64,000 nucleotides of DNA from contig JAQCHP010000007.1 of NCBI GenBank assembly GCA_027619595.1, positions 1-64,000 on the forward strand, in the 5' to 3' direction. The stretch's first letter is position 1, and every line of letters starts with the position of its first letter. Made by a program: the position numbers and the translations under genes. Under the pieces are notes generated by a model, which did not search any database, was not told where the DNA came from, and was given only the letters and a program-made list of their open reading frames with translations. Positions 1 to 64,000 of the stretch are shown piece after piece. Source of the DNA: Planctomycetota bacterium. Lineage in GTDB: Bacteria; Planctomycetota; Planctomycetia; Pirellulales; Pirellulaceae.

Positions 1-35
1 TCACTTTACCAATCTGGCTCAGGCCCGATCTTTTC

Positions 36-75
36 GTACGCAAAATAAATCAGCTACGGCGTTGCCCGGTGGGCT
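36..75 (-). repeat. Dispersed ~35-bp repeat, copy 1
   Basis: The stretch reading cgcaaaataaatcagctacg (40-59) and continuing to about 75 recurs with about three differences at 59218-59255. Both copies lie 3' of a minus-strand gene, here 25-65 bases after the CHRD gene stop at 100. On the minus strand it reads GGGCAACGCCGTAGC followed by an A/T-rich TTATTTTGCG. The full extent cannot be judged because the window starts at base 1. Whether it is a genome-wide repeat family is inference. Confidence 0.6.
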
Positions 76-99
76 GCGAACGAGATTTGAATGCAACCT

Positions 100-615
100 T
101 TAACGGCGCTTCCGCAACTGTAAGAGGCCAAGACCAGCAAGAGCCAACAAACCGGACGTTGCGGGTTCCGGAACAACAAAGTTGACGACCTGACCTCGGA
201 TCTCTCCCCCAACCTTAAAGGTTGAATGTATGTTGATCTACGTCTTTCCGCCCAATACATCCGCGAAATTCGCCGGTGGGATGATGCCGTTACCTGAGAT
301 ACTACCGGACGTCGCGGCAGTAAACGCCAAGCCAAATACGACTCCCGCTGGCGATCCGGCCGCTGCATACCCGTGTATGTGAGCGTTGTTTGCGGTTCCG
401 ATTAACCCGGAAAACGTGCCGTTAACGCTCATCGCACCGGAAGTGTCATCGAAGGTGACTACGGCGGTTCCCGATCCGGGAGTTACCACCGCGGGCGTTT
501 CTTGAAGGCCATCAATGAGCACATTGGCTGTCCACAACGCGGCTTGGGCCGATGTCGCAAACAAGGAAAGAATTGCGGCAGTAAAAACGATCCGGAAACT
601 ACGACACGCATTCAT
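100..615 (-). pseudogene. CHRD-domain PEP-CTERM secreted protein interrupted by an in-frame TAG
   Basis: The N-terminus is a signal peptide (about residues 1-25, ending AQA). A CHRD domain follows, with the family's AHIHG motif near residue 80. Reading stops at a TAG at 238-240 right after GGKT. The same frame continues past it with INIHST, GGEIRGQV, VPEPAT, a hydrophobic segment and a terminal RKRR, ending at TAA 100-102. CHRD proteins normally have GKTYVNIHT at this point, so the TAG replaces an expected Tyr codon (TAC or TAT), a single-base change. The downstream part is a textbook PEP-CTERM sorting signal, which exosortase recognises and cleaves for surface attachment. Without readthrough the product loses the end of the CHRD fold and its sorting tail. 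Alternatives are a recent nonsense mutation, amber readthrough, or a sequencing error. The domain call is secure; gene status is not. Confidence 0.75.
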
Positions 616-835
616 TGGAAGCCCCCTTAGCTTTCAAAGCACACAGCCCGACTTACGGAACTTGGCGTTCCGCCGGAAAAAACTGGCACAATCAACGAGC
701 CGACCCGACGCAGCGGCCAGTCTAATGCTTAAATGCGACTTGTCAAGCAAATTCTCCCATCCAATGGCTCGCACGAGGCGCTGGAGCCGAACTGCCACTG
801 CTCTTCCCCGAACGCAAATGGTGCGCCGGGAGGTG

Positions 836-2395
836 CTAGTGGGCGATCTTCCCCCAATATTTTTCCAACGCGCCCGGGGCATGGAAATCAGGACTATTAT
901 CCAAGTCGTGGCAGCTCAAACAGGTATCGGCATGGAGTTCCGCATGCATTTGAGTTTGTAAGGCTTTCTTCTGCGATTCGGTCGCTTTAAGGGCTCCGCT
1001 CTCCGCGGCAACGTGGCTCGCGCCTGGCCCGTGGCAGTTTTCGCAACCGTTGCCGTGCATGGCACGCGACTTTTCAAAGTCCAAGTAGCCAGTGACGTAG
1101 GGAAAAAACTCCTGGGGATTCCAACCCGTGACATGACAACTCAGACATTCGGGATCGTGATGACGCGGAACGTGGGACCGCTCCTTGGGAGTATGCAACG
1201 ATTCCGTAGCATGAGCATGTGGTGTCTGCTTCCATTTTTCGTATTCCGCCTCATGGCATTCGGCACACGCGTCCGACCCCACAAATTTTCGCCCCGTCGG
1301 ATGCGGGATAGGTTCTAGCCCGAGTCTTTTTAATCCTTCTGTCTTCAGTTGCAGCTGATACGCGGCCAACGAGTTCATCATTGGGGGAGCATCGGGATAA
1401 CGAGCATCAAGCGGCACACGAGCGTAGCGTACCTTAAGCTGTCCCGGTTCACCGTAGATTCCCACCACGCCAACATACATACCCTTCGTCCCCACTTGAA
1501 TCATGCGTCCGCGGGCTCCCTCCACTGCCCGAATCTGATTCGCCGGTTCGCCTGCCCCCGCCGAAGTGACAACGAGCTGAAAATCAGGGTACTTGCGCGC
1601 AAGTTCCTCGGATTCTTCGTCGGTCGCGTGCGCTAGCATCACCGTCACATGACAATTTTGCTTTCGCATCTCGTGTAGCACGCCAGGCAATGATTTTCCG
1701 ATACTCTGTTTTTCGATTTCCGGGGAATTAACTTCGTGTGCATAGGTATCGCCCAGCACGGCGGTGATACCGATTCGAACGCCGTTCTTTTCCACCACGT
1801 GAAATCGTTTTTCGATCATCCCCAAAATATTCACATTAGCGCATACGAAGGGGGCACCTTGGCTTGTACCTTCACCTACCACCACGCTCACAAGGTCGCC
1901 CACCGAGAGACGAAGGTCATCGGGCCCCAAACCTACGGCCTCGTATTGCATCGCCCGTAACGCGTCAATGGTCGCGCTAAACTGAATTTCTGCCTGTTTC
2001 CCATAGCGGCGGACTTGATTGCCCACATCTAGCGGCACAATCGGCCAGCCTTTCTCGTGGCGTAGGATCGACAGAAGGGAAAAACGCCGAGCCAGCCCCC
2101 CTTTTTGATTCGCTAATCCGGTACAACCGCAAGGCTCAATGTAGCCATATTGCCTCCCTGATAGGAACAAGACAGCACGCGGCTTCTCCGGTAGTTCCCA
2201 ACCGCGAAATGGGTCTTCAAGGTCCGGAGCCTGCGTTGCCGGAGGTTCTAGATTCGGGAGTCCAGTGTCAGAAGATTCACCGGCCGCCAAAACCATTCCC
2301 CATCGCGGTCGAATGATGCTCCCACCGAATAACAATGCGATCCCAAGGAAGATCCACAGTCCGCCCGTCCTGCGGGGATTCACTCGTGCCAACAT
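836..2395 (-). CDS. Tetraheme cytochrome c with degenerate 5'-nucleotidase-like domain
   Basis: A membrane-anchored, probably periplasmic protein with a hydrophobic N-terminal segment of about 20 residues. The middle part resembles the metallophosphoesterase/5'-nucleotidase fold: PCGC near residue 89, GGLARR near 99, and a VTVMLAH strand near 250. The metal ligands of active enzymes (DxH, GNHEFD, GHTH) are replaced, for example by SGRQYG and GPDDLRL, so phosphatase activity is unlikely. The C-terminal ~140 residues carry four CXXCH heme motifs (CAECH, CLSCH, CENCH, CLSCH), as in cytochrome c554-type proteins. The ATG at 2395 is preferred over 2407 because GGAG lies 6 bases upstream. It is followed across a 71-base gap by the DUF1573 gene upstream on the same strand. 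Electron partner and role are unknown. Confidence 0.8.
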   Translation of the reverse strand: MLARVNPRRTGGLWIFLGIALLFGGSIIRPRWGMVLAAGESSDTGLPNLEPPATQAPDLEDPFRGWELPEKPRAVLFLSGRQYGYIEPCGCTGLANQKGGLARRFSLLSILRHEKGWPIVPLDVGNQVRRYGKQAEIQFSATIDALRAMQYEAVGLGPDDLRLSVGDLVSVVVGEGTSQGAPFVCANVNILGMIEKRFHVVEKNGVRIGITAVLGDTYAHEVNSPEIEKQSIGKSLPGVLHEMRKQNCHVTVMLAHATDEESEELARKYPDFQLVVTSAGAGEPANQIRAVEGARGRMIQVGTKGMYVGVVGIYGEPGQLKVRYARVPLDARYPDAPPMMNSLAAYQLQLKTEGLKRLGLEPIPHPTGRKFVGSDACAECHEAEYEKWKQTPHAHATESLHTPKERSHVPRHHDPECLSCHVTGWNPQEFFPYVTGYLDFEKSRAMHGNGCENCHGPGASHVAAESGALKATESQKKALQTQMHAELHADTCLSCHDLDNSPDFHAPGALEKYWGKIAH

Positions 2396-2466
2396 CAACG
2401 ACTCCATTCCTAGCGGCTTAATCCCACGAATACAATCTTGTCAGTCATCCCCGCCGCTGCGCAGGC

Positions 2467-3699
2467 CTACTTTATTCCAAATCGAACATAAATCGATACG
2501 GTGGGAGTATCGGGATGATTAGTTTTCAAATCAATACGTCCTAAATCAGCGTTCGAATTTCCGGAAAGTCGACTTATCGGCGCGTGTCCTGGGTCGATAT
2601 GGATCTTGATCGGCACCTTGGTGACGATACCCTGATTAAAGGGTTGTGCCTCGCCGACCTCCACGCGAAAAATGCCAGGCGGTTCGCTGGCAACCTGCTC
2701 AAACTCTATTTTTTCGCGATGCGGACCACGCACTATTGCCATCGCCTCGCGGACTCCCCCCGTGGTGCCGTCGACCACACCCCAATTCAGCACCTGAGTG
2801 TCTGCCTGGATGCCGGCTCCCATGAGCGTAATGTCGCTAATACATGTGCCGGAAATGAAGATTTCGAGCATATCCATGTCATCGTAATTTGTTGCCAACC
2901 GTAGGATTTGCGAGAAGTTGCCCATCGGAAGTCCGGGTAGTATTCGAAGGACTACATGATATCCGTGTCGCGTGTCAGCTTCCTGAGCTAATTCGTCGGG
3001 CCCCAATGGACGGGCCTCAAACTGAAACTGCGGTGCAAGTTCAGGCATCGCCCACTCATGCTCCGCCAGGGATAACGGCTGATCACGATAACTGTAGACT
3101 CGCACGTCAAACTGCTGAGTCTCATGGACTGAGATCCGATCTACCCGTAAACGTCCGGGGACAGCACGGAGAATGTTGGTAATGCGGCCTTCGATTTGCA
3201 AAAGCACCGTCGGTTGCGTGGGATCGTTCGTCTTGAGCGTCGCGCCGTGACGAAATTCCTCGTCGAACCCTTGAGTCTTCCATTCCAGAACGACCTTGGT
3301 CGATTCGCCCGGCGCCAAGCTCGACTGACCAACCTTCGCACCGGTACACTTGCAAGTCGTTCGTTCCACCTCCAAGGTGAGCGGAACCCCGCCCTCGTTG
3401 GTAAGAAGAAATCCGTGACTGCCCGTCGCCTCAGCCGGCATCACACCAAAATGATGCACGGGATGATCCACGAGCAGGTGGGGTTTATCGGAAAAACTCG
3501 GCGCAATGGCCGGATTTGCCGCGCTGGCCGAGGGGTCTAGATCTTCCGGCGCCGGCGGGCTAAGCGTCACATTCGCACGAAGGTCCACCCCACCCGATTC
3601 CATCCAAAAGGCCTGCACTAGGCCGAGCAGTCCTCCCACAAGCAGACCAGCGATTGCACTGCAGACAATCTTCATGCTAACGCGAACCCTCGGTTTCAT
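2467..3699 (-). CDS. DUF1573 domain secreted/membrane-anchored protein
   Basis: The N-terminus has a basic stretch and a hydrophobic glycine/leucine-rich segment, a signal anchor or signal peptide. Around residue 85-200 is an Ig-like DUF1573 domain with the family's cysteine motif in the form TTCKCTGA (usually SCGCT) and the phrase LAPGEST. The rest looks like further beta-sandwich domains ending in HPDTPTVSIYVRFGIK. DUF1573 proteins are common secreted proteins in planctomycetes and Bacteroidetes, without a fixed biochemical role. It sits upstream of the tetraheme gene in the same direction, so co-transcription is likely. Start is uncertain: ATG 3699 gives a more basic N-region; ATG 3675 is the alternative. 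Family call is good, function unknown. Confidence 0.8.
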   Translation of the reverse strand: MKPRVRVSMKIVCSAIAGLLVGGLLGLVQAFWMESGGVDLRANVTLSPPAPEDLDPSASAANPAIAPSFSDKPHLLVDHPVHHFGVMPAEATGSHGFLLTNEGGVPLTLEVERTTCKCTGAKVGQSSLAPGESTKVVLEWKTQGFDEEFRHGATLKTNDPTQPTVLLQIEGRITNILRAVPGRLRVDRISVHETQQFDVRVYSYRDQPLSLAEHEWAMPELAPQFQFEARPLGPDELAQEADTRHGYHVVLRILPGLPMGNFSQILRLATNYDDMDMLEIFISGTCISDITLMGAGIQADTQVLNWGVVDGTTGGVREAMAIVRGPHREKIEFEQVASEPPGIFRVEVGEAQPFNQGIVTKVPIKIHIDPGHAPISRLSGNSNADLGRIDLKTNHPDTPTVSIYVRFGIK

Positions 3700-3840
3700 T
3701 TCTTCGCTGGCACCCAGCCTCTGGAATTCGAATGCCACGACAAATTCTAGGGCGATGCCCGCCAAGACATCTACCCGACTACTTGATTCCCCGCTTTGAA
3801 ATTGCCTGGAAAAATGCCGACAAAGCCACCGCCTACATCG

Positions 3841-4950
3841 CTAACCGCATTGTAGCTCGCCGCGAAGTTGCCGAGCCACCTCGGACAAGCGACAAAGTTT
3901 CTGGTAGGCCTCGTCAATCGTTGGGGGTTCGCCAGCGTCGGGGGCAAAGCCGCAGTCGGGATTGAGTGCCACTCGTCCAACGCCTAATTGCTCGACTCCT
4001 GTGCGTCCAAGGGCTGCTATTTCCTCCACCGTTTGAAGTTGTTCCGATCGAACGTCAACAACTCCGATGCCAACTCCCAAGTGTGCTGGGAGCAACTCCA
4101 AGTCACTAAGATCTCCGGTTTCTGGGTAAGCGAACTCCAGATTCACACGGTCGACTCGCAATTTTTCCAGGCGGGGGAGCAATGGTTTGTAATCCCCCGT
4201 GACGTCCGCACGTCGCTTGTAGACGCTATGGCACGAATGCAGGTGCACCTCCGCCGAAAGACCGTCAGCGATCTGATTGATTGCATCCACGGCCGCAGGG
4301 ACTTCGCGATTGGCATCCCACATCCGGTGCAATCGTTGATCATGGGAAGATGTCCCTGACATCAATTTTGGATCACAATAATACGTCAAGGCCGGATCAT
4401 CCAGTTGAATCATGTCGACACCAACCTCGGCTAAGACTTGAGCCTCCATTCTGAGGATCTCGGTCAAATGATCCATAAAATGCTGAGCCGTGGGATAAGC
4501 ATCTCGACTGTAGTCTTCGTGCCAATACCGGACGGCAATGAGAAATGGACTCGGGAGCGCGAACTTTGTGCATCGATCGGTATTTGCAACCAAAAACCTC
4601 GCATCTTCAGCAAAGACTGGACCTCCGGTCGGCATCCGGCGAACGACAACTTTGGTCGTCTTCACTTCTCCTTGATGTTCGAAACGACGGCAATCCTCAA
4701 ACCCACCGGCGCGATTGAGGAACTCTTGGATGTATTGCGTGCGACGCCATTCTCCGTCACTGACCACGTCCAATCCAGCAATCTCTTGAAGTCGGATAGC
4801 GAATCGTACGCAATCATCGAGTGCACTCTGAACTGCGGGATCGTTTGGACGTTCGTCACGCTGACTCAGCAAATCACGAACCGCTTGCGGACGCGGTAGA
4901 GAACCGATGGGGTGCGTATAGAGTACGGGAAGTTTTTTTGAAAGCGTCAT
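3841..4950 (-). CDS. Core MetE-like (cobalamin-independent methionine synthase family) methyltransferase
   Basis: At 369 residues this matches only the C-terminal catalytic half of MetE. The start has the family's THPIGSLPRP phrase. Zinc ligands can be placed: H and C in HLHSCHS, E in LEFAYPE, and C in NPDCGF. MetE proteins transfer a methyl group to a thiol at this zinc. The missing N-terminal half is the one that helps bind polyglutamylated folate in long MetE. Short forms occur in archaea and many bacteria and may use other methyl donors or a corrinoid protein. No SAM or cobalamin riboswitch is visible upstream. The in-frame codons before 4950 look non-coding, so the ATG there is chosen. 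Catalytic class is good; true methyl donor unknown. Confidence 0.8.
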   Translation of the reverse strand: MTLSKKLPVLYTHPIGSLPRPQAVRDLLSQRDERPNDPAVQSALDDCVRFAIRLQEIAGLDVVSDGEWRRTQYIQEFLNRAGGFEDCRRFEHQGEVKTTKVVVRRMPTGGPVFAEDARFLVANTDRCTKFALPSPFLIAVRYWHEDYSRDAYPTAQHFMDHLTEILRMEAQVLAEVGVDMIQLDDPALTYYCDPKLMSGTSSHDQRLHRMWDANREVPAAVDAINQIADGLSAEVHLHSCHSVYKRRADVTGDYKPLLPRLEKLRVDRVNLEFAYPETGDLSDLELLPAHLGVGIGVVDVRSEQLQTVEEIAALGRTGVEQLGVGRVALNPDCGFAPDAGEPPTIDEAYQKLCRLSEVARQLRGELQCG

Positions 4951-5185
4951 GGTATGAATGGAACTTGTGAGACGACGGGAACCGATCAGGGTACGGGAGC
5001 AATGCAAACAGTAACGGAATGGCCGTGAAACTACAGCGCCAAAATTGTGAACGACCCGCGCTACATCGATTTTGACAGCTAATAGCTAAAATAGACAGCA
5101 TTTGACCCGAAAGCAGCCGAAATGCAGAAGCCTCGCGATATACCGCCCGCGATGCGCCCCCTGTCCGCAATGGTCTTTACGACGG

Positions 5186-7495
5186 TCATGGTGGCGTCGT
5201 CATCGATTGGGCCAAGCTCTGCATCCAATCGTCGGTAGCCCGACTGTCCGGACCAGGGGGTTGTTCGGCCGACCAGTTCGGGCTAGGCCCGGGATCCGGT
5301 AGAATCTGTCGTGACAGTGCATGCTCTTCGTGCGGATTGAGACGGTCCAGTTCCATGGCATGCACCGCGGCAGAATGGGCCGCAGGACCGTGGCCAGCCA
5401 GGTGAGCAAGCCAAGCATATTCTGCTTGCAACGGAGCAAAACTCGGATAACGCCTACGAGCTTGTTCAAACAGAGACAAGGCCTGAGCGAGCAATTCCTT
5501 TTCATTTGTCGTCCGATACGCGGCCAAGTGCCAGATTCCGATTTGTCGAAGTGCGCCCGAAGATCTTGGTTGCAATTCGATGACGCGGCGGGAGGCCTCC
5601 ATAAATTGTTCCTGCCAGCGGACCGTCTCGTTCGCATTCCTATTCAAATGCGATTGCAGCCATACCGCGTGACTCATCGCAGCCAGACGCATCCACGGCT
5701 GCGGCGATAGCGGGTCCGCCATCGCACCCCGCTGGTAGGCGTCGAGTGCTTGTTTCCACCGGACGTCGGCGGCGTCCCTCCCCTGCCCCGCCTGTTGCAC
5801 CAACAGATCCCCTTCGGCAAGTGATGCTTGCATTTGCACCATCGGCCAATAGGCCCATTGTACGACCACGATCATCAGGACCGCGCAAATTCCGGGCCCC
5901 CACCAGGGGAGCGGCCGGGGCGTCGCCCCTGACGAGCGGGCCGCGAGAATCCCCCAGAGGACAGCCAAACCGACGGCGACACCGGCAAAACTTACACCGC
6001 CTGCTCCCATCAAATGGACCATCAGCATCAGGAGCGCAAGCCAAATCCACGATGTTGGCAGCTCGCCGTCATGTACCCAATCCCAACCTTGTGCGAGACA
6101 ACCAATCGCTATCGGCAGACCTAGCCAAATCAGTACTCCGTCAGGAGGAAAGCCCACGATCGCACCCAGCAAGAACGCAAAAAAGTAACCTGCTGCGGCT
6201 CCACCCACGGCCCACACGACAGATTCGCGCGACGCAGCCGAGCTGACAAGCTGAGTGGCAGTTGGGAGAAACGGCTCGGGAGCCGACTGAGTACGCACCA
6301 TCGTCCCCAGTAGCAAAAAACTTAAGAGGGCCGGGAGTCCTAGTACAGCCGCCAATTCGAAGAACATATTGTGAGGATCTGCAATCGTCTCGCTCGATTG
6401 CGGCAATTTATAAGCCGTATAGGTGTCCTGAAACTGACCGGGACCGCAGCCGAAGAGCGGGTAATCCCAGATCATTGCCCACGTGGCCTGCCAGTACTCC
6501 AGTCGATAGCTCAACGATTGCCAGGCGGAACGTATCGGTCCCTCTGGCAAGTGGCCCAACGCCGCCAATATGACGATTGTCCCGGCCGCGATCAGCAAAG
6601 CCACAACCAACCGCCTTTGCTGCCGAGAAGGGCAGCTACCCAAAACTGCCAGCGAACTTCCGATCAGGAAGGCCGCATGCGCCGATCGACTATTTGTGAG
6701 CCAAAAACAACCGACCAACAACGCCATGATCACCCATAGTGATACCGTAAACTGGCGGTTACCGCGTTCACGCGTACCTCGTACCGCCAATGCCACGACG
6801 ATCCCTAACCAAGGAAGGAGGAAGCCGGCCAAAGAATTGGTAAGTGCGAAGGTGGCCAAGGGTTCTGGACTCCGCAACCGATTTTCGAATTGAGTTCGTA
6901 ACGCTGAACCCGCCGGAGCATCGATTCGCAAATCTCGCAGCGTCGTATCCGGATCCTGCTCATAGGCCAATCTCATTCGAGGTTGTGTGTACAGCACTTG
7001 ATGGAAGCCGTGCGCCGCAAAGATTACGGCCATACTGACCATCACGAGTACGAGACATCGCTGATGTACAGGCTCGACCAAGATTTGTCGGCACAAGAAC
7101 GGCATGGTGAAGACAAGTACCCACCGCGCCCAATCGTTCGCTGCAAGCCGCTGGTTGCCGGTCCGCATGGCCCACCAAGTACTGATACTGAGCAATACGA
7201 GCAGTATTAACCAAACGATATCAATTCGACCAACGCGTGCCAGTACGCCGGATCTCGAATTCGTTGCACACGCCAAGGCCCAGGTGACAAGCCACAGGAC
7301 CCAAGCAACCGCCAACACAACGCTTGTTCCGACATATCCGTCTGATTCGCTCGGAATGAGCGGCGTTGCCACACATAGCGCGAATAGCCCGGCCGGTATC
7401 AATTTGGCCATGAGCGGCACGCTCGACGTACCGTTGTCGGCGGGCGTCGAACGGACATGTCTACGCCCACCTTGGCTGCGCGGAGCACGATTCAC
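5186..7495 (-). CDS. O-antigen ligase / Wzy-like polymerase family membrane protein with TPR-like tail
   Basis: A 769-residue polytopic membrane protein with about a dozen hydrophobic segments. The Wzy_C/O-antigen ligase signature region lies around residues 330-365, with W..YPLFGCGPGQF and DPHNMFFELAAVLGLPA; members move polymerised glycan from a lipid carrier or polymerise it. After the last membrane segment (about 560) the C-terminus is soluble and helical with TPR-like character (SLFEQARRRYPSFAPLQAEYAWLAH), seen in other planctomycete ligases. It starts with GTG at 7495, overlapping the stop of the upstream glycosyl-1-phosphate transferase gene in a GTGA junction, so the two are translationally coupled and probably act on the same undecaprenyl-linked glycan. 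Ligase versus polymerase cannot be told apart here. Confidence 0.8.
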   Translation of the reverse strand: MNRAPRSQGGRRHVRSTPADNGTSSVPLMAKLIPAGLFALCVATPLIPSESDGYVGTSVVLAVAWVLWLVTWALACATNSRSGVLARVGRIDIVWLILLVLLSISTWWAMRTGNQRLAANDWARWVLVFTMPFLCRQILVEPVHQRCLVLVMVSMAVIFAAHGFHQVLYTQPRMRLAYEQDPDTTLRDLRIDAPAGSALRTQFENRLRSPEPLATFALTNSLAGFLLPWLGIVVALAVRGTRERGNRQFTVSLWVIMALLVGCFWLTNSRSAHAAFLIGSSLAVLGSCPSRQQRRLVVALLIAAGTIVILAALGHLPEGPIRSAWQSLSYRLEYWQATWAMIWDYPLFGCGPGQFQDTYTAYKLPQSSETIADPHNMFFELAAVLGLPALLSFLLLGTMVRTQSAPEPFLPTATQLVSSAASRESVVWAVGGAAAGYFFAFLLGAIVGFPPDGVLIWLGLPIAIGCLAQGWDWVHDGELPTSWIWLALLMLMVHLMGAGGVSFAGVAVGLAVLWGILAARSSGATPRPLPWWGPGICAVLMIVVVQWAYWPMVQMQASLAEGDLLVQQAGQGRDAADVRWKQALDAYQRGAMADPLSPQPWMRLAAMSHAVWLQSHLNRNANETVRWQEQFMEASRRVIELQPRSSGALRQIGIWHLAAYRTTNEKELLAQALSLFEQARRRYPSFAPLQAEYAWLAHLAGHGPAAHSAAVHAMELDRLNPHEEHALSRQILPDPGPSPNWSAEQPPGPDSRATDDWMQSLAQSMTTPP

Positions 7496-8601
7496 GTGGC
7501 AGTTTCTCCACCGCTTTCCAGCATGGCGATCACTCCTAAGACACAGCTTACGATGACGACAATCAACCCAGCTCCGAGATTGTCAACGCGGTGCAACAAA
7601 ACAGCCGCCAGGCAACACGTTGTCGACAGCAAGTGAATCGTGACAACGGCGTACGGACGCGCCAATCCCCGCGCCACCAACCGATGGGAAAAGTGTCGGC
7701 GATCTGCTTGGAAAACGCTTCTCCCTTCGCGCGATCGAATCCACAGAACCGAAAGCATGTCATACAAAGGGACGGCCATGATCAATAGCGGCGCGAGGGT
7801 GGCGTGCCACGTACCTGGTTGATAACTGGCATAACTCGCCTGCATCGTGACAACAGCCAAACAAAATCCGAGAAAATAACTTCCCGCATCCCCCATGAAC
7901 AATCGGGCCGGTGAGGCGTTGTGATACAGGAAGCCCAGATTAGCGCCCAGTATCACGCCGAGCAAACCGGCCAAGAACCACTGTGGACCCTTCGCTTCAG
8001 GATTGGGGCCCCAAAGTAAAATCGCCATCAGCGCCGCACAGGCAATCGCTGCACATCCACTACTGAGCCCATCCATGTTGTCCATCATATTGAATGCGTT
8101 CACGAGCATTACGATCCAGATCACACTAATACAACTTGTGACCCACGGTTGAGAAACATACAACGTGAGCTTCCATTCACCCCCGCCAACGGCTATCGCG
8201 GCAATTACAAATTGACAAGTAAGCCGAAGCTGCCAAGGCAGTCGCCAGCAGTCATCGGCAAACCCCAACAACATGGCCATGGTTGCCAGACCGAGTAACA
8301 ACATGAGCGATCCAACTGATGAGCGCAGCCCGTCGACGTGAAGTGCCAATTCCATTGGCAGTTGGCTCTGCAACCAAACTGGATAGTACTGAGCGATCCA
8401 TTGCAGTGTCAGCAGCGGCGCGACGACGGCGAACCAAATCGCCAGTCCGCCCCCTAACGGAACCGGACGTGCATGATCCTTGCGCTGGGATGGATGATCA
8501 TAGAACCGCCGCTCCATCGCCCAACGACGCACCAACCCACCGGCCAACCAGCTCAGGATCATGACGGGCAACACAGTCGCCAACACAAACAGACCCTTCA
8601 T
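7492..8601 (-). CDS. Undecaprenyl-phosphate sugar-1-phosphate transferase (WecA/MraY family)
   Basis: An integral membrane enzyme of the glycosyltransferase 4 family, 369 residues. Diagnostic motifs are DHARPVPLGGGLA near residue 42, GFADDCWRLPW near 113 (the Mg-binding DD), NAFNMMDNMDGLSSG near 164, and FMGDAGSYFLGF near 235. Such enzymes start envelope polysaccharide synthesis by putting a sugar-1-phosphate from a UDP-sugar onto undecaprenyl phosphate. The motif set fits WecA/TagO-like enzymes better than MraY. The coupled downstream gene is an O-antigen ligase homologue, so the pair likely belongs to surface glycan synthesis. The donor sugar is not evident. Confidence 0.88.
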   Translation of the reverse strand: MKGLFVLATVLPVMILSWLAGGLVRRWAMERRFYDHPSQRKDHARPVPLGGGLAIWFAVVAPLLTLQWIAQYYPVWLQSQLPMELALHVDGLRSSVGSLMLLLGLATMAMLLGFADDCWRLPWQLRLTCQFVIAAIAVGGGEWKLTLYVSQPWVTSCISVIWIVMLVNAFNMMDNMDGLSSGCAAIACAALMAILLWGPNPEAKGPQWFLAGLLGVILGANLGFLYHNASPARLFMGDAGSYFLGFCLAVVTMQASYASYQPGTWHATLAPLLIMAVPLYDMLSVLWIRSREGRSVFQADRRHFSHRLVARGLARPYAVVTIHLLSTTCCLAAVLLHRVDNLGAGLIVVIVSCVLGVIAMLESGGETAT

Positions 8602-8641
8602 CGTACTTGCCCCTCGATCGCCGGCGCAGTTGGCCTAGGAA

Positions 8642-9172
8642 TTAGCTTTCGCCGCGTAGCGTCTGACGACATTGCGTGAAGAACTCATGATAGTCGGGCC
8701 GTTGGTAGTCGGGGTACGTCCAGGGCTGTTGTTGCCAGGTCCGGCCACGGTAACAAAGGGTAATTTCGGCATAGATCCCTTGACTCAAATAGATCCGATG
8801 GGCGTGATCCTTGGTCGAAGCCAGCACCAATTTCGCTTGAGAAAGGTAGCCAGGGTCCAGGTTGAGGGGGCGCAGTTCGGTACAAGGCGAAGTTGCGGCA
8901 AATTCTCGTTCCCAAGTATTCGTGAGATTCTTGACCGTGGGCAAATCGGCCGGATCGAACCGTTGCCGAAACGTCAGAAAGGTCTTCAGTAGGTCTGGTC
9001 CCATGCTCGAAGCATAATAATTCGTTTCGCGAAACTCGAATCGAGCACTCACGTGTTCGACCGGCCCCCATTCCCGTTCTGCACGCTGACGTGCCCAATC
9101 CAGTGCATCGCCGTGACGACTGAAGGCCGCCAAAATCAAGACGACTGGTTCGTGCTGTGACGTACTGCCCAT
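8642..9172 (-). CDS. DUF4416 family protein
   Basis: A soluble protein of 176 residues with the DUF4416 pattern: an early strand ILAAFSRHGDALDWA, an FEFRETNYYASSMG stretch near 45, the core LNLDPGYLS..KLVLASTKDHAHRIYL near 105, and a C-terminal TYPDYQRPDYHEFF. The family occurs in planctomycetes and other anaerobe-rich phyla and has no assigned function. The start at ATG 9172 avoids a long Arg/Pro-rich leader. It sits 22 bases downstream of proS and 40 bases upstream of the WecA-like gene, all on one strand, so it could be co-transcribed with either. Confidence 0.8.
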   Translation of the reverse strand: MGSTSQHEPVVLILAAFSRHGDALDWARQRAEREWGPVEHVSARFEFRETNYYASSMGPDLLKTFLTFRQRFDPADLPTVKNLTNTWEREFAATSPCTELRPLNLDPGYLSQAKLVLASTKDHAHRIYLSQGIYAEITLCYRGRTWQQQPWTYPDYQRPDYHEFFTQCRQTLRGES

Positions 9173-9194
9173 GGGTTTCACGTGTGACTGATTG

Positions 9195-10697
9195 CTAGTA
9201 GGCCTTGGCAAACATGGCCCGCAGCGACGTCGGCCGGCCGGAAAAAATACACTTGCCATCGGGATGCTCTTCCCGAGGTATGCACCGTGGGGTCACTTTC
9301 AACTTTTGCAAGACCTGATGCATTTCCTCGCAGTCCTGGAAATGGCAATAGGCGAATCCGCCGTGAATCTCGGGCTGAGCTTCATTGCGAGGCGTGAAGA
9401 ATTCGATGAACTCATCCAGGTCCGAAATCGACCTCGTATGTTCAGCGCGGAATGCACGCGCCTGGTCGAGAAGATTCTGTTGAATACTTTGTAGTAACTC
9501 CGCCACCGTGGCTACGAACTCGGCGCGTGGCAGCGAAGATTTTTCCTTGGGACCGCGGTCGCGGCGTCCCACAAAGACGGACTGGCTGGCGATATCCCGC
9601 GGGCCAATTTCGACGCGAATGGGGACCCCCTTCTTGATGTGTTGCCAGGTCTTGTCGCCACCGCGTAAATCGCGATCGTCCAGCAGGACACGTAAGGGAT
9701 CGCCGGCAAACGAAACCTGCATTAGTTCTTGTCGCAGTGACTGGCAATATTCCAACACTTGAGATTTTTCTTGGTCATTTCGATAAATGGGCAGGAGGAC
9801 AACGTGCTTGGGCGCAAGTCGAGGGGGTAACACCAGCCCATCATCGTCGCTATGCGTCATGATCAAGGCACCCACAAGTCGGGTCGACACACCCCAGGAA
9901 GTGGTCCAAGCAAAGACTTCTTGGCCGTTTTTGTCTTGAAATTGAATCTTTTGGGCCCGAGAAAAATTCTGCCCCAAGAAATGCGATGTCCCGGCTTGCA
10001 ACGCCTTACGGTCCTGCATCATGGCCTCGATACTCAAGGTATTCACGGCGCCCGGAAAACGTTCACCGGCCGTCTTTTCGCCCGGAATTACCGGCATGGC
10101 CATGTAGTTTTCCGCGAAATCGGCGTACACGCCCAGCATGCGATCGGTCTCTTCGCGTGCCTCCTGTTCGTCGGCATGCGCTGTATGCCCCTCTTGCCAG
10201 AGGAATTCGGTGGTTCGCAGGAACAACCGAGTCCGCATTTCCCAGCGCACGACATTGGCCCACTGGTTGATCAAAATGGGAAGGTCACGGTACGACTGCA
10301 CCCAACGGGCGTAGGTTGCACCAATAATTGTTTCGCTGGTGGGACGCACGATCAACGGCTCGTCCAACTCACCTGCCGGACGGAGCTTCCCGTCGGGTCC
10401 GGGCTCCAAACGATGGTGCGTCACCACGGCACATTCTTTAGCGAAGCCTTCCACATGTTCGGCTTCCTTCTGTAAGAAGCTGATCGGAATGAACAAAGGA
10501 AAATAGGCGTTTTCGTGGCCTGTTTCCTTGAACATACGGTCGAGAACGCGTTGCATGTTCTCCCAAATGGCATAGCCCCAAGGCCGAATGACCATGCAAC
10601 CCCGTACGTCCGAGTTTTCGGCAAGTTCTGCTGACTTAATTACCTGTTGGTACCACTCGGGATAGTCTTCCTCACGTGTGGGTTGAATGGCCGACAT
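9195..10697 (-). CDS. proS: Prolyl-tRNA synthetase, archaeal/eukaryotic-like short type (ProS type 3)
   Basis: Attaches proline to tRNA-Pro. The 500-residue protein has the class II core without the editing insertion of bacterial long ProS. Motifs include the start TREEDYPEWYQQVI, GCMVIRPWGYAIWE near 35, LIVRPTSETIIGATYARW near 115, RWEMRTRLFLRTTEFLWQEGHTAHA near 150-175, and a C-terminal anticodon-binding domain with RVEIGPRDIASQSVFVGRRD. The end carries two cysteines around GGFAYCHFQDCEE, as in the zinc-like C-terminal domain of this type. ATG 10697 is used because homologues begin just before this point. This form replaces the bacterial type in scattered bacteria. Confidence 0.93.
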   Translation of the reverse strand: MSAIQPTREEDYPEWYQQVIKSAELAENSDVRGCMVIRPWGYAIWENMQRVLDRMFKETGHENAYFPLFIPISFLQKEAEHVEGFAKECAVVTHHRLEPGPDGKLRPAGELDEPLIVRPTSETIIGATYARWVQSYRDLPILINQWANVVRWEMRTRLFLRTTEFLWQEGHTAHADEQEAREETDRMLGVYADFAENYMAMPVIPGEKTAGERFPGAVNTLSIEAMMQDRKALQAGTSHFLGQNFSRAQKIQFQDKNGQEVFAWTTSWGVSTRLVGALIMTHSDDDGLVLPPRLAPKHVVLLPIYRNDQEKSQVLEYCQSLRQELMQVSFAGDPLRVLLDDRDLRGGDKTWQHIKKGVPIRVEIGPRDIASQSVFVGRRDRGPKEKSSLPRAEFVATVAELLQSIQQNLLDQARAFRAEHTRSISDLDEFIEFFTPRNEAQPEIHGGFAYCHFQDCEEMHQVLQKLKVTPRCIPREEHPDGKCIFSGRPTSLRAMFAKAY

Positions 10698-11062
10698 CGT
10701 ACGCGCACCTTTTCTAGCCTGGGGGCAAAATACGGGAGCACCCGCCCGAGGGGCACCACCCAACAATCGGACCGCATTCTAGATTGTTTTGCAATTTGGC
10801 GTAATGTCGATCAGGCAACGAGAAAACGGGGGCCATGGGCAGGCCGCTGACCACGCTTTGACCTTGCACTCAATATGATCCGCGGACTCCGGAGGCGAGC
10901 GAGAGTTGGACGCGACGAATTGTATTTGCCGCCAATTGAAATATGACGTTGGTGCCAGGGGCACGCGCTCGTCTCCGGGGCGTGCCGGTGGAACGCGGAA
11001 GATCATAGTACATTCGATTCCGGCAAAGCCTCTCCGCGTCGCGGTTAAACGACTGCGCACGG
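10698..11062. other. Intergenic region upstream of proS
   Basis: About 365 bases without a convincing gene. Reading frames here are open but Arg/Ser/Pro-rich and show no family signal. A TAGAAT hexamer on the minus strand near 10777 could be a -10 element for proS, but no good -35 partner is seen. No hairpin-plus-T-run stands out. Confidence 0.4.
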
Positions 11063-11197
11063 TTAACCGGCATCGTCGCGGCTTCTCCGCAGCGACATGA
11101 ACTCGATAAGAATGCCGAAACATCCCAAGACGCCGCCCATCATCATTCCAACCAACGCGCAACCCGTAACAACCAAGAATGTGTGCTTCCAAGTCAT
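11063..11197 (-). CDS. Small single-span membrane protein (44 residues)
   Basis: This short frame encodes MTWKHTFLVV, then a hydrophobic helix TGCALVGMMMGGVLGCFGIL (residues 11-30), then a basic tail ending RRSRDDAG and TAA. The layout of short N-region, glycine-rich transmembrane helix and Arg-rich cytoplasmic tail is typical of bacterial small membrane proteins and unlikely in random sequence. No Shine-Dalgarno is obvious, and a TTG upstream in the same frame is an alternative start. It lies between proS and the nucleotidyltransferase gene on the same strand. Function is unknown. Confidence 0.5.
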   Translation of the reverse strand: MTWKHTFLVVTGCALVGMMMGGVLGCFGILIEFMSLRRSRDDAG

Positions 11198-11324
11198 AGT
11201 GTACAAATGCCCCAAAAGAATGGCCGGCGTACCTGTCAAACAGCAGCGGATTCAAGTGCCTGTTGCGTTGAGACGGCTCCCCTCTACTGGTCCGGATTCT
11301 CAATCAGTTGCCTTAAGCGACCTT

Positions 11325-11873
11325 CTAACGGAAGCGGGCAAGCCAAGTGCCGTCAATCAACCCAACTTGAATCATTTCCAACAGGTGAACCTTATCCTTT
11401 AATCCAAAGGAATTGAGCTTCATTCGAACAAGCCGTTCTAATGGCAGGGTTCGAACCCCGTCACCGTACTCCGAGGGTTCCACGTCCGGATTACATTCGT
11501 AGTCGTCGGGTCTGACCATTTGGTTTCCCAGTACAACATGAACGGCGTGTCGGGCAGACTCATGCTCGTTTTCCACAAACATGTCCAATCCTGTAGTTTG
11601 TCGGTGCAAAAAGCCATGCTTGAACATCACGTCCTTTACCACGTCCAAATCCTGCGGGCGAATGAGTATATCTACGTCATTGGTGGCACGCACTGCTCCC
11701 CTATCCACCTGAGCAACCCAAATACGAACCGCATTACCACCAACGACCGCGTACGGCACACCGGAGCTTTCAAGTGCTCGAACCACCTTCATGAGTCGTA
11801 CCTCGACTCTATCCATGGAATCACCGATCCTTTTCCAAAGAACGTCACCCACAATTTTTAGGCCAGTGTCCAC
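11325..11873 (-). CDS. Nucleotidyltransferase-fold protein (MNT/DUF6036-like)
   Basis: A 182-residue protein with a minimal polymerase-beta-like nucleotidyltransferase fold. PYAVVGGNAVRIW (about residues 41-53) gives the GG element, and NDVDILIRP (about 66-74) gives the metal-binding D-x-D. Later parts include AVHVVL and LPLERLVRMKL, found in AbiEii/DUF6036-like proteins. The GTG at 11873 is chosen because the leader VLWKRIGDSMDRVEVRL looks like the conserved N-terminal helix of such proteins. Relatives include toxin-antitoxin and resistance nucleotidyltransferases, but no HEPN or antitoxin partner is adjacent, so function remains open. Confidence 0.72.
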   Translation of the reverse strand: MDTGLKIVGDVLWKRIGDSMDRVEVRLMKVVRALESSGVPYAVVGGNAVRIWVAQVDRGAVRATNDVDILIRPQDLDVVKDVMFKHGFLHRQTTGLDMFVENEHESARHAVHVVLGNQMVRPDDYECNPDVEPSEYGDGVRTLPLERLVRMKLNSFGLKDKVHLLEMIQVGLIDGTWLARFR

Positions 11874-11986
11874 GAACCGAGTCCTTTAATTTTTGGCTTG
11901 TTTTTCCCACGCTCCATTGTACCGAAACCTTCCGAACGTGTTCACATCCCTCCAGCAAATTGTATTCGTAGAACACGAGCGAACCA

Positions 11987-13894
11987 CTATTCTCGTCCTA
12001 AGTGGCATCTACCGCAAGTCTTCGCCAAATTCCGTGGATCGATACGGTGTCGGTCGTCTTGGAACGGACTGAGCTCCGCGTGACAATCGACGCAATGCGT
12101 CGCATTGTCGGCGATGGCGGCAGCATGCACTTTCTCGAAATGCCAATACCCGGTGCGCGGTTCCGCCACTTGTTTTTGCACGTCATGGCATTCCAAACAA
12201 ATAGCGCTGCTGGTCCTCGCTAAAGTATCGTCGTTCGGAACTGGTACCAACTCGCCAACGATATGGCGTGCCGCGACGCGACCGGTCACGATACACGGTC
12301 CTAGAAACGTCCCTTCCAGCGCAGACTTTCCGTTGATCAATGCGAGGCCTGTCAACTCTCCCACGGCGTACAGTCCAGAGATCGGTTGTTGTCGACGGTC
12401 AAGCACTCGACAAGCCGCATCAATGGCCACGCCGCCCATGCTCTTGCGAGTCAGAGGATAGGTGCGCATCGCATAGAAAGGGGGTTGGGAAATCTTCGGT
12501 GACATGGCCCGGCCCAACGCATCGTCGGGGCCAAAACGCCCGAAGTCTTGATCGACTCCGGCGTCTACCATCGCGTTGTAACGCGTCATCGTATCGACAA
12601 GCTGCTCCGACGGTAGCCCAGCCCGATTCGCCAACTGCTCCAGCGAGTTGGCTTGGACAACCAACTCGGGATTCTGCAAGATCTGCGATTCCACTTTGGA
12701 AAATGCTCCCCAATCCGAACCCGACACGACCAAGTGTTCCTTTGTCGCTGAATCAAAGATAAACCAAGCGGTCGCCTGCGGCTGCTGCAGAAAAGCTGGC
12801 ATCACCTCTTTCGTCCAACGCAGTAAATTGGCGAATCGACGACCGTTTGCATTCACCAGGATTCCATACATATTCGCTGCATTCAGCCCGCGATTCGTGC
12901 CAGGGTACCGTAGATCAGGAATTCCTGTGAAATAATTCCATTGTCGATCCATATGGACTAGTTCGGCGCCAAGCTCTTGAGCCATGTGATGCCCGAGCCC
13001 AATCGAGTTGACTCCCGAGCCCACAAGGATTTTGTCAGGAAAGCGAAACTGCGTAGGCCACGACGCGCGCACCATGTCCAAATTGTTCTGAAATCCGCCG
13101 GTCGCCAATACCACTCGCCGTGCACGGATTTCCGACTCTATTTGCGTTCTCTCATTATGAACGCGGACCCCTACCACATCGGTATCCTCCTGGATGAGCT
13201 GCACGGCCCGGGTATTCCACATGAATTCCACGTTGGGGAGATCAACACATTTACGATAGATGGGCGCCACCAAACCGAGCCCGCGACCAACCGGTTCATG
13301 CACTCGGGGCACAGAGTTTCCCGTTGCAGGCAGGACCGACTCGAATGCCACACCTAAGTCGATAAGCCAATCGTAGATTTCGCGTTGCGAGTGCTTGGTG
13401 TAATAATCGACCCAGTAGGCATCGGGCTCGCCTCCCCAGTTATGGAAGTCGCTTCGTGCTAATTCCGGAGAATCCCGGATCCCTGCGGCACGCTGCATCG
13501 GTGTGTCGACAATGGCCAAATCTCCTTGGCTCATGACGGCATGTCCGCCAAAGATCGACGCGATATCGATGACAGTCACGCGTACACCGTGCACACCAAG
13601 TTCCAATGCCGCCGACAAGCCAGAGATTCCCGCTCCCACAACCACAACATCCACAGGATGCTCATGCGCTTGACTCGCGGAATGAACCACCATTACGGGC
13701 GAATGGTCCTCACCTCCATTCCCTGACGCCGAATCAACGGCTTGGTGGTGCGACGCACGCCCAGGATTGCTCCTGGGCAGCCCGCCCACCCTAATCCCCA
13801 AAGTTGCCAAGATGACGATCGTTACGATCGTGCAAACAATCGCCTTTCGCTGTACACCCCCGGCTCGAGTGACGGACTCGTCGAAAATCATCAT
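11987..13894 (-). CDS. Membrane-anchored FAD flavoprotein with C-terminal triheme cytochrome tail
   Basis: The protein has a transmembrane anchor (about residues 15-33) and then an FAD_binding_2 domain of the fumarate reductase/succinate dehydrogenase flavoprotein superfamily. The dinucleotide motif GAGISG is near 87, ATGGFQNN near 275, SMGGVAID near 490 and GLYAVGELTG near 520. Three CXXCH heme motifs (CLECH, CVDCH, CGRCH) sit in the last 70 residues. The heme domain is C-terminal, unlike the N-terminal tetraheme domain of Shewanella flavocytochrome c3. The usual catalytic His before TMGG is a Lys here (RKSMGG), and the Arg of the HGANRLGG region is replaced by NGKSALEG. It may reduce or oxidise something other than fumarate. 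ATG 13894 has AGGTGA 6 bases upstream; GTG 13906 is an alternative. Confidence 0.82.
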   Translation of the reverse strand: MMIFDESVTRAGGVQRKAIVCTIVTIVILATLGIRVGGLPRSNPGRASHHQAVDSASGNGGEDHSPVMVVHSASQAHEHPVDVVVVGAGISGLSAALELGVHGVRVTVIDIASIFGGHAVMSQGDLAIVDTPMQRAAGIRDSPELARSDFHNWGGEPDAYWVDYYTKHSQREIYDWLIDLGVAFESVLPATGNSVPRVHEPVGRGLGLVAPIYRKCVDLPNVEFMWNTRAVQLIQEDTDVVGVRVHNERTQIESEIRARRVVLATGGFQNNLDMVRASWPTQFRFPDKILVGSGVNSIGLGHHMAQELGAELVHMDRQWNYFTGIPDLRYPGTNRGLNAANMYGILVNANGRRFANLLRWTKEVMPAFLQQPQATAWFIFDSATKEHLVVSGSDWGAFSKVESQILQNPELVVQANSLEQLANRAGLPSEQLVDTMTRYNAMVDAGVDQDFGRFGPDDALGRAMSPKISQPPFYAMRTYPLTRKSMGGVAIDAACRVLDRRQQPISGLYAVGELTGLALINGKSALEGTFLGPCIVTGRVAARHIVGELVPVPNDDTLARTSSAICLECHDVQKQVAEPRTGYWHFEKVHAAAIADNATHCVDCHAELSPFQDDRHRIDPRNLAKTCGRCHLGRE

Positions 13895-13951
13895 CGCGAA
13901 GCTCACCTGGGACAGCGGATGCGGGGCGGCCGTGGTACAACCGAAACCACT

Positions 13952-16723
13952 TTAGCTTTTGCCCAGGGCCATCAGTTGCGCCAATGTTTTTGCCAACTGA
14001 TCGACGGCTTGAGTGTCAGGAAGCGTAAAGGTAATTCGCGATTTTCCATCAACTGTCGTTTCCAAGCAATGCTCCAACCGACCGCGGACGGCAGTGACGG
14101 TTTCGGCAGCAACGTCCGAATCATTTTTCCCGTTTTGGACCAGGGCCCCCAAGAACTGAAAAACGGCTCCCAACATTTCGCCCCCCGCTGCCGCAACCTG
14201 TTCTCGATGGTTTTCCGTACCGGACAATCGCTTGCCAGTGTCAGCATGAGCGGAACTCAACCCGCTTACGAGTCCCCCCTTTGCTGCCGTTTCGGCGATC
14301 GCCTGCTGTTCTGCCCGTTGCGACCGATCTTCGAATGCGTCCGGCTTAGCACCCAGTAAAATCTCCAAACGCTCTTTGAGTGCCTCGGCGCCACTGGTCA
14401 TTTCGACGACGTCGACGTTGGACTCCGTGTCGAGTGCGGCCAAGGCCAATTCTCGCTTATCCTGCAAGGTCACCAACAAATTCTCTTCCAAAGTCTTCTC
14501 CGTAACCAGGTTAAATACCTGAACGTTCTGCTTCTGCCCCATACGATGAGCCCGAGCAATACGTTGCTCCAAAATCGCAGGGTTCCAAGGCAGATCGAAG
14601 TTGATCACCGTATTGGCCGCTTGCAGATTTAATCCCGTGGCGCCGGCGTTGGTCATCAAAATGAACCGACATTCCGGCTTGGATTGAAACTCATGGATAA
14701 TGGCTGGACGTTTGATCTGTGGGACACTCCCGTCGAGCCGCACAAAAGGTATTTTTCGTTGCTTGAGTAACGGTTCGATCATATCCAACGTCGATGTCCA
14801 TTCGCTGAACAAGATCACCTTGCGATCCGATTCATCGGCCAGATCATCTAATAATTCCGCGAGGCGTTCCAACTTGGTGGAATAATTCGGTAGCTGCTTA
14901 TTGACAAAGAAGGTGCCATTCGCCGCCAGGCGACACATCAGCAGGCTCATCCGCAACCGAAGCAAATCCATTTCGGTCAACCATGGCTTAGCGACAATCT
15001 GTGCAACTGTCTGCATGTGTGAGTCGTGTAATACCTTCTGTTCATCGGTCGGTGGAATACGCACGATTTCGTCGGTCCGTTCGGGCAACTGGAGTTTCAC
15101 CGAATGGCGAGTTCTCCGCATTAAGATCGGGCGCAGTGATTCTCGCAATTGTTCTAAGTTGCGGTACCCCAGCACCTTGCCCTTCTCATCGACCATTCGA
15201 TGGCGATTGAAGAAGCGGAATCCCGGACCTAGCCGCCGATCGTCGATAAACTGCACGACGGAGTACAACTCGTCCAACCGATTCTCGAGTGGTGTACCGG
15301 ACAATACCAAGGCAAATATACTGCGTAGTCCTTTGATGACTCGACTGGTCTTGGATTCCCAATTTTTGATCCTTTGTCCCTCGTCCAAGATAATCAGATC
15401 CCAAGACACCTGCTCAATATCCATAATGTCCTTGAGAACTTGTTCGTAGTTACAGACAGTAAAGAAAGCCGGACCGACGTATTGGTGGCGTCGTTCGGCG
15501 ATACGCCCCGAGATCAACTGGACCGACCGATCGCAAAATCGGTGAATTTCATTTCGCCATTGCGACTTGAGGGAGGCCGGGCAAATGACAAGGACCTTAG
15601 CGATCCCGGCCTGCCGGGCCAATAGTTCTGCGACGCCAACCCCTTGGATCGTTTTGCCGAGCCCCATATCGTCGGCCAGGATAGCGCGACCGGCCCCAAC
15701 CGCGAATGCGATTCCATCGACTTGGTAGGGGAGGAGAGAAACCTTGAGCAAAGTTGTGCGAAGCGGATGATCCGCCGGTTTTTTTCGCATTTCGCCCACC
15801 AGGCTACCAATTCGTTCCTGATGAAGTCGCTGCTGAATGAATTGTTCGGCGTCGGGGTAGACATGAAAGGATTGCCCTTCGGCCGCTAGTTTCTCCAGTC
15901 GCTTCACCAAATCGGCAATGTCATCAATCGGTCGATTCAACAGTGGCTGGACGATCCGTTGAGCGGATGTCTCCAAATTTTCGGGTACGGACACAAAAAG
16001 TTCAATGTTCCCACCGTACCGCAAAAACACCGAGATTCGCCGTTGGCGATAGGCGGTCTTGAGCTGTCGGACGGTAAACTTGCGGCGGGCATACGCTTCC
16101 ACTTTCATTAAATGTTTGCACGTACCGAGGGTATTGGTCTTGAAGTCCGGACAAGAACAGTAGGACAATCCTGCTTCCATACCGCGCAAGGCAACTCGAT
16201 AGCATTTTCCGCTCAATGTGCTGGTAACGAGGTAGTCCGACCAAGGTCGTTTTGGCTCGAGCGGTACGATTCTCATTCGCTCGCTACGTGCCCGCAAACG
16301 CCGGTCGGTGATAGCCTGACTGACCAACTGGGATTCGCTGAGACTTTCGACGGCGGTCCGTTCCTTGGGGGGAACGGCCAATCCTAATGGCGTCTTGTTC
16401 TCCAATATCATGGAAACCATGGCCCCCAGATGGATACAATTCTCATCACAACTGGTGCAATTAAAGTGAAGTCGGTCACGACGATCACTCTGGAGCGTGA
16501 TCTGGGCCACCGCCGCAGGTCGCGGCCCTAATCCGGGAAACTTCACACGGAGCAGATCTCCGCCAAAATAGACGTCGCGTTGCAAATCGATTTCGCGTCG
16601 ACCCCCTTGGATGATCAATTGCTTCCCTTCCGGCCCGAGCAACTTACTGGCCGATTCAAAGTTGATCTGAGACAACAAGTCGCGAAGGGTGATTTTACGT
16701 CCCGGTTTTGTCGTTGCAGCCAT
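13952..16723 (-). CDS. SNF2-family helicase with N-terminal SWIM zinc finger
   Basis: A 923-residue DNA-dependent ATPase. The N-terminal part has two Cys/His clusters: CTSCDENCIH near 90 and a classical SWIM motif CSCPDFKTNTLGTCKH at about 189-204. The SNF2 core follows: Walker A DDMGLGKTIQ at about 351-360, motif II DEGQ at 447-450 in place of DEAH, SGTPLENR near 475, a helicase C domain with MTNAGATGLNLQ near 690, and RIARAHRMGQKQ near 720. The last ~120 residues are helical and of unknown fold. Bacterial SNF2/HepA proteins remodel transcription complexes or act in repair; the SWIM finger probably binds DNA or protein. It stands alone between the flavocytochrome and a divergent RNase operon. 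Confidence 0.9.
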   Translation of the reverse strand: MAATTKPGRKITLRDLLSQINFESASKLLGPEGKQLIIQGGRREIDLQRDVYFGGDLLRVKFPGLGPRPAAVAQITLQSDRRDRLHFNCTSCDENCIHLGAMVSMILENKTPLGLAVPPKERTAVESLSESQLVSQAITDRRLRARSERMRIVPLEPKRPWSDYLVTSTLSGKCYRVALRGMEAGLSYCSCPDFKTNTLGTCKHLMKVEAYARRKFTVRQLKTAYRQRRISVFLRYGGNIELFVSVPENLETSAQRIVQPLLNRPIDDIADLVKRLEKLAAEGQSFHVYPDAEQFIQQRLHQERIGSLVGEMRKKPADHPLRTTLLKVSLLPYQVDGIAFAVGAGRAILADDMGLGKTIQGVGVAELLARQAGIAKVLVICPASLKSQWRNEIHRFCDRSVQLISGRIAERRHQYVGPAFFTVCNYEQVLKDIMDIEQVSWDLIILDEGQRIKNWESKTSRVIKGLRSIFALVLSGTPLENRLDELYSVVQFIDDRRLGPGFRFFNRHRMVDEKGKVLGYRNLEQLRESLRPILMRRTRHSVKLQLPERTDEIVRIPPTDEQKVLHDSHMQTVAQIVAKPWLTEMDLLRLRMSLLMCRLAANGTFFVNKQLPNYSTKLERLAELLDDLADESDRKVILFSEWTSTLDMIEPLLKQRKIPFVRLDGSVPQIKRPAIIHEFQSKPECRFILMTNAGATGLNLQAANTVINFDLPWNPAILEQRIARAHRMGQKQNVQVFNLVTEKTLEENLLVTLQDKRELALAALDTESNVDVVEMTSGAEALKERLEILLGAKPDAFEDRSQRAEQQAIAETAAKGGLVSGLSSAHADTGKRLSGTENHREQVAAAGGEMLGAVFQFLGALVQNGKNDSDVAAETVTAVRGRLEHCLETTVDGKSRITFTLPDTQAVDQLAKTLAQLMALGKS

Positions 16724-17170
16724 GCGTGGCAGACTCCTGTGTAAGGTACTCCGTTCCGAAAAAGAGAGAGCGTGCAGTCCATTGTCAGCGTGTTCGCTTG
16801 GCTGTCAACCGTGTTCGTCCGGGTATCCGGGCTACACGGACACAAAGGAGAATACGTCGTCGGGGCACCGGTCACCACCCAGCGAATATCGGTCCTTGTC
16901 GGCTCGGGTACCCCGAGCCTACAATGTTCCTTTCTCCAGACGCACCCAAAACACAATGGCCAGGTCAGAAGTTGACTTGCCGGCCATCGTGCGACTCGCA
17001 CAACATTGAAATTCGCACGAGCCACTTTTTTTCTTTTTGCGGAACGATGGCCAGTCCGCCGAGGCGTTTCGTTTTCGCACTAAGAAACTGCCTGGACGGG
17101 GTTACTGATGGGGCGTTACTGCCTGAACGAGGCTTTCGTGGGACGGAGAATACCTGAGAAAGGGTAAATG
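16724..17170. promoter_or_regulatory. Divergent intergenic region with a REP-like palindrome
   Basis: About 450 bases separate the SNF2 gene and the YhaM gene, which point away from each other, so both promoters must lie here. There is a near-perfect hairpin at 16901-16919 (GGCTCGGG, loop tac, CCCGAGCC), and an imperfect one around 16820-16845. Neither is followed by a T-run, so they are not obvious terminators. A TTGACT at 16971 has no convincing -10 partner. I see no gene. Confidence 0.45.
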
Positions 17171-18166
17171 ATGTCGACACCGACGGCCGATCGCCGCTTC
17201 GTCAGCGAATTGCGAGAACATGAAGATCTGGACCAGGTATTCCTGGTCACCGAAAAGCAACTGCGTCCGAATCGACAGGGCAATCTCTATCTTCAGTTGA
17301 GACTCTCTGATCGCACAGGCAGTCTCACTGGTATGATGTGGAACGCCAATGAGGGGCACTACGCCCAGGTCGACGGAGGGGGTTTCGTTCGCGTCCGTGG
17401 AACGACCCAGTCTTATAACGGTCAAATGCAGGTGCTGATCAAACAGCTTCACCCAGTGCCTCCGACCGACGTAGACCCATCCGACTACAAGATGCTCGAT
17501 TCCAGTGCTCTCGATCAATTAGCGGCCACGGTCACTGCCAAGCTGCAGGCGATTCGTGACGACGAACTTCGGAATCTAATGCAATGCCTACTCGACATGC
17601 CCGAAGTGTTTCCTCTTTTCTGTCGCGCACCGGCAGCGATGCGGAATCATCACGCGTACGAAGGAGGGTTGCTCGAACATGTGGCACAACTCATGGAACT
17701 CACGGAAAGTGTGTGCCGACACTATTCGTATCTCGACCGTGACCTTTTGATCGCCGGAGTATTCTTGCATGACATCGGAAAAATTGATGAGTTGCAATGG
17801 GAGCACGAAAGCGGTTACACGGACGTCGGGCAGTTAGTTGGACACCTCGTATTGGGAGTTCGCATCCTCGACCGAGCCATTGAACGTTTTCGACAAGTCC
17901 ATGGGACATCTGTCTCCGGCCCACTAGTGAGTCAACTGCAACATCTCATTGTCAGTCACCATGGGAAGCTCGAGTTCGGCAGCCCGAAAGTACCCATGAC
18001 TTTGGAAGCGCTTACACTCAGTTACCTGGACGACCTCGACGCAAAACTACACCAATTCCAACAAATCATGGCCAGCGATCTGAACGCGGAGAGCCACTGG
18101 ACCACGTATCACACCCAACTGGGCAGAAAACTTTTTAAGGCAGCCGCACATGTCGGACCCCAATGA
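17171..18166 (+). CDS. YhaM-type 3'-5' exoribonuclease (OB fold plus HD domain)
   Basis: A 331-residue protein with an OB-fold domain (about 15-110, including RTGSLTGMMWNANEGHY) and an HD metal-dependent phosphohydrolase domain. HD ligands are seen in NHHAYEGGLLEH near 160, FLHDIGKI near 200 and VSHHGKLEFGSP near 265. This domain pair is that of YhaM, a Mn-dependent 3'-5' exonuclease of RNA and DNA best known from Firmicutes. ATG 17171 is preferred to the adjacent ATG 17168 because AAGGG lies at a suitable distance. Its 3' end overlaps the RNase R gene by 17 bases, implying co-translation of two 3'-5' exonucleases. Confidence 0.85.
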   Translation: MSTPTADRRFVSELREHEDLDQVFLVTEKQLRPNRQGNLYLQLRLSDRTGSLTGMMWNANEGHYAQVDGGGFVRVRGTTQSYNGQMQVLIKQLHPVPPTDVDPSDYKMLDSSALDQLAATVTAKLQAIRDDELRNLMQCLLDMPEVFPLFCRAPAAMRNHHAYEGGLLEHVAQLMELTESVCRHYSYLDRDLLIAGVFLHDIGKIDELQWEHESGYTDVGQLVGHLVLGVRILDRAIERFRQVHGTSVSGPLVSQLQHLIVSHHGKLEFGSPKVPMTLEALTLSYLDDLDAKLHQFQQIMASDLNAESHWTTYHTQLGRKLFKAAAHVGPQ

Positions 18167-20486
18167 TCTAGATTTCGAAGAGATGGTGCTGGAGTTTGTT
18201 CAGCGACCCAACTATCAGCCGGTCAAGCCGCGGATCATCGCCGAAGGGCTGAAGCTCGCGCCCGACTTGCACGGCGCAATCAAGAAAGCTGTCAAACGAC
18301 TGACACGGGCCGGCAAGATAAAGTACGGAGCGAATCATTTGGTGGAACGGGCCGCTGGCGGTACGAAACACCGGACGGAACGCGAGGGAGTCGGTGCGAA
18401 GTCGGAAAAACTATTCACGGGACGATTCCATCGGACCAATAGTGGGAACGGATTTGTTCGTCCCACCGGAACGCATGCCTCCCAAGGGCGCGATGCCGAT
18501 GTCTACATTCCGGCACGACATTCACTCGATGCGGCCACGGGTGACCAAGTCCTGGTGCGATTCCATGCCGGCCGCCGCGGCCCTCGCGGAAAAAGTGGGT
18601 CGGGAGAAATTACACAGATCATTCAGCGACAAACCAATCAATTTGTCGGTACGTACTACGAGGAGTCGGGAGTCGGGCTCGTACGCGTGGATGGAAAAGT
18701 GTTTAGCTACCCCGTCGAAGTGGGAGATCCGGGCGCTAAAGATGCCCATATCGGTGACAAGGTCGTCTTTGAAATGATCCGCTTTCCGACCCACGCGCAC
18801 CCAGGCGAAGGGGTCTTGACGGAGGTACTAGGGAAACGCGGAGAACCCGAAGTCGATACGCTGTTGATCGTCCGTCAATTTGGATTGTCGGAAGCGTTTG
18901 CCGAAGACGCGGTCGAACAAGCTCGACAAACTGCCCAGGCATTTGAAGAATCCATTCCGTCAGGGCGAACGGACTTGACCGGTTCGACTACTTTAACGAT
19001 CGATCCAACGGACGCCCGCGACTTTGACGATGCGATTTCTCTGAAAAGACTCGAAAATGGCCACTGGCAACTGGCCGTTCACATTGCCGACGTGGCGCAT
19101 TTTGTGCCGCCAAAGACAGCACTCGACCGTGAGGCGCGGGACCGCGCTACCAGCGTTTATTTGCCCACCCGTGTCCTTCCCATGTTGCCGGAATCCATTT
19201 CCAATCACGTCGCGAGCCTGCAGCCACACAAAGTCCGCTATACGTTAACGGCCGTTATGGAAATGACCGCGGAGGGTGCACGAGTCGCTACGGACGTCTG
19301 TCGTGCCGCCATTCGCAGTGATCAGCGCTTGACGTACGAAGAGGTGGACGAATTCCTGGCGGACCCCGACAAATTCGCAGGCGTCTGGCAGACCGAAGTT
19401 GTCCGACTATTGAATGATATGCACGCCCTGGCAATGATTCTGCGCAATCGTCGCATGGAGCGAGGATCTCTGGAGCTGTCCTTGCCCGAGGTCAAGCTTG
19501 ACTTCGACGATCAACAGCGAGTCAATGGCGCGCACCGTGTCGAAAATACGGTGAGCCACAAAATCATCGAAGAGTTCATGTTGTCGGCTAATGAAGCAAT
19601 TGCCGAACGCCTGGAAGATCAGGGAATTCTATTCTTGCGACGTGTGCATGAATCGCCCGATCCAAGAAAGCTCGAATCGCTCGGAAAATTTGTGCGAGAG
19701 CTAGGGATTAAGACCGAAGAACTTCGCGGCCGTGACGAAATAAAGCGAGTTCTAGCCGAGGTAGAGGGGCAACCTGCTCAGTATGCCATCAATTACGCAA
19801 TCTTGCGGAGCATGCAGAAGGCTGTCTATAGCCCCGTGGAAGAGGGACATTATGCATTGGCAAGTCGTTGCTATTGTCATTTCACCTCCCCGATCCGACG
19901 CTATCCGGACTTAACGGTACATCGGCTGTTACACAATTTGATCGATGGCAAATCACCAGAGAATCATCTCGACCAGTTATTGATCTTGGGCGAGCATTGT
20001 TCGGAGCGAGAGCAGCGAGCCGAGAGCGCGGAAAGGGACCTTATCAAGCTCAAGCTCCTGCAATTCTTGGCGCAACGTATTGGGCAAGCCATGGACGCGG
20101 TCATTACCGGCGTACAAGAGTTTGGCTTTTTTGCTCAGGGACTGGAGTTCCCTGCCGAAGGGCTAGTGCACGTTCACTCCTTGGCCGAGGATCACTACCA
20201 TTACGACCCGGCAGCTCACACACTGAGCGGGTACCGTTCGGGAAACGCCTTCCGTTTAGGAGACCTCGTCCGTGTGGAAATAGCACGCGTCGACATTGAC
20301 GGACGTGAGCTGGACCTGCGATTTATCAAACGTCTGGCCCAACGTCCTCGAGAACCGCTCAGCCCGACGGGTCCGTTGAGCAAACTAAAGAAAGAATCAG
20401 CGCGGGACTCCACGAAGAATCTCAACCACAAACTGGCCCGCAAGAAGTCAACGAAGCGACCGTTGAAGAAAAAGAAACGACGCTGA
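18150..20486 (+). CDS. rnr: Ribonuclease R
   Basis: A processive 3'-5' hydrolytic exoribonuclease of the RNB family, 778 residues. Order of domains: N-terminal winged-helix region (about 1-65), cold-shock OB domains with GRFHRTNSGNGFVRP near 90, the RNB catalytic domain starting near 270 with DPTDARDFDDAIS (metal-binding Asp residues), YCHFTSPIRRYPDL near 575, an S1 domain near 640-725, and a Lys/Arg-rich tail ending KKKKRR that probably binds RNA. Its start lies inside the upstream YhaM-type gene, so the two form an RNA-decay operon. The long lysine-rich tail is typical of RNase R rather than RNase II. Confidence 0.93.
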   Translation: MSDPNDLDFEEMVLEFVQRPNYQPVKPRIIAEGLKLAPDLHGAIKKAVKRLTRAGKIKYGANHLVERAAGGTKHRTEREGVGAKSEKLFTGRFHRTNSGNGFVRPTGTHASQGRDADVYIPARHSLDAATGDQVLVRFHAGRRGPRGKSGSGEITQIIQRQTNQFVGTYYEESGVGLVRVDGKVFSYPVEVGDPGAKDAHIGDKVVFEMIRFPTHAHPGEGVLTEVLGKRGEPEVDTLLIVRQFGLSEAFAEDAVEQARQTAQAFEESIPSGRTDLTGSTTLTIDPTDARDFDDAISLKRLENGHWQLAVHIADVAHFVPPKTALDREARDRATSVYLPTRVLPMLPESISNHVASLQPHKVRYTLTAVMEMTAEGARVATDVCRAAIRSDQRLTYEEVDEFLADPDKFAGVWQTEVVRLLNDMHALAMILRNRRMERGSLELSLPEVKLDFDDQQRVNGAHRVENTVSHKIIEEFMLSANEAIAERLEDQGILFLRRVHESPDPRKLESLGKFVRELGIKTEELRGRDEIKRVLAEVEGQPAQYAINYAILRSMQKAVYSPVEEGHYALASRCYCHFTSPIRRYPDLTVHRLLHNLIDGKSPENHLDQLLILGEHCSEREQRAESAERDLIKLKLLQFLAQRIGQAMDAVITGVQEFGFFAQGLEFPAEGLVHVHSLAEDHYHYDPAAHTLSGYRSGNAFRLGDLVRVEIARVDIDGRELDLRFIKRLAQRPREPLSPTGPLSKLKKESARDSTKNLNHKLARKKSTKRPLKKKKRR

Positions 20487-20494
20487 AGGTAAGC

Positions 20495-20522
20495 TTGGCG
20501 GTTTTCGGCGCGCACTTAGAAT
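20495..20522 (+). promoter_or_regulatory. Candidate sigma-70-type promoter of the gcv operon
   Basis: TTGGCG at 20495-20500 and TAGAAT at 20517-20522 are separated by 16 bases. Transcription would start near 20529, leaving a leader of only about 45 bases before gcvT. This is too short for a glycine riboswitch. Found by eye, so only moderate weight. Confidence 0.35.
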
Positions 20523-20572
20523 AACTGTGGAACGGTTGATCATCCCAGGAAAAGCTGTAGGGGCCAGGAATC

Positions 20573-21709
20573 ATGTCCAACGAATCCACGACACTTTTAC
20601 ATACGCCGCTCCATGCAGCGCATGAAAAACTGAAGGCGAGGCTGGTTGACTTTGCCGGCTGGTCGATGCCGGTTCAGTACGCATCGATCCTGGCCGAGCA
20701 CCGTGCGACCAGGGAACATGTGGGACTCTTTGATGTCTCGCATATGGGCCGTTTTCAAATCCGCGGCCGGGATGCTGGCCGACTCCTCGAAGGGATCCTT
20801 ACGCGTCGCGTGGATGATCTACCAGCCGGGCGCATTCGGTACTCGCTGGTAACACAAGATGACGGAGGCGTCTTGGACGATGTCTTGGCGTACCGACATT
20901 CGGCACCGGATGACGGATATTTGCTCATCGTCAATGCTTCAAACCGCGCAAGAATTCTTGCCTGGATTGACGAACACCGCCCAGCAGGATGTGAAGCAGT
21001 GTGTACCGACACCACTTGTGACACTGCGATGATCGCTGTTCAAGGTCCGCACGCAATGCAACTTGCCAGTCGTGTCTTGGATACCGATGGCCTGGCGTCG
21101 GACCCGAGAAAACTTCGCTATTATGCTCACGCGACCGTTCGTTGGCGCGCCACAAACGTACTGGTAAGTCGCACGGGCTATACGGGGGAAGATGGAGTCG
21201 AGGTCATTCTGCCGAGCGAATTCGCGGCTGAGTTCTGGGATTTACTGACAGTCACGGAAATTCAGGGCCAAACGGCCACTCCGGCGGGACTGGGGGCTCG
21301 GGATACCTTACGACTCGAAGCGGCGATGCCCCTCTATGGACATGAATTGGAAACTTGGTGTGATCCTTGGCAAGCTGGATTGGCGTTTGCCGTCGACCTG
21401 GATGGGAGGCATTTTCCTGGCAGCGACGCGTTAACTCGTAATCGTTCGATGCCACCCACTCGACAGCGTGTAGGATTGTTGCTTTCGGGACGACGGGCGG
21501 CGCGACTCCACTGCCCTATTCTGGCGGGAGGTGAACCCGTGGGGGAAATCACCAGCGGAACTTATTCGCCCACCCTAGAACAACCGATCGCTATGGGTTA
21601 CGTTCCTCCAGATTGGGCGGCGTTGGACACTGAGTTGGAAATTGACGTGCGAGGCTCGATCATCCCCGCGCGAGTCGTGCGGCTGCCGTTTTACCGGCGT
21701 AAGAAATAA
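20573..21709 (+). CDS. gcvT: Glycine cleavage system T protein (aminomethyltransferase)
   Basis: Transfers the methylene group from the aminomethyl-lipoyl arm of H protein to tetrahydrofolate, releasing ammonia. The 378-residue length is normal. Motifs are VDFAGWSMPVQY near 23, LFDVSHMGRFQIRG near 50, the D in DDVLAYR near 102, SRTGYTGEDGVE near 196 and the C-terminal GEITSGTYSPTLEQPIAMGYV. AGGA lies 4 bases before the ATG. It opens the gcvT-gcvH-gcvPA-gcvPB-lipoate ligase run. Confidence 0.95.
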   Translation: MSNESTTLLHTPLHAAHEKLKARLVDFAGWSMPVQYASILAEHRATREHVGLFDVSHMGRFQIRGRDAGRLLEGILTRRVDDLPAGRIRYSLVTQDDGGVLDDVLAYRHSAPDDGYLLIVNASNRARILAWIDEHRPAGCEAVCTDTTCDTAMIAVQGPHAMQLASRVLDTDGLASDPRKLRYYAHATVRWRATNVLVSRTGYTGEDGVEVILPSEFAAEFWDLLTVTEIQGQTATPAGLGARDTLRLEAAMPLYGHELETWCDPWQAGLAFAVDLDGRHFPGSDALTRNRSMPPTRQRVGLLLSGRRAARLHCPILAGGEPVGEITSGTYSPTLEQPIAMGYVPPDWAALDTELEIDVRGSIIPARVVRLPFYRRKK

Positions 21710-21724
21710 GGAGAATCTCGAATC

Positions 21725-22120
21725 ATGGATCCACAGCAACTAAAATTCAGCCCCACTCATGAATGGGTGCACTTGTCGGACGTCGGTGGCCAACGAATCG
21801 CGACCGTCGGTATATCGGCGTTTGCGATTGCCCTGCTCACAGACCTCGTCCATATGGAATTACCGGCAGTGGGCCGAGCAGCGCGTCCCGGGGAATCGCT
21901 GGGAGAAATTGAATCGGTCAAAGCGGTTAGCGACGTCTATAGTCCCGTCGAGGGAGAAGTCGTGGAAGTCAACTCAGGGCTGGTTGGCAACCTAGAAGCG
22001 ATGGGAGATGACCCCTACGGGAAGAGTTGGATCGTTAAGATTCGCACGACCAGCGATGCGGGTCTCGATCAACTGATGGACTATGCAACTTATCAAGCGC
22101 AATGTGCGACTGAGGGTTAG
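21725..22120 (+). CDS. gcvH: Glycine cleavage system H protein
   Basis: The shuttle protein that carries the lipoyl arm between P, T and L proteins. It has 131 residues, the usual length. The start FSPTHEWV and the lipoylation site GEIESVKAVSDVYSPV, with the modified Lys near residue 66, are clear. A GGAG just after the gcvT stop, 15 bases before the ATG region, serves translation. The lipoate ligase-like gene four genes downstream probably modifies this Lys. Confidence 0.95.
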   Translation: MDPQQLKFSPTHEWVHLSDVGGQRIATVGISAFAIALLTDLVHMELPAVGRAARPGESLGEIESVKAVSDVYSPVEGEVVEVNSGLVGNLEAMGDDPYGKSWIVKIRTTSDAGLDQLMDYATYQAQCATEG

Positions 22121-22173
22121 TACGTTGCCGCAACCTTGGCATACGTGTCGAATTAGCTCAAGAGGAACACAAG

Positions 22174-23550
22174 ATGGACTATTTGTTTGATACGTCGGGT
22201 GATCGACAGACTATGTTGCGCGCATTAGGTGTGGAACGGGTAGAAGATCTGTTTGACGGAATCCCGTCCAATTGTCGTTTGTCGAGCGGGCTCAAGCTGC
22301 CGGCACCCTTGGGCGAACTCGAATTGCAGCAGCACCTGGAATCTCTCGCCGGAAAGAACTATCAAGCAGCCCAGCACGCCTGTTTCTTGGGCGGTGGCAG
22401 CTACGATCATTTTGTTCCGTCGGTCGTGGACTCGATTGCCTCCCGCGCGGAGTTTTATACGTCCTACACTCCCTATCAGCCCGAAGCGAGCCAGGGCAAT
22501 CTGCAGGTGATGTTCGAATACCAGTCGCTGATCTGCGAACTAACAGGCATGGATGTCTCAAATGCCAGCCTTTACGACGGTGCGAGCGCCGTCGCCGAAG
22601 GGGTTCTGATGTGCCTGCACGCTGCTCCGCGAGGAGGCACCGTATTAGTGCCGCATACCATGCATCCGGAGTATCGCGAAGTACTAGCCACGTACCTCAA
22701 GCACATGCAGGCCACGTTGCGCGTCATCGACACCGACATGTCCTTGTTAACCGCGGCGGAATTGCAGCGTCATATCGGCGCTGATACCTGCTGCGTGGTA
22801 CTGCAACAACCCAACTTCCTGGGGCAAATTGAATCGCTGCAGGAACTGGCAGACGTTACTCACCAGGCCGGGGCCAGTTTGGTCGTGAGTTGCGATCCCC
22901 TCAGTCTCGGGATCCTCAAGCGACCGGGAGATCTGGGAGCCGATATCGTCGTCGCCGAGGGTCAATGCTTGGGAACTCCGCTTTCTGCCGGCGGACCGTA
23001 CCTGGGGATCTTGGCGTGCCGTGAGAGCTTCTTGCGTCGCATGCCGGGTCGGATTGTGGGTGAAACCGTCGATCGCAAGGGACGACGATGTTGGGTCTTA
23101 ACGCTTCAGACACGGGAGCAACACATCCGTCGTGAAAAGGCCACCAGCAATATTTGCACGAATCAAGGACTGCTCGCGCTCCGTGCGGCGGTGTATTTGT
23201 CTGTTGTGGGGGGCCAAGGCCTGCGGGATGTCGCTGACCTCGCCACGCGGAAAGCTCACTACGCGGCGCAGCAGATTGCCGATTGCGAGCGATTTGAGGT
23301 TGTTGGCAACGCGCCGTTCTTTAAGGAATTCGTGGTGCGCGACAGCGCAGGTCAAGTCGATGCCCTGTTATCGCATGCGGCCAGTCGAGGTTTTCTGGCC
23401 GGTCTGCCCCTGGGTCGTTGGTACCCCCAGTTCCGAGATTGTGTTCTTGTCGCCGTCACTGAAAAGCGGACGCGACACGAAATTGATGCTTGGGCAAATT
23501 GTTTGGCCAACGCGCCGGTGAGTCGACTGGAGGTTACCAACAATGCGTAA
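22174..23550 (+). CDS. gcvPA: Glycine dehydrogenase (decarboxylating) subunit 1
   Basis: N-terminal half of the split P protein, which with gcvPB decarboxylates glycine on PLP and loads the aminomethyl group onto H protein. It has 458 residues. Motifs include FLGGGSYDHFVPSVVD near 72, FYTSYTPYQPEASQG near 93, SLYDGASAVAEG near 132 and GQCLGTPLSAGGPYLG near 263. The stop overlaps the gcvPB start by 8 bases, so the subunits are made together. The two-subunit form is usual in thermophiles, Firmicutes and planctomycetes. Confidence 0.95.
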   Translation: MDYLFDTSGDRQTMLRALGVERVEDLFDGIPSNCRLSSGLKLPAPLGELELQQHLESLAGKNYQAAQHACFLGGGSYDHFVPSVVDSIASRAEFYTSYTPYQPEASQGNLQVMFEYQSLICELTGMDVSNASLYDGASAVAEGVLMCLHAAPRGGTVLVPHTMHPEYREVLATYLKHMQATLRVIDTDMSLLTAAELQRHIGADTCCVVLQQPNFLGQIESLQELADVTHQAGASLVVSCDPLSLGILKRPGDLGADIVVAEGQCLGTPLSAGGPYLGILACRESFLRRMPGRIVGETVDRKGRRCWVLTLQTREQHIRREKATSNICTNQGLLALRAAVYLSVVGGQGLRDVADLATRKAHYAAQQIADCERFEVVGNAPFFKEFVVRDSAGQVDALLSHAASRGFLAGLPLGRWYPQFRDCVLVAVTEKRTRHEIDAWANCLANAPVSRLEVTNNA

Positions 23551-25015
23551 CCAACAGGCAGTGCAACTGTTGAGCGAACTATCGCAACCTGGTCGACGGG
23601 CGTCGACTTGGCCCGATTGTGACGTACCTATGCCAGCGTCCAGCAGCTTATTGCCACGCTCCTGTTTGGCGGAACATCCGCCGCAGCTACCTGAATTGTC
23701 TGAACCAGATGTTGTGCGCCACTTCAGCAATTTGTCGACACGCAATATGTCGGTAGATACCCATATGTATCCGCTCGGTTCGTGTACGATGAAATACAAT
23801 CCCAAGCGTCATGAGCGGTGGGCAGCGCTGCCGGGGTTTGCCCACGTCCATCCGTTGCAGAGTGACGACACGATGCAAGGGCTGCTGCAAATACTTTTCG
23901 AATTGCAGCAGATGCTCGGGGAAATCTCCGGGCTGCCGGCCGTATCGCTGCAGCCGGCCGCCGGAGCTCAAGGGGAACTTGCCGCCTTGTTGGTAGCGGC
24001 TGCGTACCTGGCGGATCGGGGTGAAAAACGCCACAAGGTCCTCGTTCCCGACAGTGCTCACGGCACAAACCCGGCGAGCGCGCGGATGGCTGGTTTTTCA
24101 ACCGTCACCGTTCCCAGCACTTCTCAAGGATTTGTCGACCTGGATCAATTGCATCGTCAATTGGACCAGGACGTAGCCGTCGTGATGATTACCAACCCCA
24201 ATACACTCGGACTCTTCGACCCCCAAATTCAGACCGTTTCGCGGATGGTTCACGACGTGGGTGGGCTGATCTATCTGGATGGCGCCAACATGAACGCAAT
24301 TGTCGGGGTCAGCCGTCCCGGCGATTTTGGCGCCGACATGATGCACTTCAATCCGCACAAGACGTTCAGTGGACCGCATGGCGGTGGCGGCCCCGGAGCC
24401 GGTCCCATCTGCGTTACTCACGCATTAGAACCTTATTTGCCCAGCCCTGTGGTGGAATACGACCCGTCTGGCTATCGACTCAATTTCGACCGACCACACT
24501 CAGTTGGACGTGTGCGAAGTTTTCTGGGCAATGTGGGGGTCCTCTTACGAGCCTATGCGTACCTTCGCACGCTCGGTCCCGAGGGACTGCGGCGCACCAC
24601 GGAACAGGCGGTGCTCAACGCCAACTATTTGTTGCAGGCAATTTCGCCGCTGCTACCTGTTCCGCATGGTCCGCGCTGCATGCATGAATTTGTCGCAACG
24701 GCCAAAGTAATCAAGCAAGAACGGGGAATTTCGGCCATGGACATTGCCAAGCGACTCTTGGACTACGGATTCCACGCCCCGACCGTCTACTTCCCCTTGA
24801 CGGTCCCCGAGTCGATCATGATCGAGCCCACAGAGACGGAAAGTAAAGAGACGCTGGATGCCTTTGTGAAGGTGCTGGCGAAAGTACTCCAAGAACCCGA
24901 CGATCTACTGCACGAGGCTCCTCACTCGACAGAAATCAGCCGGCCGGACGAAGTACGTGCCGCGAGAAATCCAACCGTCCGATGGCAGACTACACCTACC
25001 GGAAATAACGGCTGA
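23543..25015 (+). CDS. gcvPB: Glycine dehydrogenase (decarboxylating) subunit 2
   Basis: C-terminal, PLP-binding half of the split P protein, 490 residues. The PLP lysine is in HFNPHKTFSGPHGGGGPG near residue 272. Other family phrases are YPLGSCTMKYNP near 75, DSAHGTNPASARM near 171 and NANYLLQ near 354. GGAGG lies 8-9 bases before its ATG within the end of gcvPA. The extreme C-terminus (about the last 35 residues, with RPDEVRAARNPTVRW) is a little longer than in some homologues. Confidence 0.95.
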   Translation: MRNQQAVQLLSELSQPGRRASTWPDCDVPMPASSSLLPRSCLAEHPPQLPELSEPDVVRHFSNLSTRNMSVDTHMYPLGSCTMKYNPKRHERWAALPGFAHVHPLQSDDTMQGLLQILFELQQMLGEISGLPAVSLQPAAGAQGELAALLVAAAYLADRGEKRHKVLVPDSAHGTNPASARMAGFSTVTVPSTSQGFVDLDQLHRQLDQDVAVVMITNPNTLGLFDPQIQTVSRMVHDVGGLIYLDGANMNAIVGVSRPGDFGADMMHFNPHKTFSGPHGGGGPGAGPICVTHALEPYLPSPVVEYDPSGYRLNFDRPHSVGRVRSFLGNVGVLLRAYAYLRTLGPEGLRRTTEQAVLNANYLLQAISPLLPVPHGPRCMHEFVATAKVIKQERGISAMDIAKRLLDYGFHAPTVYFPLTVPESIMIEPTETESKETLDAFVKVLAKVLQEPDDLLHEAPHSTEISRPDEVRAARNPTVRWQTTPTGNNG

Positions 25016-25040
25016 GCCTGTGTCGAGCGTCCCGTCCGTA

Positions 25041-25811
25041 ATGCCCATTCACGACCCTGCCAACGACCGACTCCTATGTCGCGTGTTGTTGGATGCAGCA
25101 GCATCTGGGTGCTGGAACATGGCCGTAGACGAGAGTCTCTTGCAGTCAACGGCACGACGCTCCATGGCTACCCTCAGGTTCTACACATGGAGTGAACCGA
25201 CCCTCACCTTGGGCTATTTTCAACGGTACAACGATCGAAACACGCACATGGAAAGCGCCGGGTGCTCCTGCCTGCGGCGCAACACAGGCGGCGGTGCGAT
25301 TCTTCATGATCGCGAAATAACCTATAGCTTGACAATTCCCTTGTCAGATCGAACGGTTGACACCCGCCCTTACTACAACCTGGTCCATGAAGCGTTAGCG
25401 GAGGTATTGCTGCTATCGGGAGTCACGGTCAATCTTGTACCTACGTCAAAGCCCCTGTCCCCCGCCCCGTTTCTTTGCTTCGCACGTCGTAGCGTGGGGG
25501 ACGTTGTGTTGGGGGAATATAAAATACTGGGGAGTGCTCAACGGCGTCAGGGAACTGTCCTGCTCCAGCACGGCAGCCTACTCTGGGAACGTTCGCGTTG
25601 GGCCCCCGAACTGCCCGGCCTGACAGACCTAGTCGAAGAGCCAGCCGAGGTACCTCCGTCTGAAGTCATTATTGCACAGTGGTCCGATAGGATTTGTAGA
25701 GGCCTGAATCGATCCCCCGAACTAGGACAGATGGACCAAGTAGAACTCGCCGCAGCCGACCAGTTGTCGGTCGAAAGATTCGGGGATTGCCACTGGAACC
25801 AACGACGGTAG
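25041..25811 (+). CDS. Lipoate-protein ligase A / lipoyl-octanoyl transferase family protein
   Basis: A BPL_LplA_LipB domain protein, 256 residues. NMAVDESLL is near 32, TLTLGYFQRYN near 55, and RRNTGGGAILHDREITYSL near 80 forms the lipoate/adenylate pocket. GEYKILGSAQRR near 160 carries the conserved Lys. Such enzymes attach lipoate or octanoate to lysines of acceptor proteins. Directly after the gcv genes, the likely acceptor is GcvH. The start at ATG 25041 lies just past the gcvPB stop; longer frames would overlap gcvPB deeply. Ligase versus octanoyltransferase is not resolved. Confidence 0.85.
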   Translation: MPIHDPANDRLLCRVLLDAAASGCWNMAVDESLLQSTARRSMATLRFYTWSEPTLTLGYFQRYNDRNTHMESAGCSCLRRNTGGGAILHDREITYSLTIPLSDRTVDTRPYYNLVHEALAEVLLLSGVTVNLVPTSKPLSPAPFLCFARRSVGDVVLGEYKILGSAQRRQGTVLLQHGSLLWERSRWAPELPGLTDLVEEPAEVPPSEVIIAQWSDRICRGLNRSPELGQMDQVELAAADQLSVERFGDCHWNQRR

Positions 25812-25947
25812 TTGGACGACACAAACGTTAAGGGCAGTCCCCGAGTATCGCTGGGGCGAAATGCATTCGATTCATTTTTGACAATTCGACGCGTTGCGGA
25901 TATCCTTATTTAGTGGGCCAAGTGACTTTCACCGTGTATTCACACAG

Positions 25948-25965
25948 TAAAATGTACATATTTTA
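25948..25965. promoter_or_regulatory. AT-rich inverted repeat upstream of the FHA gene
   Basis: The run taaaatgtacatatttta is a nearly perfect palindrome in an otherwise GC-balanced 277-base gap between the lipoate ligase-like gene and the FHA gene. It could be an operator or part of a promoter. No protein can be assigned to it. Confidence 0.3.
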
Positions 25966-26088
25966 GACAACCCTAGCTGAAATTGCGTATAAAGGCCCTA
26001 GTCGGCATGCATCGCACCGGCCCCCTGGCCCCGCCCAGCAGAGTCGGTAAGGCGTCCACTCGGAACCGTGCATCAGAGGTCGAGTCGA

Positions 26089-26751
26089 ATGTTCGTCAAG
26101 GTTCGGATCACATCCGGCAGCAGCACAGGTAAAGAATTAACCTTTCGTGGGAAGCAATTCCTCGTGGGTCGCGCCGACGAATGCAACCTGCGACCCCAAT
26201 CGGACACCATCAGCCGAAGACATTGTCTGATCGAAATTTCCGAGACACGGGCGTCAATTCTTGATCTGGGGAGTCGCAACGGCACGATCGTGAATGGTAA
26301 TCGTGCCGACAAGCCGGTCGAGTTGCATGCCGGTGACTTGGTCTGTGTGGGAGCCCTCAAATTTCAAATCATTGAGTGCCCCCAACCGGCAACCTCAGCA
26401 GCTGCCGCGGCGACCGCCAAGAAAAACGCGAAACTCGCCGGCAACAGCGGTATTATCGGCGACTGGCTGTTAGAAGCAGATAAGGACGCCAAAATACGCG
26501 AATCGACAGCGCAACTTGAAACACGTCAATACGCGTTCGAGGATACCGACCGGATTGACATCGATTCCTCGGTTCGCGAGACGACGGCAGCGGATACGGA
26601 ATCGCAACCCACTGCGGCCGTGCCGAATGCCCACCCGAAGAAAAAGTTGCCACCCGGTAAATTGCCCAAGGTCCCCCCTCGCGAAGACGCTCCTAAAGAT
26701 ACCCAAGAAGCGGCGTCGCAAATGCTCAAGAAATTCTGGAAACGAACCTAA
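26089..26751 (+). CDS. FHA domain protein
   Basis: A 220-residue soluble protein. Residues about 1-95 form an FHA phosphothreonine-binding domain: FLVGRADECNLRP near 24, the SRRHC core near 42, and DLGSRNGTIVNGNRA near 61. Key FHA residues (G-R, S-x-x-H, N-G) are present, so phosphopeptide binding is plausible. The rest is low-complexity and basic (KKKLPPGKLPKVPP) and ends AASQMLKKFWKRT, an apparent amphipathic tail. AGAGG before ATG 26089 supports this start. No kinase gene is adjacent. Confidence 0.85.
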   Translation: MFVKVRITSGSSTGKELTFRGKQFLVGRADECNLRPQSDTISRRHCLIEISETRASILDLGSRNGTIVNGNRADKPVELHAGDLVCVGALKFQIIECPQPATSAAAAATAKKNAKLAGNSGIIGDWLLEADKDAKIRESTAQLETRQYAFEDTDRIDIDSSVRETTAADTESQPTAAVPNAHPKKKLPPGKLPKVPPREDAPKDTQEAASQMLKKFWKRT

Positions 26752-26831
26752 CTCCCCTGAATGTCAGGTCGTATCCTTAGAATCAGATTGGTCGAATCAA
26801 GGCTCTAAGCTTTACATCCAGTTCGGCCGCT

Positions 26832-27323
26832 TCAGGCGTCTTCTTGCGATGACTCGCCGCCACACCAGGAAAGTTGCGCGTCGGTCGTGGGTTTGCTATA
26901 ACCGAGCCCAGTGACAACTTCCAGGACTTCGCTGCACGTCGGAAACATCCGGCCACTCGACTGTTTATATTCGTCGAAGACGTCCGAAAACTCACCCGCC
27001 GGATCCCGCGTTTCGACATCTCGCACATAGCCTAAGTCAAGGATAATCGAGATGACCTCAGCACACGTTGGAAACCGGTTGCCAGTTCGATGCTTGAAAG
27101 CATCGACCGCCTGCATAAATTCAATCTCCAGGTCGGTGTAGTCACGTTCGCAGGTGGTCGGGTCAATCTGTCGCCGACGCGGTTTCTTCTTGCGACGTTC
27201 CATCGCTACGATCGGACGAGGTGGGGTGGCTACCGAGTTGCTCACTTTCTCTCGACGGTCCGCCGGCTTGCGTCGGTCAATCGTCACAACCTTGGCCTTC
27301 GACTTCTTGGGTGATTTCGACAT
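26832..27323 (-). CDS. Basic protein with a duplicated FPTC(A/S)EV motif, function unknown
   Basis: A 163-residue protein of three parts. Residues 1-60 are very Lys/Arg-rich (RRKKKPRRRQ) and likely disordered. Residues 69-100 and 112-143 are two copies of a roughly 32-residue helical unit sharing G-x-x-FPTC-S/A-EV and ending LGY. The unit could be a small helix-turn-helix-like fold; the basic leader suggests nucleic acid binding, but this is inference. I do not recognise a named family. It is convergent with the FHA gene, with an 80-base gap. Confidence 0.7.
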   Translation of the reverse strand: MSKSPKKSKAKVVTIDRRKPADRREKVSNSVATPPRPIVAMERRKKKPRRRQIDPTTCERDYTDLEIEFMQAVDAFKHRTGNRFPTCAEVISIILDLGYVRDVETRDPAGEFSDVFDEYKQSSGRMFPTCSEVLEVVTGLGYSKPTTDAQLSWCGGESSQEDA

Positions 27324-27724
27324 TTCGGCTAACTCCCGGTCTCATGGCATTTGGAACTGACTTGGGAAGATGCAACGCTGGCGTTTACATTCCCGATCAT
27401 GCACGTTAGAAATCGGAGGTAATTTAGAACGTCTGCACATCTTAGTAAAAATAGGCAATTATTCCGGGTGTGCTAATTTATCTGTCTTGGGTAGGGAGTA
27501 GGGCCTGTAGCGGGTGTAGGGGCGACGCGTGGGTCGGTATTGCACTGGCGAACCGATGTGGGTAATCTCCGCCGCCGGGACGAGACACCGAGTTCGGAGC
27601 CCCTGTCATGGCGTCCCGAGAGCGTCCTTGGTCGAGACCGGTGCGGTTCTGTCGTCCCGAGGCAACGGGGCGTAACCCTTATTTGGTTGAATTGGCGATG
27701 CGGTGCGAAGACTTAGGATCCCCG
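27324..27724 (+). promoter_or_regulatory. Divergent intergenic region with candidate promoter
   Basis: About 400 bases between the FPTC-repeat gene (minus) and the TPR lipoprotein gene (plus). TTGCAC at 27540-27545 and TAATCT at 27563-27568 are 17 bases apart, a good sigma-70-like pair for the plus-strand gene. A frame from ATG 27608 with GGAG upstream could extend the TPR protein by 39 residues, but this would bury its signal peptide. No other gene is seen. Confidence 0.45.
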
Positions 27725-28462
27725 ATGGACGCGAGAACGGCTTGCTTCACGCCAGTCAGCGTTCGTTATCTCGCTCCGTACTTGCTGACAATCATGGTCG
27801 GGTGCCAGTGGTCAGCAGCGGGGTACAATGCCGACGGTGTGAAATTGTACCAGCAGGGAAATTCGCATGCTGCTTACCAGCGATTCCAACAGGCGCTGCA
27901 GTCCGACCCACGCAATTCGGATGGGTATTACAACATTGCAGCGGCCTATCATCGCGCGAGTCTATCGCCGCGTAACGAAAAGGGTCTGGAATATGCCGAG
28001 GACCTTTATCATCGTTGTTTAGACCTATCCCCTGACCACACAGAATGTTACCGGGGCCTGTCTTCCTTGTTAGTTCAAAGTGGCCGTACGGACAGTGCCT
28101 TCCGGTTGCTCGAAGGCTGGGCACAAAGGAGTCCTCAGTCGTCCGATGCCCGCATCGAGCTGGCTCGAATGAATGAGGAATTGGGCAAGGTCGACCAAGC
28201 GGAACGCCACCTTGTAGCGGCGCTCGACGTGGACACGCGCAACCCTCGTGCCTGGGCGGCTTTAGGTCGGTTGCGGGAACGCCGCGGTGAATATGCTCAA
28301 GCCCTTTCCAATTACCGCCAAGCTTACCAGCTCAATAGCTATCAGTCTGGGGTGAACGACCGTATCGCGTCACTGCAGCGAGAGTTGTTCACCGGGAACC
28401 AGACTGATTACTCGTTCGGCACACGAATCGCGTCGCCACAGCCCCCCAACTTGCCCCGCTAG
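27725..28462 (+). CDS. TPR repeat lipoprotein
   Basis: A 245-residue protein with a signal peptide ending in a lipobox-like MVGC (Cys near residue 23) and then about five TPR units: GVKLYQQGNSHAAYQRFQQAL, NIAAAYHRA, CYRGLSSLLVQSGRTDSAF, ARMNEELGKVDQAERHL and ALGRLRERRGEYAQALSNY. TPRs are protein-interaction scaffolds; the lipid anchor would put it at a membrane facing the periplasm. AGGA 6 bases before ATG 27725 supports the start. No specific partner is evident. Confidence 0.75.
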   Translation: MDARTACFTPVSVRYLAPYLLTIMVGCQWSAAGYNADGVKLYQQGNSHAAYQRFQQALQSDPRNSDGYYNIAAAYHRASLSPRNEKGLEYAEDLYHRCLDLSPDHTECYRGLSSLLVQSGRTDSAFRLLEGWAQRSPQSSDARIELARMNEELGKVDQAERHLVAALDVDTRNPRAWAALGRLRERRGEYAQALSNYRQAYQLNSYQSGVNDRIASLQRELFTGNQTDYSFGTRIASPQPPNLPR

Positions 28463-28627
28463 TTGGACCACGAGTTCGAACTGCGTGGTCAATCCTGGTG
28501 CGGGGAACATGTCGCGACTTCCGAGCAACGTGTCGCGCGTTCTCGTCTATCCGATCGGGAATTCCTCCGTAACAATGGAGGCTCACTTATTTGTTCTTAT
28601 TCACCGCAATGTTGGGATCCTCGAATT

Positions 28628-29725
28628 ATGTCCGAACGTGTCTTCAATTTTTCTTCCGGCCCCGCTGTGCTCCCCGTATCGGTCCTGGAACGAATCCGGG
28701 ACGAAATCCTTTGTCTACCCGGAGTGGGCGCGTCCATTTTGGAGATCAGCCACCGTAGTTCTTCATTTGAAGCCATCATGGCGTCGGCCCAGAGCAACCT
28801 TCGCCAACTTCTTTCGATACCCAACAACTATCGCATCCTGTTTTTGCAAGGAGGTTCTCGTTTACAGTTCTCGATGATCCCGATGAATTTATTGCGTGGC
28901 TCCGGGGCAACGGCGGACTACATTTTGACCGGGACGTGGGGGATCAAGGCTTTCGAAGAGGCGGTCAAAGAGGGTCCCGTCAACGTGGCCTGGGACGGCA
29001 AATCGAACTACAAGTCGGTCCCGCAGCCATCGGAGCTCAAAATCTCTGCCAACTCTGCCTACGTCTACTACACGTCGAACGAGACGATCCAGGGAGTTCA
29101 GTTCGCCACACCGCCGGCGATCGGACGGGCACCCTTAGTCTGCGATGCATCTTCCGATTTCCTTTGTAGACCGCTTAACATCGCCGACTATGGTCTGATT
29201 TACGCGTGTGCCCAAAAGAACGCCGGACCTGCTGGTGTGACGATCGTAATTATTCGAGAAGACCTCTTAGCCCGTGGCAACAACGACCTACCCGGCTACC
29301 TTCGTTTTGCCAACCATGACGAAGAGAATTCGCTCTACAACACACCCCCAACCTTTGGCATCTACGTCGTCGATTTGGTCGCCCAATGGCTCTTGCGCGA
29401 AATGGGGGGGCTTTCCGGAATCCTAAAACACAATCAGAAAAAATCGCAATTGTTGTACGATGTGATCGACCAATATCCCAGCTTTTACCATGGGCATGCC
29501 GAACCTTCATCGCGATCGCTTATGAACGTGACCTTTCGACTCCCCAATGACGAACTACAAACGGCATTTCTGAGCGGTGCTAAGAAACATCGCCTGCATG
29601 AACTCAAAGGGCATCGAAGCGTCGGTGGGATTCGAGCCTCCATCTACAACGCGATGCCGCTCGACGGAGTATTGGCTCTACGAGATTTCATGAACGAGTT
29701 TGCAGATCAACACGCTGGCAGCTAA
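28628..29725 (+). CDS. serC: Phosphoserine aminotransferase
   Basis: Converts 3-phosphohydroxypyruvate and glutamate to phosphoserine, the second step of serine synthesis; also used in pyridoxal phosphate synthesis in some bacteria. It has 365 residues. The start NFSSGPAVLPVSVL, SHRSSSFEAIM near 42, LQGGSRLQFSMIPMN near 75, the PLP Lys in YACAQKNAGPAGV near 200, and GGIRASIYNA near 336 are all family features. serA lies 11 kb further on, so the serine genes are not one operon here. Confidence 0.94.
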   Translation: MSERVFNFSSGPAVLPVSVLERIRDEILCLPGVGASILEISHRSSSFEAIMASAQSNLRQLLSIPNNYRILFLQGGSRLQFSMIPMNLLRGSGATADYILTGTWGIKAFEEAVKEGPVNVAWDGKSNYKSVPQPSELKISANSAYVYYTSNETIQGVQFATPPAIGRAPLVCDASSDFLCRPLNIADYGLIYACAQKNAGPAGVTIVIIREDLLARGNNDLPGYLRFANHDEENSLYNTPPTFGIYVVDLVAQWLLREMGGLSGILKHNQKKSQLLYDVIDQYPSFYHGHAEPSSRSLMNVTFRLPNDELQTAFLSGAKKHRLHELKGHRSVGGIRASIYNAMPLDGVLALRDFMNEFADQHAGS

Positions 29726-29732
29726 GCCCACC

Positions 29733-29795
29733 CAGTACTCAGTACTCAGTACTCAGTACTCAGTACTCAGTACTCAGTACTCAGTACTCAGTACT
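29733..29795. repeat. Tandem repeat, 9 copies of the 7-mer CAGTACT
   Basis: Nine perfect head-to-tail copies of CAGTACT occupy 63 bases between the stop codons of serC and the convergent cyclase gene. A degenerate copy (cccagtac) follows at 29800. Each unit contains the palindrome AGTACT. It probably changes copy number by slippage. No hairpin terminator is otherwise visible in this 87-base gap. Confidence 0.9.
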
Positions 29796-29812
29796 CAAAA
29801 CCCAGTACGTGT

Positions 29813-31678
29813 CTATTTCCCTGGCAAATTCCAAGCGGCGTCGAAGTCAAGTCGGTCGTCGATTAAGAATTCTAACGTTCTCTTGAGCAGTATCCGTGAT
29901 GGTCCATCTTTGGGCTGTTCTTGCAGAATGCGGCCAAGGATACGACTTGTTTCTTCCAGTTGACCGCGGCCGAACATTTCCAAAGCCTGTTCGTACTGTG
30001 CACAGACCTGTGGGTCCCGATCGGTTGCCTCAACCAGTTCATACAGCGTGACGGGGCGCTCGACGTTTACCAGTCGCACTTGACAAATCGGCCGTGTCTT
30101 GAGGGCATGATGAATGGATTGGAAAGTCGAGTCCGCGATCAATACGGGACAGTCCACGTATTTGGTCGCACCTTGAATACGGCTGGCAATATTGACGGTG
30201 GGCCCCAGCGGCCCGTATTTAAATTTCAATTGCGATCCCGTATTTCCCACACGTACAGGTCCGGTATTTACGCCAATTCCAACCTGCAGTTCATGGTTTA
30301 AGGTCGACTGCCAACGCTCGTTCAATTCGGGCATTTGCCGCAACATCGCAATTGCTGCTCGACAGGCCCGTAGTGCATGATCCGGTTGATGCTCCGGTGC
30401 TCCCCACATCGCGATTAGTTCGTCCCCGATGTAGTCCACCAGTACCCCCTCAAATTCCATCACGCATTGCGACAGGGTCTCCATCACGTCGTTGACCCAA
30501 GCAAAAATCACCGCCGCGGGGAGATTCTCGCTGTGCCGAGTGAAATTTCGAATATCGCAAAACAAGAGGCTCACTTCGGCATCTCGACCTTCCAATAGAT
30601 CGGGTTGACGCTCCAGGTGTTGCGACAGTGTCGTAGAAAAAAACTGATCAAATTGTACTTGGATCTTTTTTCGCCCTTTTTCTTGTTCTAGTCTCAGCAA
30701 GGCCGACGAGACGGCACAGGCGATCATTTCCAAGAGTTGCGCCTGCAACTTCGCAACTTGCATGTGCTCAACATCGTGCTCATGGAACGGCTGACTTGCG
30801 CACAGGACGCCGATGACTTCACCAGCGCGGTTCATGAGTGGTGCCGCGACGATAAAACCCTGTGGGTCGACTGTTCGTCGTATGTCGGTGGACTCCGTAA
30901 AACCGAAAGTAACGCGTTTTTCCCGCAACACGCCGTTCAATGATTCGGCCAGGTCAGGATGAAGTCGCCCCACCATCGATCGGGGCATCGTCTCACGGAT
31001 CCCCACGGTGCTAACGGAATCGACGGTCGCAACATCGGTATCAGAATCGGATAGCAAGGCATTCCGCCAGACTCCAAATTCATTGCGCAAAAACACCCGC
31101 GCCTGTTGGAGCCCCAAGAGTTCCACCGACGCAGTGCAAGCCTGCTGAAACAGTTCATTTTCGGAAGTGGCGTGTTGCAACATATCGACAATTTGTTGTA
31201 GCGTACGAATGAGCGGCTCTAAGCGTGCCAAGTCGCCAGCCAGATCTCGCAATTGATGGACTGGGACGCGGGACGTATCACGAATGGCGGTCCCTGGTGA
31301 CTGCGTTGCATGGCTAAGCGTATGCACGGAAGAAACGGAGGAGCCAATGCGCACGACGCGCGTCCCGACGCGGCAAACAGCAGGCAGGTCAACGATAGCA
31401 ACCTCCCCTGCCGCCAATCGATGCCCGCTGCTGGTGATATCAAGCTGCGTTGTCTGACTGGTATTTCGAATCGCGACGCGGCGATCATCCAGGGGTTCAA
31501 TGACTAACTGCGAACGGCTGACCGACACTTCTTCAGCTGCAGCGAGTACCAACCGCTGGCCATCAAAGGAAAACGGTGGTGGTTCATTGTCACGTTGCCG
31601 TCCCACGTCTACCGCCGACGACGCTTCACAAACGAACACTTCGCTAAACCCGAGGTCAACGGCAATTCGCAGTTTCAT
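29813..31678 (-). CDS. Class III nucleotide cyclase with N-terminal FHA-like and GAF domains
   Basis: A soluble 621-residue signalling enzyme. Residues about 20-115 look like an FHA domain, 155-330 a GAF domain, 365-560 the cyclase domain and the last 60 a TPR-like helix pair. The metal-binding Asp residues are present (FCDIRNF, D375; YIGDE, D419), as are the transition-state Asn and Arg (VNIASR, N496 and R500). The residues that usually select the base differ: Asp415 stands where adenylate cyclases have Lys, and Gly489 where they have Asp or Thr. It is therefore probably active, with cAMP versus cGMP unclear. It lies next to an exporter whose ATPase has a cyclic-nucleotide-binding domain. 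Confidence 0.86.
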   Translation of the reverse strand: MKLRIAVDLGFSEVFVCEASSAVDVGRQRDNEPPPFSFDGQRLVLAAAEEVSVSRSQLVIEPLDDRRVAIRNTSQTTQLDITSSGHRLAAGEVAIVDLPAVCRVGTRVVRIGSSVSSVHTLSHATQSPGTAIRDTSRVPVHQLRDLAGDLARLEPLIRTLQQIVDMLQHATSENELFQQACTASVELLGLQQARVFLRNEFGVWRNALLSDSDTDVATVDSVSTVGIRETMPRSMVGRLHPDLAESLNGVLREKRVTFGFTESTDIRRTVDPQGFIVAAPLMNRAGEVIGVLCASQPFHEHDVEHMQVAKLQAQLLEMIACAVSSALLRLEQEKGRKKIQVQFDQFFSTTLSQHLERQPDLLEGRDAEVSLLFCDIRNFTRHSENLPAAVIFAWVNDVMETLSQCVMEFEGVLVDYIGDELIAMWGAPEHQPDHALRACRAAIAMLRQMPELNERWQSTLNHELQVGIGVNTGPVRVGNTGSQLKFKYGPLGPTVNIASRIQGATKYVDCPVLIADSTFQSIHHALKTRPICQVRLVNVERPVTLYELVEATDRDPQVCAQYEQALEMFGRGQLEETSRILGRILQEQPKDGPSRILLKRTLEFLIDDRLDFDAAWNLPGK

Positions 31679-31896
31679 ATCATTTCCGTATCACTCGACG
31701 GCATCTGCGCCAAGAAAACCATCACCTAAGAACCAGCGCACTCGATACCTAAACTACTGTATCGTCAAGTTGGCTCAACAGGACCGCCGTTACGACGACT
31801 AATTGTCGGCGAATTGCTACAGTCGAACCAACTGGGAATTCGATACAGATCCTACCTACCCACGAGATCGACGCTCGTCTATTCCTTCCTGATTCA

Positions 31897-33222
31897 ATGC
31901 CCCTACCCTCTTGGTTTCACCCTATGCGTTGGGCGGACACTGCAGCATGCACGCGTCTAGCTTTCACCCTCGCGTTCGCGGCGTGCGGTCTGGGGGTCAT
32001 TGGCTGTGCCGGTCACCGATGTCGCAGCGTTACTTCTTCCGCCTGCCGCGTGCCACCAACACTGGCTAGCTACGATCGGACTGCGGCGCGATCGATTGAG
32101 CTGGACACCTCCATCGTATCAGATCCCGGGGATGTAGTCGCGAATTCGCCCCAGCATAAAATTTCGACGAGCCATTACTACGGGCTGTTGGCTAGCGAGT
32201 GCCAACTGCTATCCGCCGCCCATTGTTCCGAGGCCAACCTTCTCGAACAAAAGGCGACGGAACTCGAACAGAGTAAGCAGCATGGTTCATCCCAGGAAGC
32301 GATCGCTCTGCTGGCCAGTGCGTGTCGCGACTTGGCCATCCATTTACGCAATCGATCCGCTGCAGAGGGATTGCGCCTGTATTTTCGCTTGCTCGAAGCC
32401 GAGGGGCAGCGGAACTGGAACGAACTGGCGCTTCATGAGCTAGATAGCGCTCTCGCCGACTATAGACGATTCAAGGACCAAGGGGTGCAGGTATCGACAG
32501 ACGCGTCGCCTCTACATCGACAGCGACATGAACTGCAGGATCAACATGAGCAACTTTGGTTAGCCAGTGCACAAAGTCAAGGCGGAATTCGACTCCAAAT
32601 CGGTCTTTGTGCCAATGACTCCCCACCCATCTGGCCCGCCAGTCGCATTGTCGTGTCAGAGATTATCCCGGATCTCGACGCAACGATCGCGAATGGCCTT
32701 TGCTTGCGTCGCGATCTATCGGCCATGAGACGCCTGTGCCAGTGCGAATCCGGAGCGTTGGACCCCAAGCTGATGGGCATGTTATCGCAAGCTACTCCTT
32801 CGATGGCGATCATCCTTTCGGCAACTTCGTCCGGCAAGGCGTCCGGCACGGCGCAACGATCAATGATATGCTGTTCCTTGGCAGATCAAGAGCAGGTGGT
32901 CGAAGAGGAAATCCGGCAGGCAGCCAGAAGTGTCGAATCGAGCTTAATCCGCATAGCGCTGGCGAAACAAGAATTAGCCCGAACACGGGAGCGGCTTTCT
33001 GAACTTGAATCACTTCGAGGATCTGACCATGTTACCCTGTTCGACCTCTCGGGTGCCCGACTCCAGGTCTTGCGGGTTGAGGGTGAGTTGACGCAACGAG
33101 TGGTCGCCTGGCAGTTGTCGGTTGTTGGACTGTGGGAAGCCACAGGGCAGCTAACCTGTACCGCCGCACCTATTGTCGCTCAAACAGCACCTTCCGCACT
33201 TCTTCCTCCAGCGTTGCACTAG
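31897..33222 (+). CDS. TolC-like outer membrane efflux lipoprotein, divergent
   Basis: A 441-residue protein with a signal peptide and lipobox-like VIGC (Cys near 37). The body is long and helical with features of the TolC/OEP fold: helices around ATELEQSKQ, RLYFRLLEAEGQRN and, near 345-420, SSLIRIALAKQELARTRERLSELE and FDLSGARLQVLRVEGELTQRVVAWQLSVVGLW. Similarity to TolC is by pattern only. It would be the outer membrane exit for the exporter encoded convergently just downstream. Its last 53 bases overlap the end of the ATPase gene on the other strand. Role is inferred from neighbours and could be wrong. Confidence 0.55.
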   Translation: MPLPSWFHPMRWADTAACTRLAFTLAFAACGLGVIGCAGHRCRSVTSSACRVPPTLASYDRTAARSIELDTSIVSDPGDVVANSPQHKISTSHYYGLLASECQLLSAAHCSEANLLEQKATELEQSKQHGSSQEAIALLASACRDLAIHLRNRSAAEGLRLYFRLLEAEGQRNWNELALHELDSALADYRRFKDQGVQVSTDASPLHRQRHELQDQHEQLWLASAQSQGGIRLQIGLCANDSPPIWPASRIVVSEIIPDLDATIANGLCLRRDLSAMRRLCQCESGALDPKLMGMLSQATPSMAIILSATSSGKASGTAQRSMICCSLADQEQVVEEEIRQAARSVESSLIRIALAKQELARTRERLSELESLRGSDHVTLFDLSGARLQVLRVEGELTQRVVAWQLSVVGLWEATGQLTCTAAPIVAQTAPSALLPPALH

Positions 33223-34261
33223 CATCCAGGGAACGTTGAAAGTCTTCTGGACCCAACGTATAGACTTGCAAATCCGATACGGCGACGACCGACGCATTTC
33301 GTGGCTCGTGATTGATCAATGCTGCTTCTCCAAAGAAGCTCCCTTTCGACAGTTCGGCTACCTGCCGCACATTACCGTCCCGCTCGACTTCTACTTTGAC
33401 CCTGCCTTCACGAATCAAATAGAACTTGTCACCCGCGTCACCCTGTCGAATCACGGTGGCCCCCGGCGGAAACGCCTCGAGGAACATTTTGTCAGCCATA
33501 TCGGTCAGCGTGCGCGGCGTCAGTTTCGAAAATACTGGCACATCCTTGAGAAATTCGCAAATGATCCGCGACTCTTGCACGAGCACATTCGATTTGATCC
33601 GACCGTCGACCATTCTCACAATGCGATCGGCGACGTCCAAGATGCGATTATCATGCGTAACGAGTAAAATCGCTGCGCCTTCCTGCTCAGCAAATTCCTG
33701 GAACATCGTAACTACCTCTCGCCCTGATTTCTCATCCAGCGCTGCCGTGGGTTCGTCTGCCAAAATGAGCTTGGGGCGATGCACGAGTCCACGAGCTACG
33801 GCGACTCGTTGCTTCTGCCCTCCTGACAACGACGCCGGTTTAAAATCAATTCGATTTCCAAGTCCCAACCGTGTTAGCAATTCGCGGATACGGCTAGAGA
33901 CTTCTTCAGGACTGAAGTCAAACAAGTCGAGCGCCATTTTGACATTCTGAAACGCCGTCAGTGACTCAAATAAATTGTGTGCTTGAAAAATAAACCCGAT
34001 CCGCCGACGCAAGGCAATTCGGTCGTCGTCCGTGGCGCCGAGCAACTGTTGGCCAAGCACCTCCAAGCTCCCTTCCTGCACGCTTCGCAGCGTTCCGATT
34101 AGCGTCAACAACGTTGTTTTCCCTGACCCAGACGGGCCGGTCATGATCACTATTTCTCCCGGTTCAATCTGTAATTGGTTGTCGAACAGGACCTGCTTGC
34201 GCAGATTCCCTGAGCCGAAATAGTGCTGAACACCTTGTATCTTCACCGCTTGAGATGTCAC
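33170..34261 (-). CDS. DevA-like ABC exporter ATPase fused to a cyclic-nucleotide-binding domain
   Basis: Residues 1-235 are an ABC ATPase of the DevA/LolD/MacB type: Walker A GPSGSGKT at 42-49, signature LSGGQ at 145-149, Walker B LILADEP at 165-171 and the switch His in THD near 202. Residues about 240-360 are a cNMP-binding domain (CRP/PKA-R fold). Its phosphate-binding cassette reads FFGEAALI and PRNASV, keeping the Glu and Arg that bind ribose and cyclic phosphate. DevA proteins normally end after the ATPase domain, so the fusion is unusual. GTG 34261 is chosen because it follows the upstream permease stop. The gene is last in the MFP-permease-permease-ATPase operon. Confidence 0.88.
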   Translation of the reverse strand: MTSQAVKIQGVQHYFGSGNLRKQVLFDNQLQIEPGEIVIMTGPSGSGKTTLLTLIGTLRSVQEGSLEVLGQQLLGATDDDRIALRRRIGFIFQAHNLFESLTAFQNVKMALDLFDFSPEEVSSRIRELLTRLGLGNRIDFKPASLSGGQKQRVAVARGLVHRPKLILADEPTAALDEKSGREVVTMFQEFAEQEGAAILLVTHDNRILDVADRIVRMVDGRIKSNVLVQESRIICEFLKDVPVFSKLTPRTLTDMADKMFLEAFPPGATVIRQGDAGDKFYLIREGRVKVEVERDGNVRQVAELSKGSFFGEAALINHEPRNASVVAVSDLQVYTLGPEDFQRSLDASATLEEEVRKVLFERQ

Positions 34262-34289
34262 GTAACGTTTTCTTTCTTTGCCTGATCCG

Positions 34290-35459
34290 CTAGAAGAGTT
34301 CCGCCGGGTCGACTTCAAGGAGCTTGCGGAGCGCCATGATCCCGGAAACAACGCACATCAGCATTGTCAGCAAAAATACCGCTATGGCTCGCTGGACATT
34401 CATTACCAACAGCAGGCCCGTCCAGGACGAAAGGGCCTGGAACAGGAGGATACTGATGAGGCAACCCGGTACGAAACTTAGGAAGGAAAGATAACACGAC
34501 TGCTGCAAAATCAGTCCATAAAAATAACGGCTTCGGTAACCCATTGCCTTCAGGGTAGCAAATTCCCCCATGTGATCTGATATGTCGGAATGGATGACTT
34601 GATAGCAAACGATCATACCGACCACGAACCCAACGATCGTTCCCATAGAAAAAACGAATCCGATTGGTGTGCTGCGGTTCCAGAACAAGATTTCATTCCC
34701 GATGAATTTCTGTCTTTCGAAAACCTTAACGTCCTGCGGCAAAATTTTCGTAAGGTGCGCCACTGCCAGGTCGACAGAAGCGTGGGGATGCAGGTGCACG
34801 ACGCCCATATCAACGCGACTCAAGGTATCCCCACCGGGAACACGGGCTGGAAAGAATTTCCGGAAATTCTCCGCACCCATCAAGACGTTTCCATCGTTGA
34901 CGAAATCGGTACCAAGTTGAAACGAGCCAACGAGTCTTAACGTCCTACCCGACAGCTCCGCCTTCTGCTGCGTAATCTCGGCTGCCTTCCGCACAATCCC
35001 CAAAACCCGTTTGCTCATTCGATCGATCAGAGCCGTGCCCGGCTCGCTGAGCAATTCCAACGCGTCGTTGACCTCGGGCAAGTTGAAGACTCGATCTCCG
35101 GGACGAAATGCCAAAACACGAATCGGGTAGGCTTTGTGCCCCAGCGACTGCCAGATTCCGTTTTCGATATATAGGGGATAGGTCGCGGCCACTTCTGGAC
35201 AGGCGCGTGCCTGAAACAGTCGCTGTCGTGGGAATCCTTCGGCGGACACCAACGAATACTGGGCGCTACTGACGATAAGTATCTGGCCGTCCAACCGTTT
35301 AAGGACCTCGACCGTACTGTCGAACAGAGCGTTCTTAAACCCAGTCTGCATGAACATCAAGACAACGGCAAAACCGATACCACTGACGGCGATGGCCAAG
35401 CGTCGCCAGTCGTAGAATAAATTGAGCAGCGCCAGCGGAGTACTGCGAAGTGAGAACAT
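34290..35459 (-). CDS. DevC-like ABC exporter permease (second)
   Basis: A 389-residue permease of the FtsX/MacB type with one N-terminal helix, a large periplasmic domain and three C-terminal helices. The phrase GEFATLKAMGYRSRYFYGLILQ near 310 is characteristic of DevC. Near the N-terminus, LALLNLFYDWRRLAIAVSGI and VVLMFMQTGF are also DevC-like. It directly follows the first permease with a gap of under 20 bases, so the exporter probably has a heterodimeric membrane part. ATG 35459 is chosen over GTG 35468. Confidence 0.87.
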   Translation of the reverse strand: MFSLRSTPLALLNLFYDWRRLAIAVSGIGFAVVLMFMQTGFKNALFDSTVEVLKRLDGQILIVSSAQYSLVSAEGFPRQRLFQARACPEVAATYPLYIENGIWQSLGHKAYPIRVLAFRPGDRVFNLPEVNDALELLSEPGTALIDRMSKRVLGIVRKAAEITQQKAELSGRTLRLVGSFQLGTDFVNDGNVLMGAENFRKFFPARVPGGDTLSRVDMGVVHLHPHASVDLAVAHLTKILPQDVKVFERQKFIGNEILFWNRSTPIGFVFSMGTIVGFVVGMIVCYQVIHSDISDHMGEFATLKAMGYRSRYFYGLILQQSCYLSFLSFVPGCLISILLFQALSSWTGLLLVMNVQRAIAVFLLTMLMCVVSGIMALRKLLEVDPAELF

Positions 35460-35476
35460 TTCGTGCACACTCCGTA

Positions 35477-36631
35477 TTAAAAAAGATCAACCGGGTCGGC
35501 CGATCCAAGTTTTCTAGCCGCCGCCCAACCCGATAGGCTACAAATCGACACGGCCAACACAAACACGAAAATGACCCGCAGTGTATTCATTTGAATTGGA
35601 ATCAAGGCTACCCGAGCCGTCAATTGGTACAGAGCCGCCGCCAAAGCCAATCCTGGTACGAACCCCAAGACCGCTAGCATGATCGCCTGCGATAGGACGA
35701 CCCTCGATAAAGCAGCGGTGGAATATCCCATCGCCTTGAGAGTTGCATATTCTCGCAACTGTTGCGCCACGTCACTGGAAAGCACTTGATAGACGATCGC
35801 GATTCCGACGACAAATGAAATGGCAACTCCCATTTGAAAAATAATGCCCAGCGAGGTCCCCTGCGTCCATCTCAGCCGTTCCCGTTGCACAGCCTCGTCA
35901 CGAGTCAAGACTTCGACATCGTGGGGAAGGTCACGATTCAGCCTCGCAGCGGATTCGACGATATCGGCACCTGGCTTCAAACGAATGAGTCCGAGACTGC
36001 GTTGATTTGCCAGGCCCCCTTCGGCAAGCTCCTCGAGGTGGCTGACGCTAAGCAACATCAATCCATCCGACGCAAAGCCACCACCCAATTCGAAGTGGCC
36101 GACAATCGTGACGCTTTTCCCTGCAACTTCGACACGCGTCCCCAAATCTGCGTCACCGAATCGCTGGCCATTTTGCGGTCCAAACTCAGGACGCGACTTG
36201 CGGTCAATCAAGACGCTGGATGGCTGTACTAGGGCAGAAACTTTGCTCTGCATCTCGGGCAATCGAAAAGGGGAGTCGAGCGGATCGACGCCAATGGAAA
36301 AGATCCGCCGTTTCCGCGGCTGTTCGGGATGATGCCAGGGAAAAAGCCCCAGTGTCAAGGATTGGGTCGCCTGCACCGTCGACGCCGAGGCGACTTGGTA
36401 CATCCGTTCCTGAGGAAACGACCCCGCGGCAGATAAATGTAGATAATTCGAAGACCGCATGATCAGATCGAATTCCAGCGCATCGAAAAGTAGTGATGCC
36501 GTTGACTCTACCGACCCTAGGAATCCCAACTGCATGAAAATCAACACAACGGACAGCGTGACCCCCGCGGCAGCTGCAAACGTACGCATACGGTGGTGTA
36601 GCAAATTCGAAATCGCCAGTGGCGTTTTCAT
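35477..36631 (-). CDS. DevC-like ABC exporter permease (first)
   Basis: A 384-residue FtsX-type permease with an N-terminal helix (FAAAAGVTLSVVLIFMQLGF), a periplasmic domain, and three C-terminal helices with REYATLKAMGYSTAALSRVVL near 290. It resembles the neighbouring permease in layout but is clearly diverged from it, suggesting an old duplication. In Anabaena, a single DevC works with DevA and DevB to export heterocyst glycolipid via TolC. Having two genes here is a variation on this plan. Confidence 0.87.
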   Translation of the reverse strand: MKTPLAISNLLHHRMRTFAAAAGVTLSVVLIFMQLGFLGSVESTASLLFDALEFDLIMRSSNYLHLSAAGSFPQERMYQVASASTVQATQSLTLGLFPWHHPEQPRKRRIFSIGVDPLDSPFRLPEMQSKVSALVQPSSVLIDRKSRPEFGPQNGQRFGDADLGTRVEVAGKSVTIVGHFELGGGFASDGLMLLSVSHLEELAEGGLANQRSLGLIRLKPGADIVESAARLNRDLPHDVEVLTRDEAVQRERLRWTQGTSLGIIFQMGVAISFVVGIAIVYQVLSSDVAQQLREYATLKAMGYSTAALSRVVLSQAIMLAVLGFVPGLALAAALYQLTARVALIPIQMNTLRVIFVFVLAVSICSLSGWAAARKLGSADPVDLF

Positions 36632-36652
36632 GACATACACCACATACACAAG

Positions 36653-37846
36653 TTAGGGGCGGGCTACGGCGGTTTCGTCGATGATGTTGACATCGACTTG
36701 CAAGTTACACAACCGGCTCGCCTGGGAGACGCCATCCTGGTCCAGGTCGATCACAACCTCCACCACGCGCCGGTCCGCCATGGCAAGTGGATCGAGACTG
36801 CGCAATTCCGGCGTCACGATGGTCTGCGCAACACGACGAACGATTCCGCGCAACCCTTCCTCGTCGTACGGCTTCTCAAAAGCACTGCTGGTAACTCGAG
36901 CGATTTGACCGGGACGCACCCGCTTGATTTCTGTCTCATAGACTTCCGCCACCACGACCATGCGTGACAAATCTGCGAGATGGAACAACGGACCACGTAA
37001 CGTTTCGCCGGTACGAGCAAGCAAATTGAGGACAGTCCCGTCCGTAGGGGACACAATCTCTGACTCTTTCAGTCGAGCGGCGGCCAGATCACGTTGTTTT
37101 TCTAACGATCGGAGCGGAACAGCGGTCAAGACGTGTTCCAAGCTGGCACGCGTCGATTCGGCATCGGCACGCGCCGCTTGTAGTCGCAGATCTCGCGTTT
37201 GCTGCAATTTTTTTAACATGGCATCGTTCGCAGCCACTTCGGCGATTGCGCGGTCCAAGAGAATTCGTTGCTGATCCGACTCTTGGTCCGTCACCAAATT
37301 GCTGCGCTGTGCTCGCACCGTCTGAAGTCGCTCGAAATCCTTTTGAGCGACTTCGCGATTGCGGACGGATAACTCCAGTTTCGTTTTTTGAGCCGCGATG
37401 TCCAGCTCCACCGTCTCCGCCTCCGCTACTGCCAAATCAGCGACGCGAATTCGAGACATCGCCAGTTTCTCTTCCGATTGGTACCGCGACTTGGCTTCGT
37501 CGTATTGTGCACTGATCGCCTCATATTCTAATTGTCGCTGCTGACGACTCGCCATTTGAGCGATCGGCTGGCCCGAACGAACTTGATCTCCGGTCGCCAC
37601 GTTCAATTCTTCCAGACGATCTCCTACGAGTCCCGAAACCTCCACGATGCCATCCGCGGGCTCGATTCGTCCCAACGCGATGACTCCGCGTTCACTGTGG
37701 TTCGCCGACCAGGAAACACGACTCCCCGCCACTGCCAACGCAGCGTCAGGAGAACGTGCCGAGGTCGTCACCGGCCGCGCCACTTGCCAATACACGGCGC
37801 CGCCAATTAGAGTGACCGCTAGAAAACTCAGCAACCAGAATTTCAC
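36653..37846 (-). CDS. DevB/HlyD-like membrane fusion protein
   Basis: A 397-residue periplasmic adaptor. It has an N-terminal membrane anchor (FWLLSFLAVTLIGGAVYW), a lipoyl/barrel-sandwich half with GRIEPADGIVEVSGLVGDRLEEL near 60, a long coiled-coil hairpin (about 90-245, with repeated Ala/Glu/Arg heptads), then the second lipoyl half SPTDGTVLNLLARTGE near 268 and beta-barrel domains. It should bridge the DevC permeases to an outer membrane channel. GTG 37846 with AAGGGA upstream is preferred; GTG 37895-37897 would add 17 residues. It is the first gene of the exporter operon. Confidence 0.86.
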   Translation of the reverse strand: MKFWLLSFLAVTLIGGAVYWQVARPVTTSARSPDAALAVAGSRVSWSANHSERGVIALGRIEPADGIVEVSGLVGDRLEELNVATGDQVRSGQPIAQMASRQQRQLEYEAISAQYDEAKSRYQSEEKLAMSRIRVADLAVAEAETVELDIAAQKTKLELSVRNREVAQKDFERLQTVRAQRSNLVTDQESDQQRILLDRAIAEVAANDAMLKKLQQTRDLRLQAARADAESTRASLEHVLTAVPLRSLEKQRDLAAARLKESEIVSPTDGTVLNLLARTGETLRGPLFHLADLSRMVVVAEVYETEIKRVRPGQIARVTSSAFEKPYDEEGLRGIVRRVAQTIVTPELRSLDPLAMADRRVVEVVIDLDQDGVSQASRLCNLQVDVNIIDETAVARP

Positions 37847-38082
37847 CGTAGTCCCTTGTCGAAGTAGTCCCTGGTGGAAGAAGGCGATTGAAATCACCTA
37901 CGAATCGGCAGCCGTGATCCACGCGGAACGGTTTGTACCACTGAACGATACCCTAGGTCGAGAAGAAATTCCACCGGCGTCTGCTAGCTAATCCAACGCT
38001 GGCGGGAGACATTCGGACGAATTGCTGGCCTACACGACTGGCCGGTTATTTGACGGAACATCCTAGCGAAGGCTAAATACTC

Positions 38083-39522
38083 ATGGAAATCGTACCACCG
38101 ATTGCACGTGCAAAACGACCAAACTACGGCATGGCCCTGCAATTAGTACCGTTCGTATTCACCTTGGCTTGTCTCGGCCTGGGCCTCAGCTTGGCCTGCG
38201 CCGAAGGCACCCCATCCCGCACCCTTCCCGAGACGCTGATCATCGAAGATTGTTCCGTATTTGATCCTCATTTGGAAGCCATGGTTCACCACCAGACGAT
38301 CGTCATCCAGGGCGAGCGAATTGAGAGCGTGGGGCCGTATGCCACGGAGAGCCAGCGTCCACGAAACGCAAGGATTATCGACGGAAAAGGAAAATTTGCC
38401 ATACCAGGCCTGATTGACGCGCATGTGCATCTTGTGCATGTGCTCGACTTAGCACAGGTTACGGGCGACGAAGTATTGCCGCTCTTCCTAGCAGCCGGCG
38501 TGACCTCCGTCCGTAGCGCCGGGGATGAGATTGTCCCCGCTACTCTGGTGGCTCGATTTGCTGCCGCGCATCCACACCAATCCCCTCGTGTATTTACGTG
38601 CAGCCCGCTGCTGGACGGCGACCCGCTTATCCACCGGAATGCAGGACGTGCAATTTCGGATCCCCTTACCGTACCTGCGTTCCTGGACGAACTCCAGCGA
38701 TGGAACGTAACGACGCTCAAGATTTATGCTGGAACCGGAGCGGTCGTGGGCAAGGCCATTATTGACGAAGGACATCGTCGCCATTTGTTTGTCACGGCTC
38801 ACTTGGGGGAGTATACAGCTCAACAGGCTGTCGCTGACGGCATTGATGGATTGGAGCATATCTGGTCGGTCTTTAACTATGTCATCCCGCCAGAAATTGC
38901 GCGTGAACCTGGCCATCGAAGTCGATTGAACCTAAACAACCCGCAATGTGAATCGCTCGTCGCGGAGCTTGCGCGTCGCAAGGTATTGGTTGACCCTACC
39001 CTGGCCGTATTTCGAAACATGATCCTCTTGCCCGACATACCGAAAGTGCGCGACCATCCCGACAATCAACTTGCACCACGACGATTACGCGACTTTTGGC
39101 CGGTCTACTCCAAGCAATCTAACTGCGGGAGTGGTCTTTTGGCTGACCGTTCGAACGAATTCGCCAAGTACCAGGAACTGACTGGAAAACTGTATCGAGC
39201 CGGAGTACCGTTACTCGTTGGCACCGATACACCGGAACCGCAAGTAACGCCGGGATTCTCGTTGCATCAAGAACTAGAAATGTTGGTCGAATCGGGAATG
39301 CCTCCCGCAGCGACACTGCGCGCAGCCACGCTCCACAATGCCATGGCGCTCGGTCAAACCAAGAACCTTGGTGCGATCGCGTCGGGAAAACTGGCCGATA
39401 TTGTCCTATTGACCGACAATCCGTTGGATGACATACGCCACACGCGAAACATCGAATCCGTGATACGTGGTGGCATCCTCTGCTCGCCTGCCGAACTACT
39501 GCAGGCCCTACCGCACGACTAG
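38083..39522 (+). CDS. Secreted amidohydrolase family protein
   Basis: A 479-residue metal-dependent hydrolase of the amidohydrolase superfamily. A hydrophobic segment (LVPFVFTLACLGLGLSLACA, about 22-41) indicates export. Active-site features: GLIDAHVHLVHV near 110 (HxH), the Lys in TTLKIYAG near 215, VTAHLGEY near 240, GLEHIWSVF near 260, and the Asp in LVGTDTPEP near 383. The C-terminal ATLHNAMALG, LGAIASGKLADIVLLTDNPLDDI pattern is that of imidazolonepropionase-like members. The substrate, perhaps a cyclic amide or peptide derivative, cannot be told. Confidence 0.85.
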   Translation: MEIVPPIARAKRPNYGMALQLVPFVFTLACLGLGLSLACAEGTPSRTLPETLIIEDCSVFDPHLEAMVHHQTIVIQGERIESVGPYATESQRPRNARIIDGKGKFAIPGLIDAHVHLVHVLDLAQVTGDEVLPLFLAAGVTSVRSAGDEIVPATLVARFAAAHPHQSPRVFTCSPLLDGDPLIHRNAGRAISDPLTVPAFLDELQRWNVTTLKIYAGTGAVVGKAIIDEGHRRHLFVTAHLGEYTAQQAVADGIDGLEHIWSVFNYVIPPEIAREPGHRSRLNLNNPQCESLVAELARRKVLVDPTLAVFRNMILLPDIPKVRDHPDNQLAPRRLRDFWPVYSKQSNCGSGLLADRSNEFAKYQELTGKLYRAGVPLLVGTDTPEPQVTPGFSLHQELEMLVESGMPPAATLRAATLHNAMALGQTKNLGAIASGKLADIVLLTDNPLDDIRHTRNIESVIRGGILCSPAELLQALPHD

Positions 39523-39552
39523 ACGACGCTGTCGCCCCGAATCGTCTCTCGC

Positions 39553-40914
39553 CTACGGTTGGGAGCCGACATCGGCACAAACCAGTTTTCCGGCCGCATT
39601 TCGGCCATAGATGCGCCCGTCGAGCAATACCGGAACCGTCCAGCAGCGACCATCCAGAAAGGGCGACCGGGCCAATTCCTCAAATCCTTGGGGCGACGCG
39701 TTCGCGAGCACTAACGTGCCGTCCTCGCTGAGCACCAGCAGCTTTTCATCTGCAATCATCAGTGACCCACAACCAAATCCTCGTTGCTGCCATTTGATTT
39801 CGCCCGTCTCAAAGTCCATACACGTCAATTGTACGACTCGCCCGCGATTCGAGTTGCCGTCAAAGCCATACAGATGTCCCCGCAGTAAGATGCTGTTGTT
39901 GAAATGGTTTCGCATCTTGCGATTCTTGTAGACAAGCTCCAGTCCATCCGTAGACAACCGAAGCAGACCACATCCGATATCGTAGCCCGTAGAAACGAAG
40001 ACTTTGTCTCCCTCGACAATGGGTGTCGTTGAATTCGTGCCGAAGCGAGACTCCCAAGCGGTGAATGCGACTTGCGTACCGTCAGACGCGTTGAGCACCC
40101 GCAAGCCATCGCAGTCCAACGTCGCAAGGCACGTGCGGGAATTGTAAGTAAACGCACAGACAGATCCATAACCAGCGGCATGCGGTTCCGTTTTCCAATG
40201 GATCTCCCCGGTCCGCTTATCGTACGAGACCACGCACCCTGCTTCGAGAATCAATTGGTTTTGAAGGATGTAGGGGGAACTCGAGAATCCCCACTCCGGC
40301 ATAAGGACGCCCAAGTCTTCTTGCAACCGTCGACTCCAGATGGGCTTGCCCGTCGTACTATCCCAACAATGAAGTTGGCCTTCACGTCCGACCGTATAGA
40401 CAAATTCACCCTCGATGGTGGGGGTCGCACCCGGGCCCCCTTCGTGCAGGTTATCGACCAGGATCCCAGGATACGTCTGAACCCATCGGGGCGTGCCGGT
40501 ATCCGTATCTAGGCAATGCACGATTTCGTTCCCGTCTCGATGGCCCATCGTGTAGAGAGAGCCGTTCGCGATCGAAACGGAACTGAAACCGATTCCTACT
40601 TCGGCGGTCCAGCGGATTGGCAAACCGGTTTCAGGCCACGTCGTCTGCCAACCCGTTTCGTGAGATACTCCGTCGTGATCAGGCCCCAACCAATTGGGCC
40701 ATGACGGTCTCGGCGCGGGAGCCGGCCCCCGTACCGGATCTGGATTAGCATCGGCTTCGGCAGGTTGGGCCGCGCTGACATGCGATTCGTCAGCGCCTGG
40801 GCGAGCCAGCGACACAGGAGAACAACCGATTGCCAACCAGCTCATCAAAGCTATAAAGGCAATCGAAAGATTCCTCCCGTTGGGTGCCGACTGAGGAATC
40901 GAACTCGCATCCAT
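39553..40914 (-). CDS. PQQ-like beta-propeller lipoprotein
   Basis: A 453-residue protein with a signal peptide and lipobox (LAIGC, Cys near 31), a Pro/Ala-rich linker, and a WD/PQQ-like propeller of repeated blades: SVSIANGSLYTMGHRDG, EFVYTVGREGQLHCWDSTTGKPIW, CVVSYDKRTGEIHW, DKVFVSTGYDIGCGLLRL and LVLSEDGTLVLANA. The opening PSWPNWLGPDHDGVSHETGW is a recurrent planctomycete motif. No catalytic PQQ-dehydrogenase residues are seen, so it is probably a structural or binding propeller like BamB. It ends convergently near the amidohydrolase. Confidence 0.85.
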   Translation of the reverse strand: MDASSIPQSAPNGRNLSIAFIALMSWLAIGCSPVSLARPGADESHVSAAQPAEADANPDPVRGPAPAPRPSWPNWLGPDHDGVSHETGWQTTWPETGLPIRWTAEVGIGFSSVSIANGSLYTMGHRDGNEIVHCLDTDTGTPRWVQTYPGILVDNLHEGGPGATPTIEGEFVYTVGREGQLHCWDSTTGKPIWSRRLQEDLGVLMPEWGFSSSPYILQNQLILEAGCVVSYDKRTGEIHWKTEPHAAGYGSVCAFTYNSRTCLATLDCDGLRVLNASDGTQVAFTAWESRFGTNSTTPIVEGDKVFVSTGYDIGCGLLRLSTDGLELVYKNRKMRNHFNNSILLRGHLYGFDGNSNRGRVVQLTCMDFETGEIKWQQRGFGCGSLMIADEKLLVLSEDGTLVLANASPQGFEELARSPFLDGRCWTVPVLLDGRIYGRNAAGKLVCADVGSQP

Positions 40915-41136
40915 AGGTATAGAAGCAGTAGGAAAGAAAACGGAACCGCAGACTCTACCCCTACAATAACGCTCCCTCGGCCAGGCCACAACGCAACCAT
41001 TGGCTGAGCTCCGTTTCGAATGGGCTCCCTGACGTCGAATTTCGGCACATTCCATCCCTGGCCGAATGGTCGTCCGACGACTAAAGTTGCCAACATTCGA
41101 GTCTCTAGAAGTACCAGCGCGAGTAGGTTGCTAACT

Positions 41137-42765
41137 ATGCCCAAAATTATCGTATTGGATGAACTAGCTCCCGAGGGGATGGAATTGCTTGCAGCCGCTG
41201 AAGGAGTCAGCGTCGAAGTAAAAACGGGGCTCAAGGGGGACGACCTTAGAGACGCACTCGCAAATGCCGATGGGGCCATTTGCCGGAGTGGTGTCAAAAT
41301 CACCGCTGCTTCACTGGAGGGGAATCGCCGACTGAAAGCCATCGTACGAGCCGGCGTCGGAACCGACAATATTGACAAACATGCCGCAACACGGCTCGGC
41401 ATTGTCGTCATGAATACCCCGGCTGGTAACACGCTCAGCACTGCCGAACACACGTTTGCTCTCATGCTGGCGTTGTCGCGAAATATTGCTCCCGCCTATC
41501 AAAGTCTGTGCCAGGGCCAATGGAACCGCAGTTCCTTTACGGGGACGCAACTTGCCGATAAAACGCTCGGTATTGTCGGACTGGGTCGAATTGGCCTCGA
41601 GGTTGCCAAGCGAGCTCGTGCCTTCGGCATGCGTGTACTTGGATTCGATCCTTTTTTAACAGCCGAGCGGGCTGCGGAATTGGGCATTGAACCGATTGCC
41701 GTCGTCGCCGATATGTTCCCTCACATCGACTACTTGACCGTCCATACACCGTTAACGTCAGAGACGGAAAATCTGATTAACCTCGATACGTTGGAGGTAC
41801 TCAAGCCCGGAGCGCGTTTGATCAATTGCGCAAGGGGTGGAATCTATAACGAAGCGGCACTCGTAGCTGGACTCAAGAGTGGTAAACTTGCCGGCGTCGC
41901 GCTTGACGTGTTTGCCGAAGAACCGTGCAAGAATAGCGAATTGTTCGGTATGCCGGGCGTCTTGTGTACACCCCACCTCGGTGCAAGCACCGATGAAGCA
42001 CAGACTCAGGTTGCCGTCGAAGCAGTGGAATTACTCACCAAGTTCCTGCGTAACGGTGAGATCCGCCATGCGGTAAACGTAGCCGCCGTCGATCCCAAGA
42101 CTCTCGAATCGCTACGCGGCTTTTTGGACGTCGCCTATCGCTTAGGATTGTTCATGGCACAATGGAGTTCCGGGGAAGGTATCACCGGTTGTCGGTTAAC
42201 GTATCGCGGCGAAGTGGCAGCCCGCGATACCAAACTATTGACTGCCGCATTCTGTACGGGCTTATTGCAATCCGCCATGGAGGAACCTGTCAATCTGGTC
42301 AATGCGCACGTTCTCTTGCAAGAACGCGGAATCGAAGTTGCAACGCAAACTCGATCGGAACGGAGTGATTTCAGCTCGGCCATCACCACCGAGATCACCA
42401 CCACAAGATCCACCTTTTTGGCGGAAGCCACGTTATTTGGTGAAAACATGCCACGTTTGATCCGATTGGGTGAATATCGATTGGAAGCCTACCTAGATGG
42501 TGTCCTCATGATCTTTCGGCACCAAGACGTACCTGGCATCGTGGGCACGGTGGGTACGGCGTTGGGACGCCATCACGTCAACATCGGCCAAATGGCGGTT
42601 GGACGCGCATCGAAACAACAGGGCGGTCAAGCCATTGGCGTGATGAATCTGGACACGCCCCCGTCGGCTGAAGCGATGCGAGAAATCTCGCAACACCCCG
42701 CCATTGATGGAGTGGACATTATCCAACTCCCTTCGGGCGGGGACCTACCTGCCTGGTTGGCCTAA
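41137..42765 (+). CDS. serA: D-3-phosphoglycerate dehydrogenase
   Basis: First enzyme of serine synthesis, NAD-dependent, long type of 542 residues with ASB and ACT domains. Features: start KIIVLDELAPEGMELL, VRAGVGTDNIDK near 70, NTPAGNTLSTAEH near 90, the Rossmann motif GLGRIGLEVAKRA near 150, the Arg of NCARGGIYNE near 230, and the His in TPHLGASTDEAQ near 282. The C-terminal ACT domain (about 470-540) with VPGIVGTVGTALGRHHVNI is the usual site of serine feedback. The ATG at 41137 is the natural start. Confidence 0.95.
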   Translation: MPKIIVLDELAPEGMELLAAAEGVSVEVKTGLKGDDLRDALANADGAICRSGVKITAASLEGNRRLKAIVRAGVGTDNIDKHAATRLGIVVMNTPAGNTLSTAEHTFALMLALSRNIAPAYQSLCQGQWNRSSFTGTQLADKTLGIVGLGRIGLEVAKRARAFGMRVLGFDPFLTAERAAELGIEPIAVVADMFPHIDYLTVHTPLTSETENLINLDTLEVLKPGARLINCARGGIYNEAALVAGLKSGKLAGVALDVFAEEPCKNSELFGMPGVLCTPHLGASTDEAQTQVAVEAVELLTKFLRNGEIRHAVNVAAVDPKTLESLRGFLDVAYRLGLFMAQWSSGEGITGCRLTYRGEVAARDTKLLTAAFCTGLLQSAMEEPVNLVNAHVLLQERGIEVATQTRSERSDFSSAITTEITTTRSTFLAEATLFGENMPRLIRLGEYRLEAYLDGVLMIFRHQDVPGIVGTVGTALGRHHVNIGQMAVGRASKQQGGQAIGVMNLDTPPSAEAMREISQHPAIDGVDIIQLPSGGDLPAWLA

Positions 42766-42806
42766 CATTTTGACTGGGGATCCGACGATTCAGCGGGAGA
42801 GGTTCG

Positions 42807-43724
42807 ATCGACAATCCATCCAGCGGCACTCGACGGCACGACGTCGGCGGAATCCTCTTGGCGCTTACCGCCTATGGAGTTTGGGGATTTATTCCCATTT
42901 ACTTCAAATGGCTATCGAGTTTTACGCCCCTGGGCATCCTGGCCGGTCGCATCTGTAGCGCCTGCGTTCTGCTCATAGTGTTGCTGACATGTATCGGGAA
43001 GGGGCGCGTCGTCTGGCAACATTTCGGCAATCGATTTGTGCTCAGCACGCTGCTCGTGAGTGCCGTACTTTTAGCCGCCAATTGGCTCCTATTCATTCTT
43101 GGCGTCGTTCAGAACGAAATTCGACAATGTAGTCTGGGATACTTCATCAGTCCGTTGGTGACGGTGTGTCTGGGAGCAATCCTCTTTCGAGAACCCTTGC
43201 GAACTCATCACTGGTGGAGCCTCTTATTAGCTTTTCTAGGAATCCTGGGAGAGGTAATTCGTGTACAGAGCGTACCGTGGATTGCGCTCGGTCTAGCCGT
43301 CACGTTTGCCGGTTATGCCGTGGCACGACAAGTAACAACTGCGGACTCTCTGACAGGATTGACCGTTGAAGTCATACTCATGTTGCCGCTGGCAATCGCG
43401 TTCCTGTGCGTCGGCACATCGCATCACCAACCGTTGTCGATCCGTGACTGGTATCTCATTGCGGGGAGCGGACTGATCACCGCCATCCCACTCGTCACCT
43501 ATGTGGCTGCCGCCCGCAGGATTACGTTCGTTACGCTCGGATTCCTGCAATATATCGCTCCTTCGCTGCAACTAGCAGTGGCCGTTTGGGTATATGGGGA
43601 ACCGTTTCCCCGCGAACGCATACTGAGTTTCGCGCTGATCGGGTTGTCCGTGGCGGTCTTCCTGTTCGGCGTGCTATTTATTCCCAATCCAGTGCCACGT
43701 CCCAACCCGGCGAAGAATGCGTGA
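42807..43724 (+). CDS. rarD: EamA/RarD-type transporter, probable ATC start
   Basis: A ten-helix drug/metabolite transporter of the RarD subfamily. GILLALTAYGVWGFIPIYFKW is the start of the first helix, and FYWR-like and PLVTYVAAARRITFVTLGFLQYIAPS near 235 match RarD. No ATG, GTG or TTG precedes the first helix in frame back to the stop at 42771; the only TTG (42858) falls inside that helix. An ATC at 42807, preceded by GGGAGAGG 4 bases away, would give a normal N-terminus. The start is therefore an unusual AUC or a mutated ATG, and CTG 42774 is another option. The last 47 bases overlap nadC on the other strand. Confidence 0.72.
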   Translation: MDNPSSGTRRHDVGGILLALTAYGVWGFIPIYFKWLSSFTPLGILAGRICSACVLLIVLLTCIGKGRVVWQHFGNRFVLSTLLVSAVLLAANWLLFILGVVQNEIRQCSLGYFISPLVTVCLGAILFREPLRTHHWWSLLLAFLGILGEVIRVQSVPWIALGLAVTFAGYAVARQVTTADSLTGLTVEVILMLPLAIAFLCVGTSHHQPLSIRDWYLIAGSGLITAIPLVTYVAAARRITFVTLGFLQYIAPSLQLAVAVWVYGEPFPRERILSFALIGLSVAVFLFGVLFIPNPVPRPNPAKNA

Positions 43725-44616
43725 GTGCGCCGATGCTGATCCGATCGACCCCGGTTGCCGCAACAGCCGCCACGTTCTTTAGGTTGATTCCACCTGACGC
43801 CTCCAGCTGAACCTGTGGATTGACCTGATTACGCAGCAATACGGCTTGCTGCAGTTGTTGCAACGGCATATTGTCGAGCAAGACGATATCGGGACCGACA
43901 GCGAGTACCTCGCTGAACGGTTCTAAACCATCAAGCTCAACCTCGAGTAACACGGGATCGGATTTCCCCAAGGCTGACTGTTTGAGAAATCCTTGCGCTA
44001 ACCGCACAGCATTCGCAGGGGAATGCCGGTTGTCACCCGACATGTGGGCCGACAACATCAAGTGGTTATCCTTGATCATGACTGCAGCATATAGGCCAAG
44101 CCGATGGTTGCATCCTCCGCCGCAACGAACGGCGTATTTTTCCAAGCGTCTCCACCCTGGGGTCGTCTTCCGGGTGTCGTAGATACGAGCGACGTGCCCA
44201 CGAACGGCGTCAACATATCGCCGGGTCTCCGTGGCGATACCGCTTAGACGCCCGATAAAATTCAGAAGTGTTCGTTCTGCCGCCAAAATGGCCCGCGCGT
44301 TACCGACGAGTCGTCCCAGCGATTGCCCCACGACCACCGACTGCTGATCTACGGCATTCGGCTGCCATTCGACGACGCCCCGGATACCGGACGCCTGAAC
44401 AGCAGTCAGCACCAGCGGAACGATCGGTAATCCGGCCACGATCCCGAGTTGACGTGCCACGACGAGCGCTGCGCCAGTGGCTTCCGGCGGCACCATCGCC
44501 TCGCAAGTGAGATCTCGCCCCCCGCAGAGGTCTTCGTCGATCGACCACTCTACGAGCCTGCGACTCGCTTCTATCGTTGCTGCGTCCCAGGTTGTCTGTT
44601 CAAACTCGCCAAACAT
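43678..44616 (-). CDS. nadC: Nicotinate-nucleotide pyrophosphorylase (carboxylating)
   Basis: Makes nicotinate mononucleotide from quinolinate and PRPP in NAD synthesis. Of its 312 residues, EDLCGGRDLTCEAMVP near 32, ERTLLNFIGRLSGIATETRRYVD near 115, DTRKTTPGWRRLEKYAVRCGGGCNHRLGL near 150-178 and LLEVELDGL near 225 are diagnostic. GGAGGA stands 8 bases before ATG 44616, a strong ribosome site that fixes this start. No nadA or nadB is seen in the window. Confidence 0.94.
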   Translation of the reverse strand: MFGEFEQTTWDAATIEASRRLVEWSIDEDLCGGRDLTCEAMVPPEATGAALVVARQLGIVAGLPIVPLVLTAVQASGIRGVVEWQPNAVDQQSVVVGQSLGRLVGNARAILAAERTLLNFIGRLSGIATETRRYVDAVRGHVARIYDTRKTTPGWRRLEKYAVRCGGGCNHRLGLYAAVMIKDNHLMLSAHMSGDNRHSPANAVRLAQGFLKQSALGKSDPVLLEVELDGLEPFSEVLAVGPDIVLLDNMPLQQLQQAVLLRNQVNPQVQLEASGGINLKNVAAVAATGVDRISIGALTHSSPGWDVALDWE

Positions 44617-44900
44617 CAACAACTTCCTCCCCCACCCCGTCGGATTTTACGTTGGTTGTGCGTCGTTCCACAAACCTGAATTAGGCATCTTAGCGTTTTA
44701 TCTCACGCCGAGGTCAGGCCGGTATCAAGAGTTGAGAAAACCTCGTCTAGAAATGCTCCACAAAAACAAATCCGAGCCAATCCCGATCCATTGGACCCTT
44801 GCCGCGATTTTTTTGTCCGTGCCTGTTCGGTTTTAGGAGCGCACAACGTCTTAGTGTATGCGAACACGGACTACTCCACGACCAAAATGGAAAGGTGACT

Positions 44901-45344
44901 ATGACCAACCGTCGGCCTCCGCGAAATACCCCTGGCGTCCCGGCAGTCGCCCCTCCCCCGCCCCGTTCGGTTGGGCGTGAATATTGGCCACTGACTGCCG
45001 GCGACCAGGTGGTGGTGGCCAGTCTGCTTTGCATTTGCCTCGCCGCTACCGTGTATCGAGTCCTTTGGACCGTAGGACCCGCTCCCCATTTGGTAAAAAT
45101 TGACCAACTGCCATCACGCCGCATTGAATTCCGCATCGACATCAATACGACCGACTGGCCGTTGCTCGATCTGTTACCTGGCATCAGCGAAAAAATGGCG
45201 CAAAGGATTGTCGCCTACCGCGAAAAACATGGACCATTCCGCCAGCCCAGCGAACTACAGCAAATTCCGGGAATCGGTCCGAAATTAGTGGAACGCGTGC
45301 GACCGCACCTGATCGGCTGGACCGACATACGCGATTCAAGTTGA
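44901..45344 (+). CDS. ComEA-like helix-hairpin-helix protein
   Basis: A 147-residue protein with one transmembrane helix (VVVASLLCICLAATVYRVLW, about 40-59) and a C-terminal double HhH domain: DLLPGISEKMAQRIVAYREKHGPF and QQIPGIGPKLVERVRPHL. This matches ComEA, the DNA receptor of competence, but many planctomycete proteins with the same layout have no known uptake partner. AAAGG 6 bases before ATG 44901 supports the start. No other com genes are near. Confidence 0.8.
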   Translation: MTNRRPPRNTPGVPAVAPPPPRSVGREYWPLTAGDQVVVASLLCICLAATVYRVLWTVGPAPHLVKIDQLPSRRIEFRIDINTTDWPLLDLLPGISEKMAQRIVAYREKHGPFRQPSELQQIPGIGPKLVERVRPHLIGWTDIRDSS

Positions 45345-45803
45345 TCCAGTGTCCTGTCGCCGAATGGAAGCATTTCACAAGAAAATTGACACGCAAAGGC
45401 GCAAAGAAGAAATGAATGAAAAAGAAGAAGAAGAAGAAGAAGAAGAGAAAACGGGAGAGACAGGTGGAGTAACAAAAAGCTTTGCGTCTTTGCGGCTTGG
45501 CGTGAAATTCTCTGGCACGACATGCGACGCACTACAGTCGTGCTGCGAATGTCGGCCGGTAACCATTTTATGGATATCGCACGAAGAATCGGACCTCGCC
45601 CCAGTGCAGCTTCCCGCGGTTCCGGGCAAAAATCGCTGTCTCACAGCTTTTTCTTGCCGAAAAGGTGGTGCAAACCAGCTGTGCCGACCGCATCTCCCGA
45701 GAGCTTCGCTAGTTCTGGGCCAAGATTGCTATAAGATAAGGGCCGCAACATCTGCCACCGGCCATCCTCAATTTGGCGGCTGACCCCTTCTGGAATTCCC
45801 GAC
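45345..45803. other. Intergenic region with an inverted-repeat element
   Basis: About 460 bases upstream of uvrB. An open frame runs through it but consists of low-complexity Glu runs and has no family signal. A TATAAGAT box at 45730-45737 may be the -10 of the uvrB promoter. No good LexA-type site is seen. The inverted-repeat element is listed separately. Confidence 0.5.
45381..45510. repeat. MITE-like element with ~25-bp terminal inverted repeats
   Basis: The left arm gaaaattgacacgcaaaggc...gcaaag (45381-45406) is mirrored by the right arm (about 45477-45510), which reads on the other strand gagaatttcacgccaagccg followed by caaag. Between them is a run of about eight GAA triplets (45422-45446). 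Arms share CACGC, AAG and CGCAAAG blocks. The layout resembles a small non-autonomous inverted-repeat element; no target duplication was established. Confidence 0.55.
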
Positions 45804-47918
45804 ATGCGATTTGAACTTGAAAGCCCATTCGCTCCGGCGGGTGACCAGCCACAGGCAATCGAAAAACTTATCGCCGGCATTCGGGATAAGAAACGTCACC
45901 AGGTGTTAATGGGGGCGACTGGGTCGGGCAAGACCTACACGATGGCCAATGTCATCCAGGAGATACAACGTCCAACCCTGGTCATCTCGCACAACAAGAC
46001 GCTCGCTGCGCAATTATATGCCGAGTTCAAAGAATTTTTTCCACGCAACGCCGTCCATTATTTTGTCAGTTATTACGACTACTACCAACCGGAAGCCTAC
46101 ATCCCCCAGCGCGACGTCTACATTGAAAAAGATTCGTCCATCAACGAAGAAATTGATCGACTGCGACTGGCGGCCACGAGCGCTCTTTCGTGGCGTGAGG
46201 ACGTGATTATTATTGCGAGTGTTTCTAGCATCTATGGTCTCGGTTCGCCGGAGGACTATCGCAAGATGGTCGTCTCGCTACAACGGGGCGATCACGTCGA
46301 GCGCGACCAAATTTTGGCCAAGTTGGTCGACATCCTATACGAACGAAACGACGTCGCATTCGAACGCGGGAAATTCCGCGTCCGAGGTGATTGCGTCGAA
46401 GTTTGGCCTGCTTACGAAGAAGTTGCGATGCGTTTCGAATTCTGGGGAGATGATATCGAACAACTGTCGATCATTGACCCCCTGACTGGACGTGTTATCA
46501 GTTCACACGACAAGCTGTTCCTTTTTCCAGCCAAGCATTTCGTGACGCCCGAAGAACGAATTCACAGTGCCGTCAAAGAAATTGAACAGCATCTGGCGGA
46601 ACGACTTGAGCAATTCCATCGCGAAGGAAAAATTCTTGAAGCCCACCGGCTTAACGCAAGAACCAAGTACGACATGGAAATGATGATGGAAATGGGATAT
46701 TGCCCCGGAATTGAAAATTATAGTCGACACTTGTCGGGCCGGCCTCCTGGTTCAGCACCGGAAACCTTATACAGCTTCTTTCCACAGGAGTTCCTCCTTT
46801 TTGTCGACGAATCCCATGTGTCGATTCCACAGATTCGTGCTATGTACGCCGGCGACCACAGCCGAAAAAGCACTTTGGTGGAACATGGATTTCGTTTACC
46901 GAGCGCACTGGACAATCGCCCCCTCAAATTCGACGAATGGGAAGCACTTATCCCTCAGTCCGTCTTCGTTTCGGCGACGCCCAGTGACTACGAAATTCGG
47001 CAGACGCAGGGCGAGGTGGTGGAACAAATTATTCGACCGACGGGATTGCTCGACCCGGTAATTGAGGTACTACCGGCACGCGGTCAAGTCGAACACTTAT
47101 TGGAACAAATTCGAGAACGCGTTGCCGTCCACGAACGAATCCTGATTACGACCCTGACAAAACGCCTAGCAGAAGACCTGTCGGCCTATTTAGTGAAGAA
47201 GGGAGTCGCTTGCCGATGGCTGCATAGCGAACTCGACGCGTTCGAGCGAGTCGATCTATTACGCGACTTGCGCGAAGGTCACTTCGATGCGCTCGTTGGC
47301 GTCAACTTGCTCCGCGAGGGTTTGGACCTGCCAGAAGTGTCGTTAGTTGCAATCTTGGACGCCGATAAGGAGGGCTTTCTACGGAGCGAAACATCGCTCA
47401 TGCAGACCATTGGTCGAGCTGCACGCAACGTGAATGCCAAGGTGATCTTATACGCCGACAAGATGACAAACTCCATGCAACGGGCCATCAATGAAACGGA
47501 ACGGCGGCGTGCCTTGCAAGGAGAATATAACGAACGCAACGGAATTATTCCTAAGACAATTCAAAAGAAGATCCATCGGGGCATCGAAACAATTGTCCCG
47601 ACAGCCCGCCTCGAGCACGGCTCAAGCGCACCGGATGCGCCAAATGATACCGTGATCTCGGAACTGCTGGACCAACTCCAGCAGGAAATGCTCACCGCGT
47701 CCGAAGAACTTGAATTTGAACGTGCGGCACAACTTCGTGACCAAATCCAATCGCTGCAGAAGCGTGCAGACGAGTCCGGAGAATCGGAGGCGGCAGCAAG
47801 CCGTGACAAAGTGAGGGGACGCCAAGCCGGCAGGAATGCAACCAAGCGAAAGTCCGCCGGTGTCGCTGGGCCGAAGGCAGGGAAAGGTCGAGGCAACGGT
47901 AAGAATCGCAAGCAATAA
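45804..47918 (+). CDS. uvrB: Excinuclease ABC subunit B
   Basis: Damage-verifying helicase-like subunit of nucleotide excision repair, 704 residues. Walker A GATGSGKTYTMAN is near 37, the beta-hairpin YYDYYQPEAYIP near 92, SSIYGLGSPEDY near 140, FVDESHVSIPQ near 333, LREGLDLPEVSLVAILDADKEGFLRS near 505 and TIGRAARN near 535. The UVR motif EELEFERAAQLRDQI near 635 binds UvrC. The tail is Lys/Arg/Gly-rich and longer than in E. coli. It stands alone. Confidence 0.96.
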   Translation: MRFELESPFAPAGDQPQAIEKLIAGIRDKKRHQVLMGATGSGKTYTMANVIQEIQRPTLVISHNKTLAAQLYAEFKEFFPRNAVHYFVSYYDYYQPEAYIPQRDVYIEKDSSINEEIDRLRLAATSALSWREDVIIIASVSSIYGLGSPEDYRKMVVSLQRGDHVERDQILAKLVDILYERNDVAFERGKFRVRGDCVEVWPAYEEVAMRFEFWGDDIEQLSIIDPLTGRVISSHDKLFLFPAKHFVTPEERIHSAVKEIEQHLAERLEQFHREGKILEAHRLNARTKYDMEMMMEMGYCPGIENYSRHLSGRPPGSAPETLYSFFPQEFLLFVDESHVSIPQIRAMYAGDHSRKSTLVEHGFRLPSALDNRPLKFDEWEALIPQSVFVSATPSDYEIRQTQGEVVEQIIRPTGLLDPVIEVLPARGQVEHLLEQIRERVAVHERILITTLTKRLAEDLSAYLVKKGVACRWLHSELDAFERVDLLRDLREGHFDALVGVNLLREGLDLPEVSLVAILDADKEGFLRSETSLMQTIGRAARNVNAKVILYADKMTNSMQRAINETERRRALQGEYNERNGIIPKTIQKKIHRGIETIVPTARLEHGSSAPDAPNDTVISELLDQLQQEMLTASEELEFERAAQLRDQIQSLQKRADESGESEAAASRDKVRGRQAGRNATKRKSAGVAGPKAGKGRGNGKNRKQ

Positions 47919-48146
47919 TCGGACCGTTGAGGTCGCGACGGCAAGCTATGCCGAACACCCGGATTGTAGTGTCGCTAAATCCCCTGCTGCTGGAATTTTC
48001 CTCGCGGACCGATGAGCACTAGGGGATCGTATCGAAAAAGTATCCCAACACCAACTAAGCCTAGCCGGTTTCATGACTCGGTGCCGTGTCTCGATACCAT
48101 GACACGGATAAGTAACGCCGTCCAATCATCAAGAGGGAGCACACGG

Positions 48147-48620
48147 ATGTCGCTTCGCACTGTTTTTTCGCTCGTGTTGCTCATGGGCAGCTTGCCGGCA
48201 TTTGCCGAAGAGACGATTCCTGAGGCCGACTCGTTTACCGACACGGGATTTGCCGACCCGTCCCACGTGGAGAGATTCACAGCGGTCGCGAAACCGTCGC
48301 CTCCGTCGCCAGAACTAGCCACGCCCGCGCAAACCACGCCCGAAATGTGGATTTATGCCCAGGAACAGAAGCGACTCGACGACCCGCGGCAGATCATGCG
48401 CAGGAAAAGCCAGCAAGAGGGAGCCTGGCGCCGCGAGCGGATTGCCGCGCGCAAGTGGTTTGGCCTGTCCAACTTACGTCCCACTGCCAATCCGATCCCC
48501 ACCATGTCTGCCAGCTATTCTCCCAGCTGGGGCGGAAGCCATTGGGACCCCTTCCTTTGGACCACTCACCGGGCTTCGACACAATGGTCGACCCCCAGTG
48601 CCGTCATCTACCGGTATTGA
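48147..48620 (+). CDS. Secreted hypothetical protein
   Basis: A 157-residue protein with a signal peptide (MSLRTVFSLVLLMGSLPAFA). The mature part has MWIYAQEQKRLDDP near 66, RRKSQQEGAWRRERIAARKWFGLSNLRPTA near 82-110, and a Ser/Trp/Tyr-rich end. AGAGGGA lies before the ATG. I do not recognise a named family; the conserved-looking QRRERIAARKWFG pattern suggests a planctomycete-specific family, but this is not established. Confidence 0.65.
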   Translation: MSLRTVFSLVLLMGSLPAFAEETIPEADSFTDTGFADPSHVERFTAVAKPSPPSPELATPAQTTPEMWIYAQEQKRLDDPRQIMRRKSQQEGAWRRERIAARKWFGLSNLRPTANPIPTMSASYSPSWGGSHWDPFLWTTHRASTQWSTPSAVIYRY

Positions 48621-48675
48621 AGCATGAAAGGCCCCCAGTCACCCAGTGAGTCCTCGATTTAATGCGAGACTGGCT

Positions 48676-49575
48676 CTAGGGGGTCAGACGGTGTGGGACG
48701 AGACGTTGTGGAACGGCCGGAACGCGCTTCGGCAACGTCAAAGGCCGTAACGGTGCCTGCGACGGAGATAGGGACGACTCCTTGGCGGTCCGCGGCGAAT
48801 CAAGTAACCGCAACAACTTGCGTGTTGATTCGTCCTCAGGAAAAATTCTTGCAATACGATCGTATTGCACCGTCAATTTGGTTCGCACGTTGGGCGAAAC
48901 GTCGGATAGTCGGCGAACATCGCGATTTGCGATTTCCAGACCCACAAGTCGCATGATTTCGGCGTTCAGGGGGTCAAACCGAATAGGAAAAGATTTCAAC
49001 CGCGCCCGACCGTCTGCCACAACGGGCCGCATGACCGAATCGGGATCGGGACTATGCGCAGCGCCCAGAAAATGCCCCAGTTCGTGGACCAGCACCTCCA
49101 ATCGGTCCGGTTCGAAGACCTTCGGATTCGCCTCCCGCAGAAGGATATGAGAATGCATCGCGCCGCGGGTCCCGCCGAGTTGATCGCGACCTTGCTTCAG
49201 CTGATATTGGCTCGTGAAACCGATTGCAATTCGAGCCGGTCCACGCTCAGCCTTTGATTCAAATTCCCGTAGCGATTCGATAAAGTCTTGCACGCTGTCA
49301 TCGCTGTCCCAGCGATCAAATGCAATCACCGAAAATCGGACTTTGGTATAAGCGTGAATAATCTCCGACGCCTTCTCCAGGCGATTTCGCAGTCGCTGCT
49401 TCCAGACTTCGTCGCGAAAGACCTCCTCGTCATCGACCAGGAGCTTCACGTAAATTGTTTGGCCTCCCCAGCACGAGGACGAGCCCGACCCTGCGACAAG
49501 AATCAGACTTATCCAGAGGATCATCGGGCAAACGATCACAGTTCGCTGAGATAGGGAACTCGGACTGTCAAGCAT
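48676..49575 (-). CDS. Matrixin-like zinc metalloprotease, secreted
   Basis: A 299-residue protein with a signal peptide (VCPMILWISLILVAGSGSSSC, possibly lipidated at Cys) and a matrixin-type domain. The zinc motif HELGHFLGAAH is near 178 and is followed by DSVMRPVV with the Met-turn. Upstream, VFRDEVWKQRLRNRLEKASEII and VRFSVIAFDRWDSD fit the matrixin strands. It probably cleaves proteins or peptides outside the cytoplasm. ATG 49575 follows GGGGG closely. It lies 48 bases downstream of an orphan response regulator on the same strand and may be regulated by it. Confidence 0.82.
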   Translation of the reverse strand: MLDSPSSLSQRTVIVCPMILWISLILVAGSGSSSCWGGQTIYVKLLVDDEEVFRDEVWKQRLRNRLEKASEIIHAYTKVRFSVIAFDRWDSDDSVQDFIESLREFESKAERGPARIAIGFTSQYQLKQGRDQLGGTRGAMHSHILLREANPKVFEPDRLEVLVHELGHFLGAAHSPDPDSVMRPVVADGRARLKSFPIRFDPLNAEIMRLVGLEIANRDVRRLSDVSPNVRTKLTVQYDRIARIFPEDESTRKLLRLLDSPRTAKESSLSPSQAPLRPLTLPKRVPAVPQRLVPHRLTP

Positions 49576-49623
49576 CAAGCCCCCCGATGGCGATCGCGTT
49601 CGAAAACCGATCACCAAGCTGGT

Positions 49624-50250
49624 TCACACGATCCCCTTACGAACAGCCCAAACGGCTGCTTGGGTTCGGTCGCTTACACCCACCTTGCGTAGAATGTGCT
49701 GGACGTGTTCCTTCACGGTTTCATAACTGATCTCAAGTGCCTTCGCGATTTCTCGATTGGTGAGACCCAAGGCAATTTTTTGCAAGACTTCGCCTTCTCG
49801 TTTGGTCAGTGGCACTTCGGCGTCGTTCGAAGGAACAGCAGCCAGCGCTGAGGAAACTCGACGCATTTCTTCACGCGTCCACAACAAGTCCCCCGATGCG
49901 GCGCGACGTATCGCGTTGAGCAACCCGTCACGATTTTCTGATTTTAATACGTAACCGTTGGCCCCCAACGCAGCGGCGCGGGCAATAAATGTTGGATTGT
50001 CGTAGGTCGACAACATCAACACGGGAATATTTGGAAAATCCGACTTGATGCGGCCCAGCGCTTGAAGTCCATCGCCATCCGGCATGCGCACATCCAAGAT
50101 CACGAGATCCGGCTGGTGATTTTCCACCAATGCGAGGACCGACTTTCCCGAATTGGCCTCTCCAACAACTTCAATATCCGTCTCGTCAATGATGCCACGC
50201 AATCCGCTGCGTACGATGTCATGGTCGTCAGCCAATACGATTCTAATCAT
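49624..50250 (-). CDS. NarL/FixJ-family response regulator
   Basis: A 208-residue two-domain regulator. The receiver domain (1-120) has the acidic pair DDHD near 8, the phospho-acceptor Asp in LVILDVRMPDGDG near 54, and the Lys in YVLKSENRD near 104. The C-terminal LuxR helix-turn-helix (about 145-205) has LTKREGEVLQKIALGLTNREIAKALEISYETVKEHVQHILRKV in segments typical of GerE domains. No sensor kinase gene is adjacent, so it is an orphan in this window. A seven-copy 14-base repeat lies about 50 bases upstream of its start. Confidence 0.92.
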   Translation of the reverse strand: MIRIVLADDHDIVRSGLRGIIDETDIEVVGEANSGKSVLALVENHQPDLVILDVRMPDGDGLQALGRIKSDFPNIPVLMLSTYDNPTFIARAAALGANGYVLKSENRDGLLNAIRRAASGDLLWTREEMRRVSSALAAVPSNDAEVPLTKREGEVLQKIALGLTNREIAKALEISYETVKEHVQHILRKVGVSDRTQAAVWAVRKGIV

Positions 50251-50620
50251 GCAATTCTCCGATCGTGCCCCTGTGCTCGCAATGGTAATACAATCTAACG
50301 TTCCGTGCTATCGAATCCGTGCTATCGAATCCGTGCTATCGAATTCGTGCTATCGAATCCGTGCTATCGAATCCGTGCTATCGAATTCGTGCCATCGAGA
50401 GGGTTTCACCAGACGAAACATGCGTTGGAACGGTCGAACGAGGAGATGCGTTCGCGCAGCAATCAGCTGAAATCATCTGCCATCTATCCTATTTCGCCTG
50501 ATACCAATTGGCAACCGCGTTACGAAGAGCTCGACTACCCCCCCAATGGTGAAACTGCTGATGTGTGAACAAGGCTCTGCCGGTGCTCTCATCGAATCGA
50601 GGTGATGCGAGTTGCTGACG
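50251..50620. other. Intergenic region with tandem repeat
   Basis: About 370 bases between the response regulator start and the GYF gene stop. The main content is a 14-base tandem repeat at 50303-50400. Frames through it are repeat-derived (SNPCYRIRAIE) and not credible genes. I see no hairpin terminator for the GYF gene. Confidence 0.5.
50303..50400. repeat. Tandem repeat, seven copies of a 14-mer
   Basis: The unit (C/T)CGTGCTATCGAAT is repeated head to tail. Copies 1-6 (to 50386) are identical except for the first base; copy 7 is degenerate. The first-base order C,C,C,T,C,C,T suggests duplication of a 42-base triplet of units. It lies in the upstream region of the minus-strand response regulator gene, a place where copy-number change could affect transcription. 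Confidence 0.9.
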
Positions 50621-51325
50621 CTAGGGGAAAATAAGATCAGGAATTTCGTTCGCGTGCGACCAGCGGGGGCAGTTGGTCGACCAGACTCGATCATGGGGCT
50701 TGAGCCGACCTAATGCAGCGATACTTTTCAGTTCGTCCAGGGTCATCGGACCGCGCCGTTCACCGCCAGAGACACAGAACCATTTTCGCACAGATTGTCC
50801 AGTGTCCTCATTGCTCCCGTTCGTGAAACTCCCGCTGGCCAGGCCGTCACGGTTCAGGCTGCTACTGTCTTTACTAACCGGCGACCCTTTTTCAGCTGGT
50901 TCCTGTCGATGCCGTACTTCGACGGTCGGCTTTCGAGCATCCTTCACGGCTGCATCGGCGGTATTTCTCACTTCCGCCGACCGCTGATTGGGGGGAACCG
51001 AACTTTCCTTAGTTCGATGCCCGAAGAGTATCGACGAAAGAAGACCGGAAAGACCCGACGGCGGCGGGACGTCCGCATGCTTTTCATGGACGTTCGATTT
51101 GACGGAAGCAGAACGAGCAGCAGCGCTGGCCGGGTCTTGAACCGAGTTGCCCGCTGCGTCGAATAGGCCCTGAACTAGGTACGCAGGCAACCAGCTCCCC
51201 TCAGAGCCCTTCCGAATCATATCTTCCTGAGTTAGTTTTCGATTGCGAACAAGTTCAACCATGTCTCGCGACGAAAACGGACCCAGGTCCTCCCCCATCA
51301 AACGACAAAACCATTGCGTAGCCAT
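50621..51325 (-). CDS. Protein with two GYF/DUF4339 domains
   Basis: A 234-residue protein. Residues 1-60 (WFCRLMGEDLGPFSSRDMVELV) and about 180-234 (WFCVSGGERRGPMTLDELKSIA) are two GYF_2/DUF4339 domains, sharing W-x-GP-W/F logic for binding proline-rich peptides. The ~120 residues between are Ser/Lys/Glu-rich and probably disordered. Planctomycetes encode many such proteins. ATG 51325 is clear. No partner is evident. Confidence 0.82.
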   Translation of the reverse strand: MATQWFCRLMGEDLGPFSSRDMVELVRNRKLTQEDMIRKGSEGSWLPAYLVQGLFDAAGNSVQDPASAAARSASVKSNVHEKHADVPPPSGLSGLLSSILFGHRTKESSVPPNQRSAEVRNTADAAVKDARKPTVEVRHRQEPAEKGSPVSKDSSSLNRDGLASGSFTNGSNEDTGQSVRKWFCVSGGERRGPMTLDELKSIAALGRLKPHDRVWSTNCPRWSHANEIPDLIFP

Positions 51326-51413
51326 GGCAACACCCTATTCCAACTGGTGGAACTGAAGTACCGCTCTTCACCGAGCGATCCACTTTTAGGTGCCTCGACC
51401 CTGTTGCCATTCC

Positions 51414-51434
51414 GTGTGGGGCATCGCCCCACAC
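51414..51434. other. Perfect hairpin between gpx and the GYF gene
   Basis: GTGTGGGGC, loop atc, GCCCCACAC form a 9-bp stem. It lies after the gpx stop (minus strand) and before the GYF gene. There is no T-run, so a Rho-independent terminator is not obvious. It may be a REP-type palindrome or processing site. Confidence 0.5.
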
Positions 51435-51474
51435 ATACAGGTTACCATTTCCGCAGCCAATTTGCAACGCGCCG

Positions 51475-52038
51475 TTACTTCTTGAGTTCTGCTTCAACGG
51501 CGGCTAAAACCTCGGTGGCGTCGGGTTCCGTCTTGGGGGCGTAGCGGGCAACAACTTTTCCATCGCGCCCGACCAGAAACTTCTCAAAATTCCAACTGAT
51601 CTTCCCTTTCGCCGTAGGCTTGGTCTCTAAGGAGGTCAGGTGCTTGTAGAGGTCGCAGGCCGAATCGCCGTTCACGTCAACTTTCGCCAGTAACGGGAAA
51701 TCAACGCCATATTTTGTGCTACAAAACGTCTTGATCTCTTCAGGACTTCCCGGTTCCTGGCCGCCGAATTGATTGCAGGGAACTCCCAGTACGACGAGAC
51801 CTTTTTCATGATACTTTTCGTGGAGTTCCTGGAGCTTGCTATACTGTGGCGTGAGGCCGCACTTGCTCGCCACGTTCACAATCAAGACTACCTTTCCCTG
51901 GTAGCTCGCTAAATCGACTTCTTTTCCCTCCAAGGACTTCATTTTGAAGCCCAACGCGGGTGAGACATCTTTTGCTTGAAGCATAGAAAATCCTGTCATC
52001 GAAAATAATAGGAACAGCGATGTCAAGTAGGAACGCAT
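51475..52038 (-). CDS. Glutathione peroxidase family protein, exported
   Basis: A 187-residue thiol peroxidase with an N-terminal signal peptide (about 1-22, SLFLLFSMTGFSMLQA). The catalytic Cys is in NVASKCGLTPQY near 61 where mammalian enzymes have selenocysteine, Gln in CNQFGGQEPG near 95, and Trp/Asn in ISWNFEKFLVG near 155. Such Cys enzymes reduce hydroperoxides, usually with thioredoxin. The signal peptide places it outside the cytoplasm, which is less usual. Confidence 0.9.
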   Translation of the reverse strand: MRSYLTSLFLLFSMTGFSMLQAKDVSPALGFKMKSLEGKEVDLASYQGKVVLIVNVASKCGLTPQYSKLQELHEKYHEKGLVVLGVPCNQFGGQEPGSPEEIKTFCSTKYGVDFPLLAKVDVNGDSACDLYKHLTSLETKPTAKGKISWNFEKFLVGRDGKVVARYAPKTEPDATEVLAAVEAELKK

Positions 52039-52141
52039 GGCTTAAGAAACTCCCACGGAGATAAACGGAGGACCGCCCGGCGGTCGTGTCGGGTACATGA
52101 CGTGAGTATAGGTACCTGGCAGCGAACCGACAAGCTTTGAC

Positions 52142-52807
52142 CTAATGTTTGGCCAGGGCGGTATCGCGATTGAAGGCGCCGTTTTGCAGGAAGGCCCGCA
52201 CTTGCTGGTAAACCTTTTGGCGAAATAGAATATCGGTATGGAGTCCGTTCGCCACGATAAAGTCCTCTTCCAGACCGAGACGGGTACTCGGCAGTGGAAC
52301 CATATGGTCATGCGAAGCGGCAATGATTCCTACTTGCACCTGCGCTTCGCGCAGGCGTTTCGTGAATACGTCAAGATCCCGGTTCATTCGATTCACGAAA
52401 CTCTGCGGATCGTCCGAAAGGTCACGTAGTGGCGGGCAGAGCCAGCCCAACCCCCGTGCCAGATTCCGCGCGACGATCGAGCCACGGTTGGGTGGTCCCA
52501 TCATGACCCAACGCCGAACCTTCGGTGAGATCCCGCGCGAGAGGACCCATCGCATGAGAATACAGCCCATACTGTGCGTTACGAGATCCAACCGCTGCAC
52601 TTGCGGATCTTGCACGACACCCTCGAGGACCTGCTGCAACTTTTCTGCTTGCGCTGCAATTCCAGGAGTCAAACTCCAATAGCCCCAATTATTCGTACGA
52701 TAGCCGTCGCGCCGCAATCGCCATGCCAGAGGACTCATGACGTAACGACTTGAAGCCAGTCCATGTACCAGCAAAACATGGTTCTTGGTTGGTGATTCGT
52801 CGAGCAA
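52142..52807 (-). CDS. Alpha/beta hydrolase (lipase/esterase-like)
   Basis: A 221-residue protein with HVLLVHGLASSR near 11 (oxyanion strand), the nucleophile in LVTHSMGC near 79, GPPNRGS near 104 and a late SHDHMVPL/HTDILF His. This is the PGAP1/lipase class 2 style of the fold. The start is TTG 52807 with AAGGGA 5 bases upstream and follows the zinc-ribbon gene by 27 bases, so the two are probably one operon. Substrate unknown. Confidence 0.8.
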   Translation of the reverse strand: MLDESPTKNHVLLVHGLASSRYVMSPLAWRLRRDGYRTNNWGYWSLTPGIAAQAEKLQQVLEGVVQDPQVQRLDLVTHSMGCILMRWVLSRGISPKVRRWVMMGPPNRGSIVARNLARGLGWLCPPLRDLSDDPQSFVNRMNRDLDVFTKRLREAQVQVGIIAASHDHMVPLPSTRLGLEEDFIVANGLHTDILFRQKVYQQVRAFLQNGAFNRDTALAKH

Positions 52808-52834
52808 AACCGTTCCCTTCAGGAAAGTTCGTGG

Positions 52835-54865
52835 TCAATTCTCGGGTGGACTCAAATTCGAATCGTCCGCCGGAACGCTCGCCAACCAATCTGCGACGAC
52901 ACGGTGGATTGGCTGTGGTACTCGAACGAACAAGACGGGGAATTTTGGATCGACGGTAACGATCGCTTGATCGGAATCTGGCACCATGGTTTCGGCGATG
53001 AGGCGCAGGGCCTGCTGTTCGATTTGCGAAGCGGGCACTTGTCGCATCGATTCCGGCAACGCAAACACAGTCGTCTCTCCGCGTAAGCGAACTTCGTCTG
53101 CGGACGTAATCTGGATCATGCGGCCGTCGATGACACGGTAGTCGATTCCTTGCGGCAATAGCCCTCGCAGCACTTCGGACAAAGGTGTCCCTGGGGCGTA
53201 CACTGAGGACATTTCCGCAAACGCGGTATTGCGCGCGAGATTCTGCCAGTCAATCAAAATGCCAACTTCGGCCTTTTGTGCTAGTCGAAACAACAACTCG
53301 GAAATCTGCGTTGGCTGACGAACCGCCAACTCGATCGGCTGTTGCAACCACGTAGCTTCGGCTTGAACCCGACTATTTTCCAGCGTAATTCCCTCCGTTG
53401 AATCGCCACCTTGTCGTGGTATACCGCGCGCCAGCCGCATTCGATCCAAGAAGCGTATAATCTGCCCATGAATTTCGGGAGTCTGATCAATGACGAGGAT
53501 GTCCCCCTTGACGACACTCCGAGCCGAGTCATTGCGGGCCACCCACGAATTGGGATGAACAAAGCGGCGAATTTGTTCATGAATCCATTTCACGTCACCT
53601 TCGCCTGCCGGCGATAGATCGCTAACCGAATACTCTTTGCGCTGAATGCCCTGCTCGTTTCCCCCCATGGCGTACACACGCACATATCCGGGTTGCACCT
53701 CGAACGTAAGTTTTTTCGCCGCTAAGACTTCGCGGAGCAGCGACTCCAACGTCGTGTTCTGGGTGACATGACTGACCGGCTTTTGCAACTCGACCGGGGT
53801 AATCAACAGACTGTCGGGCTCGATTTGGATTCCCGCATTGGCAAGCCGAGCGAAAGACTGCAGGACCTGCATCAGCGAGCGATCGGTGGAGTCAAACGAC
53901 TGGATTTCCAATTGCAAGTAGCGGAGGATTTTTTGCCGCAACAACTTCTCTTCCGCCAGGCGCCGGTCGGCCACCGAAACAACCGAGACAGGTTTGTGGG
54001 GGGCTCGATCGCCGGAGTCCGGGGTTGCGGCATCCGTTGTGCGGTTCGCTTCGGGAGTCCCCGACAACAGATCTGCATAGCGGCCCAACGTATTGCCATC
54101 CGAAGGTTTGGCAGCCGCGGACTCGCCTATTGGGTCGGTGGATGACGTTCGATCGATCTGTGTCGCGGGTAACTCGGGCGCAAGAACGGGCGGACCGTCA
54201 CTTGGCTTTGGCGCATCGGGTGTTTGTTGCACCTCCGGCGGCCGTGCGGCGACCTCCAGCGGTGCATCCGCCACCGACTCCACACGCGGCACGGGGTCCA
54301 CAACCTCTGACGCAACCGTATCCGTGACTCCCAACCCACTGGAAATATCCTGCTGAGCCGCCGACTCAAGCGGTGTATCCGTTAGCCCATCGGTCGGCAC
54401 GGAATCGGGTAAAACCGTGGACAGTGGCGGAGTGGTCGCCACGCTCCGCGTCGTTCCCGTCTGAAATATCATGAAATAGGCCGCCGTCGAGGCGGCCGTC
54501 GTCATGACCAATGTCGCCACACCAATCCTGACGTACAGGGGAATAGAGGAAATTGATCCTGACATCCAGCTCGAACGTTGTACGGGAGCGGCGTCGTTGA
54601 ATTCGGTAGCTATCGCCGGGGAGTTGGGCACAGTCGTGACAAAATCGCCGACGGAGAGCGATTGGGTAGTTGACTCTTGCGTCTCGGTCACCTCATCAAT
54701 CACTGCATCGCGTCGCAGTGCTTCCATCCCAGGTGAGTCGGGAGGCACCGACACCATCACCATACTGCCACAACGAGGGCAAGCGACGATCTGGCCAATG
54801 CTGGCCAGCTTTTTTACCCGCAAACGGGCCTGACAGGTTGTGCAAACAACACAGGGACGATCCAC
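52835..54865 (-). CDS. MJ0042-like zinc-ribbon membrane protein with STN/secretin-like domain
   Basis: A 676-residue protein. The N-terminus carries two CxxC pairs (CTTC, CPRC; residues 8-32), a zinc ribbon of the MJ0042 type. A Thr/Ser-rich stretch, one transmembrane helix (VRIGVATLVMTTAAS, about 110-130), and a long Pro/Thr/Ala-rich disordered linker (130-300) follow. The C-terminal half has repeated beta-alpha units, such as NTTLESLLREVLAAKKLTFEVQ and SELLFRLAQKAEVGILIDWQ, resembling the STN/secretin N-domain and FecR-type folds. GTG 54865 has GAGGAGAG 5 bases upstream. A cytoplasmic zinc ribbon linked to an extracytoplasmic STN-like domain suggests envelope sensing or assembly, but function is unknown. 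Confidence 0.7.
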   Translation of the reverse strand: MDRPCVVCTTCQARLRVKKLASIGQIVACPRCGSMVMVSVPPDSPGMEALRRDAVIDEVTETQESTTQSLSVGDFVTTVPNSPAIATEFNDAAPVQRSSWMSGSISSIPLYVRIGVATLVMTTAASTAAYFMIFQTGTTRSVATTPPLSTVLPDSVPTDGLTDTPLESAAQQDISSGLGVTDTVASEVVDPVPRVESVADAPLEVAARPPEVQQTPDAPKPSDGPPVLAPELPATQIDRTSSTDPIGESAAAKPSDGNTLGRYADLLSGTPEANRTTDAATPDSGDRAPHKPVSVVSVADRRLAEEKLLRQKILRYLQLEIQSFDSTDRSLMQVLQSFARLANAGIQIEPDSLLITPVELQKPVSHVTQNTTLESLLREVLAAKKLTFEVQPGYVRVYAMGGNEQGIQRKEYSVSDLSPAGEGDVKWIHEQIRRFVHPNSWVARNDSARSVVKGDILVIDQTPEIHGQIIRFLDRMRLARGIPRQGGDSTEGITLENSRVQAEATWLQQPIELAVRQPTQISELLFRLAQKAEVGILIDWQNLARNTAFAEMSSVYAPGTPLSEVLRGLLPQGIDYRVIDGRMIQITSADEVRLRGETTVFALPESMRQVPASQIEQQALRLIAETMVPDSDQAIVTVDPKFPVLFVRVPQPIHRVVADWLASVPADDSNLSPPEN

Positions 54866-54998
54866 AATCTCTCCTCGAAAACGGTACTAGGGAATTGTAG
54901 CAGGTTACGTTCCGGAGTCTCGCCTCCAGCGTTCGATACGTCTTCGTCGAGCTCACCCACACCGTCGACGAGGCAGATCGACCCATGCCATGGCACAC

Positions 54999-57020
54999 CT
55001 AGTCGCCGTCGCTCCTTGTCTGGGAATCGTGCGTGGCATCAATTCCACGCACAGAAATCTGATAGGTTCTATTGGACCACTTCGATTGAAATTCTTCCCC
55101 TTCAATATACGACCGCAAGGGACCATCGGGCAATTCTGCCCCAAACTCTTCGTGTACAACACACACCCGCTGTTTCGCCTTTAACGCCGAAACGATTCGA
55201 GATTGTTCTTCGGGCCGCAGCAAAAACGGCCAGAAAGTAACATTCAGTGACGTGGGGGGTGGCATCTGCGTCCAGAAATACAAGCTGTTATGTCCGTGTT
55301 CTGCGAATACGAACGTATCGGCGTGTTCTTGCAATGTGGCCACTAGCCAACGATACTGCTCGACCAAATCCCGATCCATGGCCAGTAAGTGGCACCCTGG
55401 AAGGTCCAAGGCAACCAGCCCTTGGCGGTATTTCGTCAACCAGACGCCACGCCAGAGCAGGATGGACAGACTTCCGGCCCATAACAGGCCCCCAGCGAAA
55501 CGCCTACTATACGCAAAGGGTGTCGACATCGAATTTGTCGGGACCGCTTCATCCGATGCAACGACTCGCCCCGCTTCCCATTTTTGAACCAGCGAATCAT
55601 GGACGATCACGACGCACGCCATCAATAAACCAATTGTGCCGACGGCACTTTGTGTACCCGGCGTGGGAAATACCGATAAAGGTTGCAACAGTCCGACCCA
55701 CGCCAACATCTCGCGCGCCAGTGGACTCGACGACTTATACGTAGATCGGGGAATCACTAACAAGACCAACAGACTGGGTACTAGGCTCATTAAGAGTCGC
55801 ACTTGTCCACGCGGTTGCAAACCGTGCACCAAGGGGACGGACGTCTCCCAAAACTGCGCGATGATCGTCGCGAATAGCAAGAACACGGCTAGGGCAGACA
55901 ACACATTCTTTTGGCTCGGCGAAATACCGTTGGAGCGACGTTCACTCGGTATCAGTTGCCAGCAATAAATCGCTACCGACCAAAACATCGCCCATGGCAA
56001 GAGACCGGGCGAATGAAAGAATCGCTGGCCGAACGTCCAATGCTGCGCGACGATACCACGCCACAACCCTGACCACGAAGTTCCCTGGAGGTGCACGAGG
56101 GTAAGCATCGCCGCCACGACAGAGATCAGCGATATCCACAGCCAGGGAACATCGGCACGAAATTCGGCCTCCTGGCCCGAAGCGAAGCAAACACGATGTG
56201 GCAACTCCGTCGGTCGACCCGTGGAAGCGATCGGCGAGAGTTGGCAAGTCTTTTGTCGGTACAGCGCCAATGCGGCACACGCCGTTACTACGGGTAACGT
56301 CAAGACCGACATGTCGGTCAAGTTACGCCGAAACAAAGCGAAAGGGAGCAGAGCGACCAACCCCACCAAGGACGGGAGGGCCACGCGGTAGAAATTTCGC
56401 ACCGTTCTAGGCCGCAACAGAACGATCGAGACACTGAGCGCAAGAAATACGCCAATATTAAGCTTCGTGAGCAAAGCAACGGCCAGTAACATCCCCAAGC
56501 TGGCCAGTCCCACCCGCCGCCAAGTGATGCCCGGACGGTCAAGGCAACCGGCTGCCATCACGACCCCGATCACGCACAGAGCGACCCATTCTTGAGGATG
56601 CCCTGGCTCCAAACAGAGTTTATCCAAGTGACAAAAAACGAGGCAAAAAGCGAGGAAAGTCGTCGTCCACGATTGAGTCATTTGCCGAACACAACTGGCG
56701 GCACCGCAAGAGACTCCCAACCAAAGTACCAACGACTTTAACCGCGTTCCGTCGTGCGTTACCAGCAGACCTAAGGCGTCATTGAGCATCGCTTGCAGGA
56801 CATAATACGCAGGACCGTATTGCGTGAAGACATCGTCGTACAGTGGCCGGCCCTGCATATATCGGCAGAGCGAAATCATTACGTAACCTTCATCGTCGTA
56901 CAGGGCAAATGTACTAAAAATCTGCTGAAATCCGACGAAACCGGCAAGAAAGATCAAGGCAGCGCAAAGGGAAATGACTCCCAAGCCACCAAAAAAGCGA
57001 GATGGCCAACCAAGGGGCAT
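54999..57020 (-). CDS. Polytopic GT-C-type membrane glycosyltransferase, putative
   Basis: A 673-residue membrane protein with about eleven hydrophobic segments. An early extracytoplasmic loop has YDDEGYVMISLCRYMQGRPLYDDVFTQYGPAYY, in which the DDE and QYGP elements match the acidic first loop of GT-C enzymes such as ArnT/GT39. These use polyprenyl-phosphate sugars. It is the last of three minus-strand genes after a methyltransferase and a GtrB-like glycosyltransferase, which could supply its lipid-linked donor. The C-terminal ~150 residues are soluble and end in a SerAspGly tail. Exact acceptor unknown. Confidence 0.68.
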   Translation of the reverse strand: MPLGWPSRFFGGLGVISLCAALIFLAGFVGFQQIFSTFALYDDEGYVMISLCRYMQGRPLYDDVFTQYGPAYYVLQAMLNDALGLLVTHDGTRLKSLVLWLGVSCGAASCVRQMTQSWTTTFLAFCLVFCHLDKLCLEPGHPQEWVALCVIGVVMAAGCLDRPGITWRRVGLASLGMLLAVALLTKLNIGVFLALSVSIVLLRPRTVRNFYRVALPSLVGLVALLPFALFRRNLTDMSVLTLPVVTACAALALYRQKTCQLSPIASTGRPTELPHRVCFASGQEAEFRADVPWLWISLISVVAAMLTLVHLQGTSWSGLWRGIVAQHWTFGQRFFHSPGLLPWAMFWSVAIYCWQLIPSERRSNGISPSQKNVLSALAVFLLFATIIAQFWETSVPLVHGLQPRGQVRLLMSLVPSLLVLLVIPRSTYKSSSPLAREMLAWVGLLQPLSVFPTPGTQSAVGTIGLLMACVVIVHDSLVQKWEAGRVVASDEAVPTNSMSTPFAYSRRFAGGLLWAGSLSILLWRGVWLTKYRQGLVALDLPGCHLLAMDRDLVEQYRWLVATLQEHADTFVFAEHGHNSLYFWTQMPPPTSLNVTFWPFLLRPEEQSRIVSALKAKQRVCVVHEEFGAELPDGPLRSYIEGEEFQSKWSNRTYQISVRGIDATHDSQTRSDGD

Positions 57021-57058
57021 GATTCGTCCTCGTACGTCCTTACCGCTTCCGCGCCCGA

Positions 57059-58171
57059 CTAAGGTTCCGACACGACACGGAGCTGGTGCTGACTATTCGC
57101 CACACTGTCACGCAATACAGTCTGCACCTCGTGCGACAACTGCGTTACGTCCTCATGTAGGGCAACTTCTGTTAGCAAGTCAACTTGACGAGAACACCGT
57201 TCTCGCTCGCTAAAATTTGTCGTACGCGCCACAACAAATGAAGGACGCTGTCGCACTTGATCGTAAATCCGTACAACGTACTCACCCAAGACACTTATCC
57301 CCAACGCATTGAGCGCCCCAAATAGGGCGCTAACCATCGTCACCGACGTCCACCCAGGAATCGCCAGATGCGTGACGAATCGATGGTAGAGCGTATAGAC
57401 CGAACAGACCAGGAACAAAGCAAATGACAGAATCGCGATGCCGTAGAACATTGACAAGGGTGCACGCGAGAAACCAAAAATCGCCGCCTTGGCTAAGGAA
57501 AACAACTGCCGAAGCGTCACACGCGGATGGTCATCGTGTCGAGCAAGTCGTTCGACCGGGATCCCCGTCTGACGAAATCCGACCCAATTACGCAGGCCCG
57601 GAAAGTACCGATCGCAGTCTGGAATTTTCAAGATCTCGTCGACAACGACTCGGTCCATGAGGCCAAAATTTCCGGCATCGGCCGGCAACTCTGTCGTCAC
57701 CAAACTGTTGAGTACGCGATAGAACGCGAAAAACAAGAACTTCTTCCACACGGCTTCCTTGCGCCTCGTCCGTACTGCGTAAACAACTTGGTAACCTTGC
57801 TCCCAACACGCCAGGAACTCCGGTAGGGCGGTCGGACTATCCTGAAGATCGGAGTCCATCACGACCACTGCGTCGCCGCGTGCATACGTGAGTCCGGCAT
57901 GCACAGCCGGTTGGTGGCCAAAATTCCGCGAAAAATGAATCACACGGACATGAGGGTGCGTTTCCGCAATCTGATCCAATAAGTCACGACTGCCGTCTTG
58001 AGAACCGTCATTCACAAAAACGATTTCGTGCCGGTATCCACTCCCAACAATCGCCGCATCCACGGACCGTACAAGTCTCCAGAGAACTTCCCGTTCGTTG
58101 TATACCGGCATCACAATCGATATCAACCGATCTCGATTCGGGCGATCCATGTCTGGATGTCGGTTCGTCAT
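57059..58171 (-). CDS. Polyprenyl-phosphate glycosyltransferase (GT2, GtrB/ArnC-like)
   Basis: A 370-residue enzyme. SIVMPVYNEREVLWRLV near 20, VNDGSQDGSRDLL near 55, FSRNFGHQPAVHAGLTYA near 78 and VVMDSDLQDSPTALPEF near 101 form the GT2 core; the DSD metal motif is intact. Two C-terminal helices (about 240-310) anchor it in the membrane. It likely moves a sugar from a nucleotide donor to undecaprenyl or dolichyl phosphate. An extra ~55-residue tail after the second helix is unusual for the family. The start overlaps the methyltransferase stop in ATGA. Confidence 0.88.
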   Translation of the reverse strand: MTNRHPDMDRPNRDRLISIVMPVYNEREVLWRLVRSVDAAIVGSGYRHEIVFVNDGSQDGSRDLLDQIAETHPHVRVIHFSRNFGHQPAVHAGLTYARGDAVVVMDSDLQDSPTALPEFLACWEQGYQVVYAVRTRRKEAVWKKFLFFAFYRVLNSLVTTELPADAGNFGLMDRVVVDEILKIPDCDRYFPGLRNWVGFRQTGIPVERLARHDDHPRVTLRQLFSLAKAAIFGFSRAPLSMFYGIAILSFALFLVCSVYTLYHRFVTHLAIPGWTSVTMVSALFGALNALGISVLGEYVVRIYDQVRQRPSFVVARTTNFSERERCSRQVDLLTEVALHEDVTQLSHEVQTVLRDSVANSQHQLRVVSEP

Positions 58172-58845
58172 GGAACGAGAACTCCCACAAGTGACAGCCC
58201 AAAGGGAACCTTTCCGCGTTTCATCCACCATCGCTCCCATCGTGACATCGACAGTAACATGCGGTTCACCACGCGATGGACGCGAGGGAACTCCGTCGAA
58301 CGATCACGCGGAAAGCATCGTTGGTAGCCACGCACTGCCACAGCGGCTGGAAGCGTGAAGGCATTCCAGTGCGTCAACCAATCGACGCGGAAACCTGCAG
58401 CTTCGGCATGTTCTCGCAGTTCGTCGGCCGTATAACGGCGGAAGTGACCCAAACGTTTGTCCCAATCGCCGTACAGCCAAGGATAAGCGGGCACCGTCAG
58501 TACCACCGCTCCACTCGGTTTCAAAACTCTCTTGGCATTCCGGAGGACCTGAACAGGGTTGGCCAAATGCTCCAATACGTCGAGTAATACCACGACGCCC
58601 GTCGATTGATCGGCCAGCGGCCAAGGTACGCCCAGGTCGTGGACTTGCAGCTCAGTGAGGCCCAACCGATGGCCACGCGCAACAGCTTCTGGTAGGACGT
58701 CGAAACCGTGCACTTCGTGCCCAAGTTTTTGGAGTTCGAGCAGATTTCGACACGAGCCGATCCCCCCTTCCACAATGCGTTCGGGTTGTGGAAAACGTGC
58801 CTGAATGATTTCGATCACCAATTGGCGTTCGCGATATGCCACCAA
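58168..58845 (-). CDS. Class I SAM-dependent methyltransferase
   Basis: A 225-residue protein of the Methyltransf_11/23 type. The SAM pocket IVEGGIGSCRNLLELQKLGHEVHGFDVLPEAV runs in pieces from about 24 to 55, and LLDVLEHLANPVQVLRNAKRVLKPSGAVVLTVPAYPWLYGDWD near 85-125 is motif IV onwards. Start is GTG 58845. It opens the three-gene operon with the GT2 and GT-C genes, so its substrate may be a glycolipid or sugar intermediate. Confidence 0.88.
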   Translation of the reverse strand: MVAYRERQLVIEIIQARFPQPERIVEGGIGSCRNLLELQKLGHEVHGFDVLPEAVARGHRLGLTELQVHDLGVPWPLADQSTGVVVLLDVLEHLANPVQVLRNAKRVLKPSGAVVLTVPAYPWLYGDWDKRLGHFRRYTADELREHAEAAGFRVDWLTHWNAFTLPAAVAVRGYQRCFPRDRSTEFPRVHRVVNRMLLSMSRWERWWMKRGKVPFGLSLVGVLVP

Positions 58846-58903
58846 TAGGAGTCCTCTAGCTCAATCAGTTCGTCTAGATGTTGAGGATCCATGGGATGAC
58901 CTT

Positions 58904-58957
58904 ACCATGTGAATGGGCCAGACCATGCGTATGGACCAGACCATGCGAATCGGCCAG
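58904..58957. repeat. Tandem repeat, three copies of an 18-mer
   Basis: Three copies of ACCATG(C/T)GNATSGRCCAG lie head to tail (58904-58921, 58922-58939, 58940-58957) with 2-4 differences each. They are about 60 bases upstream of the minus-strand methyltransferase start. They could be a protein-binding array or a slippage product. Confidence 0.8.
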
Positions 58958-59159
58958 GTGGTTCGTCGGGTTATGGTGGCGGGCAGTAAATTCGAGGCAG
59001 GAGGAGGGGTTGCCTCCAGAAGAACATACCCCATGGATTTACCCCAACGTACGCAGAAAACAGCCCCACCAACATCCAGCCGTAGCAACCGAACCGATAT
59101 TACCGAATATCGCGGTTACAACAATGTATCGATCGCGTGACCACAACCGGCGCGAGAGG

Positions 59160-59191
59160 TTAGAAAAATGAGAAGATCCAGATTCTCATTC
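59160..59191 (-). terminator. Terminator-like hairpin downstream of the lipoprotein gene
   Basis: On the minus strand AATGAGAA, an 8-base loop, TTCTCATT, then TTTCT follow at 59190-59162. The stem plus T-rich end fits a Rho-independent terminator for transcripts entering from the lipoprotein gene at 59349-60560. Stem is A/T-rich, so strength is uncertain. Confidence 0.45.
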
Positions 59192-59217
59192 TTGCAATGC
59201 CAATAGAGCCGCACTCG

Positions 59218-59255
59218 TAACGCAAAATAATTCAGCTACGGCGTTGCCCGCTGGA
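59218..59255 (-). repeat. Dispersed ~35-bp repeat, copy 2
   Basis: The block aacgcaaaataattcagcta and on to gcccgctgg matches 36-75 with about three differences. It again lies 3' of a minus-strand gene, about 95-130 bases past the lipoprotein stop. It is flanked by hairpins on both sides, so this copy may be part of a larger mobile or structural element. Confidence 0.6.
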
Positions 59256-59348
59256 CTAGGTAAATAGATGGGCCTTCGGCCCGCGAACTCAGAAACGTCG
59301 CAGCCTCACGATACGTCAGTGTAGGAGGTAAAGCACACTTTGCGACGT

Positions 59349-60560
59349 TCACTTTACGTGCAACGATGGCAGCTCGACTACATCTGCTTGCAAAGCCAAA
59401 TCTGTAGCCAAGATCAGATTATGCGCCGCAGGCAGAGGAAGAGCCATCGTCGCTTGCACGCCGCAATGATCGACCCGCATGCGTACTTGATCACACGCGT
59501 ACTGCGCCATTTTGGGTAGACGTGTCGCCAGTTTCTTCCAATCGTCCGTAATGGTGACTCCTGCCAAGTACCGGTCAACACGTTGGGGTATCTGCTCGAC
59601 TTGCTCGCGAAACTGAACAGAATACTGCGTCACAGGAAGTGTGATATCCGGAACGGCTCGCAACTCGGTAAACCAGTACTGCTCAAAATGAAGACTCAAC
59701 GATAGGCCTTGTAGCCTTGCGCCCAGCAGGCGGTGCATCAGGCCGGGGATCGATTCACGCGATCCACGAAACAAAGGACGACCATCCGCGAATAAGAAAC
59801 TAGGAACAGTCAGCACCGTAACGTGTCGATCGCTATCGGTTTCACGTAGCAACTGCTGCATTTGGCGCTGTAGGACTGGCGCAATGTCGCCCTGAAGCAC
59901 AATATCCGGCATGTCTTCCAGCGACGCCAATACCAACGTTCGACCTTCCTGCTCGGGGGGAGCGTAGAAACACCACCCATCATGCTGCCGATACAAATTG
60001 GGGGCTGCTCCCAGCGACTGAGCAGTCTCCCACCAAGAGGGCCAAGGCCATGCAGAATCGAATTCAGCTACGACCACCGGTCGAGGTAGTCCCTGGTCTT
60101 GCGGCTGCAAACCTAGGGTCAACCTCGTAACATCGTTCCAGGTGGTACCGGTCCGTTCACGCCATTGCTCGGAAAGCCAGACAAAGTCAGCCCCCAGGGC
60201 ACGAAGAATGAGTTCGTGCCCGTCACATTGGTGCATCGCCGCTGGACGCCACATGAGAATCCAAGGGGTCCCAGCCGAAATGTATCTCAACGGCCACGGC
60301 GTCCCATCGGTGGGAGAACTCCACTCGTCCGGCGCGAGGCTGCCTGGCCCGTTGTCCGAACCTTCGACAGGTGTCGAAGGGGTGCCTGCCGTTTGGTCCG
60401 AAGGTCGTGCGGGCGACTCGTTCGGATTGTGGTGGGCTGGCTGCACTTCGGGGGCGGTTTGCTCACAGGAGACCAACATGAAGCACAACGCACATACGAC
60501 GATGGCCGCAACGAACGGCGCTACCCTGCGTCTGAAAACGCAACCGTCTTGACACTGCAT
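59349..60560 (-). CDS. Hypothetical lipoprotein
   Basis: A 403-residue protein with a signal peptide and clear lipobox (MLVSC, Cys at 32) followed by a Pro/Ser/Thr-rich linker of about 60 residues. The rest alternates strands and helices (PWILMWRPAAMHQCDG, RPVVVAEFDSAWPWPSWWE, HVTVLTVPSFLFADGRP), without a motif I recognise. It is probably a membrane-attached surface or periplasmic protein. It sits downstream of the threonine aldolase gene with a 38-base gap. Confidence 0.7.
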   Translation of the reverse strand: MQCQDGCVFRRRVAPFVAAIVVCALCFMLVSCEQTAPEVQPAHHNPNESPARPSDQTAGTPSTPVEGSDNGPGSLAPDEWSSPTDGTPWPLRYISAGTPWILMWRPAAMHQCDGHELILRALGADFVWLSEQWRERTGTTWNDVTRLTLGLQPQDQGLPRPVVVAEFDSAWPWPSWWETAQSLGAAPNLYRQHDGWCFYAPPEQEGRTLVLASLEDMPDIVLQGDIAPVLQRQMQQLLRETDSDRHVTVLTVPSFLFADGRPLFRGSRESIPGLMHRLLGARLQGLSLSLHFEQYWFTELRAVPDITLPVTQYSVQFREQVEQIPQRVDRYLAGVTITDDWKKLATRLPKMAQYACDQVRMRVDHCGVQATMALPLPAAHNLILATDLALQADVVELPSLHVK

Positions 60561-60598
60561 TCGGCCGTTCCGTGATGTGGGTTTCCAATGTACTTGAT

Positions 60599-61687
60599 TT
60601 ACTTGACTCGCGATTTAGCCAGGCCGTCGACGACTTCGTTTAACATTTCGATCGTGTAGGTAATTTGCTTAGCATTTAGGTCTAAGTGCGTTACCGCGCG
60701 AATGAGTTGCGGCGCGACCGCATACACAAGAACGTGTCGTGACTGAAGTTCCCGCACGAATTGGGACGCTGGACCAACGGCTGGATCGACGTGAAAAATC
60801 ACAATATTCGTATCGATGCGGTCGGGGTGCAAGGAAAGATACTCACAGTTGCGGATGCCTTGACCGAGTTGTTGTGCATGTTCGTGGTCCACAGCCAAAC
60901 GTTGTACGTGGTGTTCGAGGGCGTAGATGGCGGCAGCTGCAATGATTCCGGATTGGCGCATCCCTCCGCCAAATGCTTTGCGATGACGTCGAGCACGTAC
61001 CATTGCGTCACGCGGCCCCGCCAAGGCCGAACCGATAGGCGCCCCCAAACCCTTACTAAAGCAAACGCTCACCGTATCAAACGATTGACTTAATTGTTGC
61101 ACATCGATCCCCGAAGCAACACTTGCGTTAAATAGTCGAGCACCGTCAAGATGCGTCATGAGCCCATTCGCATGCGCCCATTGACAAATGGCTTCTACTT
61201 CATCCAACGGCTGAACCGTGCCCGCGGCCCGATTGTGGGTATTCTCAAGGCAGACCAACCGGGTGGAAGTGAGGTGATCATTGACCGCATGGATTTGATC
61301 TTGAAAGTCCGCCAGGCTGAGGACACCAAAATTGCCCAGCAAGGGTCGGCCGACTAGTCCGCTTAGCGAGGCAAATGCGCCCTGTTCCATATTGAGGATA
61401 TGGCAGTTCGCTTCGCAGAGGAATTCATCCCCGGGCTGGCAATGCAAGCGGAGGGCAATTTGATTGGTCATGGTTCCGGAGGGCATAAAGACTGCGGCCT
61501 CCTTGCCCAATTGTTCGGCGACCATTTTCTCCAATCGATCGGCCGTCGGGTCGCCTTCGATGACATCGTCCCCCACCTCCGCAGCGGCCATGGCGCGACG
61601 CATCTCGGGGGTAGGACGAGTCACAGTATCACTTCGCATATCGACGGGCCCACCGGCCGGGAGGTCACGAACTTTTGTCGATGCCAT
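60599..61687 (-). CDS. ltaE: Low-specificity L-threonine aldolase
   Basis: PLP enzyme that splits threonine or allo-threonine into glycine and acetaldehyde. It has 362 residues. DMRSDTVTRPTPEMRRAM near 17, VGDDVIEGDPTADRLE near 37, FMPSGTMTNQIAL near 66, HLDGARLFNASVA near 180 and the PLP Lys in VCFSKGLGAPIGS near 213 are the family signature. The product glycine could enter the glycine cleavage pathway encoded in this window. The gene is in its own minus-strand pair with the lipoprotein gene. Confidence 0.93.
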   Translation of the reverse strand: MASTKVRDLPAGGPVDMRSDTVTRPTPEMRRAMAAAEVGDDVIEGDPTADRLEKMVAEQLGKEAAVFMPSGTMTNQIALRLHCQPGDEFLCEANCHILNMEQGAFASLSGLVGRPLLGNFGVLSLADFQDQIHAVNDHLTSTRLVCLENTHNRAAGTVQPLDEVEAICQWAHANGLMTHLDGARLFNASVASGIDVQQLSQSFDTVSVCFSKGLGAPIGSALAGPRDAMVRARRHRKAFGGGMRQSGIIAAAAIYALEHHVQRLAVDHEHAQQLGQGIRNCEYLSLHPDRIDTNIVIFHVDPAVGPASQFVRELQSRHVLVYAVAPQLIRAVTHLDLNAKQITYTIEMLNEVVDGLAKSRVK

Positions 61688-61896
61688 TCTGTCTACCTTA
61701 TTGTCAATCGAAGAATGCTTTCAGCCAGGCCCGCGAATAATTATCACGCCAAACGGGGTTCCGTGGAATGATTGGGGACGCCACAATGAATGGAATTCTA
61801 GCGGACAGGCTCGTTGGGTTCTCGCCCACCTGGACTAACTATTTCCTGGCGTCGGGACCGCCCCAACCAGCAAGCAACCTGAGGCAATTGCATTTC

Positions 61897-63249
61897 ATGG
61901 CACTCGACATCCGGCAATGGGACACTCGCCATGCGAATGTGCAACCTCTACTGGACGCATTGCGGGAAAGCCTGAGTCCTCGCGGTGATATGGTCAGCGA
62001 AGCGGGGCGTCGTAAGACACGCGCGGTATTTGGGGCCGAATTAGCGCCGCAAGCGGTCGTAGAACGCATCTGTCACGACGTGCGTGTGCGTGGACTCGAT
62101 GCGGTCCTGGAATTTTCGCGACAGCTCGACGGAGCAACGCTCGCACCGCAAGAATTGCAAGTGCCAGTCACGGAGTTGGAACGAGCCCATCGAACGGCGC
62201 ATCCCTCGTTTCTACAGACGTTGCGCAGCATTATCGCCAATATCTCCGAGTTCCAACGCGCGATTCTCCACCAAGACGTCACGGTCGAACGTCCCCAGGG
62301 TGTGCGGTTGCAGCAGCGCTATGAGGCCATCCAGCGCGTGGGGATTTGTGTACCCGGTGGTGCTGCAGCGTACCCATCCACAGTCCTGATGGCTGCCGTC
62401 CCCGCGCAGGCAGCTGGTGTCGGACAAATCGCAGTTGTGGCACCGCCCACCCCATTTGGCGCCTACAACGATGACCTCCTGGCAACTTGCTATGAGGTTG
62501 GCATCCGCGAAGTCTACCGCGTGGGAGGGGCGCAGGGAGTGGCGGCACTCGCTTACGGCGTTCAGGGCCTACCCAAGGTCGACAAGATTGTGGGGCCCGG
62601 TAACCTGTTTGTCGCACTAGCGAAAAAGCATGTCTTCGGTGAAGTCGATATCGACTCGATCGCCGGACCGAGCGAAGTCGTGATCCTGGCGGATGAGTCG
62701 GCTCAACCACGTTTCTTGGCGGCCGATCTGCTCGCTCAAGCCGAACACTCCCCGGGTGCGAGCATCCTGGTGACTTGGTCCGACACTTTACTGCAGGCAG
62801 TAACTGACGAACTCGAACTTCAACTCCAACACTTGACCCGTGAGGATTTGACGCGCACCAGCCTCGCGGCCTATGGTGCGCTCATTCAAACAGCCGATTC
62901 GCTGCAGGCCGTGAATATCAGTAATCTGATTGCGCCAGAACACCTGCAGCTTTGCGTCGAGGATCCTCACAGTCTATTAAAGAACATCCGAAACGCCGGC
63001 GCCGTATTTCTGGGACACCATTCCCCCGTTGCGGTCGGGGACTATGCTGCGGGTCCTTCTCATGTTTTGCCAACCGGAGGAACCGCTCGATGGGCCAGCG
63101 GCTTATCGTCCAATAGCTTCCTTCGCAGCTATAGCGTGATCGAGTACTCGCCCGAGGGCCTGTCCGCAATCGCGGACGACGTCAGACGCCTGGCTGACAA
63201 AGAAGGACTCACCGCGCACCGCAATAGTGTTGACGTACGTTTCCCCTAG
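61897..63249 (+). CDS. hisD: Histidinol dehydrogenase
   Basis: Last enzyme of histidine synthesis, zinc-dependent, NAD-linked oxidation of histidinol to histidine. It has 450 residues. [26 protein letters not shown] near 150, [12 protein letters not shown] near 210, [31 protein letters not shown] near 235-262, and [13 protein letters not shown] near 275 are signature stretches; the ligands Q, H, D and H appear within these and in [11 protein letters not shown] near 350. ATG 61897 follows a non-coding leader. It is 35 bases before hisC. Confidence 0.95.
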
Positions 63250-63284
63250 TCGATTTAATCTCCCACTTAGCCGACCGTGACCTA

Positions 63285-64000
63285 TGTCCAAAACTGGAGT
63301 TCGCTCCCATATCGAATCGCTGCAAGGGTACGCTCCTGGCGAGCAGCCGCAGGCAAGTAAATACCTGAAACTCAACACAAACGAGAATCCTTATCCTCCG
63401 TCACCCCAGGTGGAACCTGCCGTACTGAACGCAGTGCGGCGAGGCTTGGAACGTTATCCCGATCCGCTGGCGACCGCATTTCGAATCCAAGCTGGACTGC
63501 AGCACAACGTACCGCCCGAATGGATTCTCTGCGGCAACGGTAGCGATGATATTCTCACGATCGTCACACGTGCGATGGTTGGCGAAGGAGATTACCTCCG
63601 CCTGCCCCACCCCAGCTACGTCCTGTATCGGACGCTTGCTCAGCTGCAGAACGCCAAATACCAAGAAGTCCAATTCGACCGTACATGGAACCTGCCCGCT
63701 GCGTTCACGAGCGGAACCCCGGTACCGAAGCTCGCCTTCTTACCCAACCCCAACAGTCCTTCCGGTACGATGCTGCGAGTTGAGCAAGTGGACGAAATTG
63801 CGCAACAACTCCCCTGCCCTTTGCTAATCGATGAAGCCTATGTCGATTTTGCGGAAACCCATTGCATCGAATTGGTACGGCGCCATGCTCATGTGATGGT
63901 GTCGCGAACGCTGAGCAAATCGTATGCACTGGCCGGCTTACGTTTCGGATATCTGATCGCACAACCTTCACTGATTCAACAACTTATTAAAGTCAAAGAC
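63285..64000 (+). CDS. hisC: Histidinol-phosphate aminotransferase, 3' part beyond window
   Basis: Converts imidazole-acetol phosphate to histidinol phosphate with glutamate. The first 238 residues are present: LKLNTNENPYPPSP near 29, YPDPLATAFR near 57, GNGSDDILT near 83, LPNPNSPSGT near 150, DEAYVDFAE near 183 and the PLP Lys in SRTLSKSYALAGLRFGYL near 208. The frame is still open at base 64000. It follows hisD closely, so both are probably one transcript. Confidence 0.93.

Follow-up and report, generated by a model that had tools for sequence, protein, structure and literature searches.

A DevBCA-type exporter in planctomycetes with a cyclic-nucleotide-binding domain on its ATPase, a candidate for second-messenger control of export

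The DevBCA-HgdD system exports heterocyst glycolipids in Anabaena, and its relatives are found in drug resistance (PMC8277102, PMC5985334). HetC, a peptidase ABC exporter of Nostoc, carries an N-terminal cyclic-nucleotide-binding domain (cNBD) that is needed for function and binds ppGpp (Kd ~59 µM), not cAMP; this domain was aligned with Crp/Fnr/NtcA and not with the PKA type (PMC10986499). Transinhibition of MetNI and ModBC, as well as the fusion of MFS transporters to cNBDs, are both covered in a review (PMC10710835). The locus described here, from a bacterium of the order Pirellulales (assembly GCA_027619595.1), bears a second-messenger domain on the ATPase of a DevBCA-type exporter, which is a newly seen combination. 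A literature search with little coverage of subscription journals retrieved no description of a DevA-cNBD fusion. The novelty that a first-pass annotation of this DNA had ascribed to the fused domain therefore stands for DevBCA within the literature searched, but does not extend to ABC exporters at large, of which HetC is a known example with a cNBD (PMC10986499).

The exporter operon and its fused ATPase

The window, that is, the whole stretch of 64,000 nucleotides analysed (contig JAQCHP010000007.1, positions 1–64,000), contains a four-gene operon, devB-devC1-devC2-devA, on the minus strand, with gaps of 3, 8 and 28 bp. It encodes a DevB-family membrane-fusion adaptor (36653–37897; TIGR02971, 204 bits, cut-off 129), a DevC-like permease (devC1, 35477–36649; TIGR01185, 285.8 bits, slightly below the cut-off of 290.35), a second DevC permease of the FtsX/MacB type (devC2, 34290–35468; TIGR01185, 334.3 bits, same cut-off) and, as the last gene, the DevA-cNBD fusion ATPase (33170–34261), a single unbroken frame with a GTG start. 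DevA, DevB and one DevC thus score above the curated cut-offs for DevBCA-type membership, the other DevC falling just short, and the positions of both permeases match those at other loci. On the plus strand, a gene for a TolC-like outer-membrane factor (31897–33222) is convergent with devA, sharing 53 bp with its 3' end; its match to PF02321 (OEP) is weak (20.4 bits, below the cut-off of 22). Relatives adjoin the fusion at 36 of the 93 loci, and of the loci with long flanks about half have a TolC-like gene close by. The first-pass annotation had placed a TolC-like gene between the ATPase and a cyclase; the position holds, and relatives recur there in other genomes, but the family match is weak. 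The ATPase, cyclase and TolC-like genes that it listed are present, but the list omitted both DevC permeases, the DevB adaptor and the operon structure.

The fusion consists of a DevA-type ABC ATPase domain (residues 1–225; 33587–34261, minus strand; TIGR02982, 345.9 bits, cut-off 295.8; PF00005, 113 bits) followed in the same frame by a C-terminal cNBD (residues 226–363; 33173–33586, minus strand; PF00027, 82.4 bits, cut-off 27.5), in agreement with the earlier reading of a DevA-type ATPase joined to a CRP/PKA-like domain. The AlphaFold model of the full-length protein has a pLDDT of 87; its best whole-length matches in the PDB are MetN and the nucleotide-binding domains (NBDs) of other importers that possess C-terminal regulatory domains, and its NBD part matches the NBDs of MacB, LolD and YbbA. 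The isolated cNBD (pLDDT 87.5) is predicted to resemble most closely the cNBDs of PKG and PKA with bound cNMP, an assignment with which the sequence profile agrees, and its structural neighbours include trypanosome PKA regulatory subunits that have been described as independent of cAMP.

Residues 310–325 form a phosphate-binding cassette, FGEAALINHEPRNASV (33287–33334, minus strand), exactly as previously written and described as intact. Across 94 distinct fusion proteins, F310, G311, L315 and A323 are invariant, and both E312 and R321 are found in 93. Mean column identity over the cNBD is 51% (alignment A4), in contrast to the near-complete conservation of the ligand-contact residues. Residue 322, which follows the cassette Arg, is Asn in 82 of the 94 proteins, whereas the cAMP and cGMP receptors that have been studied most have Ala or Thr there. 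Together, these residues and the predicted fold point to a closed phosphate pocket in the cNBD. A single fusion (L068:69-1148, genome G033) lacks both the cassette Glu, replaced by Lys, and the cassette Arg, replaced by Ser, and is a candidate for a naturally ligand-blind form.

Spread and origins of the fusion

The fusion was found in 68 of 297 genomes of the order, once per genome, as full-length or near full-length matches with 49–69% identity, a degree of retention that argues against a chance joining. It is rarer outside the order: the 294 genomes of the phylum draw yielded two more full-length fusions, and a scan of 84,980 species genomes added cases in Gemmataceae, the Verrucomicrobia IMCC26134, an Opitutaceae MAG, two deltaproteobacterial MAGs, Azospira and cyanobacteria. 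The carriers include a culturable species, Adhaeretor mobilis (L108). Cyanobacterial fusions are rare (2 of 244 genomes) and carry two tandem cNBDs. Two other cyanobacterial candidates (L147 and L148) were rejected, since the cNBD there belongs to an MscS-like channel encoded close to an ordinary devBCA.

In a maximum-likelihood tree of the DevA domain, the cyanobacterial fusions lie inside unfused cyanobacterial DevAs, and the remaining fusions form another clade. Branches with good support require two or more changes between the fused and unfused states, a lower bound given that some backbone branches are weak. The cNBD was therefore gained at least twice independently, once in the planctomycete type and once as the cyanobacterial double cNBD. 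A C-terminal GAF domain occupies the place of the cNBD in the DevA of a planctomycete (L103:1495-2814) and of a Myxococcota MAG (L149:12429-13724); by eye, both GAFs show an N-K/R...F...DE-like motif known from cNMP-binding GAFs. Taken with the cNBD gains, these fusions indicate that the C-terminus of DevA has received sensor domains repeatedly.

Planctomycete loci mostly keep the order DevB-DevC1-DevC2-DevA::cNBD on one strand, and in several genera devA is divergent from devB. No biosynthetic gene that would name the cargo was found conserved beside the planctomycete module, where wide recurrence is limited to DevB, DevC, the fusion and the TolC-like gene. Several non-planctomycete fusions lie near putative lipid-synthesis genes (L145:4067-5896, L218:1-6382, L133:12544-16518): the cyanobacterial neighbours, named by eye, are FAAL-like ligase, AONS/SPT-like and KDSR-like genes, and the verrucomicrobial one is a KS-ACP-DH-aminotransferase polyketide synthase according to Pfam.

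Class III cyclases beside the exporter and across genomes

Beyond the TolC-like gene lies a gene for a class III nucleotidyl cyclase (29813–31678, minus strand; PF00211, 69 bits, residues 367–506), with a GAF domain (28 bits, residues 174–309) and an FHA-like N-terminus. The protein appears cytosolic, with no transmembrane segment found in it, and 1.49 kb separates its start from the stop of the ATPase gene, which bears out the earlier report of a GAF-containing cyclase within 1.5 kb. The FHA-like domain claimed in the same report fared less evenly: the N-terminus has no Pfam match to FHA, but a GR...SRxH...N pattern is common there among the orthologues, and the orthologue profile weakly matches the FHA domain of TIFA (E=0.007). 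A clear FHA-domain protein (PF00498, 63 bits) is encoded separately at 26068–26751, 3 kb beyond the cyclase.

The two metal-binding Asp residues and the transition-state Asn and Arg are present in the cyclase (FCDIRNFT, YIGDE, VNIASR) and kept in its orthologues. At the positions of the motifs GVLVDY and KYGPLG, read as the base-selecting sites of class III cyclases, Lys is replaced by Asp and Asp by Gly, respectively, in this protein and at 29 aligned orthologous loci. The pair of base-selecting Lys and Asp expected of an adenylate cyclase is accordingly absent, and the sequence by itself names no substrate. The same Asp and Gly are invariant in the FHA-like/GAF cyclase family of the order (window 30161–30580 and L189–L217), which keeps the catalytic residues and is a candidate for a substrate class of its own.

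The cyclase and the TolC-like gene are divergent, and neither shares an operon with devA. Orthologues of the cyclase (35–42% identity over the full length) are widespread, located away from the fusion (e.g., in G024, G151 and G167), and present in fusion-free genomes too. The 66 other fusion genomes surveyed contain 165 PF00211 matches, and three of them encode a cyclase no more than 10 kb from the fusion, compared with 0.58 expected (P ~0.02, rising to ~0.11 when G179 and G187, of one genus, are counted once). In those two genomes the TolC-like gene has a HAMP cyclase with the usual Lys as its same-strand neighbour, ~75 bp away, and in G038, where the fusion runs off the contig end so that the cNBD is outside the visible sequence, an FHA cyclase next to a kinase flanks the exporter module. 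The Ser/Thr kinase and FHA cyclase genes of G038 overlap each other and are divergent from the exporter devB (L219:8240-12566). In the cyanobacterial locus L144, from a genome with 15 cyclases, a CHASE2 cyclase follows downstream on the same strand. The cyclases flanking fusions thus belong to unlike types (HAMP, FHA, CHASE2), and a search for a dedicated cyclase partner across 66 genomes and 93 distinct fusion loci returned sporadic, unrelated cyclases only. Given these counts, the unlike types and the orthologues elsewhere, the closeness of cyclase and exporter in the window amounts to no more than a weak tendency and is mostly a local coincidence, and the role of dedicated partner previously proposed for the GAF/FHA cyclase is not borne out.

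The link between cyclases and the fusion is better at the genome level than by adjacency. All 67 other fusion genomes encode a class III cyclase, in contrast to 170 of 229 fusion-free genomes (Fisher test, 5e-8, a descriptive value that ignores phylogeny); fusions that never co-occur with a cyclase, which the first-pass annotation had named as evidence against its proposal, are not what these genomes contain. The genome of the window (96% complete) encodes four cyclases and two PF00027 proteins, namely the fusion itself and a regulator resembling Crp/Fnr, in which the cassette, FGELSLLESGSRGEYCEAA, is non-canonical and lacks the canonical spacing. In G171 (97% complete), which has three cyclases, the fusion is the sole PF00027 protein; most fusion genomes have several others, up to ten. 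Alternatively, the true targets of the cyclases could be Crp-like or GAF receptors that PF00027 fails to detect. Elsewhere in the genome of the window, contig C76 carries a second exporter, composed of an HlyD-like adaptor, a DevA-like ATPase devoid of a cNBD and an FtsX-like permease (L003:190-3354, L006:312-3356), which ends 43 bp from a convergent gene for a TPR-like class III cyclase; two of the four cyclases of this genome abut ABC exporters.

Proposed control of export and comparison with known systems

The sequence and the predicted fold make it fairly probable, in our judgement, that a cyclic mononucleotide allosterically gates this DevBCA-type exporter through the C-terminal domain of its ATPase, with the genome-wide cNMP pool as the source. 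The conserved canonical cassette on DevA makes cyclic-nucleotide control of export the best reading; this part of the original proposal is retained, but not the idea that the signal comes specifically from the GAF or FHA input of the neighbour. The complex would be a tripartite MacB-type exporter of the DevBCA family, built from DevB, two DevC permeases that probably pair as a heterodimer, DevA and the nearby TolC-like duct. A 3',5'-cyclic mononucleotide would seat in the PKA-type cassette, with E312 contacting the ribose and R321 the cyclic phosphate, and its binding would move the C-terminal helices, altering the ease with which the two NBDs close on ATP. Export would in this way be switched on or off directly, without transcription; that the empty cNBD restrains the exporter and the ligand releases it is a guess, which we favour only slightly. 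The signal would be the cell pool produced by several class III cyclases and not specifically by the neighbour. What is exported is probably an envelope molecule of lipid or glycolipid-like nature, as proposed from the DevBCA analogy and from the lipid-synthesis genes, only suggestive, beside fusions in other phyla. The gene order, the joining of the two domains, the conserved cassette residues, the predicted fold, the breadth of the fusion and its two or more origins are results of the analysis; within this model we infer ligand binding, ligand identity, the direction of control and the cargo.

A dedicated local circuit, in which the neighbouring GAF/FHA cyclase responds to a signal by making a product that specifically gates this exporter, would fit the adjacency in the window, the cyclases near the TolC-like gene in G179 and G187, the exporter in G038 and the fusion in L144, as well as the excess of nearby cyclases over expectation. 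That excess shrinks once the two congeneric genomes are counted together, the flanking cyclases are of unlike types, the orthologues of the window cyclase reside elsewhere and the gene is outside the devA operon; we regard such a circuit as unlikely, and much less likely than general cyclic-nucleotide control. We also give little credence, and no more than to the local circuit, to the idea that the cNBD binds another nucleotide (ppGpp, a purine nucleoside or a cyclic dinucleotide), linking export to nutrient stress and not to class III cyclases. The binding of ppGpp by the HetC domain, the cAMP-independent trypanosome subunits among the structural neighbours and the predominant Asn at residue 322 speak for it; the retention of the ribose-holding Glu and the cyclic-phosphate-holding Arg, each in all but one of the fusion proteins, and the presence of a class III cyclase in every fusion genome speak against it.

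Finally, the cNBD might be a structural add-on for assembly or dimerisation that senses no ligand. MlaF dimerises through a C-terminal extension (PMC7367683), and the L068 fusion remains in frame after losing both the Glu and the Arg, but the ligand-contact residues are conserved almost completely while the rest of the domain varies, and sensor domains have been attached repeatedly and independently, so that we consider this explanation highly improbable.

Export by MacB/DevBCA-type systems is usually discussed as being set by gene expression. Should gating of the exporter by a cyclic mononucleotide be correct, a lipid-type exporter would be under direct second-messenger control, and a receptor for planctomycete class III cyclases would be at hand; G171, with its single PF00027 protein and three cyclases, makes the question directly testable. 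A bolder claim, which we hold to be doubtful, is that the main target of class III cyclases in these planctomycetes is an ABC exporter and not a transcription factor or a channel. In that same reading the messenger may not be cAMP, considering the Asp and Gly at the base-selecting positions of the FHA-like/GAF cyclase family.

Compared with DevBCA-HgdD, the locus has the same DevB, DevC and DevA families according to curated models, a separate gene for the NBD (PMC8277102) and an expected TolC-type duct, but differs in the C-terminal cNBD on DevA, in having two DevC genes instead of one, and in its nearby TolC-like gene where DevBCA relies on the shared, distant HgdD. With HetC it has in common an ABC exporter bearing a cNBD on its cytosolic part, a likeness known only at the level of two generic domains; unlike the DevA fusion, HetC is a single-chain peptidase exporter whose ppGpp-binding domain is N-terminal. 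By analogy, HetC serves as a warning against assuming that the cNBD of an exporter binds cAMP or cGMP. As in MetNI and ModBC, a ligand-binding domain stands behind the NBD, and MetN ranks with the best PDB matches of the full-length model (PMC10710835), although those systems are importers that sense their own substrate through another regulatory fold, whereas here a second-messenger domain is attached to an exporter. Finally, the cNBD resembles those of PKG/PKA and of MloK1/SthK in its cassette sequence and predicted fold, but differs from them in the Asn that follows the cassette Arg and in its output, which would be an ABC ATPase and not a kinase or a channel.
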